A DNA stretch of 64,000 nucleotides from Chiua virens (Eukaryota > Basidiomycota > Agaricomycetes > Boletales > Boletaceae), in NCBI GenBank assembly GCA_019787685.1, contig JAHNUO010000011.1, positions 1,860,001 to 1,924,000 on the forward strand, read 5' to 3'. Shown here one piece after another: positions 1 to 64,000 of the stretch. The position numbers were made by a program, and so were the translations under genes. The notes below the pieces were generated by a model. The model saw only the letters and a list, made by a program, of their open reading frames with translations, had not been told where the DNA came from and ran no database searches. Position 1 is the stretch's first letter; every line of letters starts with the position of its first letter.

Positions 1-3000
1 ATGACGGTGGAGGATGTTGAACTTGCCAGCGTGGGTGATGAGGAGGATGCGGGGCAAGAAAACCATGTGTTCGTATCGCAGTTACCTGCCGAGGTCCGAG
101 ACTGCCTTCATATCACCGTGGGCACAGTCAGCGCAGATGTTCTCCCGTACGAAGCAAAGTGTCTTGTGGAAGCGTGGCAACATGGGGAGCGGACCGGGAT
201 TGGTTCTTTAGAGCTGGGAGGGTTGACAGGAAAGGGCAGGATCAGAGGATTGATGTCATGATACTATCAAGTATTTTATTATTGGAAGTCCACAGTAGGA
301 CGCACTCGCAACCATTCCAAATTCCTCGCCTAGTCTGAGGCAAATCATTTTTCTACTCAATGGATCGCCTTCGTAATTTGGACTCTTACGATCAACCTAA
401 AGAGTGATAGTGATGATTTAGAAGAATCCCATGCAACCTTGGAGTGTGTCGACTTGTCAGGACGCTTGCACACGCCAATAGCGCAAGCCTCGGTGTGGCC
501 GACTTGTTTCAGGTTTTCATCTCGCTTCACAACGGTCGGAGTGAGCGCAACATAGTCAATCGAGGTGATGCTGCTATGATAATCAATGACATGGACTGGG
601 AAGACCACAAGGCAGTAATGGTTTCGCCTCGGAAATTAGTTCTCCTTTAGAAGATGGCTCCTGGGTGACCGCGGATATCACCGTGACGAGGCCACGGTAA
701 TACGAGCATAAAATTTTGGGAAAAATGGATTTCCCTTCATCGAAGGCGAGTTTGAACTGTGTGGGATGGAGACGACGAACGGTGAAGGGACGGTAAGCAG
801 AATGATCTGATCGATGGTTACATCCGGTGCTTCCGGAAAGGAGCGTGTGCTCTTGCATGGAACAAAAGCAGGTCTTGTTACGGCTGACAGCGAGTGAAAC
901 GGGGGAACAGCTGTGGATTGAAGCTTCTCAGCCTGTACAATGCGGTAGTTTGGTTCATCCGTGCGTGTGCGCTCTCCTGAAAAAACTTCCGAGAACGGTC
1001 TTTCCCGTGGTAAGTCATACATAGTTTGCGTATATGCAGCCTCACGTTCAAGTATGAGATCTTGAGGCGCCACCACTCCCAAGCAAATATGTGGGTGACA
1101 TTCCTCCGTCCTTTGCGCGCGTTAACAGCACACGCAAGGTTTCCCATGAACTTCTAGAAAAAGTTGAAAATATCGTGATCGCCTGAGATAGGCTATGAAA
1201 TGTGTGCCTGGTCGACTATCGTCGATGAAAGCTTGTCAGAATTCACGTAAGGCGTTTGGTTATGTTGAAATATTTTGCAAGCTGTGAACGATCTCATTGA
1301 TATCCGCTGGCATTGTGAGAAATAACGCGTGCGGCTGTAGTGACGTTGGTACGTACTAGTGCCAGCCTCGCTACCGGCAGGTTTGGATCATGTATACGCG
1401 ACGATAAATGCGCCACGCGCCTTATCCTGGCGTGCGGTAATATGAAGCCTTGGGTTCGGTTTGCGAACCCGAGGTTTCTTTTCCCCGGTCGAGCTTATCC
1501 TGCTCAGCACCCTGGGCCTGAAACCGCCGATCGGCAATTGTGTTGATGCTACTAGCAGGGCAACAGAGAATCGGCCGAGAATCCAAGCAAACGGGCATGA
1601 CAATTCTCGTGTCGTTCCCGCCGCTCGTGGGATATACGTTACTTGGTAGGTGAGAACGCCGGGGGTGTCATCCTTGCAACAATCCTAATCCAGTACCGTA
1701 TCTGCACACACTCGCACAACACCGCTTTCGAGACAAGGTCAACGGCCTCGCTAAGTCTGCGAATTTTTGAAACACGGAGTAATGATCGTTGCAGCGACGG
1801 AAATAGACCGTATTTACCTTTGCTTACTAAGGGTTCGTGTCACAGAGGATACTGAGCGCAGAAGGAGCCCCTGATTTGACCATAGGGTAGTGTTTCCGTA
1901 GTGTGGTGGTAGCCTCGGCCACTCGGCGGCGGCGATACGATCGCGGTGAAAACGGTGCAAATACGGGGTGAGTCAGGGATGGACCTTGAACAAACCCGAT
2001 ACCCGCAAAAGTTCGATGTCCATCCAGCCCTTCCGCCACCGTGACTTACTTTGTTATTCCCGCTGTAGGTGTTCGAAACTGTCGCAATACCAATCATCCG
2101 AATCCTTCGCCGCTCGCTATCAATGAACGAAGTCCAGCAGCATTCCCGAGCGCGTGGATAGAATCACTCACTTGGTTTACTTCTTCCACTGCAATTCATT
2201 ACCGCATCGATCAATGACCCTCCAAAGGCCACCGATTACTGACATATGACGACACATTCAAAAAGTTTGAGCTTTTCTCCTTGCAACGAGATATCCAGAC
2301 CCCAAGTTGCCAAGCACGCATACTTATCTGAGGCGAGATTCTTTCGATGACACCCACTAGCCGGAGACTGACAAGAGTTACACGTTTGGCATCGGTTCAG
2401 ACACAGCTCTTGAGCCAGTGGTCGTCGCTAGAGCCAATGAAATTTTTTTGAGCCTTCATCAAGACTTGTCGTAAGGATAGATTGATGGGAGATGTCTACA
2501 TAGAAGGTTACTTACCGTTGAGCAAATTTGACAGCCTGAGAGATGGTGGCTCAGGAGGTGTTGAAAAAATGTCGTAAAGGGGAAATTGACCAGTGCATGC
2601 CATCACGAAGTTAGCCGCGAAAACGCGTTGACAAAGCGGAATTGGGTATTAACCAATGTCTTCTGATGGGCGCTGGGCTCAAACGAGGGAGCAATTACGG
2701 GAGACGGTAATCAAAATCTGGGGGTTTCTATTTGTCGGAAAGCTGTATAATAAGAAGTGTGGACTTGATCTCAGCCAAAGCTATCAGTGTCTCCAAGCTG
2801 ATCTTTACGCACTGTCCAATGGATAAAGACGCTGCTTGAAAAATTCTAGTTTCACTGCGGCGGCGGAGTATGCAGCGAGGCGTTTCAAGTCGTCCAAATA
2901 GTAGTGAGACCGGGCTATATAGCCTAGGGTCTGTAGGAACTCGTTAAAGCCTCCGACTCATCGGGCAAGGTGGTTTTCGGTCACATCGAAGCGTGATTTG

Positions 3001-5222
3001 ATTGATATGATGAAACGGGCTTCTCCGAGCGCGTGGTGACGAGCTGTCGACCTGATAACGCTTAGATCGACCTTATCAATTTACAAAATGCCGATGTCAC
3101 CGCAAACTTGAATGCTGCGGATTATCTGCGAAATATAACAGTCCTCAAATGATCGAATTGGCTGGTAGTGTGTTAGGGGAATGGTTTATGAAAGCTTGAG
3201 AGGAAGAGAGTATATCAGAGGCCCATCATGAAGTCGCCGATGTCAAATGGAGATTGAACATTTGAACGTTCAAGTTGAAACATTGACTAGCACTAGCACT
3301 ATAACTTGAAGTCTGCATCCGCATCCGTCACGGGTAAAGTTCGCTCGATCATTTTTCCTGGGACCACTGCATCGAAGAAGCCACGCACTCGATGAACTGA
3401 ATGCCGCAGTGTTTCTTACCAGGACGGTAAGCAGGACTTGAGCTTGGACACTTTCAAAAGTCTCGGACAGACACTCATCTCAGAACGTCGTCGGCATCGA
3501 AGACAATTTCACAAAATCAAATTTCTGTGGCTTCGCTTGCCACCTGGCTGCAATGCTGCTTCTTTGTGCACTTAGGTTTGCTTACACACATCTGCTTAGT
3601 GTTTCCCGGGCCTGAGGAACAACGACGGCAAGCCGTAGCGAGCGGGCGGACTCAGGCTTCCTATGGGCCAATTCCTTCTAATAAGTCCGCATAAACGAAT
3701 CACGGGCCTCGGCGGACTGTACTTGACGGGTTGCTTGGGAGTCGGTAGTACTTCCGCGCTACAAATACTGCAAGTGCTTGTCTCGCTTTCATCGTTCTTG
3801 TGTCACAGCGTCGGCCCGAACACTGACTTGCTCCCACAGGATCTGACTTAAGCGACTTGGCCTGCTGCGCCCCACGTAACCTTTTGCAGATATCACAGCT
3901 GAGATATTCTAAATAACTTCACTTTTTGAGCTCTTAGTGACTTTTCTGATGAGTGGTCGACGATGAAAGCCAGACGATCGCTCTGGATTTCGAAGCTGAG
4001 CTCCCCCTATCATGCTCTCAATTTATGCCATTCCCATGACGACAATGCATCACACATACTTACATATTCGCCAATGCCACAAAAATATCATTCACATCGC
4101 CTTGAAATTTGAATTGGCATTGATCCTCGCGAACGCTGGTGCTCGTTGGTCTATCTTCATTCCAGTTTCTTCATCATAAGGGACAAGTTTTAGGTAGATT
4201 TTATGTCCATCGTGATACCAATATGCTTGATTGTATACACTCTTATAGCTGACACGCTGCGGAGACGGGAACGTGATTTGGACATGGGATCATAATCTAA
4301 GACAGCTTTCTCACTACGTGACTTGCCTGGCAGGAGCAAAACTGGATGGTACTACTAAACCTGATCACGAGAGGACTCCGAGTCTCCGGATTACGATACC
4401 AATCTCCGGACCTGAACACTGAATATTATGGAATCGATCACATGGGGACCTGGGGTAGTAATGATGACGGCAGTGGAAAGCTTGGCGAAAGCGTACACCA
4501 GACGACGTGAAGGAGAGGAGGAATTTTGGTGGTACAAGGAAAAGTAGTCAGCAGAGGTTGTGAACATCGACTTGAACACCACGTTGTCGTGAATAATATT
4601 TTGAGACATTCAATGATTGTAGGCCCGGAGGTTTAAGTTGGCGCCAATGCCACCGGCCCACCGCAGTAGTGGTGACGAGAACATGGTCACAGGGCCACTT
4701 CCTGCTGTAGTCTGGTGACCAGTCCGACCCTTGACAACAACATCCTCATCTTTGTCGGAGTTTTGCGAACTTCATTACTGGGATAACTAGGGGACGGTAC
4801 TTGTATCGCAAACTGATATTTGAGATGGACACCCAGTGGCAGACTCACATCTCCAAAGCGCGGATATCACGGAGAGGTGACTAAATCACGCTCAGTCAGC
4901 ACTCGGAGAAGTAGGACGAACCTAGTTTCATGGAGGTTTTACTCGTTTGGGGTTTTATACGTAACCTCCAAATCTGCGCATATCCTCTCGAGAACGGCCC
5001 CGAGCCAGTTTCCGTTCCTGGAACTGATCCCATTTGCTCATTTGACCTTCTCACAAGCTCAATGACATACTAAATCCGTACTGGAAAGTTCAGGTCACCG
5101 CGAGGCAAACATCCGACGTCCTACTATAAGAAGCTGACTGGGCAACGGACAGATGTGACTCTCAATTCCCCACCCCCGTGACTATTCATCGACATCCTCC
5201 CTCCCCTTACCATACTACTACC
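1..5222. other. Gene-poor stretch, nothing assignable
   Basis: No reading frame longer than about 134 codons and no exon chain that I can recognise. Short minus-strand frames at 583-1147 look random. Stop codons are frequent in all frames and no transposon ends were seen. The first ~190 bases on the minus strand could be the end of a gene truncated by the window edge, but the evidence is weak. It may be decayed sequence, but no parent gene could be named. Confidence 0.5.
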
Positions 5223-6405
5223 ATGAGGGAACTACCTATCGAGCTCGTCGGCGTCGTAGTCGAGAACGTATCATCCACCTCGGACCTCCTCTCACTGCGG
5301 TCGGTCAACTCTACGTGCCATCACCTTGCCACCCCACATGTATTCCGCGAGATACACATCCGGAATAGCGTACAGAGTGCCCAAAACTGTCAAAGCATTC
5401 TTGCCTCTCCCTCTCTTGCCACTCACGTACGCGGGGTTGTCTATGATCACCGCGATCATGCACTGTTTTCTCTTTCCCCAACGGGAGTCCAGGGTAGGTG
5501 CTTTCCGGTGCGGTTTTTGCAGTGACTAATGTCTTGTAGCAGATAGCTGCGACGAACTTGAGATTGCGATGCTCGAGGAAGCTCTTATAGAGGCTTTTAC
5601 CTCACTTCCAGGTTTCAAGAATCTGGAGAGTGTCGTTCTCAACTTTTGGCCTTCATTTCGCTCTCAATGTGGTACAGAAATCCACGAAAACCCCTACTGG
5701 TTCACCGATCGTCAGACGACCGTTCTCCATGCACTCCATCTTGCAATCAAGTCGTCTCGCATTCGCTCGCTCACCATGAACAATGTGGTTCTGCGGTCGC
5801 CAGCCTGTTATGAGTTTGTCTCGTCTGTGGCGAACTCTCCCTTACACCACCTTTCCATGTCCGTCGTCGCAAATTCGGTGCTGAGCGACTGGTCCGGTTC
5901 AAAGATTCTCAACGGCTCACTCGGCTCGTTGCTTCCACCTCCCAATTCCAACCTAAAGTCCCTTGTCTTGCGGAGTCCTCAGGGCCTCTACCACAGCCTC
6001 AACACTCAGCTTCGTTCTTTCTACTACCCCGCCCTCGAGACACTCGTCCTTGAGAATATTGTCTTCGATCCCATACCCTCTGCTGATGGTATCGAGGACT
6101 TCATCATCCGACACAAGGCGAGCTTACGCCGTCTGGAACTTCGCTCGTGCTCTAGCTACGCTTCCAGCGTAGATATCCCTATCCGGAAGTGGTCCACAAT
6201 CTGGAAGCGCCTTGAAGAGGAACTTGCTTCTCTCGCGGAGATAGTGGTCAGCGACGATACCCATCAGGGTTACGCGTTGCTCGATGACATCCGTGGATAC
6301 ATCTCACATCCGTCACTTTTAGTGACGCAAGAGGACGAAGAAACTTACTTGCAATTTAGCGATCGTGTGAATCTGCGGACGATTCTCGCCAAAAATGACT
6401 TGTGA
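5223..6405 (+). CDS. F-box protein (short, basidiomycete type)
   Basis: Two exons, 5223-5493 and 5540-6405, joined by a 46-nt intron with a clear TGACTAAT branch site and TTGTAG acceptor; predicted 378 aa. The start is ATG 5223 in good context (TACCATGAGG), because the F-box begins directly with MRELPIELVGVVVENV, followed by DLLSLRSVNSTCHHLATPHVFREIHI. An earlier in-frame ATG at 5178 would only add a low-complexity tail. The F-box would bind Skp1 in an SCF ubiquitin ligase. The rest of the protein has scattered Leu-rich segments but no clean LRR or WD repeats, so the substrate is unknown. Such F-box genes are strongly expanded in Agaricomycetes. It stands alone between two gene-poor stretches. 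Confidence 0.8.
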
Positions 6406-9400
6406 ATCATTCTTGTTGTCCACTTGTACTCCCCTTTACCCCCACCCCACGGATACCTACATTGACTGTGCAGATCCTCACTCTGTATCATAATGTACTA
6501 CAACACACTATATGATAGCTCTATTCTCGTGTTTCTGACCTCGTTATGTCTGGCACATCTCCCAAAATAATGAAGCATCATTTTGAACTAACAAACATCG
6601 ATCGATCCACTCGGAACGTTCCGATAGCTATTTCAAGAGCGCCAACGTCAGAACCACGACGGATGAGAATCAGCAGCTGCTGTACCCATCCAGGTGAAAC
6701 AAATGACGCACAAACGGATAAACAACAACCCCGTCTAGCGGCCGATAACGTAGCGCGAATCAGCCAACGAATGGAGATACCTCATTCCGTGGGACGAACG
6801 TGACCGCAAGTACTTGCGCAGCACAGAACGTTGTCCACAGAAACCTTCTTCTCCGCAGTTGTTTTCGTCCGCTTAGTAGGGAGATTGGCCTGCTCTGGGA
6901 CTTGAACGGACGTAATGCATCTTAGGTGAGTGCTACCATTGAGTAACGACCCTGCACTCATTCACTGAGGGGACGACCCGCAGCAATAGACTTGAGGAAG
7001 TATAGTAAACTGGTCCGCAGCATTGACCGAACAATTCATTCGACTTTGACATCGACCTTCTATTCGGAAGGTGCGCATCAGTACTGCGGCTGTCATCATC
7101 CGTCTATGACTTTGGAACTAGGATCCAATCGCTGACTGAATTGCCGGGTCGGTGGTCTCAGTAACGCGGATTTTCCAACTGGGCTTCTTCGCGAAACGAC
7201 AAGATCGTCTCAGATTCGACGCTGGACTCGGACATGCCCCGTTCTCCGCCGAGTGCTTGGCACGTTTTATCGACCATGTATGTATGTATATAATTATCGC
7301 ACTGAGATCGGTCCCACATTTTCCAGATGACTGACAGAAGGCTAATCGCAACTTCTCCGCTCCGCAGTACTGCGCAACTGCCAATGTCTGAATTACCTTC
7401 GAAACACCGGGACTCGAAATTAGGCTCGGGGAAAATATGGAAGTTCTCCAAAGTACACAGCCCTGGCACGTAGCGCGTGAATGACATTTCGAGTTCACAG
7501 ATCCCCAGGGTGCGCGATTGCACGTAATACGGCCTCACTGGTTGCCACAGAAAGGTAGTCATTTGCCAATGGACAAGGTTAGGTCCAATTTCGCATGAGC
7601 ATCTGCCTAAGACAGCGTCACGAGCGCAACCCTAGGGATCGAGGTACTGATTGAGTTCCGCTATCAAGGCTCCTCGAGGCAATGCTTCTTATGTTGACTC
7701 GTCTCCCTCGGTTGAACAAGGCGATCTCTGCCATCGCGATGTTGTCCAACGTCAACACCAAAAAAACAAGGCGGCTTGGTCAGTTGACGCACCATTTCCG
7801 AGGATAGATACATCGGACATGGCCGGAAGCCTTCAAATGCACTTTTTTATATCAAGGTTGTGGTAAGTCCATATCCCTTTCTGAATTCGGCGTTGTCGAT
7901 TACGTGGCCAACCCATCTAGCAACACATAACAAGACGACTTACGAGTGGCTGCGCCAAGAAATAGCTGTGTGTCATCACTCGAATGAACCTGGACTGACA
8001 GGGCCTGACAGGTCGTTTTTGCTGCGGGCTTGCAATACTTGGCTTCAGCCCCTCAGCTCAGAATCATATCTGCGGAGTTTTCTGTGGTCACTCCGATCTG
8101 GCCCGCCCGGTATCCGATTCGCCGAAACTTACAAGTATGACGCAATGCAGCACGAGTTACGGTGTGGAATGTACCCGTGACGGCGACGCCACTGAAACGT
8201 CCACGAGGCCACAAGATGACGTTGGGTTGGCAACGTAAGATTCATTGTCGTTGTCTGTTCTCGCAAAGAGTTGTTGCCATGCTGTGCGGATTGCGCTTTA
8301 CTTGGGTACATTCATCAAGAAGACAAGACAATAGATAGCGGAAGGATCGATCAGCTAGACTGTTATGATACGTGCATCTTTCTTTTTCTTCTGATTCGAG
8401 TCCTATGACTGGAGTCATGGGTTCTTAGAATGTCAAAAGTCCCACCGGTCATTAAAGTGGTCAGTGGAGGAACAAGAATGTTTCATTATGCAACCTAGCA
8501 GGGTGTTGACCCGCCACCCACAGTGGAATTGCCCAAAGGTAGTTGGGGCCTGTCTATGGAGGAAGTTTAGATAAGGTTCTAAATCGCAGACGGTGATCGC
8601 CGGACGAGGAGTTCAGATCCGACAACTGAAACAATGAGCGTCGGTGCGACCACTTTGCTTCTCGTGCGACATTGCTAAAATGCAAAGCCCAAGATTGGCT
8701 ATAATCATTGCTCGGCACTGATGGTTACATGATCATTGAGGAATGGAATGACGTACTATCGTGATTAAAAGCTGGTCAATGTACCTCAATTTGACCGACG
8801 GTAATTATCTCCAAGTCCTGACACCATGATATGATGGGCCCTGCCAGTGGGCCTGAGGCCTGAGGGCCCCTGTTGTCTGGGCGGAGTACAATTGCGATGA
8901 GTCTGCATCCTCGCTTTGATCAAGTAACCACATGACGTTGTTCTGAAACATGCTGGACCCCAACGTTGAGTGTCTTTCTGTCGATGCGCGGTCCGAGTGG
9001 GCACGCCGTTGGTGATGCCTGCGAGCATCTCAATGAGAAGGAAAAACCATTGTTTTAGTATCGAATTACATTTCGCAGGAAAACGATTTTAGCTCACCTG
9101 TACGCGGTCTTGACCTTAAAACTAGGGCCGTTCGAACCCTACTACGTCGAGCAGCCTTGACTCATGAGACTCGTCATCCAAACACCCATCTCGAGTATCA
9201 AATTGAAGTGTGAGCCGTGTGGCCGATGCGATCGGGAGTGAGCACCACTCAAATGCGCATTGAACCCACGAGTACGAATGCTGTCTCCTCACATGGAGGA
9301 CTTCTCTACGATCTGATGACGAGGGATGGCACGAAGATCATCAGCGCTGACATGGAAGGTGCCATCGATGTGGGGGACATAAAACTGGTCAAAAAATGTG

Positions 9401-9932
9401 GTCACCGATGGCTACCGAGATATGTTTGTCGGGCCTTCATGGGCATTGAAATGTTGATAGCAATGTCTTGTTAAGGAGATTGCGCGACACTAGGGCACAA
9501 ATATGTTTCTAGGGGTGCGTGAGGTGAAATGAGCGGGATGGGTGACTCTAGACGCAGCCGGTTCTGGCATGAGACACCATCGATGACATTGCGTTATTGA
9601 TGATCATGGACCTTGAAAGACGCGGACCCGACCATGATTTCTGACCAGAGCGCAGACGATGGTATGGCTTAGTTTTCCGGGAAGTCGTATGGATGTCCCA
9701 GAGGCACGCCCCATTGAATGTTCTAAGGCGAGTGGATGATTATCAACCGAAATTGTGAAAGTTGAGACGTTGATATGCGGCAGCAACAAACAGACCGATG
9801 AAATGCGAACAAAAAATGACAATTGTGTCCCAGAACCCGTAAGTTAAAACAAGATGTGAGATGAGGATAGCAACGTACACGATGTCCATGCTGGAGATAT
9901 AGACTACAATGAAACGAAGCAAGATTGTCCAC
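6406..9932. other. Gene-poor stretch
   Basis: About 3.5 kb with only short frames on either strand (longest about 134 codons at 7158-7562 minus) and no convincing splice chain. The only structured piece I noticed is a tRNA-like relic near 6.9 kb, listed separately. Nothing else can be supported. Confidence 0.5.
6887..6952 (-). pseudogene. Degenerate tRNA-like relic
   Basis: Read on the minus strand this has a D-loop-like ACTCAATGGTAG, an anticodon-arm-like CTCACCTAAGATG, a T-loop-like GTTCAAGTCCC and ends in GAGCAGGCC. The acceptor stem does not pair well (GGTCGTT against GCAGGCC) and the 3' half of the anticodon stem is mismatched. If the loop is CTAAGAT the anticodon would be AAG, but the long variable arm expected for a tRNA-Leu is missing. 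It is more likely a decayed tRNA or tRNA-derived fragment than a working gene. Confidence 0.3.
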
Positions 9933-10589
9933 TCATAGCGACTCGACGAGCAATGCGTAATACTCTCTGCCATTCGAGTCGGTCGGATGTACTTGGAGCG
10001 ACACGCTGATCTTTCGCCGCTGGAAAGCACACTCATTCCATATCTGGATGAGGGCAAGGACTTCCTGCAACGGACTGCGTGCAAACTTTCCGTCATAGAC
10101 TGCACCAAAGGCGCGTGAAGGGAGTGCGCGGTGGGTGATCAATGGTGTGATGGGCACGCGCGACCCGACTGCACTGCCCCCCTCACTCGAGAGACGCGCC
10201 GCGATGCCGAGGTCTTCGAGAAAGCGGATCCAGTCTGCACGGGTGATGCCATGTTTCTCGAGCACATTGGAGGGATAGAGAGGACGAAAGCCGTCTGTGA
10301 GACTCGGAGTGACCGTAGGGATCAAGAAAGGGGGGAAATCACGGGATCTGATGCGGAGAGGAGAGAGAGTGGAGAAACAGGGCGGAGGTGGATCAAGGGG
10401 TCGTCTACGCATCGGTAGGAACGACGGCTTTGAGACAACCTCAAACTGCGGTTTGCAAAGTGTTTCGTCGGATGCCGATGATCCGTGCAGAGTTGAGACA
10501 GACATATCAGCGGGGTTTTTGTCCTCTAAAGGATGCTCTGATAGGCATCGCCTGATATGCGAATTGACCATCACCGAGTCGTGTGACAT
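9933..10589 (-). CDS. Conserved-looking fungal protein of unknown function
   Basis: A single-exon frame of 218 aa. The first half is Pro/Ser-rich and disordered (for example PMRRRPLDPPPPCFSTLSP). The second half looks folded: VLEKHGITRADWIRFLEDLG, then AVGSRVPITPLITHRALPSR, then an Ala/Leu-rich stretch ending in WNECAFQRRKISVSLQV and a short hydrophobic C-terminus. I recognise no named domain. The start ATG at 10589 is the first of several in-frame Mets and may be too early. It is divergent from the next gene, with about 190 bp of shared promoter space. The C-terminus runs straight to a stop at 9933; a 3' intron cannot be excluded. Confidence 0.6.
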   Translation of the reverse strand: MSHDSVMVNSHIRRCLSEHPLEDKNPADMSVSTLHGSSASDETLCKPQFEVVSKPSFLPMRRRPLDPPPPCFSTLSPLRIRSRDFPPFLIPTVTPSLTDGFRPLYPSNVLEKHGITRADWIRFLEDLGIAARLSSEGGSAVGSRVPITPLITHRALPSRAFGAVYDGKFARSPLQEVLALIQIWNECAFQRRKISVSLQVHPTDSNGREYYALLVESL

Positions 10590-10780
10590 GTCTGCATGTA
10601 CAACGCCTCAAGGGTGTTCTAAGACGACACTGACGAGAAGATACGCACCAGTAGGTGATGGCGAGGTTAAAGGAGGGTAACACGTGCCGTACTAGTAGTA
10701 GCCAATTACATAGTCAAACCCGTCTTTATTCCAGGTCTTTTGTCTTCCTTCACCAACGTCACCGACGTCGAGCAGTGACC

Positions 10781-12860
10781 ATGCGTCCACTCACGCTCCA
10801 TGTATCTGCCCTCAGCGACTCCGAATATGACTTGTACACAACGTCCCTTGCCGATCTCGCCACAGACACCCCCGACGGTAACGCCCACATCCCACACATT
10901 CGCGACGACGCCCAATATGACCGAACTTCCGTTGGCGTACGCGAGGCACGCGCATGGCTTCGCGGAAGATACTCTGATGTCCCGGCGTCCGACATTGATG
11001 CCGTCAGTTCTTCCATTGCACCAGCCCGTTTCGACAACTGAAACACCCTGCCTTTCCGCTAGATCCTCAAACTGTTTTGTCCCAACATGCTGCCTTCAGA
11101 CGCGCTCAAGGGTGGTCAGTTTTTCGCTGCACTTCGTCTTGTGATGCATGCGAAGTCGGGGAGGGGTGTTGACCGAACGCTCGCATTCGTCCAGGGTAAG
11201 TCGTATCTATCTCAAGTGCTAGCGATCCCAATGCACTACCTGTACACAATTGGCTTGCTCATCTCAAACCTGTATAGCATCTCCGACACCAGCCAGTGCT
11301 GCAGACGTCCCGCGACCGCTTTCCCCCGCTAAACGACCAGTTCAAGCACCTCCATCACATCCGGATCGCCAGAAACCACTCCCGGCCACCACCTTATTCC
11401 CAGAAACAAACCCGTTCGTACATAGATCAATGGAACATGCCACAGCGCCTCCGTCACCAGCAGATCCCGAACCTGCGCCTGTATTACCCCAGAAGCGCCC
11501 TGGCAAGCTTAGCCACAACCCGTTTCTCGCTCGCGACAAGCCTGACGTCGGTTCGGACAAAGCCTTGCCATCCGCAAATGCTCCCAGTCACAGTAAGCTC
11601 CCCCCGTTACCCCCACGCAAGCCCTCGACACTGGCAGCGCCTTCTCGTCGTTCCTCGGACGCCGCAACGCTATCTGGTCCTCCCATGGTTTCCGCCAAGC
11701 CAAGCCATGTAATGAGTTCCATCATGAGGCAGTCACTTGAAGCGAGCAAGCATGCGCAGTCGATGAAGCGTGCCGAGGAACAACTTGATCGAGAACGTGT
11801 CCTCCAAGTTCTCAAAACTAGCTCCTCGAGCTCGTCCGCTAGTAACACCACGCACACACCACGCACGCGCAGCCTCAGCCCTTCCAAGCAGAACCCAAAA
11901 CAGCCCAACGGGTACGGTGTTGGCTCAGGCTCTGGTTCTGGGGCATCCGACGGTGCAACGTGTGTTCCTCCCTTGCCACGTTGTCGAAAGCCGAGCCTAC
12001 CCTCCTCGGCATCAAGCTCGGCGTTATCGCTCGAACAAGTCGCAAGTGCGTCCCTTCCAACGCCAACTACCGCACCGTCGAGACCGCCACTACCCAGCCG
12101 AGATATTCTCACCATATCGACAGCACACACTGACAACGTCGGCTTACCCGCTGTCGCCGGCCCTGGACCAATACCACCGCCAACGCACCCGTACCGTCGA
12201 CCCTCCACCTCCGCCGCGACAGAGCCCACCGTGAACGACTCGCAATCGTCCTCCCCTTCCTCGCCCCGCTGCTCGCGTTCTAAATCTGTCATGTCCCCAC
12301 CACCCGTCCCACCGCCACCTCCCCGGCGGAAACGTCCCGAGAGCATGCAGTTGACGCCAACGTCGGATTTGGGCGACATGCCCGCCTTCCCTCCTGCTTT
12401 GGCTGCACACGCACGGACACACGGACGTACGGCGTCGTTCCAAGGTCTCTCTCGCCACCTCTCGCTGACGCGCGATCGAGAGCGCGACCCATCCGAGTCG
12501 TCACACATCGCCAACATCCAAAAGACGCTGACGAATCTGCAGCTGAAAGCTCAACCGAAGCTGGACGCGGTCCGCTACAAGGCGGAGGCAGGCATTAGCA
12601 AGCGGGGGTACATTCACCATGCACAGCTCGGCGGGATACGGTGGCACGAGGAAGGCGAACAAGGGTTGATGACGGACACGCAGTGGGCTGCAGCCAATGT
12701 GGATCAGGATCCGGATTCTGGGCCAACGACAGATGATGAACCAAGTTCGAGTGACGACCGTGCCACGCAGAGCGCAACAAAGGCCACCACACGTCGGCAT
12801 TTCCTGGCCGAATCCGATAATCTTAAGTGGCCCATGGGGGAGGGTTGGAAACCGTTGTGA
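10781..12860 (+). CDS. Proline/serine-rich protein with N-terminal EH-like domain
   Basis: Three exons, 10781-11002, 11063-11195 and 11278-12860; predicted 645 aa. ATG 10781 has a good context (GTGACCATGCG). Residues ~45-115, spanning the first two introns, form a helical unit with REARAWLRGRYSDVPASDID and LPSDALKGGQFFAALRLVMH, which resembles an EH/EF-hand-like module of endocytic adaptors (inference). The rest is low-complexity: Pro-rich stretches such as PPPVPPPPPRRKRP that could bind SH3 or WW domains, Ser clusters, and an Arg/Glu helix around EASKHAQSMKRAEEQLDRER. It ends with DNLKWPMGEGWKPL, which looks conserved. A role in endocytosis or cortical actin is plausible but not shown. It converges with the G-alpha gene, 242 bp away. 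Confidence 0.75.
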
Positions 12861-13102
12861 TGTTACAGGTCAGTATGTGCTAATCATAGGAGGGATCGAG
12901 AGCGATGGTGACAATTTACGGACAGGTACTTGGATACTTTTGTATTATGCAACAATCGGTGACACCGAGATACCTAGCAATGGTTGTATGCGTAAATCCA
13001 TGAGATTATAGCCTGAAGAAGGGCGAAGCTTGCAAAGTTTGTGGGGCTTTCATGTCATCTGAATCGCTGGGCTTAGTGTCGCCTAGAGATCGGAGGTGTG
13101 TC

Positions 13103-14984
13103 TCATACTAGATTTGCTTTCTTGAGATGCGCTCGTATGATCCCGTCCCGTACTGAACCAAATCAGACTTGACATGTCGAGCGTAGCAACAGAGATGACG
13201 CATCCACGTACCAGATAACAATGTTTGTGCAGTCGTCCGTGTATCCTGTGTATCAGATGTCGAAATCAATCAAACTGCGCAACCAAGAAGGGAAAAACAA
13301 CTCAACGATGACCGACGTGGAATAAATATGACACATCCGCGGCTCCGGGGAGCTGTGTTTGACAGTGTCTTTGAATTTCTGCCGCAGGTCTTAACACGAG
13401 GAGAAATCAGTCCTTATCGGAGGGTTTCTCAGGGAACACACGTACATTTTACGACAGATTGAGTGTCATTGGGCCGATCTCCGTATGAGGGCAAATACCG
13501 CTTCACCTGAACTCCGTTCGAAATCTTGCTTTCCAAAATGTCAATCTTGTTCAGGAAGATAATGAGGGTGGTCCTGCTCAGAAGTTTGGATGAGCAGATG
13601 GCTTTCCATAATATGAACGAGTCTTCGAGCCGGTTCACTCTTAGATCTTCTTGAAGTCGCTCGTCGAAGCATGATACGGGGGCCAGAAAGATGACTGCAT
13701 TCACTTGATCAAAGTACGGCAACCACGCCTGACGCTGAGAAAACGTGACAACAGTCATTTAGCGGATGAGGAAAATTGAGTGTGAAGGATAGGTACCTGC
13801 GTTCGCGAACCACCGACATCGTAAATTTTCCAGATTTGAGGAGACCCCCCGTCTGAAAAGGAACTTCTCACCTTGGACTCAGACGACGAGCGCAGCCACG
13901 TACCTTCGGCGACATTCAAATCATGCTCTTGAATATCCAGCGTGCGTAGACGCGCACGGACGATATCATCGTCGCTTGGTTCGTAATCGCGGGTAGCTAG
14001 ACGTTCTGCGTTATGTACAAAACTAGTGATCAGGCAGGACGTCAGAACGAACCAAGAAGGCAAGAAATTTGACAAACAAGCTAGCCGAATCTTCTAGACG
14101 GACTTTGTATTTTCGCAGTATGTCGCGAACGACAGGGTCCCTCCATAATGCTACTATGTCGTTTTTGCAGCCCGAGATGACCTCAGTGACGTCTTGCGTG
14201 CTCACACCATCATGTTTGATTGGTCTGCGAGAGCTCTCTGCCTCATCTATGCGAGAAGCTTGCAAGAAATTGCGCCAGTTGCGAGATCGAACGTAAAATT
14301 CGGAGGACGCCCGAGGTGATAGCTTGGGTGATGTAGTGGGGGAAGGCTGTATCACATCCTCTGCTTTTACACCGAGAAGTCGTTTCAAGTCGCTCTCGAC
14401 ACCCCGAAGGGGACGAAGCCGCATTCGAAGCAGGTGGTGTTTGTCCGTGAGGGGAAATGCTTCCTCCGCTTCCTCATCGTCCAATGCATCTTGTATGGTC
14501 TCGAGGATCGTATTCACGGAATGCACGAGGTTGAGCTGTAGGACAGTTCTCCAAGAAGCGCGTTCCTGAATCCATTTGTCCCTTGCGAACCGCATGCGAA
14601 AATCTACGTGATTATCAGCACTGACGAAAGGCGCTGATCAATGCGTGTCACCGACTCTTGAGGGTGGTAGATTTCCCTGTTGACCCGAATAGCGGTGCTG
14701 TCAGCCAACTGTGAAGGAAAGGATCGACGCAAGGGGGGATGCTCCTAGGAGGAGATCGGGATGGACTCACCACTTTCACTTTGGCCAAGTAACAAAATTT
14801 TGACGTCCTGTTCCTGTTTCTTCAGGGTAACCTTCTCAACGCGAAGTTCTTCGTCAATCTGGTCACTGATTTTCTGTGCTTCTGCTTCGCGTTCTTCTCT
14901 GGCAGCCTTCTCATCGGGGGTTTCATTTGGAGGTGGTGCGGTGACGACGGCCAAGGGGTCAGTTGAGTCGTAGTGGAAAACCAT
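13103..14984 (-). CDS. Divergent heterotrimeric G-protein alpha subunit
   Basis: Eight exons (minus strand, 5' to 3'): 14771-14984, 14656-14676, 14078-14603, 13797-14022, 13446-13734, 13307-13389, 13212-13245, 13103-13152. All phases fit and give 480 aa, against about 350 for the family. The P-loop GQSESGKST is at 67-75, Arg278 and Thr281 sit in switch I, DVGGSRTQ is at 322-329, NKID at 391-394, and STSVIDT replaces the usual TCATDT. Odd points: the catalytic Gln of DVGGQ is Ser326, there is no N-terminal Gly-Cys for lipidation (MVFHYDS), no C-terminal Cys (KKANLV), and about 130 extra charged residues lie in the helical domain (~90-250). The protein should bind GTP but may hydrolyse it slowly or signal without membrane anchoring. 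Exon 2 is only 21 nt. Confidence 0.9.
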
Positions 14985-17900
14985 GTGAGGAGACCAGTAT
15001 GGAGAGAGTGGAAGCGTATATCATTCGACCGCATGGCGAGTTGACTAATTAACTTTTCCGAATCACTGTTTGTTTGTTTGCTGCCATTTCAGGCGAGTAT
15101 CTGTCTGCTTCCACGATTTGTCGTAAGTATAGAGTCCCGGATAGACCTTCATCAGGGTTGCTGTGCCTTGTGAATCTTCCTGGAGCGATCAAAATCTAAT
15201 CCATACTTTACAGACTGCGACACGGGACTTGTCGGAACATTTTTTTGTCGACACCCTCCCCGAGGCCCACTTTGAAGAAGTTGGCATGAAGCGCGTGCCG
15301 TTGGCGGAGCCGACTCTGTCACTTTCAACTCCCCTTTCTTTTTGGTCAAGTGCATTTCTAATCATCCTCCTGAACTAGTCCTACAATATATATATTATAG
15401 GGACGGTCAGGGATTCCCGGTCCGGGGAAAAAAACTCTTCCAGAGTATTACGCTTCTGAATCGGTCGGGGTTGTGGGGCCTCCGTCAGCGCTTGCGATCG
15501 CAACCCGCTGCTTACCCCGTTGAAGGTTAAGCCAGGGCATGATGCTGGCGGTCCCCCTAAATTCGCGATTTAGCTATCTGCGCTTGCGCGAACGAGTGGT
15601 TGAGTCTGCACAAAATCTTTGGGACTCGTGCGCAGCGACTGCGCGTCGGTGGCGCGATCCAGCAACAAATCTTATCTTGCATGTATGTACAACTTTATAC
15701 ATGTATTCTTTTTTACTACTGTACCAGCTCCATACTGTGCTACGGGGAGATTTGGGAGACTTTAGTGGCGATGGACGGTGCTGACTGCGAGCCCCAGGCC
15801 GAGCCGGGGCCCTGGACTGGGGTTTGATAGGGCCCAAGGCTCAAGTGCTCAAACCTAACCCTCTCCCGAGTCCCTACCTGCGACGTCGGGTCAACACGGA
15901 TCCCCTCCTACACTCACCCCCTCCTACTACACCTCACTCTGCCCCCACACCACATCCTCACCCTTCGTGCCACCTACCCGGCACGACGGACAACACCGAC
16001 GGACACGATCGACACGGCTGCCAGTGCCCTCCTACACCCTACACGTCCCCCTCCCCCTCCACACCACACTCTCCTTCGTGCAACCAATGCCAACCACCCT
16101 GTCATCCACCGGATCACCGCCTATGATGCCACCCCATCCTCTTCGTGTTACCATCCTGTCGTGTCACCACCTCACATCGTGACCCTCTCCCATCGCCCAT
16201 TCGTTCTTTCCCTCTATGCCCAACGACACGTCGATGTGACTCGTCGCGTTTGCTGTCCTACACCTCACCCCCACACACCTTACCCCTGCCCTCGAACTCC
16301 TGATCAACCGCATCCTGGCTGGCCCTCTCCCTTTGCGCCTAACCAAGCGACGATGACGACGCGACGCGACACACACCGTCTCCACAACATGGTTGGCGAT
16401 GGTTATCGTGACAAAGGCATGGTGATTGCATCAATGCAGATAACCAGACACTGGCATTACTACTGCAACTTCAACCGTCCCATTTCCGAAGGCTCGAATT
16501 TTCACTCACGTTTCTGCACAGCTTTGATAATGGCTGTAAGGTAATCGAGCTCTAATTAATCTGGTGGCAGCGGAAACTTCCAGATTCAGATTCCAAGTCC
16601 TGCATTGTAGAATGGCAAATAGGTTTAGCAAGCGCTGCCCCTGCATGTGTTTCCCAAATTCCGAGTGCGATGGTTAGGGTCGTGACATAACGCGCGGGTG
16701 CATATATTTTGCATCCGAGAAGGTATAATCAAACTTTTTTGGACGTGAAGACATAAATAGGCGATTGTTGGCCTCGTGGATTAAGGTGATTATATCAGCC
16801 ACATGATGGCGGTTCATGGTTTTTGCGCAGATTCCGAGTCGCCGTAGAGCGTACTACCAGGCTGGTGGCTCAGGTTCCATATCTCACGAATTGGCGGTCA
16901 ACAAAAACCTGGACAGCTACAACGCCATACCATACTGAAGCAATCAACGACTGGTGTCATTGATAAGCTTAAGGATGATCGCACGGGGTTCAAGCAGGAC
17001 CCTCTCGCATACTCGAAAGTTGGAATCTCAGACTTTCACCCTCGACTTCGACTATGAACTCCGATTCCATATGATCCTGACAGCATCAATATTGATGTGG
17101 TCTCCCATGCTGCCTCGCGGTGCTACCCGTGTGTGATCATTACCGACATGATTCGCCGTTCAGGGCAGATTTGATGTGCTGACATTTGTCTGCGCACTGG
17201 CATGCAGGTCCGATATTGACTTGTGTAACGAAGGCTCCGACGGCCGCGGTAGGTTTATAATGGAGACGTCACGTTCAAGCTACCTTCAGGGAAAAGTCAG
17301 GAAAACGTGAGTCATTTATAATCTAATGTTTCAAAATTGTAGGTTGTCTTAAACCCTTGAAATACTGCAGGGTGGATTATCACGCTCCTGACTTTTCCCT
17401 GATGACGGTTTGGAGTCCCATCGTGTCCACGGGCTCCTCGTGAATTGACTGGAGCTATCACTGTCTTTTCAAGAACTCTTTTATGCCGTATGACGGTATC
17501 GCACGGTACTTGCTGAGGACGTCCAAACTTGAGCTGGTAAGTTATGACCTGCCACAACTTACTGTGGCAGTGGGAGGCTTCTCCAGTTAGTTTGGCAGAC
17601 TCATGTGTGAAACGAATGTGATCCACGGGTGGACGCGCATCATTGACACCAATTAGAGGTGTGGATTTTCATCGTCTTCGCCTATTGCGATGGATACCGG
17701 ATCCGTGGTGGTAGACCAATGTGTCAACCCTCTCTTTCAAAAGAGAATCGATCCACAATCAAAGGGCAACACATAAACTGATTGTGGAGCATGGTGATTG
17801 CGGCGCGTAGAGAGTCGCACTATCTATAACATCTATATCATCGCCCGAGGTGGATCCGACACGTCGCATACCAGTGGAAATCGATTGTGGAAAGACCTGA

Positions 17901-18144
17901 GGTTGCCATTACTAGGTTGAGGTCGAATTGATGCCAGTGAGATTGCCTGGCGAGTCGATGACGACACATGCGAAGTGGTTTTCAAGTTTCCTCGGTTAAG
18001 GCAAAAAAAAAGCATTATAATGGGTCGGGTTTTATATAACCAACAAGTAGTAGCGAGGAAATGCATGAATCTTCCGCACGTCCAGTGAAATATGTAATAT
18101 ACCGAAGAGGTGCGTGTCCGAGTCACCTCATCGTGGGCTGGCAT
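14985..18144. other. 3.1-kb intergenic region between G-alpha and Vps74
   Basis: No exon chain found. 15.85-16.35 kb is strongly C-rich on the + strand (runs of CCCCACACC-like words), similar in flavour to the repeats at 40.6-42.4 kb. A perfect 17-bp inverted repeat lies at 17286-17302 / 17386-17402. The first few hundred bases above 14984 must hold the G-alpha promoter. Confidence 0.5.
17286..17402. repeat. Perfect 17-bp inverted repeat, 83-bp loop
   Basis: TCAGGGAAAAGTCAGGA at 17286-17302 is mirrored exactly by TCCTGACTTTTCCCTGA at 17386-17402. It could be the ends of a very small MITE or a hairpin; no clear target-site duplication was seen. Confidence 0.7.
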
Positions 18145-19562
18145 TCACAAAAGGGAATCTAATTTTGAAAGCACCTCCAACACTCCTGCAATCAGCTCGA
18201 ATCCAAGATCTTCCTCCTCACTCATCTCTCGTTTCACTTCCTGTACGAGGCCAAGAACACTCTCCCGTCCACTGGGCAAGGCACTTCCCATACCGATCCT
18301 CACCGCCTCTCGCCTTCGACCGCTTGCCGTGTTAGGACCGGCACTACTTCCAAACGGCCAACACGCAAACTCCGCCAGTACCTCGTCACATCTTTGGAAA
18401 GCGGCTTCACGGTCTTCATAGGTTAACCGTCCGAAAGCGTTGTCTAAGACACTCGCTGCATACGCTGCGCAAGCAAGACACACGGCACGTGTAACTCTGG
18501 ATTGCGTGCCTTCTTTGTCGAGCGCGTTGGGTGGGATAGTGGATGTAGTCGCTGTCAGGAGGGCCACGACACGTGTGATGATGGATTCTTTCGTCCGGAC
18601 GTCAGCGACAGGGTGGGTGGCCATGTCGAAAAGTAGGAAATTTCGCTTTTCTGTGCGGAGCACGCCCTTGTCAACAAGTCCCTTTGCAAGACGTTCCCGA
18701 ACTTGCTTGAGTTGGTAGCCAATTTTCATGACATTCCATGTTTCTCCTGAAGATGGACACTAGGTCAGTCACCCGTCGTGTGATTGAGGCAGGTTGTCGC
18801 ATGAAATGGACACCTCGATGGCCTGCACGCATGGGCACCTAGGCACTTACCACTCAAGAGATCAATCCAGCTATTTATCGTAAACTTTTCACTCTCCTGG
18901 GCCTTCATCATCTTGAGCGTCTCGTCGAGTATTGTCTCTCCCGTGTGTCTGTCGTCGATGACTTCCACTAGGCGATCAGGGAGAGGGTTTTTCCGACGGT
19001 TTGCATCCTTAACGAGTGCTATCCGACGACGGAGGGCGAGTTCAATGAGTATGCAACCCCGGAGGGCGTACGAGATGCTGTCATTCCAAAAAGAAAGGTA
19101 ACCCTGTCCGACAATCAGCTACGAGCACACAAGGAACCGAAATAAAAATCAGAAGGCATAACGCAAAGTCATCCGCAGAGCAATTTGTCCAATGAATCTG
19201 GCGCTTGTGCTGCGGAGATTGCAAAGACAGGTCACAGGGAACGGTGGAGCATGGCAAACGAAACAAGGCATCATGCTACATACATGCTTGTCTTTTATTC
19301 CTAATAGGAGTACTTCCTCCATGATAGTGAGACGGGGCAATTTGCCCCCCTTGCGGGTGTCTTCTCTGTCTTGATCGAGGTCGCGAGGGTCACACGCAAT
19401 TTTGTTTCCGCCCTCGAATGCAGAGCCTGCATGGGTGGCTGCCAGACCATTAGATGCTGAGCCGTTCGTGTGTCGACCGCCGTTGGCTAAATCATCTCCG
19501 GAGACTGAGGAAGTGGAGGCGTTGGCTACGCGTCGTCGAGATAGACCACCTGCAGAGCTCAT
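18145..19562 (-). CDS. VPS74: Golgi phosphoprotein 3 homologue (Vps74/GOLPH3)
   Basis: Three exons, 19284-19562, 18851-19103 and 18145-18746; predicted 377 aa. Vps74 is a peripheral Golgi protein that binds PI4P and the cytosolic tails of glycosyltransferases, keeping them in the Golgi through COPI. The N-terminus is disordered with the RRR cluster typical of the family, and the GPP34 fold starts at [18 protein letters not shown]. The first intron splits the protein exactly before [16 protein letters not shown]; Trp99 and Arg108 match the PI4P-pocket residues of GOLPH3. [20 protein letters not shown] further on is also diagnostic. Intron 1 (180 nt) is long for this window; the junction reads through cleanly to the expected motif. 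The promoter is shared divergently with the unknown gene at 20.9 kb, over 1.3 kb away. Confidence 0.95.
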
Positions 19563-20919
19563 CGCCGAAAACGTTGTATAAAACGAGTGGGACGCGTTAA
19601 AAAAGAGAAGGAAAGATATAAGTCAAAATGATAAAAACAAGTGGTTGAGGACGGTGCAGCGTGCACAGGACTGATTCAGACCAGAAACCAAGAACGGTGT
19701 CAGCCCCGTCAGCCTCGCTACTATCACACGCCTGCAACTGTTACCAAGTAGTACACTACGACTTCCACCATTATCATGTACGTTGCTTTCAACCTCGACC
19801 ATTCTTTAATGAGTGCAGTTTTGGGACCACGTCACTCTCCTTTATTCCCGGATTATAGGTTCAAATGACGTTGGGGGCGCGCTCGTTTCAGCCTGCTGTG
19901 GCCCTACCTGCGATGCTAGCTCAGGCGCCGTCACCAGAATTGCGCCCTTGACCGTGACAGTGGGCCCTCCACCTTCGGTCAGCAGTTCCCCTAATTTTTT
20001 CCATGTTCCAACCACTGAGCCCTGAGTGTTGTTCATGCTGCTTTCCCCATCTGATCCGCGCACCCGCCGATTGCAACGCTATTCACGACGAATTACCACC
20101 CTGCAGTATTCGCCGCACATGATATGGCGTTTAAACATTCAAATTCGGAGTAGTGTTCAAGATACAGCCAACCAAATCCCCCTAACCCTGCGCACAACCC
20201 GTTCTTCTGAGGCGCCTTCAACATCCGCGTTCGGTAGCTATGTACTATTGATTCCCCCGCATAGTCAGCGGCGACGATAACGAGAAATGGTCCACATTAA
20301 AGACAGAATCACCCTCTTACTCCCGCTGAATACTATGACCAATTGCAACTTATCAATGCTTGGATCCCGCGACACCCCATGACGTGCATTCACGGAGATG
20401 ACTTTGCCCCATTCACGTGACTACGAACCCTGCATCAACGTGGATTTGGGTTTTCCGTCCTACCAAACCGTAAGTGCTGTCTTACTCGAGAGCTCGCAGT
20501 TTTTGCACGTTAGGCATTAATCTCGATTGAGGTTTGTTCCATCATCCATACCGCTTCAAGATCTTGACCGCTTTTCCGTGGGAATTTGAGCAAGTAGCAT
20601 CCATCAAACAAGGGATTTCCCGGCGCGTTGCTTCTTTGATGCACGAGGAGTCGAGCCGTAATCACGAATCGCATAAAGCTCTGGATTGACAAGTGACTGG
20701 CTCATTCTTCCTTGCGGCAGTTCTTGCAGCGCGCATCCCGTGTGCAGGCATACGACGTTTGATCCACATTTACATCCAAATTAGTTTCCCTCTTTCCCTT
20801 TAATTTTTGTGGTTTTTTCCCTTCTACCATTTGTACGGTTTCCCCACCGCCCCCATCCCTCGACCTCTTCGACCATCTAGAGACGGCTTTGCGTGCAAGC
20901 TAGTAACCCTTGCCTCAGG
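19563..20919. other. Intergenic, divergent promoter region
   Basis: 1.36 kb between the 5' ends of Vps74 and the next gene. Only short frames; no repeat or RNA gene seen. Pyrimidine-rich tracts just upstream of 20920 (TCCCTTTAATTTTTG, CTTCTACC) fit a fungal core promoter. Confidence 0.5.
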
Positions 20920-22280
20920 ATGTCTTTAACGCGAAATCGGAACAAAGTAAGGCATAACCGTACTTCCATCAGCTGCTTCCCTCCGTTCATGCATTTTCTA
21001 CTCGCCCCCCACAGTGTTGTCTATCGCTGGATGGCTCATCTTGTAATACGTCCAACAGCACGCTCCACCTCAGCCGTTGGTCAGAGGTCGTGCCTCCCAG
21101 GACTGCTTTGACGTTTGCAGCACTATGGGATCCGGAGGATGGAATGGTCACGTTTTCAGGCGCAGCACTGCTCGAGTCTGAAAGTTTATCAGGAAATGCA
21201 TTCGACGAGGATGGTCAGTTTATCTCCGTCGACACAGACGGAAGCAGTACGATCGGGGAAAACACTGCAACCCTAGCCACTTTCCAAGACGCCTTCAAGG
21301 CATTCCTACACCGTACACCTTGGAACTCGAAAGAACACCTCCACACGAGGGCAGGGCAAGGCACATCGTGTTATTTGCAATCGCGTGCCTCCTCGACATT
21401 TGACGGATTGGACGTGTATTCCCACGACATTCAACTCAAGCGAACGCGATCCTTGCAACTGTCCTGCTTTGATTTGTTGGACACGGAGCCCTCTTTTCGT
21501 GCGTCGTCCGGGTTTGGAAAACTATGGCTCAGGTCAGACTTGATACCCGACTCAAATCGCCCAGAGTCAGACAGTGATTCGAGCTCAAAGAGTAGGCCCC
21601 CATACTTGGTGAGCCCATCTTTACCATGGTTCATTGTCGTGCATGTCTTATCAACGGCCCATGGATTCGATTTTTCTGATTCTTTTTGTCTTTCATTTCC
21701 CTTGAATTAGAAATCGCGTTTCTCGACGACGACCTCCACATCCAATTATATTGATGTCGCAACCGGCGCTCTCCAAAGCCAGCGTACCTCCGAGACTTCT
21801 CCAGCCCGCGAATGGACTCAGCAGGAGGATGGTTATGTCTCTCCTGCGAACTCCTGGCCGTCTTTGCCACACCGCCGACGTCTTCTGCGCAAAAGGCGGC
21901 CGCCAGATGGGGCCGCTAGCCCAAGCACCATGAGTCCTACGCCATCTACCCCCAGGAAATTAACGACCAAGATGTCGATGTCGATGTCACTGTCCTCATC
22001 CCCTTCCACGCCATCTTCGTCTGCCACGACATCCACGCGTGCCACTCTAGAGGAGGTACGACGTGGTCGATTCCCCCGTCCCATTGGTGGACCGATCACC
22101 TCAGTACCGACACCGCCTAACAGTCCGACTAAGAGCCCGCGACTCAAATTACGTTTTTCGCTTCTGCCAAGGCGGAAATCGCGCCCGACGTCTTCCGAAT
22201 CGGAAGGGTGGGTGTGTATCGAGGTCACGCCGACGATACGGCAGCACTACATAGAGGACTTGGACGAACTCGAAGCTTGA
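20920..22280 (+). CDS. Serine/threonine-rich protein of unknown function
   Basis: Three exons, 20920-20946, 21015-21608 and 21711-22280, all phase 0; predicted 396 aa. The first exon encodes only MSLTRNRNK and is inferred from a good donor (AAA|GTAAGG), a matching CACAG acceptor and an open frame straight into SEVVPPRTALTFAALWDPED. The middle is acidic and Ser-rich. The C-terminal third has basic patches (HRRRLLRKRRPP), a long Ser/Thr/Pro stretch, then SVPTPPNSPTKSPRLKLRFS, which looks like a cluster of proline-directed phosphosites, and ends VCIEVTPTIRQHYIEDLDEL. No domain recognised; a regulated scaffold is only a guess. Confidence 0.65.
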
Positions 22281-23012
22281 AGCATGGGGACGGAACGCTC
22301 ATCGTGTCGTGCCGTGCTCTGTGAGTATGGGCAATAGACGGTCGTACATGCGTGTATTGACCCCGTTTCAGCTGTTAGTCTTGTCGAGATCTGGTCTCCG
22401 TCTTCTTATCAAACGTCTCCTGAAACGTATTGGCCATGTGGCAGTGGAACAGCCTTGTACCCATGTTTCAGCGTGGATGTTTCCTTTTTCTCGCGGTCGA
22501 CCTGACCGTTATTCACGTGGTACACACGCTACTCGTTTCTTGGACTCCGGCGGAGGTCTACGACACCTGATTGTAATCCATATATTTATATATTAGATCC
22601 GTACTCAAGAAGACAACCAACATTGTACTTTGTCATTGATCCACTTATCCAAATGGTGACCCCTTCCGGCACAAATAGTCCCAATGAGATATGTCCACGA
22701 CGCCCTTGATTCCCAACGGACAAGGCGTTACTACATATGACCGGGCCCAATTTCTGAAACAAAAAAAAACATGAAGGCAAGAACAAAGTCTCATGGAAGA
22801 AGTAATACAGTCATGTGAGAACAACGTGAACAACTGGAAGGGAGAAAAAATATAAAGCATTGGAAGCTTTTCGGGGTTGACGCAATTGAATCAAAGATAT
22901 GCTGTGATGTATGTGAGTGGAGGACGACAGATAAAAGGGTTCCTGAACTCGAGTCAAAGGTGACAAAAGTAAATACAAGTTACGAACGAGATTCTAACGA
23001 AATTCCGTCCCG
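22281..23012. other. Intergenic between convergent genes
   Basis: 732 bp holding the 3' ends of the Ser-rich gene (+) and the Chs7-like gene (-). Short frames only; nothing else seen. Confidence 0.5.
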
Positions 23013-24323
23013 CTATGATGGGTAATAGTCATCGTCCCAGTCCGCTGCACCGCGACCGTCAATGATGGAAAAACATGACATGACTGCTAGCCACGAACCT
23101 TCTGTTATACCTCGCCATCCAAAGTATAGGAAGACGACAGCTGCGGTCTCTAATAGAGTCGCAATGAAGGAGCCATCAACCTTCATTGATGCACCCTGGA
23201 GATGGTCACCACAATATGAAGCACTGCTTCGTGATACCAAAAACACGATGACGTACTCGACATATAACCTTACTCAGAAGGAAGTAGTCCAGTTGACTGA
23301 GAACAAAGAGGACGACGGATATCACATAATACCACACAGCTTTGATCTCGCTGAGGACACCTATCACAACGTACAACATCATGCCGAAATAGATAAGAGC
23401 TGCGCTGTATAAGACACCAGGTCAGGTCTGCGTGTCAGGGTTAAGAGCGTAATACATACGCTCCAGGCCAAATGCTCGTAAGCACAAAAAGTGGTATGCT
23501 GTTGAGCGCTTCCTGCGGATTTGAAGGTCCAAAGGTATCATTGAACAATAGTGCAACGTCGAGGGCTATGTACGTGGTTGCGACGAAGAAGAATATGCTG
23601 ATAATAGCAAAAGGCTGTTGAAGGATGATGTTTGCAACAGAAGTCATGACCGCGATAGAAGGAAGCGCACTATCAGAGAGCTGAGAGCTCCATCTTCAAC
23701 GATTTGTGTCGCTACGATACCATTGGCGAGCAAGGTCCAAAAAAGAGTGGCGACAAGGGCTGCATGAATGGCGGTCACAATGACCAAGCCCTTAGTACCT
23801 TGTTGGATGACGGACCCATTGGTCAGAATTTGGAATATTAGTGTCAAGAGATAAAAGCCAAAGAATATGCGAATTTCAGAGCGTCCTGAAAAGAAAAACT
23901 ATGTAAGATGCTCAAAGGTAGACGGAGAAAATGATAGCGAGCCAGGAGGTGGACGGGAATGTTGTGTTCCAAAACATTGCGACGTACCAACAGCTGCCTT
24001 CCTCCGGTTGCAGAAAACGATGAGAGCAACGACCACGAAGAAACTCAGGCCGCAAGCAATGGTGTTGGCAATATTTCCAAGGGAGCCGCCAGTGTTCACC
24101 AATGGTATTCCACATTCCGGGTTCACGCCCACCGGGGCCGTTGCTGGGTTGGCGGACAGGCCAGTGAGGAGGGAAGGATCATTTTGGAGTACCTGATCGA
24201 GGTGATCGATCACATAAACGAAGATAATACGGCTGAAATGGTGCTCACCTGGCGGTAGAAGAGGTTGCACCAAGTATATGACGGCACTTGGGAACAGAGT
24301 GTCGCATAGTCACCGAACTTCAT
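23013..24323 (-). CDS. CHS7: Chitin synthase export chaperone (Chs7-like membrane protein)
   Basis: Six exons (5' to 3'): 24249-24323, 23988-24192, 23671-23885, 23460-23614, 23257-23404, 23013-23195; all phases fit, 326 aa. The N-terminus MKFGDYATLCSQVPSYTWCN matches the Cys-containing luminal start of Chs7 proteins. Seven hydrophobic helices follow, for example SLGNIANTIACGLSFFVVVA, then FFGFYLLTLIFQILTNGSV, AIHAALVATLFWTLLANGIV and SIPLFVLTSIWPGAAALIYF. Chs7 sits in the ER and is needed for folding and export of class IV chitin synthase (Chs3); basidiomycetes have several paralogues and this may not be the orthologue. The last helix (KVDGSFIATLLETAAVVFLYF) reads directly into an acidic tail WDDDYYPS; a further 3' intron is possible there. 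Confidence 0.85.
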
Positions 24324-25145
24324 ATTCGGTACGTGGAAAGACTGAGAGTAAGAAAGGTGTAAAAGAGACAAATGGAAGAACCACGTCGGTCCTGTTCAGA
24401 GCAGATGGAAGGTATCCTGGGATATATCCAAGGAGGTATCAATAACTGCAACGCTGATCCCGTCGTTGATAGGTCGTAGTAGTACAAGTCGTCAAGCAAA
24501 TTCGAGTGCAAACAAATCAATACAAACGACCGAGTTTCACAACGAGGCGAGCGCTTACAGAAATGCTTGGCAAATGGTGAAATGGTTTGATTGCAGCTAC
24601 GATCACACAACAAGCAACAATAACGAACGAGCCCAATGTGATCGAGAGGCTAGTCGAGTGTCGCTGAATGAGTCAAAAAAAAAAACATACAAACATACTG
24701 CCAGTGCAGTGAGTCCGCTTGTTTACACAACCGTAGTAATGATCCGTATTTCTCCCAGTCCCATGTACCATGCTCTGTATTTTGAAACAGACAGATATCC
24801 CCGAGACCCGTCCGTGTACTCATCGTTGTCAGCACGCGGCTTTGCCGTGTCTGATCTCTCCAAACACCCTGGTCTACCCCGGGCCATCATCCGAGTCATT
24901 ATTCAGTGAAGCCGCGGCATAATGGGCTCGCTGAACGGTCCTACTAGAAGATGTCGGTGGAATAAAGCAGGAAATAAATGACAATTAGCAGCCGATCATC
25001 CCCATATCTGTTTCCTTACCGCTCTATCAGCAAGTAGTTGACCAGAATGTCACTGCCAGTGGCAGAGGGGGTTTGCTAGGACCCGGCCGCCGTAACTAGC
25101 CTCATCATCCAACTTCCTCACATCGACTCCTTTCCAATTTCCAAC

Positions 25146-25257
25146 ATGTTGTCAGTCCGGTAAGTCTAGCCTAAAGCCCTCTGTCAACGTCCCTTCATCT
25201 GCAGAATACGAACGATCATAATTTCAAAAAATTATGAGCCCGAGCCCATTTGAGGAC
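25146..25257 (+). pseudogene. Possible orphan 5' gene end cut off by repeat
   Basis: A pyrimidine-rich leader (CACATCGACTCCTTTCCAAT) precedes ATGTTGTCAGTCCG, a perfect GTAAGT donor, a short intron of about 45 nt and a CTGCAG acceptor, giving MLSVRIRTIIISKNYE, which then stops. The sequence passes directly into CCCGAGCCC/GGGTCGGGTCGGGC repeats. It looks like a gene whose body was replaced by the repeat; the parent gene cannot be named. Confidence 0.3.
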
Positions 25258-27003
25258 CCGAGTCGGGTCGGGTCGGGCTTGGGCTTGAGTTCGGGCTCGA
25301 TGCGCTAGTAGCCAAAGTCAGAATGTAGTTTCCAAGGCTTGAAACAAAGACAAGAGGAAAAGTCGTCTGGAATCATCCCAGAGTCGATAGGCAACCCAGG
25401 CAGCAAAAAGGACGCACAAAATGATGTCCAAGGTACTTGAAGTCCTCTATAAATGGTGAGGATGAGCGCTTCGAAGGAATGGATGTGTTACATCAAAAGA
25501 AGGGGAGCTGGAAACATAAAGAGAGAATCAGCGTCAAAGAGGCGACAATCACACGCCAGACATCCCTACCAGTGCCCCAGAACCCTCAGAAGCAGTGACA
25601 ATCCATGCCGATGGCGAATCGAGCTTCGAATACAGTAAGTCAACTGCTCAAGTGACTGAAGAACGGACGAACCACAGGTACCAGACGTGTTCCCCAGTGC
25701 CCCTCTGCGCCTCAGAACCGAAGTGAGAGATGAACTGGAAATGAGAGTACAAACGTCAAGATGAATGTACCTCAAGGTAACCAGAGGTATTTCAAAGGTC
25801 TAGAAAGCGACTCGAATGAAAACAGCATCGAAAAAGATGTTGAGCTGATAAAGTCCCAGGAGGGCAGGAGGAGATCAAGTCGAGGACTGGTTACATCGAA
25901 GGCAATATGCAGCGCAAGTTGAACGATGCGAAACGTGTCAAATATGATGGGACTGAGACAAGTGAATGGTTGGCGCAGCCAGCGGTACATAACGGCTATC
26001 GATATCCAATCCCGCCGCGGCTCTGCCAATATGATTGTTGTCATCTCCAGCAGCCCACGACGGTGACATTGTATTCCAAGGAGGCTCAAGGATGGACGTA
26101 CGATCCCGCGAAGAAGTTTGCGAAATTGATCATCGAAATGCAGCGCAAACGAATTGTGCTGGAGATAAAGCGTATGCTCAGGCTATATAATGTGGTACCA
26201 CAAGTAAACAAGTCTGCCGGCGAAGCGCGGCGCTCATCAAATAGTATACATTGCTCCCCAAATTATCTGCAAACCATCTTGAAACAGGGTGTTCGACGTC
26301 CTATAAGTAGTTTAAATTGTCGGTGACAGAGGGGGGGGAAATCATCGTAATTACTGATATATAGTACCAAGTGGAAGGAGAGCCACACACTTGGCGTCCA
26401 CATTTAGAGATTTGTCTGATCATTCGCCTCCGGTGGCCGAACGAAATGAACATTCGAAGTGGGAATCACCCTTGGATACCCCTGCCTAGAAGTGGCGCGT
26501 ACCCCTGGAGGCGCTGCGCATTACTAGCAATGTGCCTTACTTGTCTCGTACAGCTGTACTTGCACATTTTACATAGACATATGTTGTGCCTTGTGATCGT
26601 AGTTGAAGAATGTTCCCCCATAGTGCTTGACCGTGAAGTAAAGGTATCATTGAACGTGAGATGTTTTCGGTGCAGACGTCTACCCTGTGCGTTGATGTTA
26701 CTGCAATGCGCTCGTCGTGCCGCAATCGTGGCAGCAGTCCAAGTGATTTAATTATCAAACCGAATGACAGTTTCCCACATCTTTTGCCAAGTCCATCAGC
26801 GTTTTCTAAGCGCTATTCGAGTGCTCGAATAACACTTAAGCAAGGAATATTCCCGTAATGGCTTCGCTAAGGCTCGCTTGGCTTGATTTTGAGAGTCGTG
26901 ATTGGAGGGAAGCCTGCGCAAGAACCTGTCAAACGGTAACGTTACAAGCCCATTTTCCTGATGCGCCGGCCTCCTTTGTATTTGACACTGGAGGATGGGA
27001 ACA

Positions 27004-27013
27004 GCATAAATAC
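27004..27013 (+). promoter_or_regulatory. TATA-like box of aldo-keto reductase 1
   Basis: GCATAAATACC lies about 57 bp upstream of ATG 27063. The paralogue at 29991 has the nearly identical GAATAAATACC about 66 bp upstream, so this core promoter element was copied with the gene. Confidence 0.5.
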
Positions 27014-27062
27014 CTGCGTCTGATCCGATACCCTGATTCCTCATTCCTTACACTTTCATACC

Positions 27063-28390
27063 ATGTCAACCCCTAGCGTTGAATATCGTCAGCTCGGCAA
27101 GTCTGGACTCCAGGTCTCCGTCCCCATTGTAAGTCTTGCGCAAAGGTCTACGATAGCCATGATTTGATGTCTGATCTTGAACAAATGTCTTCATCGTAGC
27201 TGGGAGCGATGAGCTTTGGTTCGTCGAAGTGGAGTGTGCGTCCCCTCTGCGTGTTTTACGTCAGATAGTATCCTCATGCTTACCTCTCCCCTACATAGCC
27301 GTGGGTCCTCAACGAGGAGCCTTCGCTTGAAGTCCTGAAAGCCGCATGGGACTTGGGCATCAACACGATCGATACTGCCAACTTCTATTCCAATGGTGAA
27401 TCCGAACGCATTTTGGGAAAGTTTATGAAAAAGGCATGTGGGAGCTTACCTGTATCAAAACCCAACCATATCTCATGTCTCGTTAGTATCAGATCCCCCG
27501 TCACCAGATCGTGATTGCATCAAAATGCTTTGGCCTCGTGGGTGACAACGTCAGAATCAACCCAATATTGACTTCACAACTGAAAAAATTACCACGATAC
27601 GTGAACCAGAGTGGTCTCTCGCGAGCTGCCATCTTCAACGCGGTTGAAGCCTCGCTCGCTCGTTTGGAGACCCCTTATCTCGACCTCCTCCAGATCCATC
27701 GATACGACCCCGATGTCCCTGTCGACGAAACAATGAAAGCCCTCCACGACCTTGTCCAGAGTGGCAAGGTGCGCTACATCGGTGCCAGCTCCATGCGATG
27801 CTGGCAATTTGCGCATCTCAACGAAGTGGCCGACAAGAACGGCTGGACCAAGTTTATCAGCATGCAGTGCGAGTATTCGTTACTCTATCGGGAGGAGGTA
27901 TGTTTCCCGTAGTATGGATCACCGTGGTGGACGTGATTTGACACGACATAGGAGCGCGAGATGCTGGCGTACTGCAAATTCAACGGAATTGGTGTCATTC
28001 CTTGGGGACCTCTCGCAGGAGGTGACCTCGCCCGGCCGGTTGGCAACGAAACAGTCCGGACGAAAGCCTACAAAGGCAGCATGTTCGAGAGGAGGTTCAC
28101 TGTGGTCGACAGCACCATCATAAGTCGAGTTGAGGAGCTCGCGACAAAAAAGGGTGTCAAAAGAGGACAGATCGCACTAGCCTGGGTCAGCTCCAAGATC
28201 GTCAGTCCTATCGTGGGTGCCACCTCCGTTGAGCGGGTCACGGAGAGTATTGTGATGGACATCACGTTGACACCGGAGGAAGTAGCCTATCTGGAAGAAC
28301 CGTACGTCGCATGCCTTCGTCTCAGTCATGCATTTTGGTTGACTCTCTGTTCACAGATATATTCCGCTTCTTGTTCGTGGTCACCTTTGA
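27063..28390 (+). CDS. Aldo-keto reductase, copy 1
   Basis: Six exons: 27063-27128, 27200-27235, 27299-27433, 27487-27897, 27952-28301, 28357-28390; 343 aa. It is an NADPH-dependent aldo-keto reductase of the YakC/AAD-like group. The catalytic tetrad is visible: Asp59 and Tyr64 ([12 protein letters not shown]), Lys92 (VIASKCFG) and His150 (LLQIHRYDP). The C-terminal cofactor segment is [15 protein letters not shown]. The natural substrate cannot be told from sequence. Intron 3 (27434-27486) starts with GC (AAG|GCATGT), where the paralogue has GT; the exon joint is otherwise identical, so this is a GC-AG intron or a damaged donor. The final exon gives [10 protein letters not shown]. It is followed by a decayed copy and a second intact copy on the same strand. 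Confidence 0.93.
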
Positions 28391-28734
28391 AGGCATGGAT
28401 TGGATGTAAGCATATACCTGTATCTTTGTAACAACACTATGTCCCGATTCCATTGAAAAGGAGGTTATACCAGAGAGGATCGCCGAGTCACCTTGAAGGA
28501 GGCATCAACATTCAACCACAACTCTACTGGACAGCCCCATCGAATTGAGCTGAGCTGAGCGAGTCATAGTAAGCACTAGGAGGCCAAATAGTCCTAATCA
28601 TTTCGGATTGCAATTTGCAAATAAATAAATCAACACAGGAAAACACAAGCCTGGTCAGACAGCCGGGCGCTAACAATTTGAAGCGCTCAAATATGTATAT
28701 GATCACACAACAACGCGGCACGGTCAATGGCGTG

Positions 28735-29076
28735 GTACCCACGTACGCTCTGTGAGGTGATCTGCTTCATGCTCATACCAGCAGCACGTTTTTGCCACCT
28801 GTTAATATTGGTTCACCAGCTTGAAAAAGGAATCTCAGGTGCAAGGCTTATAATATCGGGCCTATCGAACACAAAAGCACCCTGGTCAAATATGGTTAGC
28901 ATGCAAGGCGAGTACTTACGAGTTGCATTGCCGTGATGGACTCGGAGTAGGGCCGCTTTGCGTGGGCGTCACGACATTGAGGCCCTCTGATCCGACGTGC
29001 AGGCTGACTGTAAATTCAACGGGATCTGCGTCACCTCTTGTGCAACTCCCAGTCGGAGGTTGATCTCGTCCCATCA
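28735..29076 (+). pseudogene. Decayed third aldo-keto reductase copy
   Basis: Not an open frame, but it aligns in order with exons 4-5 of the neighbouring reductases. AGCATGCAAGGCGAGTAC matches the end of exon 4, a remnant of intron 4 follows, then GTAAATTCAACGGGATC, CTTGTGCAACTCCCAG and GGAGGTTGATCTCGTCCC match the [20 protein letters not shown] region with many changes. Weaker similarity to the [14 protein letters not shown] region lies before it. The relic stops shortly before the MITE at 29109. It shows that the tandem array once had at least three members. Confidence 0.6.
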
Positions 29077-29108
29077 TGAGCAGCGATATGCAAGCAGCGC
29101 AGGCGTAA

Positions 29109-29779
29109 CACCACAGTTTTTTTGTGATTTAAGATAGGTTCGTACTATGGTCGAAATGTGAATCCTGTACTTCGAATACAACTTGTCATTCAGAACATGT
29201 TTGAATTTTATGTCTGAACGTATCACTAAATTTTGGCCTAAACTTTGTGTATCCATGTACGTATCAACTCGGTCAATATGTAGTGTAATATTTGAAATTT
29301 ACTATTAGTCAGAATGTAACTGTAAATGCCAAATTTGGGCTTGTCATATAAACCCTAGTGATACTTCAAGTCTTGCTATGGTCTGTATGGTGGACAAAAC
29401 ATGAAATATTTGCAATCATTCAGTTCTCTTAGTTTTGGCTCAAGCAATGATGTTGCATTCAAATGGTGGTTAATGACTGTACTTCATATTTTGTCCACCA
29501 CACAGACCATAGCAAGACTTGAAGTATCATTAGGGTTTATATGACAAGCCCAAATTTGGCATTTACAGTTACATTCTGACTAATAGTAAATTTCAAATAT
29601 TACACTACATATTGACCGAGTTGATACGTACATGGATACACAAAGTTTAGGCCAAAATTTAGTGATACGTTCAGACATAAAATTCAAACATGTTCTGAAT
29701 GACAAGTTGTATTCGAAGTACAGGATTCACATTTCGACCATAGTACGAACCTATCTTAAATCACAAAAAATCTGTGGTG
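29109..29779. mobile_element. Foldback MITE with TAA target duplication (Harbinger-like)
   Basis: 671 bp, almost entirely two ~295-bp inverted arms (29109-29403 and 29485-29779) around an 81-bp centre. Termini are CACCACAG...CTGTGGTG. TAA directly flanks both ends (29106-29108 and 29780-29782), the 3-bp TWA duplication typical of PIF/Harbinger elements. Arms are nearly identical, suggesting recent formation or gene conversion. There is no transposase inside; the mirrored 46-codon frames in both arms are just the repeat read twice. It separates the relic from the second reductase. Confidence 0.85.
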
Positions 29780-29922
29780 TAAGTGTACGGCCTAATTTTT
29801 GCATACCCTTCTCATCATGATGCTGTACAATTCCAGGTTATGCCGCAGTCGCGACCGACCCGAATAACTTACGGCCAATTCTGAACTACGATTTCTCACG
29901 TCCATTGCATCAGGCTGGAGCA

Positions 29923-29932
29923 GAATAAATAC
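29923..29932 (+). promoter_or_regulatory. TATA-like box of aldo-keto reductase 2
   Basis: GAATAAATACC about 66 bp upstream of ATG 29991, the counterpart of the element upstream of copy 1. Confidence 0.5.
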
Positions 29933-29990
29933 CGCGTTGACTTCTCGGCGCCAGTGCTTGTTTGCATCGAACTCTCATTTCTGTCCCATC

Positions 29991-31292
29991 ATGTCAGCCC
30001 CCAAGGTTCAATACCGTCAGCTCGGCAAGTCTGGCCTCCGAGTCTCCGTCCCCATTGTAAGTCGGGTGGAATCTAATCTGATCACGATCCTGAACCCAGT
30101 TCTCTATCGTAGCTGGGAACCATGGGCTTTGGTTCTCCAAAGTGGAGTGTAAGTTCTGTTCCCGGCCGTACCACAGGAATATGATGTGGACTTCTTCCCT
30201 ATCTAGGATTGGGTCCTCGGAGAGGAGCCTTCGCTCGAAGTCCTGAAAGCCGCATGGGACCTGGGCATCAACACCATCGATACCGCTAACCTTTATTCCA
30301 ACGGTGAATCCGAGCGCATTCTGGGGAAGTTCATAAAACAGGTATGCTGTGATTACGTTCCACGGACCCAGATCTCACCAGATCTCGTCAGTATCAAATT
30401 CCCCGTCATCAGATCATCATCGCATCGAAATGCTACGGCCTCGTTGCAGATGAAATCAATGTCCACCCAGTAGCTAGACCTGGGATTAAAAATCTGCCAA
30501 AATACGTGAATCAGAGTGGTCTCTCGCGGGCTGCCATTTTCAACGCGGTCGACGCCTCGCTCGCTCGTTTGGAGACCCCTTATCTCGACCTCCTCCAAAT
30601 CCACCGATACGACCCTGACGTCCCTGCTGAGGAGACGATGAAAGCCCTGCATGATCTTGTCCAGAGTGGCAAGGTGCGCTACATCGGTGCCAGCTCCATG
30701 CGTTGCTGGCAATTTGCGCATCTCAACGAAGTGGCCGACAAGAACGGCTGGACTAAGTTTATCAGCATGCAGTGTGAATATTCATTGCTCTACCGGGAAG
30801 AGGTACGTCGCCCGTAGTATGGATCACTCTGGGGCGTGATTTGATACGACGTAGGAACGCGAGATGCTGGCGTATTGCAAATTCAACGGGATCGGTGTCA
30901 TTCCTTGGGGACCTCTCCAAGGAGGCGATCTCGCCCGACCGCTTGGTAGCGAAACGGTCCGAACGAATGCTTACAAGGGCACCGCATATGAGAAGAAGTT
31001 CTCGGAGGCTGACAAATCCATCATAACCCGTGTCGAGGAGCTCGCGACGAAAAAGGATGTTAAAAGGGGACAGATCGCACTGGCCTGGGTCGGCTCCAAG
31101 ATCGTCAGTCCCATCGTGGGTGCCTCCTCTGTTGAGCGAGTCAAAGAGAGTGTTGTGACGAGCATCATGTTGGCGCCGGAGGAGGTAGCCTATCTGGAAG
31201 AACCGTGAGTCGCATGTCTCCGTCTCAGCCGTACAGTTTATCTGATCCCCATTCATAGATATGTCTCAAAGCCTATTCGTGGTCACCTCTGA
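29991..31292 (+). CDS. Aldo-keto reductase, copy 2
   Basis: Six exons with the same sizes as copy 1: 29991-30056, 30113-30148, 30207-30341, 30392-30802, 30855-31204, 31259-31292; 343 aa. Same family and tetrad (Asp59, Tyr64 in TANLYSNG, Lys92, His150). All introns are GT-AG. Compared with copy 1 the proteins are nearly identical in the barrel core (exon 4, second half) and differ most at residues ~95-115 ([18 protein letters not shown] against [18 protein letters not shown]), a loop near the active site, and near [20 protein letters not shown]. This is the pattern of a tandem duplicate whose substrate pocket may have drifted. The end is [10 protein letters not shown]. Confidence 0.93.
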
Positions 31293-31442
31293 AGGCGTGA
31301 ATAGAACGTAGACATACCTCTATCCTTGTAGCATTAACATCATGTACCGATTCCGACGAAGCACGAGTTACGCAAAAGTCAATCGTAAGAATACAGATTG
31401 GAAGAGAACAAAGGCAAACAATACGAAAATCTTGCCGAGAGG

Positions 31443-31984
31443 TCAACTAGCCGGGTCGTGTAACACAGCAAGAAGATACCGATCATCTGTGCCACATCAC
31501 AGTTGTGAATATGACCCTCTTGGCCAGGAGCAGAGAGCACCACACACCTGGTGATATCATCAACTCGTGTCGCTTCGTCCTAATCCTCATAAATCGAATG
31601 TGATCCTAAACACACGTCCAATGGTGAGACGAATCTCTGGCGAAGGGAACGGGAGGCAAAATGATCACGTACCCCATCGTTCTCTTCACCACTGATCTCT
31701 TCTAGTCCAGACTGCACACTCTCAACAATTCTCCCGATCACGCTGGCATACTTTCTCCCTTGCTCGCCCTCAAACACGACACCCGAGTGTCGGATAATAG
31801 ACACCTGATCACCGCGCGAAAGAAGGAGGTAGCCGAGAACGGAACGGTGAGCCGAGAGAAGGGTAAGGGTTTGTTCGAGTTCGGCTGGCATAGGTGTGTG
31901 TGCGTGCGCGGTCTGCGTAGCTGATGACGATGGAAAGGAGGATGGCTCGGATGAGGAAGGGCCTGGTACGATGGAGGTACTCAT
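31443..31984 (-). CDS. Roadblock/LC7-type dynein light chain
   Basis: Three exons, 31673-31984, 31548-31605 and 31443-31486; 137 aa. The Roadblock/LC7 fold is plain: PAELEQTLTLLSAHRSVLGY, GDQVSIIRHSGVVFEGEQGR, DHIRFMRIRTKRHELMISP (split by intron 1) and DDRYLLAVLHDPAS (after intron 2). It would be a light chain of cytoplasmic dynein, binding the intermediate chain as a dimer. The first ~30 residues are a Ser-rich extension not found in short animal roadblocks; ATG 31984 is the first in-frame ATG, and initiating at a later Met (MPAELEQ) would give the usual ~105-aa size. It converges with aldo-keto reductase 2, about 150 bp apart. Confidence 0.9.
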
Positions 31985-32447
31985 GGACGGCGATACGCTT
32001 TGCACAACCTAGCAGAGGGTTCAGGGTGAGGAATTGTCAAATGTACAAATCCGGATCCTGATTATAATAGTATCGATATCAGCTAGCAACATAATCTTTG
32101 ATCTCGTCCGAGCCGGACGTACCTTCGAGGCGAGGGTTACTTATTGGTTGGCTTCAAACCGATCACCAATCGTGGTAGATTTCATTTATTTTCTATTTCC
32201 CACGATACATAAGAGGCCCTACTGGCGTTCAAACGGACGACAGTCTAAACTCAAGCTAATAAACTACTAGCATATGCATGTTACTTAGAGTTAGTCCGTC
32301 TTGACATCCTACTAGTAATTGGTCTCGTTTTCACAACCGTCACAATCTTTTACTCGTGAGTGCAACAACCAAGATGTCGATCTCTAACTTGTTCAGCGTA
32401 CCATCAAGGCTCTCGCATCTATGTTCTCTAATTATTTCAAGACACGA
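31985..32447. other. Intergenic between Roadblock and Atg14 genes
   Basis: 463 bp: the promoter of the Roadblock gene and the 3' flank of the Atg14 gene, both on the minus strand. AT-rich in the middle; no other feature seen. Confidence 0.5.
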
Positions 32448-34006
32448 TTATCCAAACTCATCATCCGCCCCATTGTCATCTACTACCTCCCAACCCTCTT
32501 CCTCCGCAATCCGTTCCGGTCGTCTGCCTGTTGGTGATCGCACCCCGGACGTGGACTCATCCTCTGCCGCCATAGCGTCCCGCACCATGCCAGCAACGCG
32601 CCGCCTACCGCGTATCGGACTTGCCGTCGTCGCCTGAAGCACCTGCGCAAAATCAAGCGGAAACGTCGCCGGCGTTGGAGGGTGTAGACTCGGCGTCGTT
32701 TCATGTGAACGCCTAACGGGTGCCATTCGAAAAAGAACAAGAACAGAATGAAGAGACGACGTACCGTCCCAACTCGCCGCTACAACATACTGCCCACAAA
32801 TTTCCGAGTCCATCCCCCGCTTGCGAGAGGGGTATCTCGACGCTCTGGGTATGGGCGAGGTAACATACGTTGTACAACAACATGGCAAATGCGGTCGTGA
32901 AGGATGCTTTGGGTTCTGTGGGTGGGGCCAGGGTAGTCGAGGATGCGACTGTGGACGCCGTCGGTGGTGCTGACGGCGGTAGTGGGGTCTGCGGGGACGA
33001 AGGCAACGAGGAGGGCGAGGAAGACGCTGTGAGATGTAAAGGGTGTTTTGTCGTCCATCTAGACACAATAGATATAAGATCATAGGTCTCGCATGCGTAG
33101 ACAAAAGGGACATACTTGGCCCAGCTACCAGACTCCCCACCTTTACCAGCCCCAATCCACGGTTGTCCCACCCCGAACTTCTTCCCGTTCCATTCTGTCT
33201 CAAAAGGAAGCTTGACACCGAGATAAAACGTGAGTAATCCTAGAAAATGGATGGTATGCGTGACCACGGCATTGATATGGTCTGGGGGATAGCCTGAACC
33301 GTGATCATACGTGAGGACAACAGCGAGGCTATAGTAAGACACGCACGTCGAATATCCCCTGGAACAGGCAAAATTAAGTCGCCAATAGTCCACTCCCCCT
33401 TGGTACCCGCTTTGCCGCCAATTGGGGGTCGTCCACCTACCTCGACAACATGGAACACTTCGACAAGCTCTTGGACGAGCCCCGATCGCGCGCGCGCGAG
33501 CGCGGCGGAGAGTGTGTGCAACTCTTGTGTTTCCTTGGCAGTCATATTGTCCAACGGCGGTGTGGGCACCAGACGTGCAGCAGAAAGGGTCCGTCGACGC
33601 GCTGCAAGGGATTCGCGCAGTTGGCGCAGCCGTTCACGTTCTGTGAAATATAAGGGAATGGATCAACGAATAGAATACAGCAGACGCAACGCAGACGCAC
33701 TGGCATCGTTGTCCCGCCGCAGCCTCGCCAAGCCTTCTGCGAGTTCCTCCACACGTTTCTGACAGCTCGCTATCCCAGCCCTTGTCATTCTCGCGCCTTC
33801 AATGCCTTTGAGGGCACGCGAGGCCTTGACGACCTGTTCATCGCGATCCTTTACGAAGCGCTGCGTTTGCAAGCGGATGTCGCGTAAGCTGTTTTGAGCA
33901 GAGTCAGTGGGAAGAAGGTCGAGGCACGCAGTTCGACCCACTGGATCCGGAGACAGTGTTCACAAAAGAATTGGCGTTGTCTGAGCTCACAATTTTTGCA
34001 TTCCAT
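32448..34006 (-). CDS. ATG14: Atg14/UVRAG-family autophagy protein
   Basis: Six exons (5' to 3'): 33942-34006, 33701-33888, 33347-33640, 33116-33293, 32765-33058, 32448-32712; all phases fit, 427 aa. Atg14 is the subunit that directs the Vps34 PI3-kinase complex to sites of autophagosome formation. The N-terminus MECKNCELRQRQFFCEHC gives the family's paired Cys motif (Cys3, Cys6, Cys15, Cys18). A coiled coil follows (~25-110, for example FVKDRDEQVVKASRALKG, then RERLRQLRESLAARRRTL). The conserved block is DIRRYPPDHINAVVTHTIHF then LGLLTFYLGVKLPFETEW, and the C-terminal conserved part AFAMLLYNVCYLAHTQ then QAGDGLGNLWAVCCSGELGR. UVRAG/Vps38 is the alternative name for this fold; the short Cys N-terminus favours Atg14. 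Confidence 0.85.
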
Positions 34007-34294
34007 GGCATTACGCTGTTAACGCAGTCCTTGTCGTATGATGGAACCGATGCGCAGACGGCACGATAGTGCTAATGACCAGAGCAGTCTGACTCCATGG
34101 TGCTGCAGCAGCCAAAGGATTAGTCACACACGAATTTGGATTACCCCTAAATACGAGGAGTAACATTCAACTACTAAGTACACTAATTAGTAACGTTACT
34201 GTTAACTTACACCCGTACCAAGTACATAAGTCAACACCATCAGATCTATCGATAGATTTTCTGAAAGAAAGCAAACGTAAAACAACACTTATCT

Positions 34295-36054
34295 TCACAC
34301 TTCCTCGAACCCCGCGTTCCGCACGCGGCTCACTTTGGTCGCGCGCTGCGTCCACGTATCGTTTCGGTCCGCTCTACGCCAGACATATCCCGGCTTTAGT
34401 TGGACCTCCCTCAGCATGGGGCAATACCGATTCCACGCTTGAATATGTTCCAAGGTCTCCACTGATTCTTCCGCACTTACCGTCAATCCAACAGTGGATG
34501 ACGGTGCCGTAGCGCTGATTTCTTCAAACTCGGCGTCGTCCAACTCGGCGCGTTCCGGGCCGTCCAGTCCAATGAGCTCCCCAACGAGCGGACGGTTACA
34601 CGTACTATTCGCGCCGACGTTTTCGACGACGACTTTGAATACGCGGACAGACCAGAGGTGAGGCATAAGTCCAAAAAAATGAGCGCCCATGCTCAACACC
34701 ATTTCCTGTGGTGCAGTCATAATTAGCGATGGCACCAAACAAGGAAAAAAGGGCGGACTTCGCTTGGATCACCTTCCTTGTACACGACTTCGAGTCGCTT
34801 TAGGCCATTGAAATGGTGCAGGATAGCGTAGAGGATTTCGTCATCCCAAGAGCCAATGAACACGGAGAGGGACTCGAGGCCGGTGCCGCTTCCGCTGGCC
34901 TCGATTTCTTTAAAAGCCTTCCCCAACGCGACGAGGCCACCCGCTGGGTCCCTTATGGTGAGGTGTTTGAGTCGACGTGATCCGTAAACAATGGGCTTGA
35001 TGGTGGTCAAGGGCCCTTGATAATAAACGAGGTTCGGAAGCGCTGTATTGGACAGCCGAAGCCAGGGGAGGTGGTTTCGGACGCGGAGGTTGGCGACGCG
35101 GGGACATTTTGACAAGAATTCGGCAAATGGGAGGATGATATGGTCGTGTGGTTCGGAGACATAGCTTTGCCATAATTTTTGGGTGGGGAACTTGATGTCA
35201 ATGGTATGGATGTAGGGAGATGGGACTGGGTTATGGTGACTCGGTATGGCCGTTGGCTGCTGTACTGGCGGAGCGTTGAGGTTCACTCCGTCTACAATCA
35301 TTGCCCAGGTATTGTTGTGTGGGGGGGGCACCCAGAAGTGTCTGTAAATGTAGCAAGTCCAGTCGAAGCGAACGACACGAAGGCGCTGAGCTTCCCCGAA
35401 AGCGCGTAGCTCACGCGAATCTCGGCGGCCACGCAGGCCCATGATAGTCAGTTCGGTTATGGGAAGATCTCGGGGGTGAAGCGAGGTGGATTGAGGGTGG
35501 AAGGGGGGAGTGCAATTTTCGATGACGAGTCTATCAAGTTGAGGAAAGCGGTGTACAAACGCATAAAAGGAGTCAGGGAGGACCATGTTGTCAAAAGTGA
35601 GATCACGAAGGTTTGTCATGGTCAAGGCGTGGTCGTACATGGCGTCAGTGACAAGTATGTCGGCAAGAAGGTCGACCGAGTTAGCGACACCGGCCTCGTC
35701 GAGGATACGGGCTTCATGACCACGAGTAGGTCTATTGATCGGGGCGATGTCACCAGTGAGGAATATGACGCCGCTTGCACGGCTGATTTGTTCGAGGCGA
35801 TCGGACTGTGGAATTGAGGTGGATATTCCGAGAGTGAGTGAACGTGTTAGAGATAGGAGGGATGGGTCTTGCTGCAAAAAGGGGCGGCTTCTAGCGAATT
35901 TGAGGGGGTCTGACCAGACGACATCCCTGTAGAGTATTTTGATGGCGAGGGAATTGAAGCGCTTGTTCGTGCGTACGAGGGCGGCAATGTCTTCTGGGGA
36001 GTCGAGTTCTTCGAAGATGCTCATCCAAAGTTCGTTGGGAAACATCGTCGCCAT
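34295..36054 (-). CDS. F-box protein (long)
   Basis: Two exons, 34759-36054 and 34295-34705; 568 aa. The start ATG 36054 gives MATMFPNELWMSIFEELDSP, immediately an F-box, followed by DIAALVRTNKRFNSLAIKIL. The remainder has LRR-like hydrophobic repeats (LRDLTFDNMVLPDSFYAF, FPQLDRLVIENC, LKRLEVVY) suited to substrate binding in an SCF ubiquitin ligase; the substrate is unknown. The intron donor (GAA|GTCCGC) is weak, but it is the phase-correct way into the second exon, whose VENVGANSTCNRP and Arg-rich end look coding. Reading through without splicing would stop the protein 11 residues later. It is divergent from the small membrane protein gene, sharing about 150 bp. Confidence 0.8.
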
Positions 36055-36201
36055 GATGGTGGTGGTGGTGAAGAGACAATGTCTTCGATGGCTGTGTGCT
36101 CGCTCGAGCAGTGTGGTAACTTGATATGGGTCGCAACTTGAGTACTTGAGTCTCAGGTCATTCAAATTCAATAATCATATGGACGACGCTCAACGACCAC
36201 G

Positions 36202-36915
36202 ATGGATGCCCTATTCCCTCGTACGTGACAGTCATTCCAATGCTGGTACTAACCAACCCGACTACATTTAGATTGCATTTTCTTCGGTAGCAATGGTCCT
36301 CCCCGTCGTCCTGCTTCATAGGTACAGAGCCAAGTCTTCAACCAACCAACCAGCCCCTCCTCGACGAGGAGCTGTCTCAATACCACATCTCCGTATTCGC
36401 AAACCCCCTTCCTCGTCACCCTTGGCCGTCGACCGCACAGTCTCCGCAGACCCGTTCAATGCACCTCTCTACGGTTTCAAAGCGTTTGCCATCGCCACCA
36501 CCGCTGTTATGTCAAGCGCTGCCGCTTCTGTCGCAGGTGTCATGGCCTATCTGGATGTCCGCGACGTGAGTCCATAACCTAACAAATACACACTGTTACT
36601 TACCGAGGTTCACAGACGACAGAATTTGCTGCTCGCATGCGTATGCTGGTGTCACAATCTATGCCGCTCTTGACGGCAAAAATTTATCGACGGCCTACTT
36701 CTATCGATTCAGTTCCTGGCGATCCTGTTCTGATCGCTGCATTGGCACCACAAAACTTGCTCTCGTCACCGACCACCTTCGATCACGATGCGGCCCAACA
36801 AAGACTTTCAGAGGCGTTTGATAAGGGAGGGTTTGATGCGTGGGCAGAGGCCGTCGCAAAGGAAACGGAGGCTGAAATCGAGATGGAGCGTTTCAGGAAG
36901 ATCAGGACAAGATAG
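36202..36915 (+). CDS. Small predicted membrane protein (TMEM242-like)
   Basis: Three exons, 36202-36220, 36291-36565 and 36616-36915; 197 aa. The first exon is only MDALFP plus one base and is supported by phase (C|CA) and a TCGGTAG acceptor. After a basic Pro-rich stretch comes PFNAPLYGFKAFAIATTAV and an Ala/Val-rich helix (MSSAAASVAGVMAYLDV), then TTEFAARMRMLVSQSMPLL. The two adjacent helices and the FNAPLYGFKAF box recall fungal members of the TMEM242 family, which are mitochondrial inner-membrane proteins (tentative). The C-terminus is an acidic amphipathic helix (AWAEAVAKETEAEIEMERF). It is divergent from the F-box gene. Confidence 0.6.
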
Positions 36916-39794
36916 TATTGTCCAATAATGTGCATCCGGGAGCTCACTCAGATCGACCACGCTAATCCCCCGGTCACTTGAGCCAGTAAAAAAATACATG
37001 CTTTCTAATATGCAACAACAAATTCCTGGACCTCAAAAAAGGTCCAGGTCTGGCGTCCAATATTGTCGTTTATCTTGACCCTTATATGGTAATGAATTGT
37101 TGTCAGCCGGCAACGGTGGCGCACTCCATGGTAGTTACGATCGTTTGCGATAAGATAGATTATGTAACATTTTGGTACCCCATTAGCTGTGTTGAATTCG
37201 TTTTTCCATATCCCCCCTTTTCTTTATACTGCTCTGCTTCCCTTGCCCTCACACTGTATTCCTTGCCCTTAAATGTGTTTTTTGTTTTGTTTTGATGTAC
37301 TCCCATGTGTTATGATGAAGGTAATAAATCCTGGCTGAAGTGCAATACTCAGGGGGATTGAATGAATGAAAAGAGGGTGAAGGAATGTGATTCTGTTCAA
37401 CCCAGGGACAATGCTGAGTTGGTGAATGATGAGAAATGGATTTTGAGTAGTCTGAGATGAATCCAGGGCAAATCCAGATTAAAACAGATAGAAAAGCAGA
37501 CATGGCAGTCCAAATCCGGATCAAGAAAATACGAGGAGAGTGAGAGAAAACGAATGTCGACTGAAAACAATGTGAGACAGACAGACACGGGCAAAAGCTA
37601 CTGTATTTTGTCAATACAGTGAGTTTTATAGTCCTCAGGAATACCCTCAGACTTGTCCTAAGTAAGGATAATGATAAAAAGAAGGTTTTTGTATGGTATA
37701 AAGTTTGAGGGGCACCGAAACACCCCTGCAAGGGCTGTGTGACAATGTCTAGGCCTATGCTAAGTATGAATAAGGAAAAACAAAACAAAACAAAAGAATC
37801 CTGAGCAATATGAGCACAGGTACAGCAATCTGGATGAGTTCACACATATGATCAAGCATATAATGACAGATTCGAGTGGATGGCTGGTTCGGATTCAGAT
37901 TCGGATGATGACAGCGAGTGGTGGGAATGCACTTTATGAGCACAAGGAATATCTATTCCTATCCTTATGTGTCATGGACTCCGATAGCGCACTCCGTCCC
38001 TGTTCCCGTTGCCTTTTCGGGCCCTGTCCCTGTCGCTTGTGAGTCGCGATCCCCGTCCCTGCCCTTGCCGTCGCTTCCAAACCATGCTCAAACCCCAATC
38101 GTCCCTGTTGCGCCACCATTTTGACTCGCTCTCCATCCCTGTCCCTGTCCTGTCCCCGTCGCGGTCCCTATCCCCGTCCCCGTCCCTGTCCCTGTCCCAT
38201 CCCCGTTGTGGTCCCCGTCCTTGTTCCCGTTGCAGTCCCCGTTGCAGTCCCTGTCCTCGTCCCCGTCCTCGTCCTTGTTCTCAATGGGAGCCTGCCAACC
38301 CGCCATTTCAACTTGCAGTCCATCCCATCACAGTTCCTGTCCTCAGGTCTCCATCCCTGTCACAGTCCCCATCCCCGTTGTTGTCCCCATCCTTGTTCCC
38401 GTCATGATCCCCGTCCCTGTCCCCACCATGGTTCCCGTCCCCATTCCCGTCGTGTGCCCTGACCTGTCTTGGTCATGTGTGTGAAACCCATCTTCAAAGT
38501 ATGTTTTTTTTTTTTGACCGCCAGTTAGACACAATCCCCTTCCAATCATAGACTTACATTCACACTCACACTCACACTCACACAACGCAGATCTAGCACA
38601 GTCTGTACCCAGCAAACCCTATTTTGATCCCTGTGTCCGACCCTGTTCCCGACCCTGCCTCTGTCTCCAACTCACTCCAACCATGTATCAGACCTATCCG
38701 AATCTAGCATACCTGCCAACTCGGAACCCTGCATCCCTATGCGGTGAAGACGGGCCCCGAGTTGACAACACAAAAAGCCCAACTTGAAGTTGCGTCATGG
38801 TGGAGACCCGGCTGTTTCAAACTTTGAAAGCTTGTTCCCAATTCCCCGTTACGTTGCTGATTATGGTACCACTAACACTACATGCTGTAATTTGTATTTG
38901 AGTCAGCCTGGAGCAAATGGTGATTTGGGTATTCAATCTAACTAGCAGTTTTAAGTCAAAGACTTCAAACGTCGTTTCCATGAGCCAGGCCTCACAGACC
39001 TTGCTTCCATCGCTCCATAGAATTTATAAAAGACACTTCCCAACTCAGAGATCACAGACCTTGCTGTCTTCATCCAAGTCGAAGACCGCTTGCTCCTTTA
39101 GCAGCCTGTGGCCATGGCCACACCCACAGACTCCCTTACTACCCAAACGACCGAATGTATCCATTTCCAACGGTTATGCCAGATCTCTTCGCTGACCCCA
39201 ATCACCCATCTTCTCCACTCAGACTCCAAACTTCTCCTAGAAAATCAACCTTGTAAGAAGATGTGGCTTGGTAACTCCAAATCGTGACTTCGTAGACCCG
39301 GGCCTCAGGCCCACTCATTTCACGCCTCTAGCTTCACCTGCCCTCGCTATTTTCTTTTCTGAATGACCCTAGCCTAGTACCGCTCATACTTAGGGAGCAG
39401 TGCCGGTGTGTCTGCTGACAGTGCACTTCTGACTGCTTTGCTAACGACACCCGCGTAGCGTAGGCTGCCGCTGCTGCGTAGCACACCCTGACAATGTCCA
39501 GGGTTGCTTCCAATGGACTCAGAGAGTTCAAGTTATTATGCCCACACGGAATTCCTCTCCTCCATCACTACCGGCTGCTCAGTAACCGAGCGGGCATTTG
39601 ATTATTTGAAGCCAACTCGGAGAGGGTCGACAAAGAGCCCCAGTGGCCTGGTTCCAAGTCGTAGGCGAGGAGCGAGGAGGGAACCGACTCAGGGTTTCAA
39701 TGGTTAAAAGGCTCCAGCGTTTTTCTTAGAATTGTCGCCGCTCATTACTACCTTTTGTCTTCTCCTCGAAATCGAATTTCACCTTTGACCTAGT
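36916..39794. other. Repeat-rich region without a supported gene
   Basis: 2.9 kb. The frames at 37249-37788 (minus) lack convincing structure. It holds a hexanucleotide minisatellite (38.0-38.46 kb) and a (CACACT)n tract at about 38553-38585. The last ~400 bp resemble the sequence upstream of the second zinc-finger copy at 57.85-58.2 kb, including a shared CACACCCTGAC...TGTCCAGGG motif. Confidence 0.5.
37997..38463 (+). repeat. CCCTGT/CCCCGT hexanucleotide minisatellite
   Basis: Dense degenerate repeats of CCCTGTCCCCGTC on the + strand, with longer interspersed words. A sister tract of the same motif lies at 55690-56010, on the far side of the two giant genes. Confidence 0.85.
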
Positions 39795-40059
39795 ATGTCT
39801 GGCTCGAAGTGCACCACCCCCCATTGCCTCTCACCACTCTCGGACCCCACCTCAAGAAAGCATGCGTGGAATTTCCATGTCACCCCTATCGATTTCTCTA
39901 TGAACGGCATGTCCTTGCGCTTTCGTATAAGTGATGGCAAGCTAGTTTGCCCCTTCCCTGGGTGCTCCACATCCTTGAATAGAAGGGACCGAGCGACGAA
40001 ACACGGCCGTGATATGCATAGCCTCTCTGAAGACCTTCTTGTCTTCGAAAAGCCCTCTG
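39795..40059 (+). pseudogene. Truncated C2H2 zinc-finger (OrsD-like) gene, first exon only
   Basis: The frame gives 88 residues, MSGSKCTTPHCLSPLSDP... with a C2H2 zinc finger (CPFPGCSTSLNRRDRATKHG, ending RDMH), and runs to a consensus donor CTCTG|GTGAGTG. It is a close paralogue of the first exon at 58198-58456, same length class and same donor, but the downstream exons found there (58512-59034) are not found here; the sequence passes into repeats and palindromes. Such N-terminal fingers are found in OrsD-type proteins that often accompany transposon or RecQ-like helicase genes (general knowledge, not shown here). It could still be the 5' exon of a longer unresolved gene. Confidence 0.5.
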
Positions 40060-40939
40060 GTGAGTGACCATTCTAGTACATTTTTACAAATACATTAGGG
40101 TAAGGGTAAGGTTCGGGTAAGGAAATGACTACATGTATGGCGCACTTCAAGGTATATGTGATATGCGCACAATCCAACAATATAAACTACTAATATAAAA
40201 GCTATATACCAAACCAAAAATGGTAATTTGACTGCATATTACACAATCACGACAGCATTTGAATTATTTAGGACAGAGCACAAAATATAAATAATACATT
40301 GTGAGTTTAAGATAAGTCTAAATTGAGCAGGTGAAGTTATTTGCACATGTGTGATGATGTCGCCTGCTGCATTTAGACTTATCCGAAAGGTAAAATTAAT
40401 TATTCATGTTGTGTACGTAGTCTAAGTTTGAAGTACATGTATGAAGAATGGATCAGATGGCGCACTTCCACAAGTGAATGAAATGCGCGAAATATATGAA
40501 TAATTAGCTCTACAGTACGTTGACATCCATGGAACTGTAGGAGTACGGGACACCCGGGACAGGTTGGACGGGTGTCCATGGGTGTGGGTTGCCATATATG
40601 GAACTACCATGGATCATGGGGTGCAAGCGCACATCCCTGACCTCCTACACCTCACGGACCTCACCTGTCTTCCCCGCTCTGCTACCCCTACGCATAGATC
40701 ACTTGACGACGACGACGTGGCGAACAACCGTGTGCCACCTGGAGACGGCGAAGTCACAAAGTGCTGCGATGACGACGCAGGACATTGTCGCATCGCTGTA
40801 GTGCTGCACTGGGACGTCACCTACTGTGGACTCCCCCTTCCTTCCCCCTCAGGCTCCTCTGTGCCACCTCACCTCACTATTTCGATTTCCCTGCTTGAGG
40901 CTCGAGGAGCCGGACGCGAGGAATGCCACGACGACCCCC

Positions 40940-41600
40940 CTGCTCTCCTCTCCCCACACCCCACGATGGCGACCCACCACCAGTTCATTGTGACGAGACG
41001 ACAACGACAACGACGACTCCACTCCACCTCCCTCCCTCTCCCTCCTGGAGGCTTGACGAGGCGAAGGTGACGAACGAGGTGACGACACCCCTCCTCTTCT
41101 GTCCCCACACCCATGATGGCGACCCACCACCGGTTCATCGTGACTCCTCCTCCTCCTCCTCCCATCTTCTCTGTCTCTGTCTCCTCCTCCCCCCTCGAGG
41201 CTCGAAGAGTTGGACACAACGAATGGCACGATGACCCCCCTCCTCACCTCTCCCCACACCCCACGATGGCGACCCACCACCGGTTCGTCGCGACGAGACG
41301 ATGACGACGAATCCACTTCTCCTCCCTCCCTCTCCCTCCTGGAGGCTTGACGAGTTGAATGTGATAAACGAGGTGACGACACCCCTCCTCTTCGCTCCCA
41401 ACACCCCATGACGGCGACCCACTACCGGTTCATTGTGACAACGACAACTCCTCCACCTCTGTTCTCTGTCTCTGTCTCCTTCCCCCCCTCGAGGCTCAAC
41501 GAGTCGGACCCGACGAATGAGGTGATGACCCAGGCCCCCTCCACACCCCATGATGACGACCCACCACCGGTTTGTCGCGATGAGACGAGGATGCGATATA
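40940..41600. repeat. ~150-bp tandem repeat, about five diverged copies
   Basis: The word GATGGCGACCCACCACC and close variants recur at about 40965, 41114, 41265, 41410 and 41553 (spacing 143-151), each followed by GGTTCATTGTGAC-like text and a Pro/Leu-coding C-rich stretch. Copies are diverged. The long frames across it (for example 40849-41409 minus) are repeat-derived and not supported as genes. Confidence 0.75.
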
Positions 41601-42286
41601 TGTCGCATTGTCGAAACGTCGCGTTTACTGCCCTATACCTTAAGGCTCCTGCACCTTGCCCTCTCACGCCTCCCCCTGCAAGTCATACGCTGCTCCTCAC
41701 TCCTCACCCTCCAACCCTTTGTGTGAGGGCGACGAGATCGAATGGGACATGACACGACACGACGACGACGCGGCAATGAGTCGCATTGTTGTTGTGTCGT
41801 GTTCATCTTGCCTCGTCTTCACATCGACCTCTCCTCGCGTGCAGGCTTCGGATCGCCAGATCATGAGAAGGCCAGGACACGAGTGCTCCCACGCGTCAAC
41901 TCCCTTTGTAGCCCTCACCCACACCTGTCGTGCGAGGTGGACACGAATGCCACAATGAGCCACAATGATAATGCCGCGCGGTGAGACAATATCAAAGTGT
42001 ATCACTGAGCCTGCACGTCACCCTCCCTGCCAGAGCACGTTACCTACCCTCCTCCATGGATCTTTGTACCACCTCACCCTCGACCACATGGATGGATGGC
42101 ACAATGACACGATGTGAAAACGAAGAGGACGAGGATGAGGACGAGGACGAGGATGCGGCATGGCACGGCAAAGTGATACGACGTGCCAGGACCACTCCTC
42201 TGTCCTTCTCTGCAGTGTGTGTTCAGGTCACTGCAGACAAGAAGGAGGACACAGCGCCATGACACAACGCAACGTGCTACGAAGAA

Positions 42287-42287
<1 letters not shown>

Positions 42288-42318
<31 letters not shown>
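42288..42318. repeat. (GAC)n microsatellite
   Basis: About ten perfect GAC/CGA triplets. Confidence 0.9.
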
Positions 42319-42912
42319 TCCCTCCTGTTCTCCCCTCCCCCCTCCGTCTCCATGCCACCTCCACGCCAACAACGTCACACGACAACATCGACACAGTGAA
42401 GACGAGAGGATAACACAACGCGCCGACGATGCGACACATTGTGGCATTGTCCACGCGTTGTGTTCAACCCTTGTGGATGTTGAATCACACCGGCCGATGT
42501 GACTGCCGACTCAGCAGGCGATGAAAACACCGCAGAAACCACAATCACAACGAAGACATGAAGCGACACGACCAGAACGATCGTGGCGAGTCAAGTTGTC
42601 GACCGAGAATCGGCGCCAACTTCTGGTGCCTTCTCCACTGGGAACACGCAGGCCAAGGTGAGCCCATAGCTGAGATGTATACTTTTCTGACAGTAGAATA
42701 ATATATAAGTACGATACAAATGAATGTGATATAGCGCGAGTAATACAGCTGAATGGCGCACTTGTAATATACAATGATATGCGCGGATAAGCAGAAGCGC
42801 CGATAGCACGTGATGTAAACGCTCGTAATACCAAATTGAGAAAGTTAAAATGAAAGAATAAGTGGTATCAGATCAATTCGAATATTTGTACCACGATCTA
42901 CGATCTAACCAC

Positions 42913-45900
42913 ATGCCCAAAAATACGACCGATACGAAGGGGAAGGGGAAGGGATCCGAAACGGCGATGAAGAAAAAAGGGAGAAGTGAAGGAGAAGGGG
43001 GTGGATCGAAGGTGAGTGATACAATACAATTGACAGAGTACACGAAGCTGAAAGTAAGTAAAAAATACAGAATACCGTCGGATCTTCTTTGTTGCTGAAT
43101 AAAGGGCAAGTGAAGACGGGAACGTTCACAGCCGCAGAGAAGGCGGATGTCGAGAAGGACAAGCGGCTGTCGAGCGCGTTGATCGGGTATTCGAAGTTCG
43201 ACGTGGTGACCAACAAGTCGAAGATGACGTTCCGTCGGTGGAACGACCGGGACTTGATCAAGGACCAGGTGAACAAACTGGTAACGTCGTTCATGGTCGA
43301 CGGAGTCAACCGGTTCAAGGTGGCGAATGCGATCCCGGTTGCGATCCGGAAGGAGGACGTCAAGGCAGGCAGCTATGGGTCTGACGGGCATGCGATGGAA
43401 GACCTGAAATATATGGAACTGACCTTAGATGCACAGAAGCGTGTGATTGAAACCGGGCAATCGGCGATCATTGTTGCGAGCGGGCAGCATCGAATTGCAG
43501 CATTGGAGCAATACCACACGTTTCTCGGTAAAGCGAAGAAAGAGAGCGTGAGGGGAATGAAGGCACTGGAGAAGACGAAGCTCACGGACGTCGACGACAT
43601 GGAGATCGACGAGGAGAACAAGATCGCGAAGCCGAAGCGAGATGAGATTGACGGTTCTATAGCGTTTGGTGGAGAGTGGATCGTGATCATTTATGACCTA
43701 GGTGAGTCGTTGATTTCATTGTGGTAACCGTCTAGTTGACACGGTGCACATCGATTGACGCTCGATGTGCGGCATACTTTCTGCGCACATCAGTGTGTAC
43801 TCGATATGCGCCAGATCATACACATGCATACACGGTATGTTCGATTGCGTCAGGCTGACACTAATTTGTAGACAAATTGGACTACGAACTTGGGCTACAC
43901 CTCTCTAGAAACCAATACGAACACGTATATAAAGAATCGCCTGAAGAAGGACTTGTACAAAAATTCAAGATGCACTCAGCGAAACCGTCCCCGAAGAATG
44001 ACTGGAAATCAGTGCCGACGCTCGCTGTATCAAAAGGAACCGCATACAAACAAAACGATCTATTGCGTATGGACTACGCGTGGGCGTTCCTGGACAAATT
44101 CGTGCCGATGGGGACGCAGATTTTCGACCGCAAGGGGTCGTTGAAGTTGGCACCTCTTCATTCGACAATGATGGGACCGTCTGGTGGTGTAAGTCCGACA
44201 ACCTAACAGATTTTATTCGACTTGGAATCTAATACTACGCTACAGGTTTTAACGTATTTTTGTGACGCTATGGAGAAGGTCTTCCGGATGTGCTTCAACG
44301 CGAAGGACATGGACTTCGAAGACATCCCGCAAGATGATGCTGCCGCATCAGCATTGATGCTCAAGGATTTGAGGAGACAGGTTCCGATCGTTGAAGCGGT
44401 TTTACCACCGATACGGGACATCGTGAATGCGGCGTTCGTCGAGCACCTGGGACCTGGGACAAGCGCATCTCATGTGTTCGCATGCGGCGAGGACGTTGAG
44501 TGGAGTAGCGCATTCTGGCTGTACGTCGAGACCGTCGTCTCCAGTGTGTCTGACACCGTCGACGAATTGGAGAGGTCCGGAGAGATCGCCATGATGGGAC
44601 TGTCGGATGAAGCCAAGAAGGCGGTGCACAACTGTGCACCGAAAATGCAGTTCGTTCTCAGTCTCGCAAACTGGAACGACGAGCAAGGTTGTATGTTTCC
44701 TTTCATGTGTCGAGCCGTGTATTCACACATGGAAAGTCTACTCGACATTATTCCAGATGCATTGACGGAGGTAAGCAATATATTCCGTTCATTTATTCAG
44801 TTTGTTCCATACTCTATATGCGCTAACCGTTCGTAATCGACTTGTATTGTGTGTACACACATGCGACCTGTGTGTTCGCGCATTTCGATAAAACCCCTAT
44901 TTGCGCAGATCGTCGGTACACACGACATTGTTACTGACCGTTTTTCATCTCACAGTTGTCGATGTGGTTCAGTCCTTACCTAGCGTACAAGGATTTGCAC
45001 CCGCCTCCGTGGAACCCAGGAGCTGACACGGCGGAACTTAGACGTGTGGTGTTGTCGCATCCAGACATCAAGCCATCACGCCGCATTGTCGTTCTTCACA
45101 GTGTACGATTGCACCGCGATTCTTGTCACACGCTGATAAAAAAAACCATACAGATTATGCTGTCAATATGGTACAACTACCCTGCCTACATCAATCTACA
45201 ACGACAACTGACGCAAATGAACATCCCAACACGCCCGAAGAAAGTCATGGAACTACATGCTCTCTTTGGCTACCTCAAGCGATCTGCCAAGAAGGTCGAT
45301 GGAAGCGACACCGACGTTGTTGACGATGATGTCGAAGAAGAAGAGATTGACGACGAGCCGGAAGATATCGAAGGTGTCATGTTGCGCGACTCGGATGCAA
45401 ACGGTGCAGATTCAGATGTGCTGAGAGAAGAGCGTGCGAAGAAGCGGGCAGAGAGGGACTCACGCGACGCAGAACTCAAGGCGTTGCACAACGATGTCAC
45501 GACGATCATCAACGCGTGCAGCAAGTACAAGAAGGACGCTAGCCGCAAGGACCCGAAGACCAACATTCCAGACATAAACGGTCCGTGGAGTCGCGCGTCC
45601 AAACTTACTGGAGAAGCCGTCAACAATGCTCGGTTCCCAGGTAAGCATACTTGGCGATTCCACACGGCAGAGTACAGCGCTATCTCCCTCAGTTCATACT
45701 ACCGACACATGCCCACGCTCGCTGCCATGATCCTCGCAGAGGCCAGCGCTGTCCTCTCGTATCGTCCTGCACTCATTATGTACCAACCGGACGGTGGTGC
45801 TGCATTCCTGCGCAACAAGTTCGAACACGACGCCGCTCGCCATCTCGTTTCGACTTCTTCTACGTCGTCCACACTCGTTCAGAAGACTCTCTCATTAGGA

Positions 45901-47676
45901 AAACAGAAGAACGTATCGAAATGGATACCTCAAGACTACCACGACCCTCCTCCTGGTACCTTGACATGGCCTGACGGGATCTACAACCCGACTTACGTGG
46001 AGTGCGCGTTCTCTCTAGAGCAAGAACTGACCGACTATCACCGCGAGACGAAGCTCGTGCATCAACAACGTGCCTTGCAAAAGGCCGTCGACTACATCGT
46101 GACGGTCCCATCAGCATGGGCCGACTGTACAGGCGCACTCAAGTTCCGCGACAAGCCCGCACTTCACACTGCCGTCGTGACGTCTTTGGTCAACCTAGTC
46201 GAGGTGTGTGTGTTTCGATACCTATTCAGTGTGTCATGTTACATACTGAGATTCATTCAGACAATGAGCGACAACGCATACGTTCAACGTCAATATCCGC
46301 ACGACGATGACTTTGACCCGTTAAAGTCACGCAATCAGGAGGAAAAATTGCGCATCGATGTCCCTGGTCACACGGCGGCTAGATCTACGTCCATTCGATA
46401 CATGGAATCAAGGGCGTTTTATGTTTACACGCGCAAGGAAGCCAACGACTTGTTACATGATCTCCGACAATCATTCTTGAATTCTGTTGAGCTGGCTCAG
46501 GATGGGAGTGAGCTGATGGGCGAGTCTGAGACCATGGGAAGTGCTGAGACGATGGGCAAAGATAAGACGACACAGGAGACGGTCGAGTCACAAGGTTCGT
46601 CGTGTTTCAATCATGTTGCATTTATGTGATTATGTTGATCATCGACGTATTATCATACATACAGAGGTAATTCAACAGGCAGTGGAAGCACGTACCGTGA
46701 CCCCACGCTCTGACGAGAGGATGGACATCGACGACCCTGTAGCGCCACCAGCCGATGAAGCGTCAAGTGAGATAGCGTCTGACGTTTTAGATGAATATCA
46801 CCCGGATCAGATGGAGTGTCGAGTGTCCGCCGATGATGCGACGACTCCGATTGCAACTCAAATGTTACCGCCGAACCCTGATGGTGAGTGTGGTTCATAA
46901 TATTACAATCATCTACGTTGACGTGTGGCCTGCGCACTTCGACGTGTACATGATGTGCGCAATGTATGCGCATTTCACACGATGTGCGATGTGCGCGATA
47001 TATGCGTTTTCATGTAGAGTAAGTGTCTACGATTGTGTATGTCCACAGATATCTCACATTTTAACCTTGACTTTCAGTCTCGTTGATATTCATCAATATC
47101 GTTTCCGTTCGCATCACTAATATTCCGTTCATATTCCTCAGATCACCTGGCCTTCTTATTATCTACGGAATGTGAGTGGCATCGTTCGACATTCACTTCA
47201 CTCCTTATATCTCACATCCAATCGGATTTGTAGCACTCGCGAAAGAGGTTGCCGCCCTTCGCCCACTATCTCACGTATCGACCAGCACCGGTCATACACC
47301 CGAACCTGACACAATCAATTCCGATCAGTATAAGGTTTCTGCCCTCGTCTCATCAGACAACGATCCAATTCTACACAAGCGCGACGCCTCCAAGTCCCTT
47401 TCATCAGTCGATGAAGCCGGCACAATGACAAGTCACTCTTTCTCGCTGCCTCCACACTGCACACTCACCACATCCTTCCCAGAACCACCTCAGAAGAAAT
47501 TTCATCAACGCAAGAAACGTCAGCCGGACCCGCAAGATACCATCGCCAGTCATTCCGATACTCCCGTTCCATCCTCATCCACCGCTCCCAACGCCGTTCG
47601 CACTCGGGCTTCAGGTTCTCGTGCAAAATCCGCGAGACCGGCAAGTTCAAATCAGCTCCCCTACGTCTCCGGTTGA
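42913..47676 (+). CDS. Giant gene A: ParB-like domain protein, unknown function
   Basis: Ten exons: 42913-43011, 43071-43701, 43872-44188, 44246-44770, 44956-45102, 45154-46203, 46261-46594, 46665-46883, 47142-47171, 47234-47676; all phases fit, about 1264 aa. I do not recognise the whole protein. Residues ~70-260 read like a ParB/sulfiredoxin fold: helix LIKDQVNKLVTSFMVDG, strand AIPVAI, the box AIIVASGQHRIAALEQY (compare GERRxRA in ParB), then WIVIIYDLDKLDYELGLHLS, matching the ParB xVPVIVxDLxDxxALELALxEN step. An acidic patch lies at VVDDDVEEEEIDDEPED; the C-terminus is Ser/Thr/Pro-rich with basic clusters, perhaps a nuclear signal. The last small exons are less certain. Three introns (2, 4, 8) are unusually long and carry palindromes. 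Confidence 0.75.
43741..43816. repeat. Two palindrome-family hairpins in intron 2 of gene A
   Basis: GGTGCACATCG...CGATGTGCGG and CTGCGCACATC...GATATGCGCC lie back to back. They are degenerate members of the palindrome family, here within a 170-nt intron. Confidence 0.5.
46931..46961. repeat. ~31-bp palindrome in intron 8 of gene A
   Basis: TGCGCACTTCGACG...TGATGTGCGCA. A second partly overlapping hairpin (ATGCGCATTT...GATGTGCGCG) follows. The host intron (46884-47141) is 258 nt, the longest in the gene. Confidence 0.7.
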
Positions 47677-48849
47677 GCTCATCCTTCCATCGCTGTCTTC
47701 GTGTAAGTATGTCTTTTTCCTGTTATCCTGAGCCTTCTATTTACTGCTTCCTGTCGACCCTTGACAGAAATTGTACTTGTAGCATCGTGTAGTCTGTATC
47801 CTCATGTCGTATTGTCAAATCTTGTACCCAGTGAATGGGATCTGTTTGCTGTATCTCCAATGACTCACATCGTGTGTTTCTTACAATGTCATCTCGTTCC
47901 ATTCATTCAGACAAAAAGGTCTATTCCTTGTCGAACTTGGATCACACGACCACCTGTCACAATATGTCAGGACAAACGAAACAGGTATCTCATGATGAAA
48001 CAGAAACGAAAACACAAACCACATTTACGCTTCCTTCTCCCTTGGCTGCACATTTCCCCCTGCCTTCATATACTCTTTGGACTTGCATTCGCATTTCAAC
48101 CATCACACAGATAACACGCGACTCTAAGCCTTCAGGTTGCCACGACCAGCTTTCACAACAGGTAAGCACACAGACAACGACCATGGCATTAAACAGAAAC
48201 GAATACACGTACCACATTGACACGAAGTTCCTCCCTTGTCTGCTAATCTTCCCCTGTCTTCATATCCTCTTTGGACTTGCATTTGCATTTCAACCGTCAC
48301 ACAGTTAACACACAACTCCAAACCTTCAGGTTGCCACGACCAGCTATCACAATATGTGAGCACAAATTAAAAATATTGATATCATTATTAAACAGAAACC
48401 AAATCACGAACCGCATTTACACAGGGTTCCTCCCCTCGTCTGCTACTCTTCCCCTCTCTTCATATACTCTTCTGACTTGCATTCGCCTTTCAGCCGTCAC
48501 ACAGATAGCACACACCTCCAAGTGGTCTGGTTGTGATGGCCGCCAGTGATTACAATGTCGATGGAATAGAGTGGTTGTTTATTTACGATTGTCGTCGGTT
48601 ACTGACAAGTCGGACATGTCAATAGTATGTGACATTCGAGTTGAAATAACTCAATTATGCGACATCACCCTTACCCTGCAAAAGCAAACAATAAGTCTAG
48701 ACCAGGGTCGGCACTATCAATTTCAACTTCGTCGTCGAACAGGTAAACACTGTCTCTCTCTCTACATTTTCTCCCTCCACAGGTTTCACTGGAATTTCTG
48801 CCAGCATTGCGTACTCCCGACGTAACCTTGCGCACAGCAATCGATCTCA
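47677..48849. other. Spacer between giant genes A and B
   Basis: 1.17 kb. It contains a ~195-bp tandem repeat in about three copies (listed). Upstream non-coding exons of gene B are possible, since a CCACAG acceptor-like site precedes an open stretch at 48783, but the first sensible ATG is 48850. Confidence 0.5.
47980..48550 (+). repeat. ~195-bp tandem repeat, three copies
   Basis: CTTCATATACTCTTTGGAC and variants recur at 48064, 48259 and 48459, each followed by ACACAG, then GTTGCCACGACCAGC and a GTAAGCAC/GTGAGCAC-like donor. The repeat therefore carries splice-site-like words in each unit. Confidence 0.65.
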
Positions 48850-51800
48850 TATGTCTGACACGGATGACAATGATGACCAAAACAACAAGTAAGTCATCAA
48901 TACACAGGTTTATATTATTAATCACAATGTTGATGGTGTTGTGACATGACATAGCGGCCAGATTCTCACTTATGAGGACGATGGAGATCACGACGAACCC
49001 TTTGATGCCACGGCCGTCCCTCGAAGGCTGTTGGCGGATGATGCTCCCCCTCAGCAAGAAGTACAACAGGCCATGTATGGTCACAGAGATGGTCTACTTT
49101 ACGACCATGTTGAAGCGTTCAATATCTCTCGAGCTGCCAAGATGTCGTTCAATCAGCTGGATTCGTTGCGGCAGAACAATCATGCTAAGCGTGCAATCAG
49201 AGTTCTCTCAGGCAGACATCGGCTCGAAATTGATGAGGAGCACCGACTGGACCCCACAGACCCAAACATGGTGGTCGCAACTGGTCCCCACTTTCTGGAT
49301 TTTGTGATGTACATCGGAGGTAGACGAGGACTCGACGCAGTATTACCGAACACGGAGGTGGACCAAACGTGGACTCTCAACATCAACACGTCGATGATAC
49401 ACCGGCTGTGGCCGTCTGGAAAAACGTCCAGGCTTCCGTTTAACGCCAATGGACGTCTCGTCTATTTGGGGCAAGTGCGTCAGGAGCAATTCTGGATTGC
49501 AATGGCCCCAAACGAATGGTTCGAACCGGATCATAACTTCAATGCGACTGGCAATTGGCCAGTTCTTCCTGCACGGACGACGGTCATGGACAGCAAGCAT
49601 GCTCTAATGATCATCATGTTCATTGCAAAGATGTTCGCAGATAGACGCCTACAAGATTTTCATTGTGAACCAGCATACCCCGAAATACTCACTCGGCAGT
49701 CTGTCAATGACGCGACGGAAATATTGTGAGTTTCATTTCTATGATCGCGCACTTGTATATACCTATGATGTGCGCGTTGTCAACGCATCGTGTGGCACGC
49801 AAGTGATGGGAACATCTGAACCATCCATGGTACCTACATTGAAGTGCGCTAGCTCTTCGTTTTGTTGACGATACCGTTTCACACAGTGGAAGAGATCGGG
49901 AGAGGGGAAGGAATATAGAACTTCGATTGGTCGACGCTCAGATTTTGCAGGATGACTTCCTCGATCATTGGGATGCTTGGCTTGAGGAAGCTCCAGATGC
50001 ATGGAAACGCGACGGATTTCTCACCAACAACAGCCCTGTCGCTATAACGATCCGTTACGGTCAAAACCAAGAAATTTTACTACCAAATCTGGCTTCAACA
50101 GAGAGGAGAAACTTCCACAAAGATCGCGACTATTCATTCATTAAGTCGTTCACATTCTCTATAGCGACTCACATAGGGTGCGTAGCATACGTCCACTCGT
50201 CATTCTCTCATCTCACAGTATCCATCGCCCAAGATTCATCAACGTTAGAGAATGGTCTGATATGTCCGTACAGGAAATCATGATGGACAACCCAGAGGCA
50301 TATGACAAGGACGATGAAGACCCTTCTCGAGAAATCGTAGACCTGAACACGTATCCGAATTACGACGTCTTCGGCGATGAAATCCCTGTATATGGAAAAG
50401 GAGGTTTCAAGATATTCAGACGACGGCCAGAGGTTGCCGACTCTTGTGGAAGCCTTATGGACCTGGGTGCAGCTCACACATTGTTCGAAGGTGCCCAAGA
50501 AGCACAGGGAACCGGCGAGAATGCAGTCAGATTTTCGGTATACCCTCTAGCCTTTACTCAGTATCTCGGCAACATCCAGGCCGATGGATTGATGGTCCCC
50601 TTCAAACGGAGAATGGATCGCCTCGATGCTAATATTAGACAAGGCTTACAGGAACTTGCCGATGCTGAAGATCAAGAAGCTGAGCTTGTCGGTCGCATCA
50701 TTTACCCTGTGAACTCACAGGCATATAATGCACTCTCTCACCGTGTACGCAGTGAAGCGAAGTTTCATGCAGTGCAGCTCGGCCTGATGACTAGCGTGTT
50801 CTCTGGAACAACGGTCGAGCGTGCCGCATTGAAGACTCTTTGGTCAAGCCGTCTCAGGCTGTGTAACAATGGTCTCCCACACGAGCGATTTGACCGAAAG
50901 GTGTCAGGCGAGGACCAGCCCGAGTGTATGAGATTCGAGAATACCTATCGTGTCGACGTGTTTCAATTACCGAGTCGCCGTAAAAATGGTCGGTGAGTTG
51001 ATCAACGATTTCACGACACAACCTAGATCATAGGACATACCATTTCGCGCACTTCATCAACCATATGTTGTGCGCGAACTTATTTCATTGCATTGTGTGT
51101 TGGTGCTTCTGCTTATACAATACACAGGTTCATTTATGATAACATCATTGCACCTCTTGGGAAAGCATGGAGCCACCCTTCAATTCTGAGTGCGATCAAA
51201 AACACGAGCATAGTGTTCAAGAAAGAGGTTCGTCCTTTTTGTTCATGTAGTTTCACTCACGCTCATTACTGTTCCACAGTTCATCCCAAAACTCTTCCAA
51301 TCTGCTAGCTATCCACTCACGTCCCTTCTAACCCATTTTTGGAACACATACAAAAACGACCTGAAGGAAAATTACGCCATTGATCCCTCTGTTGTCGAGA
51401 TGGTCGCGATGCTCGAACGAGCACTCAACTATGCTCATACAGGTAGCGCTCGAGTTCTGACACGCAAATTGATGGATAGGTCATGGCTATCGCTCTCTGT
51501 AATTAAGGATGGCCTCCCTTCAATATCACCAAAGTTCATCACACACGCGTCTTTATCAACTGGCCTTATCATGATCGAATTGGATAAATGGCCTGTCGAC
51601 AAGGCAACATCCCGTCCACTGACTGCTTCTCGCCGTACACAAGAACTCACATGGGGGTTAGATCACTATCAGGTATGTGTCATTATTCATACATTTTCGC
51701 GCAATTCCTTGTATACCTGAAGTGCGCTGGTTACTTCATGCCAACTCACTTTTGACCTCGATAGAACTTTGAAGCACGATTCACAATATCCCTTGCTATC

Positions 51801-53416
51801 GACAACATCCCTCAATCAAGCTACAACTTTGTCGCTGATCCAACACTCAGAGTACTGTGCTATATCTCTGAGATTGCCCTCAAGCGCTTCTTTAGTGATG
51901 TCAAGGTCCTTGTCAAAGAAGCAGTCTTGAAAGAGATCTCAAATGACCTCACGCTTCGTGGTCCCTCTGGCATTGCTGCACGTGAACGTCAAACTGCCCT
52001 CAAGTCCTGGCTTGATTGTGACAACCCTCTGTCATTCACCGAAGATGTTCTCCCACAGCTTCTCATGGCCATCGTGCCATTGCAACATCAAAAACTCACT
52101 CTCCCTTCCTCTCATTTAGGAAGTCAATCCATCGACTTTTTTGTCGACGCAATCATGACTCAATGTTCTTATCATGGCCGTATACTCCGGCCTCCTTTCA
52201 GTAAGAAGGGTCACTTTCATCATCTCGCTTCCATTGCAATCAAGGAATGTGAAAAGATCATTGCAATCTCTGACTTGCGCAATGAAGACTCTGAACAGCT
52301 CATCAAGGAATCCTTTCGTCTTGCTTCAATCACTCTCAAAATCAACCATATCCCTTGGTCTGCAAACCCTGATGGTGGTCGTGGTGCACCCTCCGTGCGC
52401 ATGGTCCACAATGTTTGGCTCAACCTTGGTGCAGCTTCACTTCATTCGAATCAACATTCCGCTGCCCTTATTGCAAGAAAGCAATCTCGTCAACAGATAG
52501 CTGTCCGTTCATCCATTTCTGTTCAGCTCAGTGATGCAAGAGGCGATTGGAATGCGCTGGACGTCAAACTGGTCGATTTTCATACCGTTATCCACAAGAC
52601 GATTCTTCCCAGAGAATTTGACATGCCATCATCAAACACAAGCACCTCTACCACAGAGGCTTACATTGAAGAGACGTACAACTACGTCCGCGCTGCCTAT
52701 GACCGGAACAAACCCTTGCATCATTTGGCATTGATCGCTTCGATTGCCTGTGCTGGCCTCCTGCCACATATTTATGCTCCAATGAAAATCACTCAACCTA
52801 AGCAAAATTCAAACTTTACGGACTGTCTTCGAAACCTTGAGTGGGAGACCCGTACAAAGCGAGGTGCTTCTCAAGCTCATATCTTTCTGAAAATGGTCAC
52901 ATTCTTCATCATCGCATTATATGACCAATCATCACCTATATTTTACAAGTCAGACAAGAGCGCATGGTTCAAGAAGCACTGTATGTCCATACCATAACCT
53001 CTCACTGACTCTCACTAACTCTCAGGCTGCCAGCTTCCAAGGGAATCACTGTCTTGTTGATATGCCGCCTTGGTCTAGCAAAGCCTGTCCAAGCGAGAGC
53101 CTTTCGATCAGCACAGTGGAATATCGATGTCAAACCTTTATCTACAGACGAGATTGACTGCTTGTATGGTGATGTTCTCGAATGTTTCCGCAAAGGTGGA
53201 AAACATGGTGGTTATGACGTGATCCATGTATTAATGGGGACTAAAACTGTACAAAGGTTGGTCAGTACTGGATTCATTCTTGCTAGATCGATTCCATCTC
53301 AGCCTCAACCTGATGCATCAAGCTCCAAACGATGCAGGAGTCATTTGGAAGATAGTTCAGACGTTGAAATTGTAGAAGTAAAGACTATGTCCAGTAAGGT
53401 GTCACGCAGACACTAG
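48850..53416 (+). CDS. Giant gene B: large protein of unknown function
   Basis: Eight exons: 48850-48887, 48955-49725, 49887-50177, 50219-50992, 51128-51227, 51280-51672, 51765-52980, 53034-53416; all phases fit, about 1321 aa. The start MSDTDDNDDQNN is the first good ATG. The N-terminus is acidic; later parts look folded and mostly helical (FHCEPAYPEILTRQSVND, TVERAALKTLWSSRLRL, NEDSEQLIKESFRLASITL). No catalytic motif recognised; a GRHRLE near residue 90 is too short to call. The last ~40 residues are Ser/Glu-rich (DASSSKRCRSHLEDSSDVEI). For the last intron the obvious CTCAG acceptor gives a stop, while CTGCCAG eight bases on keeps the frame. Introns 2, 4 and 6 carry palindromes; intron 3 is only 41 nt. 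Confidence 0.75.
49746..49776. repeat. ~31-bp palindrome in intron 2 of gene B
   Basis: CGCGCACTTGTATATACC...GATGTGCGCG with perfect 7-bp arms CGCGCAC/GTGCGCG, inside a 161-nt intron. Confidence 0.8.
51046..51076. repeat. ~31-bp palindrome in intron 4 of gene B
   Basis: CGCGCACTTCATCAACC...GTTGTGCGCG, perfect 7-bp arms, inside a 135-nt intron. Confidence 0.8.
51698..51729. repeat. ~31-bp palindrome in intron 6 of gene B, reverse orientation
   Basis: CGCGCAATTCC...CTGAAGTGCGCTG; the AAGTGCGC side is now on the right, so the element lies inverted relative to the others. The intron is 92 nt. Confidence 0.65.
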
Positions 53417-53572
53417 AGAATCATGTGACATGTCATGTGTATATTCCATCAAAACCAGTGTCTGAGTGTAGATAGTTAAACACTATAGTGTTTCATCCAC
53501 AATGAGTACCTATTATGTGTCTACTGAAATATATAAATAGAAAGGTAGTCTGTTCTCAGCATAACACCTGAG

Positions 53573-53713
53573 TTGCGCAAATACAGCATTCATTGATATG
53601 CGCAAGATATTATCCAAAAAAGCACACTTTCATGACTTACTAATAGACACATACAACACATTTATATTTGACGCCTGAGTCGCGCAAATCATGTACCCAT
53701 TGAAATGTGCAGA
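53573..53713. repeat. Two palindrome-family hairpins downstream of gene B
   Basis: TTGCGCAAATAC...TGATATGCGCAA at 53573-53605 and CGCGCAAATCATG...AAATGTGCAGA at about 53681-53713; each is preceded by a similar 'CACCTGAGT/CGCCTGAGT' word, so a longer unit was duplicated. Confidence 0.6.
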
Positions 53714-54030
53714 TTGGGCTGTGAGGCCTTCCATGGGGGACCTAGGGTGCATTAACACATTTATACATCATATAATACCTTATATTTAGATGAAATGTTT
53801 GTCTAATCTATATTTGACATCTCTGCATGAATTTATTATGTTTATATATACTATATTTGTATGAACATGTATATAGTGATAATATATCAATCATTGGTAC
53901 CTTGTATTGGCTGTCACAATTTTAAAGGGATCTAATCTAATTCAGAGGGGGTTAGACAGAGGTAAGACCTACAAATTTGCACCCCAAAGCCGCAAATCTA
54001 CCATGTCGTCAAGTGCAGAATATATATTTC

Positions 54031-54784
54031 CTAGAGTGTAGTTATCCAAATCACATAGCATTTGCGGATATTTCATAACATGACATGTATAGATGTACGC
54101 ATTCCCGCGTATGGCGGGTATGCGAGTAAATAAACGAATGATTGATGATGTCATTAGACAGCCGCATTTGCGTCTGTGGCGGGTGTGCGATGTTTCGAGA
54201 CAATGAATGACTCAGTATTGTGATGTACAATTACAACACAAAGGAGCAACGGGAAATAACATGACATTCAACATCGCATTGCTGCCATGTGTGGGAATGC
54301 GTGACAAAATGTGTTAACATTCAATATTGCATTCCCGCTATGTGTGGGAATGCGGACACATATTTGACACATATTGTCCACATTCCCACACATAGCAGGA
54401 ATGCGATATTGAATGTTAACACATTTTGTCACACATTCCCACACATGGCGGCAATGCGATGTTGAATGTCATTTTATTCCACATTGCTCGATTGTGTTGT
54501 AACTGTACATCTTTTTGTCCGCATTCCCACACATGGCGGCAATGCGATATTGAATGTCACTTTATTTCCCATTGCTCGTTTGTGTTGTAATTGTACATCG
54601 CAATACTGAGTCATTGTCCCGAAACATCGCACACCCACCACAGACGCAAATGCGGCTATCTAATGACATAATTGATCGTTCATTTATTACTTGCATTCCC
54701 GCCATATGCGGGATTGCGTACATCTATATGTGTCATGTTTGAAAGATCCGCAAATTCCATGTGATTTGGATAACCACACTCTAT
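54031..54784. repeat. ~750-bp foldback of nested hairpins
   Basis: Outer arms: CTAGAGTGTAGTTATCCAAA near 54031 mirrors TTTGGATAACCACACTCTAT near 54784, and GTCATTAGACAGCCGCATTTG (54150) mirrors the text ending at 54667. Inner arms 54255-54362 and 54371-54478 pair around GGACACATATTTGACAC. The right half has one extra ~85-bp unit, so the two centres differ. Within it a small hairpin word, CATTCCCACACATGGCGG with AATGCG, recurs at least five times in both orientations. It could be a foldback transposon, a long hairpin RNA source or a terminus of a larger element. Confidence 0.75.
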
Positions 54785-55689
54785 CAAACGATGCCATTTT
54801 ATGTCATGGGGATCACTGATGGATGGATTTATTGTTATTATAGTTTGAACCATTACATACCACATGGTTTGTTCTCAGACACACATGGTATCACGTACAT
54901 ATGTATGTCAACTGCACACAAGACATATTATACCACAAATGTCAAAGATGGACATCAAACACTGTTTTGAGAAACATATCATATCAGTGTTATCAAGTCG
55001 CCTACTCAGCTTTCACAGAAATGTGCAGATCCAAACAGACACAATATCTGTATTGTCAGAGATACCAAGGTATATGTTACGATATCAACTTTTCCTCACT
55101 TCTCAACTCCAACGTTCAATCGATTCTAATCATAAAACGCCTCATGCCAAGGCTATCCAAAGGATCATATCCGATTGGCTGCCACAATAACACAGCACCC
55201 ATCAACACATGCCTCTTATCTTTCATTTCCCTTATCACTGACTCATCATCGGCAGTGCAAGGCTATGCTCTTATCTATGACTCATACCGACTCACACCTT
55301 ATCATCCAATAGGACACATTATGCTTATCTACGTAGTTCATACTCAGATTAGAACTCCGATATCCATGTAGTATATAAACCCCATGAATGACAGCCAGAG
55401 AGCTCTAACAAAGTTCTCTTGGAGTTTTTGCCTCTCTGCTGGACTGAACCCCCTCTCACTTCATCCACTACACTTTAACAGTCTAGCTTTGTTCTAGGTT
55501 GTTTCATTAGAACTTTGTTGCTTTCTTCGCCGTCGATACTACTGTCAAGTCACTCGACCTCGTCGTAGCTGTCTTACCACTAAACAAGAGGAACAAGCGC
55601 ACAGAGTAAGTCGCAACCCTTTGAACGGAAGATCATATCCTCTTCAGAAGCCGCTCGAGACCTATCTCTATGTCTCACCGTCTCCGGTA

Positions 55690-56010
55690 CCGCGCTCCGT
55701 CCCCGTCCCCGTCGCCTTTTTTGGCTTTTTTTCGACTCCGGTCCCCGCCCCTGCCGTCACTTCTCGACGTTTGTCTCTCTGTCCCCGTCCCCGTCGCCCT
55801 TTTTGGCTTTTTTATCGACTCCGGTCCCCGCCCCTGCCATCACTTCTTGACCTTCTTCCTTTCCCTGTTCCCCGTCTGACTTTAATTTCGACTCGGTCCC
55901 CGTCCCCGTCCCCGTCCCTGTCCCCGTCCCCGTTCCCATCCCCGTCCCCGTCCCCGTCCCTGTCCCCGTCCCCGTCCCCGTCCCCACCCCTATCTCTGTC
56001 CTCATCCCCA
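55690..56010 (+). repeat. CCCTGT/CCCCGT hexanucleotide minisatellite, second tract
   Basis: Same motif as 37997-38463, more regular here (CCCCGTCCCCGTCCCTGTCC). A ~100-bp unit (CCCCGTCGCC then TTTTTTGGCTTTTTT, and GACTCCGGTCCCCGCCCCTG) is also repeated twice at its left end. Confidence 0.85.
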
Positions 56011-56476
56011 TTCAACGTCTCCATCCCTGTGTTCCTCAAACATACACTAGCGTACGAAACCCACACCAAGTACTTGCCACTTTTTTTTTCTGGGCTGACG
56101 TCTCATCGAAACCATCGTCCCAGTTCCCATTTCAGCTCTCCAGGATCCCATCATTCACTGCATAACCTTTCTACAGATACTCTTCTATAACTTTTTAGAA
56201 TACAAGTACACCCATTCTTCCCTTCTTCCCTTCATCCCATAGCCTTCTTGTGACCTATGTTCTACACCTATCCTTTCTCGTCGCCTACCCGTCCTGTCCC
56301 TTGGAGACTACCTGTCCATCTCATCATGTCCGAGTCATAACTACCTGCTATGTGAATCTACTAACCATCACTGTCTCCATCCTCTGTCTGCCACGAGAGC
56401 TCCAGGACGCTGCAACGAAACCTTTCTTTCCGAATGATGGCAGCACGATCCCTAGTATAAGAGACCCAAGTCCTTC

Positions 56477-57830
56477 GTGAACCCTGATCACAACGAGCCT
56501 TACGCCGTCCATGATTTAAGGCTTTGCTCCATCGGTCCCATCACTGCTACCATGTCATATCTACATTTATATCCTGTACACGACATCCTCATCGACCACG
56601 AAATCGACAGGACTGCCATGATTTATACGAATGGCTGCAAAATCAGATCGTTGCCTCGCCGTCCTGAGACTTTTGTCCACCGGAGAAACCGCAGTAAGCT
56701 GTGGGTGTCTGTAGGCAATCCACCCGACTTGCACAGTGCAGACGGTTGGTCCACAGCCCATCCACTGGCAGGCATGACAGTTAGGCTGTGTGTTATGAGT
56801 CGCTCGCTTTCAGGTGGTGTCCCAATCGTCACAAGACTGAATCCTCGACATTCAAAGCCGTCAGGACTGAGAGGTTCATCGGCGGCGTTCTTCAGTTCTC
56901 ACATTCATGTAGACCCGGCAGCGCTCACAAATCTCATTCTCTGGTGATATGGCATCACCCTCGCTGTACCGGTATCATCGGAAGAATATGTTTTCTTCTT
57001 TGCTATGTCGCTCTGGATCTTCGTTCTCATCGTTTGCACTTGCAGCTCAACTAGACCTCTCCTTCCTGAATATGACGAGGTTGATCGACATCTTTGTTGT
57101 CGTCAACTCTTTTGCTCGCTCGATCACACCTTCAAAGTCTGTCGTCTTCGAAAGCAAAAACCCTAGCTTCGTCAGAATTCGAGGTATGTATAATGAGACA
57201 TCATAATCGTCGTAATCGAGGTGTGATTGTGACTGGACTTGATTTTTTGTTTGTTTTTTTTTTTTTCCACTCACGTATGGACTGAGAACAGGTGATGCGG
57301 TTGTACATCCAGGACTTTGACACGTCTATCCACAGTCCTGTAGACATGACAGTCAGGCCGACAAGTTGCTGATGTGACCTCCTGGTCATCGTCATGTCAC
57401 CATCTCTTGAACTTGCAGTTCTCACTCCGTTCTACCAAGCATGTCATTTATCTGAGCCAGCGCTAACTACCATCCACACGTCAGTCCACTTGCGACCACT
57501 TTTCTTCAGGCCCAGGTCTGCTTCTAGATCGAATCCGACAGCCCATTTGCCTTTCATCATGGCATTATTGTGGTGCTACCACGTCACGGGGCATGTACTC
57601 CAAGTCTCTAACGCAGTAATATGCCATAGTATGTGATTTGATTTTCGATGCACCTCTTGACCGGATTTTTTTTCTGTAGAATCTGACCCTTTTCGGCATA
57701 CCTTCTCGCCGGGAGGGTTGTCAGCATCCCGTACTCGCATCCTCCTCGATCGTTGTCCTTTGACTCATCCCGCAGCGTTGGTCCCAGCTGTCTGGGCTAT
57801 CCTAGGGTCGCTTGTGAGTTATTCTAGTCA
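56477..57830 (+). CDS. Possible multi-exon gene, unresolved
   Basis: Several exon-like blocks with good splice signals lie in a row: an open frame from ATG 56477, then a block ending SVVFESKNPSFVRIRG before GTATGT at about 57183, VMRLYIQDFDTSIHSP after AACAG at ~57290, AVLTPFYQACHLSEPALTT to NAVICH (57418-57630), and KSDPFRHTFSPGGLSASRTR onward to a donor after WAILGSL (~57812). The last two join in phase across a short intron. I could not join all blocks into one frame and recognise no domain. It ends next to the second zinc-finger copy, so it may be a transposon-associated gene or its relic. Confidence 0.3.
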
Positions 57831-58197
57831 CCGCTCAGGGAGTACTACATGGCAGCCGGAGTGCCTCTCTGGGCGATGACATCCGTGTGTAACACACCCT
57901 GACGACTCTATGTCCAGGGCTGGTGGAGGATCATGCTTGCAGCGAAACCCTTAGTAAGTTAACCCCTTCCGACCGTAGTCCTCTAGTACGCTCAGTAACC
58001 GAAGGGGCTTTTTTTTTTTCTGTGAAGCTGATCACGGAAGAGCCTTGGCCCGGCGGGTTAGCGTCTGAGCTGGAGGCGAGGTTGAAACGAAGAAATCGAA
58101 GTGATAAAAGGTGACAGCACTCTTCTCAGAGCTTGTTTCCCATTCGTTACTATCGCCTTGTATTCTCTCCCTCGAATTCAAATCCAACACAGAACCT
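57831..58197. other. Duplicated upstream region of zinc-finger copy 2
   Basis: Shares short blocks with 39.37-39.79 kb: CGCTCAGGGAGTACTAC-like text, AACACACCCTGAC, TGTCCAGGGCTGG and GCTCAGTAACCGA. It is the counterpart 5' flank of the same repeat family. Confidence 0.5.
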
Positions 58198-59034
58198 ATG
58201 CCTGAGTGTACGACGCCCCACTGCCTCGCCCCACTGGGAGACCCCACCACAAAAAAACACGCGTGGAATTACCACGTCACCCCCATTCCGTTCTCCGTAG
58301 CTGGTATGGTCATGAGTTTCCACGTGCATGAAGGGAAGCTGCTTTGCCCTTTCCCCCAGTGCTCCACGTCCTTGAATAGAAGGGACCGAGCGATAAGACA
58401 CGCCCGTGATATTCATGGCATCTCCAGTGACATACTCATCTTTGAAAAGCCCTCCGGTGAGTGAATGCCGCGACTCCAAGTCTACTACCGTCTCAAATCT
58501 GACCTCCAAAGTTACCTCTCTGACTGCGGGAGGCCACCAGGGGCCCAGTTCGTCCCCAAATACTCCTATAGTCATGCTGGACGATCCGAAAGAAACGAGC
58601 ACTAGTAAGTGACTTGAGCTACAGCCTCCGGCGTTCTTTCCACTGATGGCCCTTCAACCAGACCCAACCCGTCATCCCGCTTCCGTGGAGTCTGCAGAGA
58701 CTCCCCAAGAAACCTGTGAGCCAGCCCATGAATAAGCCACATAACCCGCTCACCTTTCGTTCCTTCGTTCCTTCGTTCCTTCTTTTTCTTCTTTCTTCTT
58801 CTTTGACCTCCATTCAACTCAGTCCGTCGCGGTGGCGAACAGAAGGTGGCTCTCAACCCCGACGTCAACTATCTAGAAGGTGGCGGCGTTCTTGACAAGC
58901 TTGGGATCTGGTATCACCATGGCCTTGACGTCTTCCTCTGCCGCTCTTGCAGCACATGCTTGACCCTGGATATTCTCAACGGCCACTGCAGAGGCCAGCA
59001 CAAAGTATCCATGTCCCCCGACCTATCTATATGA
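58198..59034 (+). CDS. C2H2 zinc-finger, OrsD-like N-terminal fragment, truncated by satellite
   Basis: Four exons: 58198-58456, 58512-58604, 58662-58715, 58823-59034; 205 aa. Exon 1 gives CTTPHCLAPLGDPTTKKHAW and the C2H2 finger CPFPQCSTSLNRRDRAIRHA with the closing RDIH. Exon 4 carries VLDKLGIWYHHGLDVFLCRS, then CSTCLTLDILNGHCRGQHK, resembling the second finger-like unit that opens OrsD-type domains. The frame then stops, and 25 bp later the GGTCAGA satellite begins. A donor-like GTATCC right after HK suggests that the original gene had an intron here and that its downstream exons were lost or pushed away. Intron 3 contains a CTTCGTTC/CTTCTTT microsatellite. Probably a transposon-borne gene; whether it is expressed is unknown. 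Confidence 0.6.
58756..58803. repeat. CTTCGTTC / CTTCTT microsatellite
   Basis: Pyrimidine tract in intron 3 of the zinc-finger gene. Confidence 0.8.
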
Positions 59035-59060
59035 GAGCTAATCTTGGACGCCCTAGATGG

Positions 59061-61807
59061 AGGGTCAGAGGGTCAGAGGGTCAGAGGTCAGATAGTCAGA
59101 GATAGACTGGGTCAGAGGGTCAGAGGGTGAGGGTCAGAGGGTCAGAGGGTCAGAGGTCAGAGATCAGAGGGTCAGAGGGTGAGGGTCAGAGGGTCAGAGG
59201 GTCAGAGGTCAGAGATCAGACAGTCAGAGGTCAGAGGTCTAGACAGGGTCAGAGGGTCAGAGGTCAGAGGTCAGACAGTCAGAGGTCAGAGGTCAGAGGG
59301 TCAGAAGGTCAGAGGGTCAGAGGTCAGAGTTCAGACTGTCAGAGGTCAGAGGGTCAGAGGTCAGATAGTCAGAGATAGACAGGGTCAGAGAGTCAGAGGG
59401 TGAGGGTCAGAGGGTCAGAGGTCAGAGATCAGATAGTCAGAGGTCAGAGGTCAGAGGTCTAGACAGGGTCAGAGGGTCAGAGGTCAGAGGTCAGACAGTC
59501 AGAGGTCAGAGGTCAGAGGGTCAGAAGGTCAGAGGGTCAGAGGTCAGAGGGTCAGAGGTCAGAGTTCAGACTGTCAGAGGTCAGAGGGTCAGAGGTCAGA
59601 TAGTCAGAGATAGACAGGGTCAGAGAGTCAGAGGGTGAGGGTCAGAGGGTCAGAGGTCAGAGATCAGACAGTCAGAGATCAGAGGTCTAGACAGGGTCAG
59701 AGGGTCAGAGGTCAGAGGTCAGACAGTCAGAGGTCAGAGGTCAGAGGGTCAGAAGGTCAGAGGGTCAGAGGTCAGAGTTCAGACTGTCAGAGGTCAGAGG
59801 GTCAGAGGTCAGATAGTCAGAGATAGACAGGGTCAGAGGGTCAGAGGTCAGAGGTCAGATAATCAGAGATAGACTGGGTCAGAGGGTCGAGGGTCAGAGA
59901 GTTAGAGGATCAGAGGTCAGAGGGTCAAAGGTCAGAGGTCAGACAGTCAGAGGGTCAGAGGTCAGAGGTCAGAGGTCAGAGGGTCAGAGGTCAGAGGTTA
60001 GACAGTCAGAGGGTCAGAGGATAGACAGGGTCAGAGGGTCAGAGGTCAGGGGGTCAGAGGTCAGATAGTCAGAGGTAGACAGGATCAGAGGGTCAGAGGT
60101 TAGAGGTCAGACAATCAGAGGTCAGAGGTTAAGGGTCAGAGGGTCAGAGGGTCAGAGATCAGAGGGTCAGAGGTTAGATAGTCAGAGATAGACAGGGTCA
60201 GAGGATCAGAGGGTCAGAGGTCAGATAGTCAGAGATAGACTGGGTCAGAGGGTCAGAGGTCAGAGGTCAGACAGTCAGAGGGTCAGAGGTCAGAGGGTCA
60301 GATATCAGAGGTTAGAGGGTCAGAGGGTCAGACAGTCAGAAGGTCAGAGGTCAGAGGGTCAGAGGTCAGAGGTCAGATAGTCAGAGGTCAGAGGGTCAGA
60401 GGGTCAGAGGTCAGAGGTCAGACAGTCAGAGGTCAGAGGTCAGACAGTCAGAAGGTCAGAGGTCAGAGGGTCAGAGGGTCAGAGGTCAGAGGTCAGACAG
60501 TCAGAAGGTCAGAGGTCAGAGAGTCAGACAATCAGAGGTCAGAGGTCAGAGGGTCAGAGGGTCAGAGGGTCAGAGGTCAGATAGTCAGAGATAGACAGGG
60601 TCAGAGGGTCAGAGGTCAAATAGTCAGAGATAGACAGGGTCAGAGGGTCAGAGGGTCAGAGGTCAGATAGTCAGAGATAGACAAGATCAGAGGGTCAGAG
60701 GGTCAGAGGTCAGAGGTCAGACAGTCAGAGGTCAGAGGGTCAGAGGTCAGAGGTCAGACAGTCAGAAGGTCAGAGGTCAGAGGGTCAGAGGTCAGAGGTC
60801 AGAGGGGCAAAGGTCAGAGGGTCAGAGGGTCAGAGGTCAGAGGTCAGAGAGTCAGAGGGTCAGAGGTCAGTGGGTCAGAGGTCAGATAGTCAGAGGTAGA
60901 CAGGGTCAGAAAGTCAGAGGTCAGAGGTCAGACAATCAGAGGTCAGAGGTTAAGGGTCAGAGGGTCAGAGAGTCAGAGGTCGGATAGTCAGAGATAGACA
61001 GGGTCAGAGGGTCAGAGGTCAGACAGTCAGAAGGTCAGAGGTCAGAGGGTCAGAGGGTCAGAGGTCAGAGGTCAGACGATCAGAGGTCAGAAGTTAAGGG
61101 TCAGAGGGTCAGAGGGTCAGAGGTCAGAGGATCAGAGGTCAGAGGGTCAGAGGTCAGAGGGTCAGAGGTCAGAGGTCAGACAGTCAGAGGTCAGAGGGTC
61201 AGAGGTTAGCTAGTCAGAGATAGACAGGGTCAGAGGGTAAGAGGTCAGAGGTCAGATAGTCAGAGGTCAAAGGGTCAGAGGTCAGAGGGTCAGAGGTCAG
61301 ATAGTCAGAGATAGACAGGGTCAGAGGGTCAGAGGGTCAGAGGTTAGATAGTCAGAGATAGACAAGATCAGAGGGTCAGAGGGTCAGAGGTCAGAGGTCA
61401 GACAGTCAGAGGTCAGAGGGTCAGAGGTCAAATAGTCAGAGATAGACAGGGTCAGAGGGTCAGAGGTCAGAGGTCAGAGGTCAGATAGTCAGAGATAGAC
61501 AGGGTTAGAGGGTCAGAGGGTCAGAGGTCAGATAGTCAGAGATAGACAGGGTCAGAGGGTCAGAGGTCAGAGGTCAAACAGTCAGAAGGTCAGAGGTCAG
61601 AGGGTCAGAGGTCAGAGGTCAGACAGTCAGAAGGTCAGAGGTCAGAGGGTCAGAGGGTCAGAGGTCAGAGAGTCAGAGAGTCAGAGGTCAGAGGGTCAGA
61701 GGTCAGAGAGTCAGAGAGTCAGAGGTCAGAGGGTCAGAGGTCAGAGGTCAGAGGTCAGATAGTCAGAGATAGACAGGGTCAGAGGGTCAGAGGTCAGAGG
61801 TCAGAGG
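59061..61807 (+). repeat. GGTCAGA satellite, 2.7 kb
   Basis: Almost uninterrupted GGTCAGA (7-mer) and GGGTCAGA (8-mer) units, with a recurring 17-18-bp variant TAGTCAGAGATAGACAGG, and higher-order blocks: a ~250-300-bp piece at about 59130-59370 recurs at 59400-59600 and 59630-59830. C, T and A changes are confined to a few positions. Open frames across it (Arg/Gly/Ser/Glu-rich) are repeat artefacts. It begins 25 bp after the truncated zinc-finger gene. Confidence 0.95.
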
Positions 61808-62467
61808 TTTGATCAACTGAGTACAAACTACACACAATAAGAGATAATATGACCATTGGCTAATGAGAACGAAGTCTTACATGTAGTGGACACAATATGT
61901 GGCAGAATAAATTGAAATAATGCCTTTGGACAGCCATAGCATGAGGCATGTTATGATGTGAAAGAATAAAATTAAAAAGAGTTAATGGTTAAGTCCATCA
62001 CTAGTGGGTCAAAGATAGCATCTGCAACATTTATAGAATTTTTTTCTTATGCAACAGTGACAACCACCTCATATACTGAATTCTTCTTTGATGATATAGT
62101 TTTATTATCCCACAAGTCTAAGAACATTGTCATTCATGTAGAACATTGTTAGTCCATCTCTTAGCCTTCATATAAGGGAAATTTACAAGCAGTGAAAAGA
62201 AATATGAGACATATTAGGGCATGTTGTATTATTTTGCCTGAATAATGTCATTTTAACAGCCAAGGACACAATAATGATGGTGCTATCAATGACCTTATAG
62301 AAGAGTATTCACAGTTAAGCTCCTCCATTTCCCAACCTCATGACAACATGAATATAGGCAGGAAAATAAAGGGCTTTCAATATAATAGTTGCAGCCACTT
62401 AGGCTATTACGTGGCTATTATGGGGTTATTATAGGGCAATTAGGGTATCTGAAAACACATTGATCGA
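61808..62467. other. AT-rich spacer
   Basis: 660 bp of AT-rich unique-looking sequence between the satellite and the last gene. No frame, repeat or RNA seen. It likely includes the promoter of the next gene. Confidence 0.5.
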
Positions 62468-63974
62468 ATGTTGAACGAGGAACAGAGTTTGAAAAGAATG
62501 CCTGTCAGCTGCCCCCCACCCAGACACTCTGCTAGGCTTCAAGCAGTCACAAATTCATTGCTCCCCATGTCCGGACGAGGGAGACCAAATCCACTTCAAG
62601 AGAAGAGTTCTTTCCCGACTCCACAAGCTCCCCAGGCATCCAGGAGGGGCAGGAACTCTCCACAAAAGAAGCGAAATGGAAGGGGAGGCAAGGGAGCTGC
62701 TGCCACCATCTCAGCTGAGCCCTCCTTTCCTAAGAACAACCAGCCAAATATTAGCTGGACTGATGACCATACCAACAAGCTTGTAGATTGGATTCTCACT
62801 CGACCTGCTAATCGCCACATCCTTTTTCTTGATTGCACCTCATCCTCCAAGACAACTCTGAATACCACCAAAAGGCCATCTGGAAAAAACAAGAAGGAAG
62901 TGGCTGGCGCAATCGCAAAGCACATCTTTGAAACAGATGAGGAACACTTGGCTACGTATGCATCTGACCCATCAAGATATGTCCTCTCTGTAACCAATCA
63001 GCTAGGAGTGTGAGTTTTCTAGATCCCAGGCTCAACACCCTGATATCACTCAGGCTTCATATGGATTTCTTTCAGCTTGAAGACAAAATACCGTCATTAT
63101 AAAGAACAATTTCAACAGACAGGGAATGGTGTAGCACCCCAAGGCTTGGATGAAACTGCAGGGCCATCTAATCTCCTTGGCATGTTTTTCTAATCAGGTT
63201 TATCACTGTTGGCTGACCTCTGTACAGATGATGTTGAATGTGACTTCTCATACTTCAAAGCTCTTGATTCTATCTGGAGTGACATCCCCTCTTTCAACAG
63301 CAAGCTCGTCTCCTCCAAGCCAGGGGTCAACCACACACAAAATCTTTTAGGTGTCCTACAAAGCAAATCTGGTCCCGGCAATCTAGACTCAGGCAGATGA
63401 GAATGCAGTAGGAGACCAACAAGATGACAAAATGCAAGGAGAAAGTGTTGGTGACACTGGTGAGGAGAATATCAAGCACCAACTTGAAGCTGATGAGCCA
63501 ATGGTGGAAGCAGTAAGACCTTTTTTATTGCTTCTTAACTCATGTTAATTGTGACATTTTCCAGCACCATGAGCTGTATGCTGGGCCAGCATCGGACTGG
63601 GAGCCTGAGGGCTGGGAGTTCTCCTTTTTCACGCTCAAGGACAAGGGTACAACACCTGTTCAAGATGGGTGAAGTGCATTTAGGCACAACCCTTATTTGT
63701 GTCCACCCAGCTCTGTGGTCTCCAGCGTGAGCTTCAAGAGCAGTGCTGCCCACTCAAGTCCCACCTCCTCCACAAAGGTGGCATCAGTTTTGAGCAAGAG
63801 GACATGCTGTCAATGTTGATTGATGAGCTAACCAAGGAAACCAAGGAGCTCCAAGACAGTCTTGCTGTCCAATCTGTGCTTCAAATAAATTTTGCCTTAT
63901 GGAAGCAAGAACTTGACAACCAAAGGGAGGAGCATCTTCTGAAACAAGCCACTGCTAAAGCCGATTTATGGTAA
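62468..63974 (+). CDS. Basidiomycete-expanded protein with Myb/SANT-like N-terminus
   Basis: Six exons: 62468-63009, 63076-63179, 63228-63352, 63393-63512, 63565-63657, 63711-63974; about 415 aa. After a Pro/Lys-rich tail the folded part starts at NISWTDDHTNKLVDWILTRP, with GKNKKEVAGAIAKHIF, then KTKYRHYKEQFQQTGNGVAP and DFSYFKALDSIW. This Trp-Thr-Asp start and helical layout recall Myb/SANT-like domains in large basidiomycete families, some near transposons; the function is unknown. The C-terminal helix (LSMLIDELTKETKELQDSL, WKQELDNQREEHLLKQATAK) is a coiled coil. Intron 2 (63180-63227) starts with GC. The stop at 63974 overlaps a donor-like TTATG|GTAAGA, so the gene may continue beyond the window. 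The start could also be the Met at residue 11. Confidence 0.7.
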
Positions 63975-64000
63975 GAGCAGGAGCTGAGAAAGCTTGATAT

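Follow-up and report, generated by a model that had tools for sequence, protein, structure and literature searches.

In bacterial ParB/parS systems, multiple palindromes are bound by a protein that is encoded nearby. CACTA/EnSpm and Mutator-like transposons carry subterminal protein-binding repeats, which lie within the terminal few hundred bases of the element. A different arrangement is described for VANDAL21 of Arabidopsis, where the VANC21 motif is found, in the part of the account drawn on here, in introns, in intergenic sequence and in the terminal non-coding parts of the element (PMC5735166). According to the same part of that paper, VANC motifs differ between VANDAL families, and the motif of 9 bases stands in dense arrays of one orientation and grows by tandem repetition (PMC5735166).

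We have analysed a stretch of 64,000 nucleotides, called the window below, which covers positions 1860001-1924000 of contig C11 in the 48.3 Mb, 136-contig assembly of the bolete Chiua virens. The window contains a mobile element with two large genes, A and B, and with a short palindrome repeated along its non-coding DNA. What is new is that paralogous A/B pairs bear different, subfamily-specific palindromes.

The element and its genes

The element extends in the window from 40070 to about 53718. Its left end (ATTCTAGTACATTTTTACAAATA, 40070..40092, forward strand) is a sharp boundary common to copies with unrelated flanks, and in a scan allowing three mismatches it was found at 22 places in the genome, with two mismatches at most. 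The copy on C58 is 99.5% identical to the window over 40069-47575, the copy on C62 is 91% identical over 40069-45122, and the copy on C66 is 97-99% identical over two compared pieces and stops at 49540. Two further copies on C41 stop at the window-equivalent positions 41561 and 40467. All of these share the left end and differ in their flanks; we call the element mobile because copies with one left end sit in different flanks. One of the truncated C41 copies stops exactly at a half-site of the palindrome (position 40467). Short relatives for which the paralogue search listed no gene A retain the left end and a site 70 bp inside it. When the window was compared with itself, the left end did not reappear in inverted form on the right side, where the boundary is approximate, and the stretch 53680-53716, when inverted, resembles the sequence adjoining the left end of the short relatives. 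No target-site duplication was evident in an unsystematic look at the flanks of the copies inspected, and Pfam recognised no transposase domain in A, B and five relatives of B.

Gene A (JVU11DRAFT_8205; 42913..47676, forward strand) has 10 exons and encodes a protein of 1264 aa. Our spliced model is identical to the NCBI protein P0001, and the introns agree with it. Gene B (JVU11DRAFT_8206; 48851..53416, forward strand) was delimited from our own model, from NCBI model P0002 and from relatives; its introns are those of our own model, from which P0002 differs in some exons, and the start codon and some exons are uncertain. Gene A has no Pfam domain at E up to 10. No Pfam domain was shown for gene B, whose relatives are mostly labelled PF26608/DUF8190, and the name DUF8190 was not found in the literature searched. 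Among the 26 matches listed for gene B, 24 are relatives from Suillus, Pisolithus, Boletus, Paxillus and Scleroderma, and the other two are from Chiua. The structure model of gene B has a mean pLDDT of 76 and no confident PDB match; the AlphaFold2 model of gene A exon 2 is too poor to judge whether it has a ParB fold (mean pLDDT 44), its best PDB match having an E of 0.9.

Type I sites in the window

The palindrome of the window, which we call type I, occurs 13 times in the element, as a site of 29 bp whose spacer is fixed at 11 bases. Exact matches to GCGCACTT-N-TGATRTGCGC were observed four times against zero expected (100 shuffles). Eleven of the 15 GCGCA..TGCGC pairs in the element span 29 bases and the remaining four span 15, 40, 40 and 65, and the spacer of 11-14 bases given in the first-pass annotation of this DNA has to be replaced by one of 11.

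The sites, all located by pattern scan and without an assigned strand, begin at 40140..40168, which is 70 bp from the left end and has the same offset in the short relatives. Two more follow at 40460..40488 in the 5' flank and at 42756..42784 in the 5' flank of gene A. In intron 43702-43871 there is a degenerate site at 43744..43772 and another at 43783..43811. The intron before exon LSMWFSP of gene A (44771..44955, forward strand, 185 nt), referred to as the W intron, contains a degenerate site at 44878..44906, and intron 46884-47141 contains two, at 46932..46960 and 46968..46996. Single sites lie in intron 49726-49886 (49747..49775), in intron 50993-51127 (51047..51075) and in the gene B intron 51673-51764 (51699..51727). 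The 3' flank of gene B has a site at 53575..53603 and a degenerate one at 53682..53710, the last seen in the element. The degenerate sites at 43744, 44878 and 53682 have 3-4 mismatches.

The earlier claim of a palindrome repeated in the introns and flanks of the gene pair is confirmed. All twelve places listed then hold a site, three of them degenerate; their starts have been corrected here, and the site at 46968 had been missed. It had also been stated that no copy was seen elsewhere in the window. Outside the element there is indeed no type I match at up to 3 mismatches, but there are six at 4 mismatches. Regarding the statement that both orientations occur, the forward reading is at least as good as the reverse at 12 of the 13 sites and the reverse reading is better at 53682; since the site is near-symmetric, orientation carries little meaning.

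Introns, exons and the conserved part of a site

None of the 13 sites in the window copy overlaps an exon, though exons make up 7758 of 13650 nt, and this avoidance was reproduced in 0 of 20,000 uniform placements. Eight sites lie in six introns, where six intronic sites had been counted previously, and five lie in flanks outside the coding genes. Introns with sites are 92, 135, 161, 170, 185 and 258 nt long and the ten without are 41-70 nt long (Mann-Whitney P 0.0007), in full agreement with the length ranges reported before. The partial gene A models of types II and III, described below, likewise have no site in any exon. Palindromic introns look expanded because the five modelled gene A introns of the paralogue on C21 (locus L068) are only 56-59 nt, and it is likely that introns were short originally. 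To this extent the idea that the palindrome was inserted into introns holds; however, the difference ranges from tens to about 200 nt, and type I sites share their arms only.

The information content of the type I arms, 9 bases each, is 1.60 bits per base in one and 1.59 in the other, as compared to 0.37 bits per base in the spacer. The 40-base flanks have 0.21 and 0.25 bits versus a null value of 0.19. The two halves of the same site are identical at 92 of 117 positions, against 94.6 for random re-pairing. Halves of the same site thus match no better than re-paired halves, which means that each half is conserved independently. In two stretches of type III, 12 of 13 pairs have a length of 29, and half-site identity is 108/135 versus 108.2 when re-paired, a comparison of little power among sites picked by arm sequence. 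In type II the arms are invariant and nearly the whole palindrome is conserved, and the half-site comparison again has little power; type I is the only type in which it has power. RNA pairing is expected to favour matched changes. A fixed distance together with independently conserved halves fits a symmetric protein dimer on DNA, and dimer binding of the sites is in this way supported indirectly by sequence pattern. Between the window copy and the C62 copy the arms differ at 1/108 positions, other intron bases at 4/384 and exons at 18/1719, a divergence so low that the copies are too young to reveal selection on the sites.

Different palindromes in paralogous A/B pairs

Paralogues of gene A were found on C21, C42, C41, C23, C14, C48, C13, C47, C1, C28 and C78 and at the other end of C11; paralogues of gene B on C21 (five copies), C28, C78, C47, C48, C41, C42, C14 and C18. 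The order A then B is kept on C21 and C41 and, by match positions, also on C28, C78, C48, C42 and C14. Four A/B loci (L067, L068, L069 and L070) were searched for inverted repeats that recur within them. This yielded the type II palindrome, CCCGCATTTC-N12-GAAATGCGGG, in L070 and CCGAGAT-N15-ATCTCGG, type III, in L067, and none that was recurrent in L068, which is the C21 pair, or in L069. Type IV was noticed on visual inspection of an intron of L069 and is based on the three sites of that intron.

In the genome scan the degenerate type I pattern GCGCAMWT-N11-WKWWRTGCGC matched 27 places and the reversed pattern, used as control, matched 0. Nine of the places are on C11, five on C58, four on C66, two each on C41 and C62, and one each on C5, C9, C12, C47 and C71. 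Those on the last five contigs, together with one of the two C41 places, are each 70 bp inward of an ATTCTAG end and the remaining ones lie in longer element copies, so that all 27 fall within the element family. Type II has 20 of 20 places in its own element type (C1 3, C11 5, C13 5, C48 6, C47 1); 18 of them are around type II gene A copies, and the other two, C48:94490 and C47:122522, fall between two exons of gene B. For type III (CCGAKAT-N15-ATMTCGG) the count is 38 of 38, with 15 places on C28, 8 on C47 and 15 on C78, which are the three type III loci. Type IV has 6 of 6 places in its own element type, three on C42 and three on C41, the latter all within one intron. The reversed controls of types II, III and IV gave 0 as well. 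The small contigs in the pairs C28/C78 and C41/C42 may be second haplotypes, in which case there are fewer independent loci than places. When the four patterns are tabulated against the loci read, those on C14, C18 and C23 not among them, the table is diagonal with one exception: L067, a locus of type III, also holds a single type I site, and this belongs to a truncated type I end. Since the patterns were learned from the same loci they were later matched to, this table and the scans speak for specificity and not for sensitivity, and weaker sites elsewhere would escape.

The different palindromes occupy the same intron. Across types the W intron precedes an exon that reads (L/I/V)S(M/S)W(F/Y/W)(S/T)P, and its homologues in types II, III and IV each carry the palindrome of their own type. 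The intron has 185 nt and one site in type I, 316 nt and two sites in type II, and 364 nt and three sites in the C47 copy of type III, while C28 and C78 have four type III sites in a row at this position. In type IV it has roughly 470 nt and three sites, with uncertain splice sites. In the C21 gene it has 58 nt and no site. A gene B intron (51673..51764, forward strand) behaves similarly: it has one site in type I, and the gap that corresponds to it between the gene B exons of the paralogues has one site in type II (C48) and two in type III (C28). One gene B intron thus appears to bear a type-specific palindrome in three types. Direct repeats that include sites of the W intron are about 160 bases long in type III, 49 bases in type IV, around two of the three sites, and 45 bases in type II, hardly longer than the palindrome; type I has none there. 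Tandem duplication of sites is clear in type III only. The main exception to the general picture is the C21 A/B pair (L068), which has an open gene A model and no recurrent palindrome.

Discussion

Our results are best explained if the palindromes are subfamily-specific sites, confined in the scans to A/B copies and bound as a dimer by the pair's own protein, a reading to which we give slightly better than even chances. The earlier suggestion that the sites are bound by a protein of the element itself is retained in this form, with all scan places lying in A/B copies, but the ParB route by which it was reached is not supported. The reader would be protein A or protein B. Many sites along the element would let the reader coat its own element, and such coating would keep the element expressed and able to copy, which is what VANC proteins do for the VANDAL transposons of Arabidopsis. 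An array of sites running through the genes would be confined to introns and flanks, because exons cannot take the sites without altering the protein. The closest published likeness is VANC21 of VANDAL21, an anti-silencing system in which a protein of the transposon binds the motif and DNA methylation is removed, and for this reason we take the palindromes as self-address sites, probably bound by protein A or B; by this analogy they would hold the element in a state in which it can be expressed and copied. One may go further and suppose that the private palindrome of each lineage is read as self by its giant protein, and that site and reader diverge together and leave the lineages mutually blind. 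We put this forward tentatively, as a proposal with somewhat less than an even chance of being right.

Regarding the binding protein, gene A has 23-39% identity between subfamilies in matched pieces of at least 30 residues and gene B has 29-49%. Gene A changes faster than gene B, which would make A the better candidate for the specificity factor. Types II and III also have an upstream gene whose match to a RING finger is weak (E 5e-5 and 4e-7, below the Pfam cut-off), and the sequence preceding type I yielded no counterpart. A, B and this RING-like gene are all candidate binders.

Other roles for the sites have to be weighed against binding by the pair's own protein. The element's own transposase or recombinase could recognise them during cut-and-paste transposition, as it does the subterminal repeats of CACTA/EnSpm and Mutator-like elements, which are likewise repeated protein-binding sites of one type per family. 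The first site lies 70 bp from a sharp left end, short relatives keep both end and site, and the truncated C41 copy ends at the half-site at 40467, as such a role would lead one to expect. In those transposons, however, the repeats keep to the terminal few hundred bases, whereas here the sites are not clustered at the ends but spread over the whole element, mid-gene introns included; the self-comparison gave no inverted left end at the right, target-site duplications were not evident in the flanks inspected and no transposase was recognised. We regard this possibility as unlikely, though deserving of attention. Action in RNA is a different matter. Many sites lie within transcribed introns, where hairpins could serve splicing control or feed small RNAs, and the four folded sites of types II and III are highly stable, with z of -4.5 to -7.7. 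Such stability does not tell the readings apart, because any DNA palindrome also folds as RNA. Of the 13 type I sites that the window holds, 5 fall outside the coding genes. In type I the symmetric identity of the sites is not above random re-pairing, and among the eight of 13 that were folded seven have z of -0.7 to -2.4 and one of -5.3. The hairpin alternative, which had been raised earlier, is in line with the stability of types II and III and is disfavoured by the mostly weak folding of type I, and it seems to us distinctly improbable.

The explanation offered first was that a ParB-like protein from gene A could bind the palindromes as ParB binds parS; they would then serve as centromere or partition sites. 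The motif GQHR.AAL and the later stretch LSRNQ..ESPEEG of gene A recall ParB boxes, the element has several palindromes that are private to it, and as in bacteria a possible reader is encoded nearby. Gene A nevertheless fails the ParB profiles: no Pfam match, ParB included, was obtained at E up to 10, and profile-profile comparison by hhalign with four bacterial ParB proteins from plasmid records gave probabilities of 0.2% and 0.1%. The copies are inserted in eukaryotic chromosomes, and it is not evident what a partition site would do there. We consider this explanation very improbable. Least credible of all is that the palindrome is a tiny MITE, an introner or another dispersed repeat inserted into introns. 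Homologous introns measure 56-59 nt in C21 and 92-258 nt in the window copy when they contain a site, which would agree with such insertion. Paralogues, however, carry different palindromes in the same intron, type I sites share only their 9-base arms, with flanks at the level of chance and a poorly conserved spacer, and the 48 Mb scan found no type I copies outside the element family. We have therefore rejected the MITE and introner alternatives named in the first-pass annotation.

If binding of each palindrome by its own A/B pair is true, it would add a fungal case of transposons that address themselves by way of sites in introns, with proteins that belong to no recognised family of known function. 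It would give the first functional handle on DUF8190 proteins, which are found in at least five other genera, and the four natural site types could be used for mapping change in binding specificity.

Compared with VANDAL21 and VANC21, as far as the consulted part of the published account goes, the palindromes described here differ in form: a two-fold palindrome of 29-32 bp at low density stands against dense arrays of a 9-base motif. The setting is a fungus instead of a plant, and proteins A and B show no Pfam domain. The likeness, with the same reservation about the source, lies in a family-specific short motif in the non-coding DNA of its own element, introns included. Here this confinement was found with exons complete for the window copy and partial for types II and III. 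In type III, the one type in which this is clear, direct repeats of about 160 bases that contain the sites of the W intron resemble the repeats of the VANC motif. Finally, as related VANDAL families have diverged motifs, the four A/B subfamilies have four palindromes, each in its own loci but for one truncated type I end.

Sequences around the element

The mobile element that carries the A/B gene pair begins at window position 40070 and is immediately preceded by the stretch 39808-40067. This stretch recurs at 58205-58464 and on contigs C79, C36, C83, C12, C9 and C40 of the Chiua virens assembly with 73-76% identity, and may be an exon shared by the members of a gene family. A large fold-back repeat is located at 53921-55000, with further copies on C10, C47, C36, C48, C23 and other contigs. 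By eye, imperfect palindromes built as GCATTCCCGC..GCGGGAATGC form a separate series within it; a pattern search allowing up to three mismatches gave no match. Imperfect GGTCAGA repeats occupy almost 3 kb at 59060-61815.

Regarding the genes of the element, a RING-like zinc finger (a weak match, below the Pfam cut-off) is found in a third gene upstream of gene A in the type II locus L070 and the type III locus L067, types being subfamilies with their own palindromes. The 546 kb contig C21 carries gene B five times between 181 and 501 kb, in both orientations and with an equal match to the query in all.

Truncation and orientation of the copies

While the left end of the element is constant, the right-hand stops differ among copies (49540, 47575, 45122, 41561 and 40467). 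Directly after two differently truncated copies, L044 on C41 and L043 on C9, we noticed the same sequence, ATACAGAGCCTGGGGTAATTG. Perhaps it is the end of another element joined at the truncation point.

In the genome-wide listing, 12 of the 14 exact left ends face the nearer contig end; with mismatches allowed, 16 of 22 do so. All 14 exact left ends lie within 62.2 kb of a contig end, nine of them on contigs shorter than 175 kb, where such closeness carries little meaning. On contigs longer than 1.6 Mb, all five exact left ends are directed toward the nearer contig end and lie close to it. Inside the left end, at 40095-40122, there is TTAGGGTAAGGGTAAGGTTCGGGTAAGG, which is telomere-like when read toward the chromosome end. 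A pattern search of the assembly found no four consecutive TTAGGG units. The position and orientation of the left ends, together with the variable right-hand stops, recall telomere-attached, terminally truncated elements.
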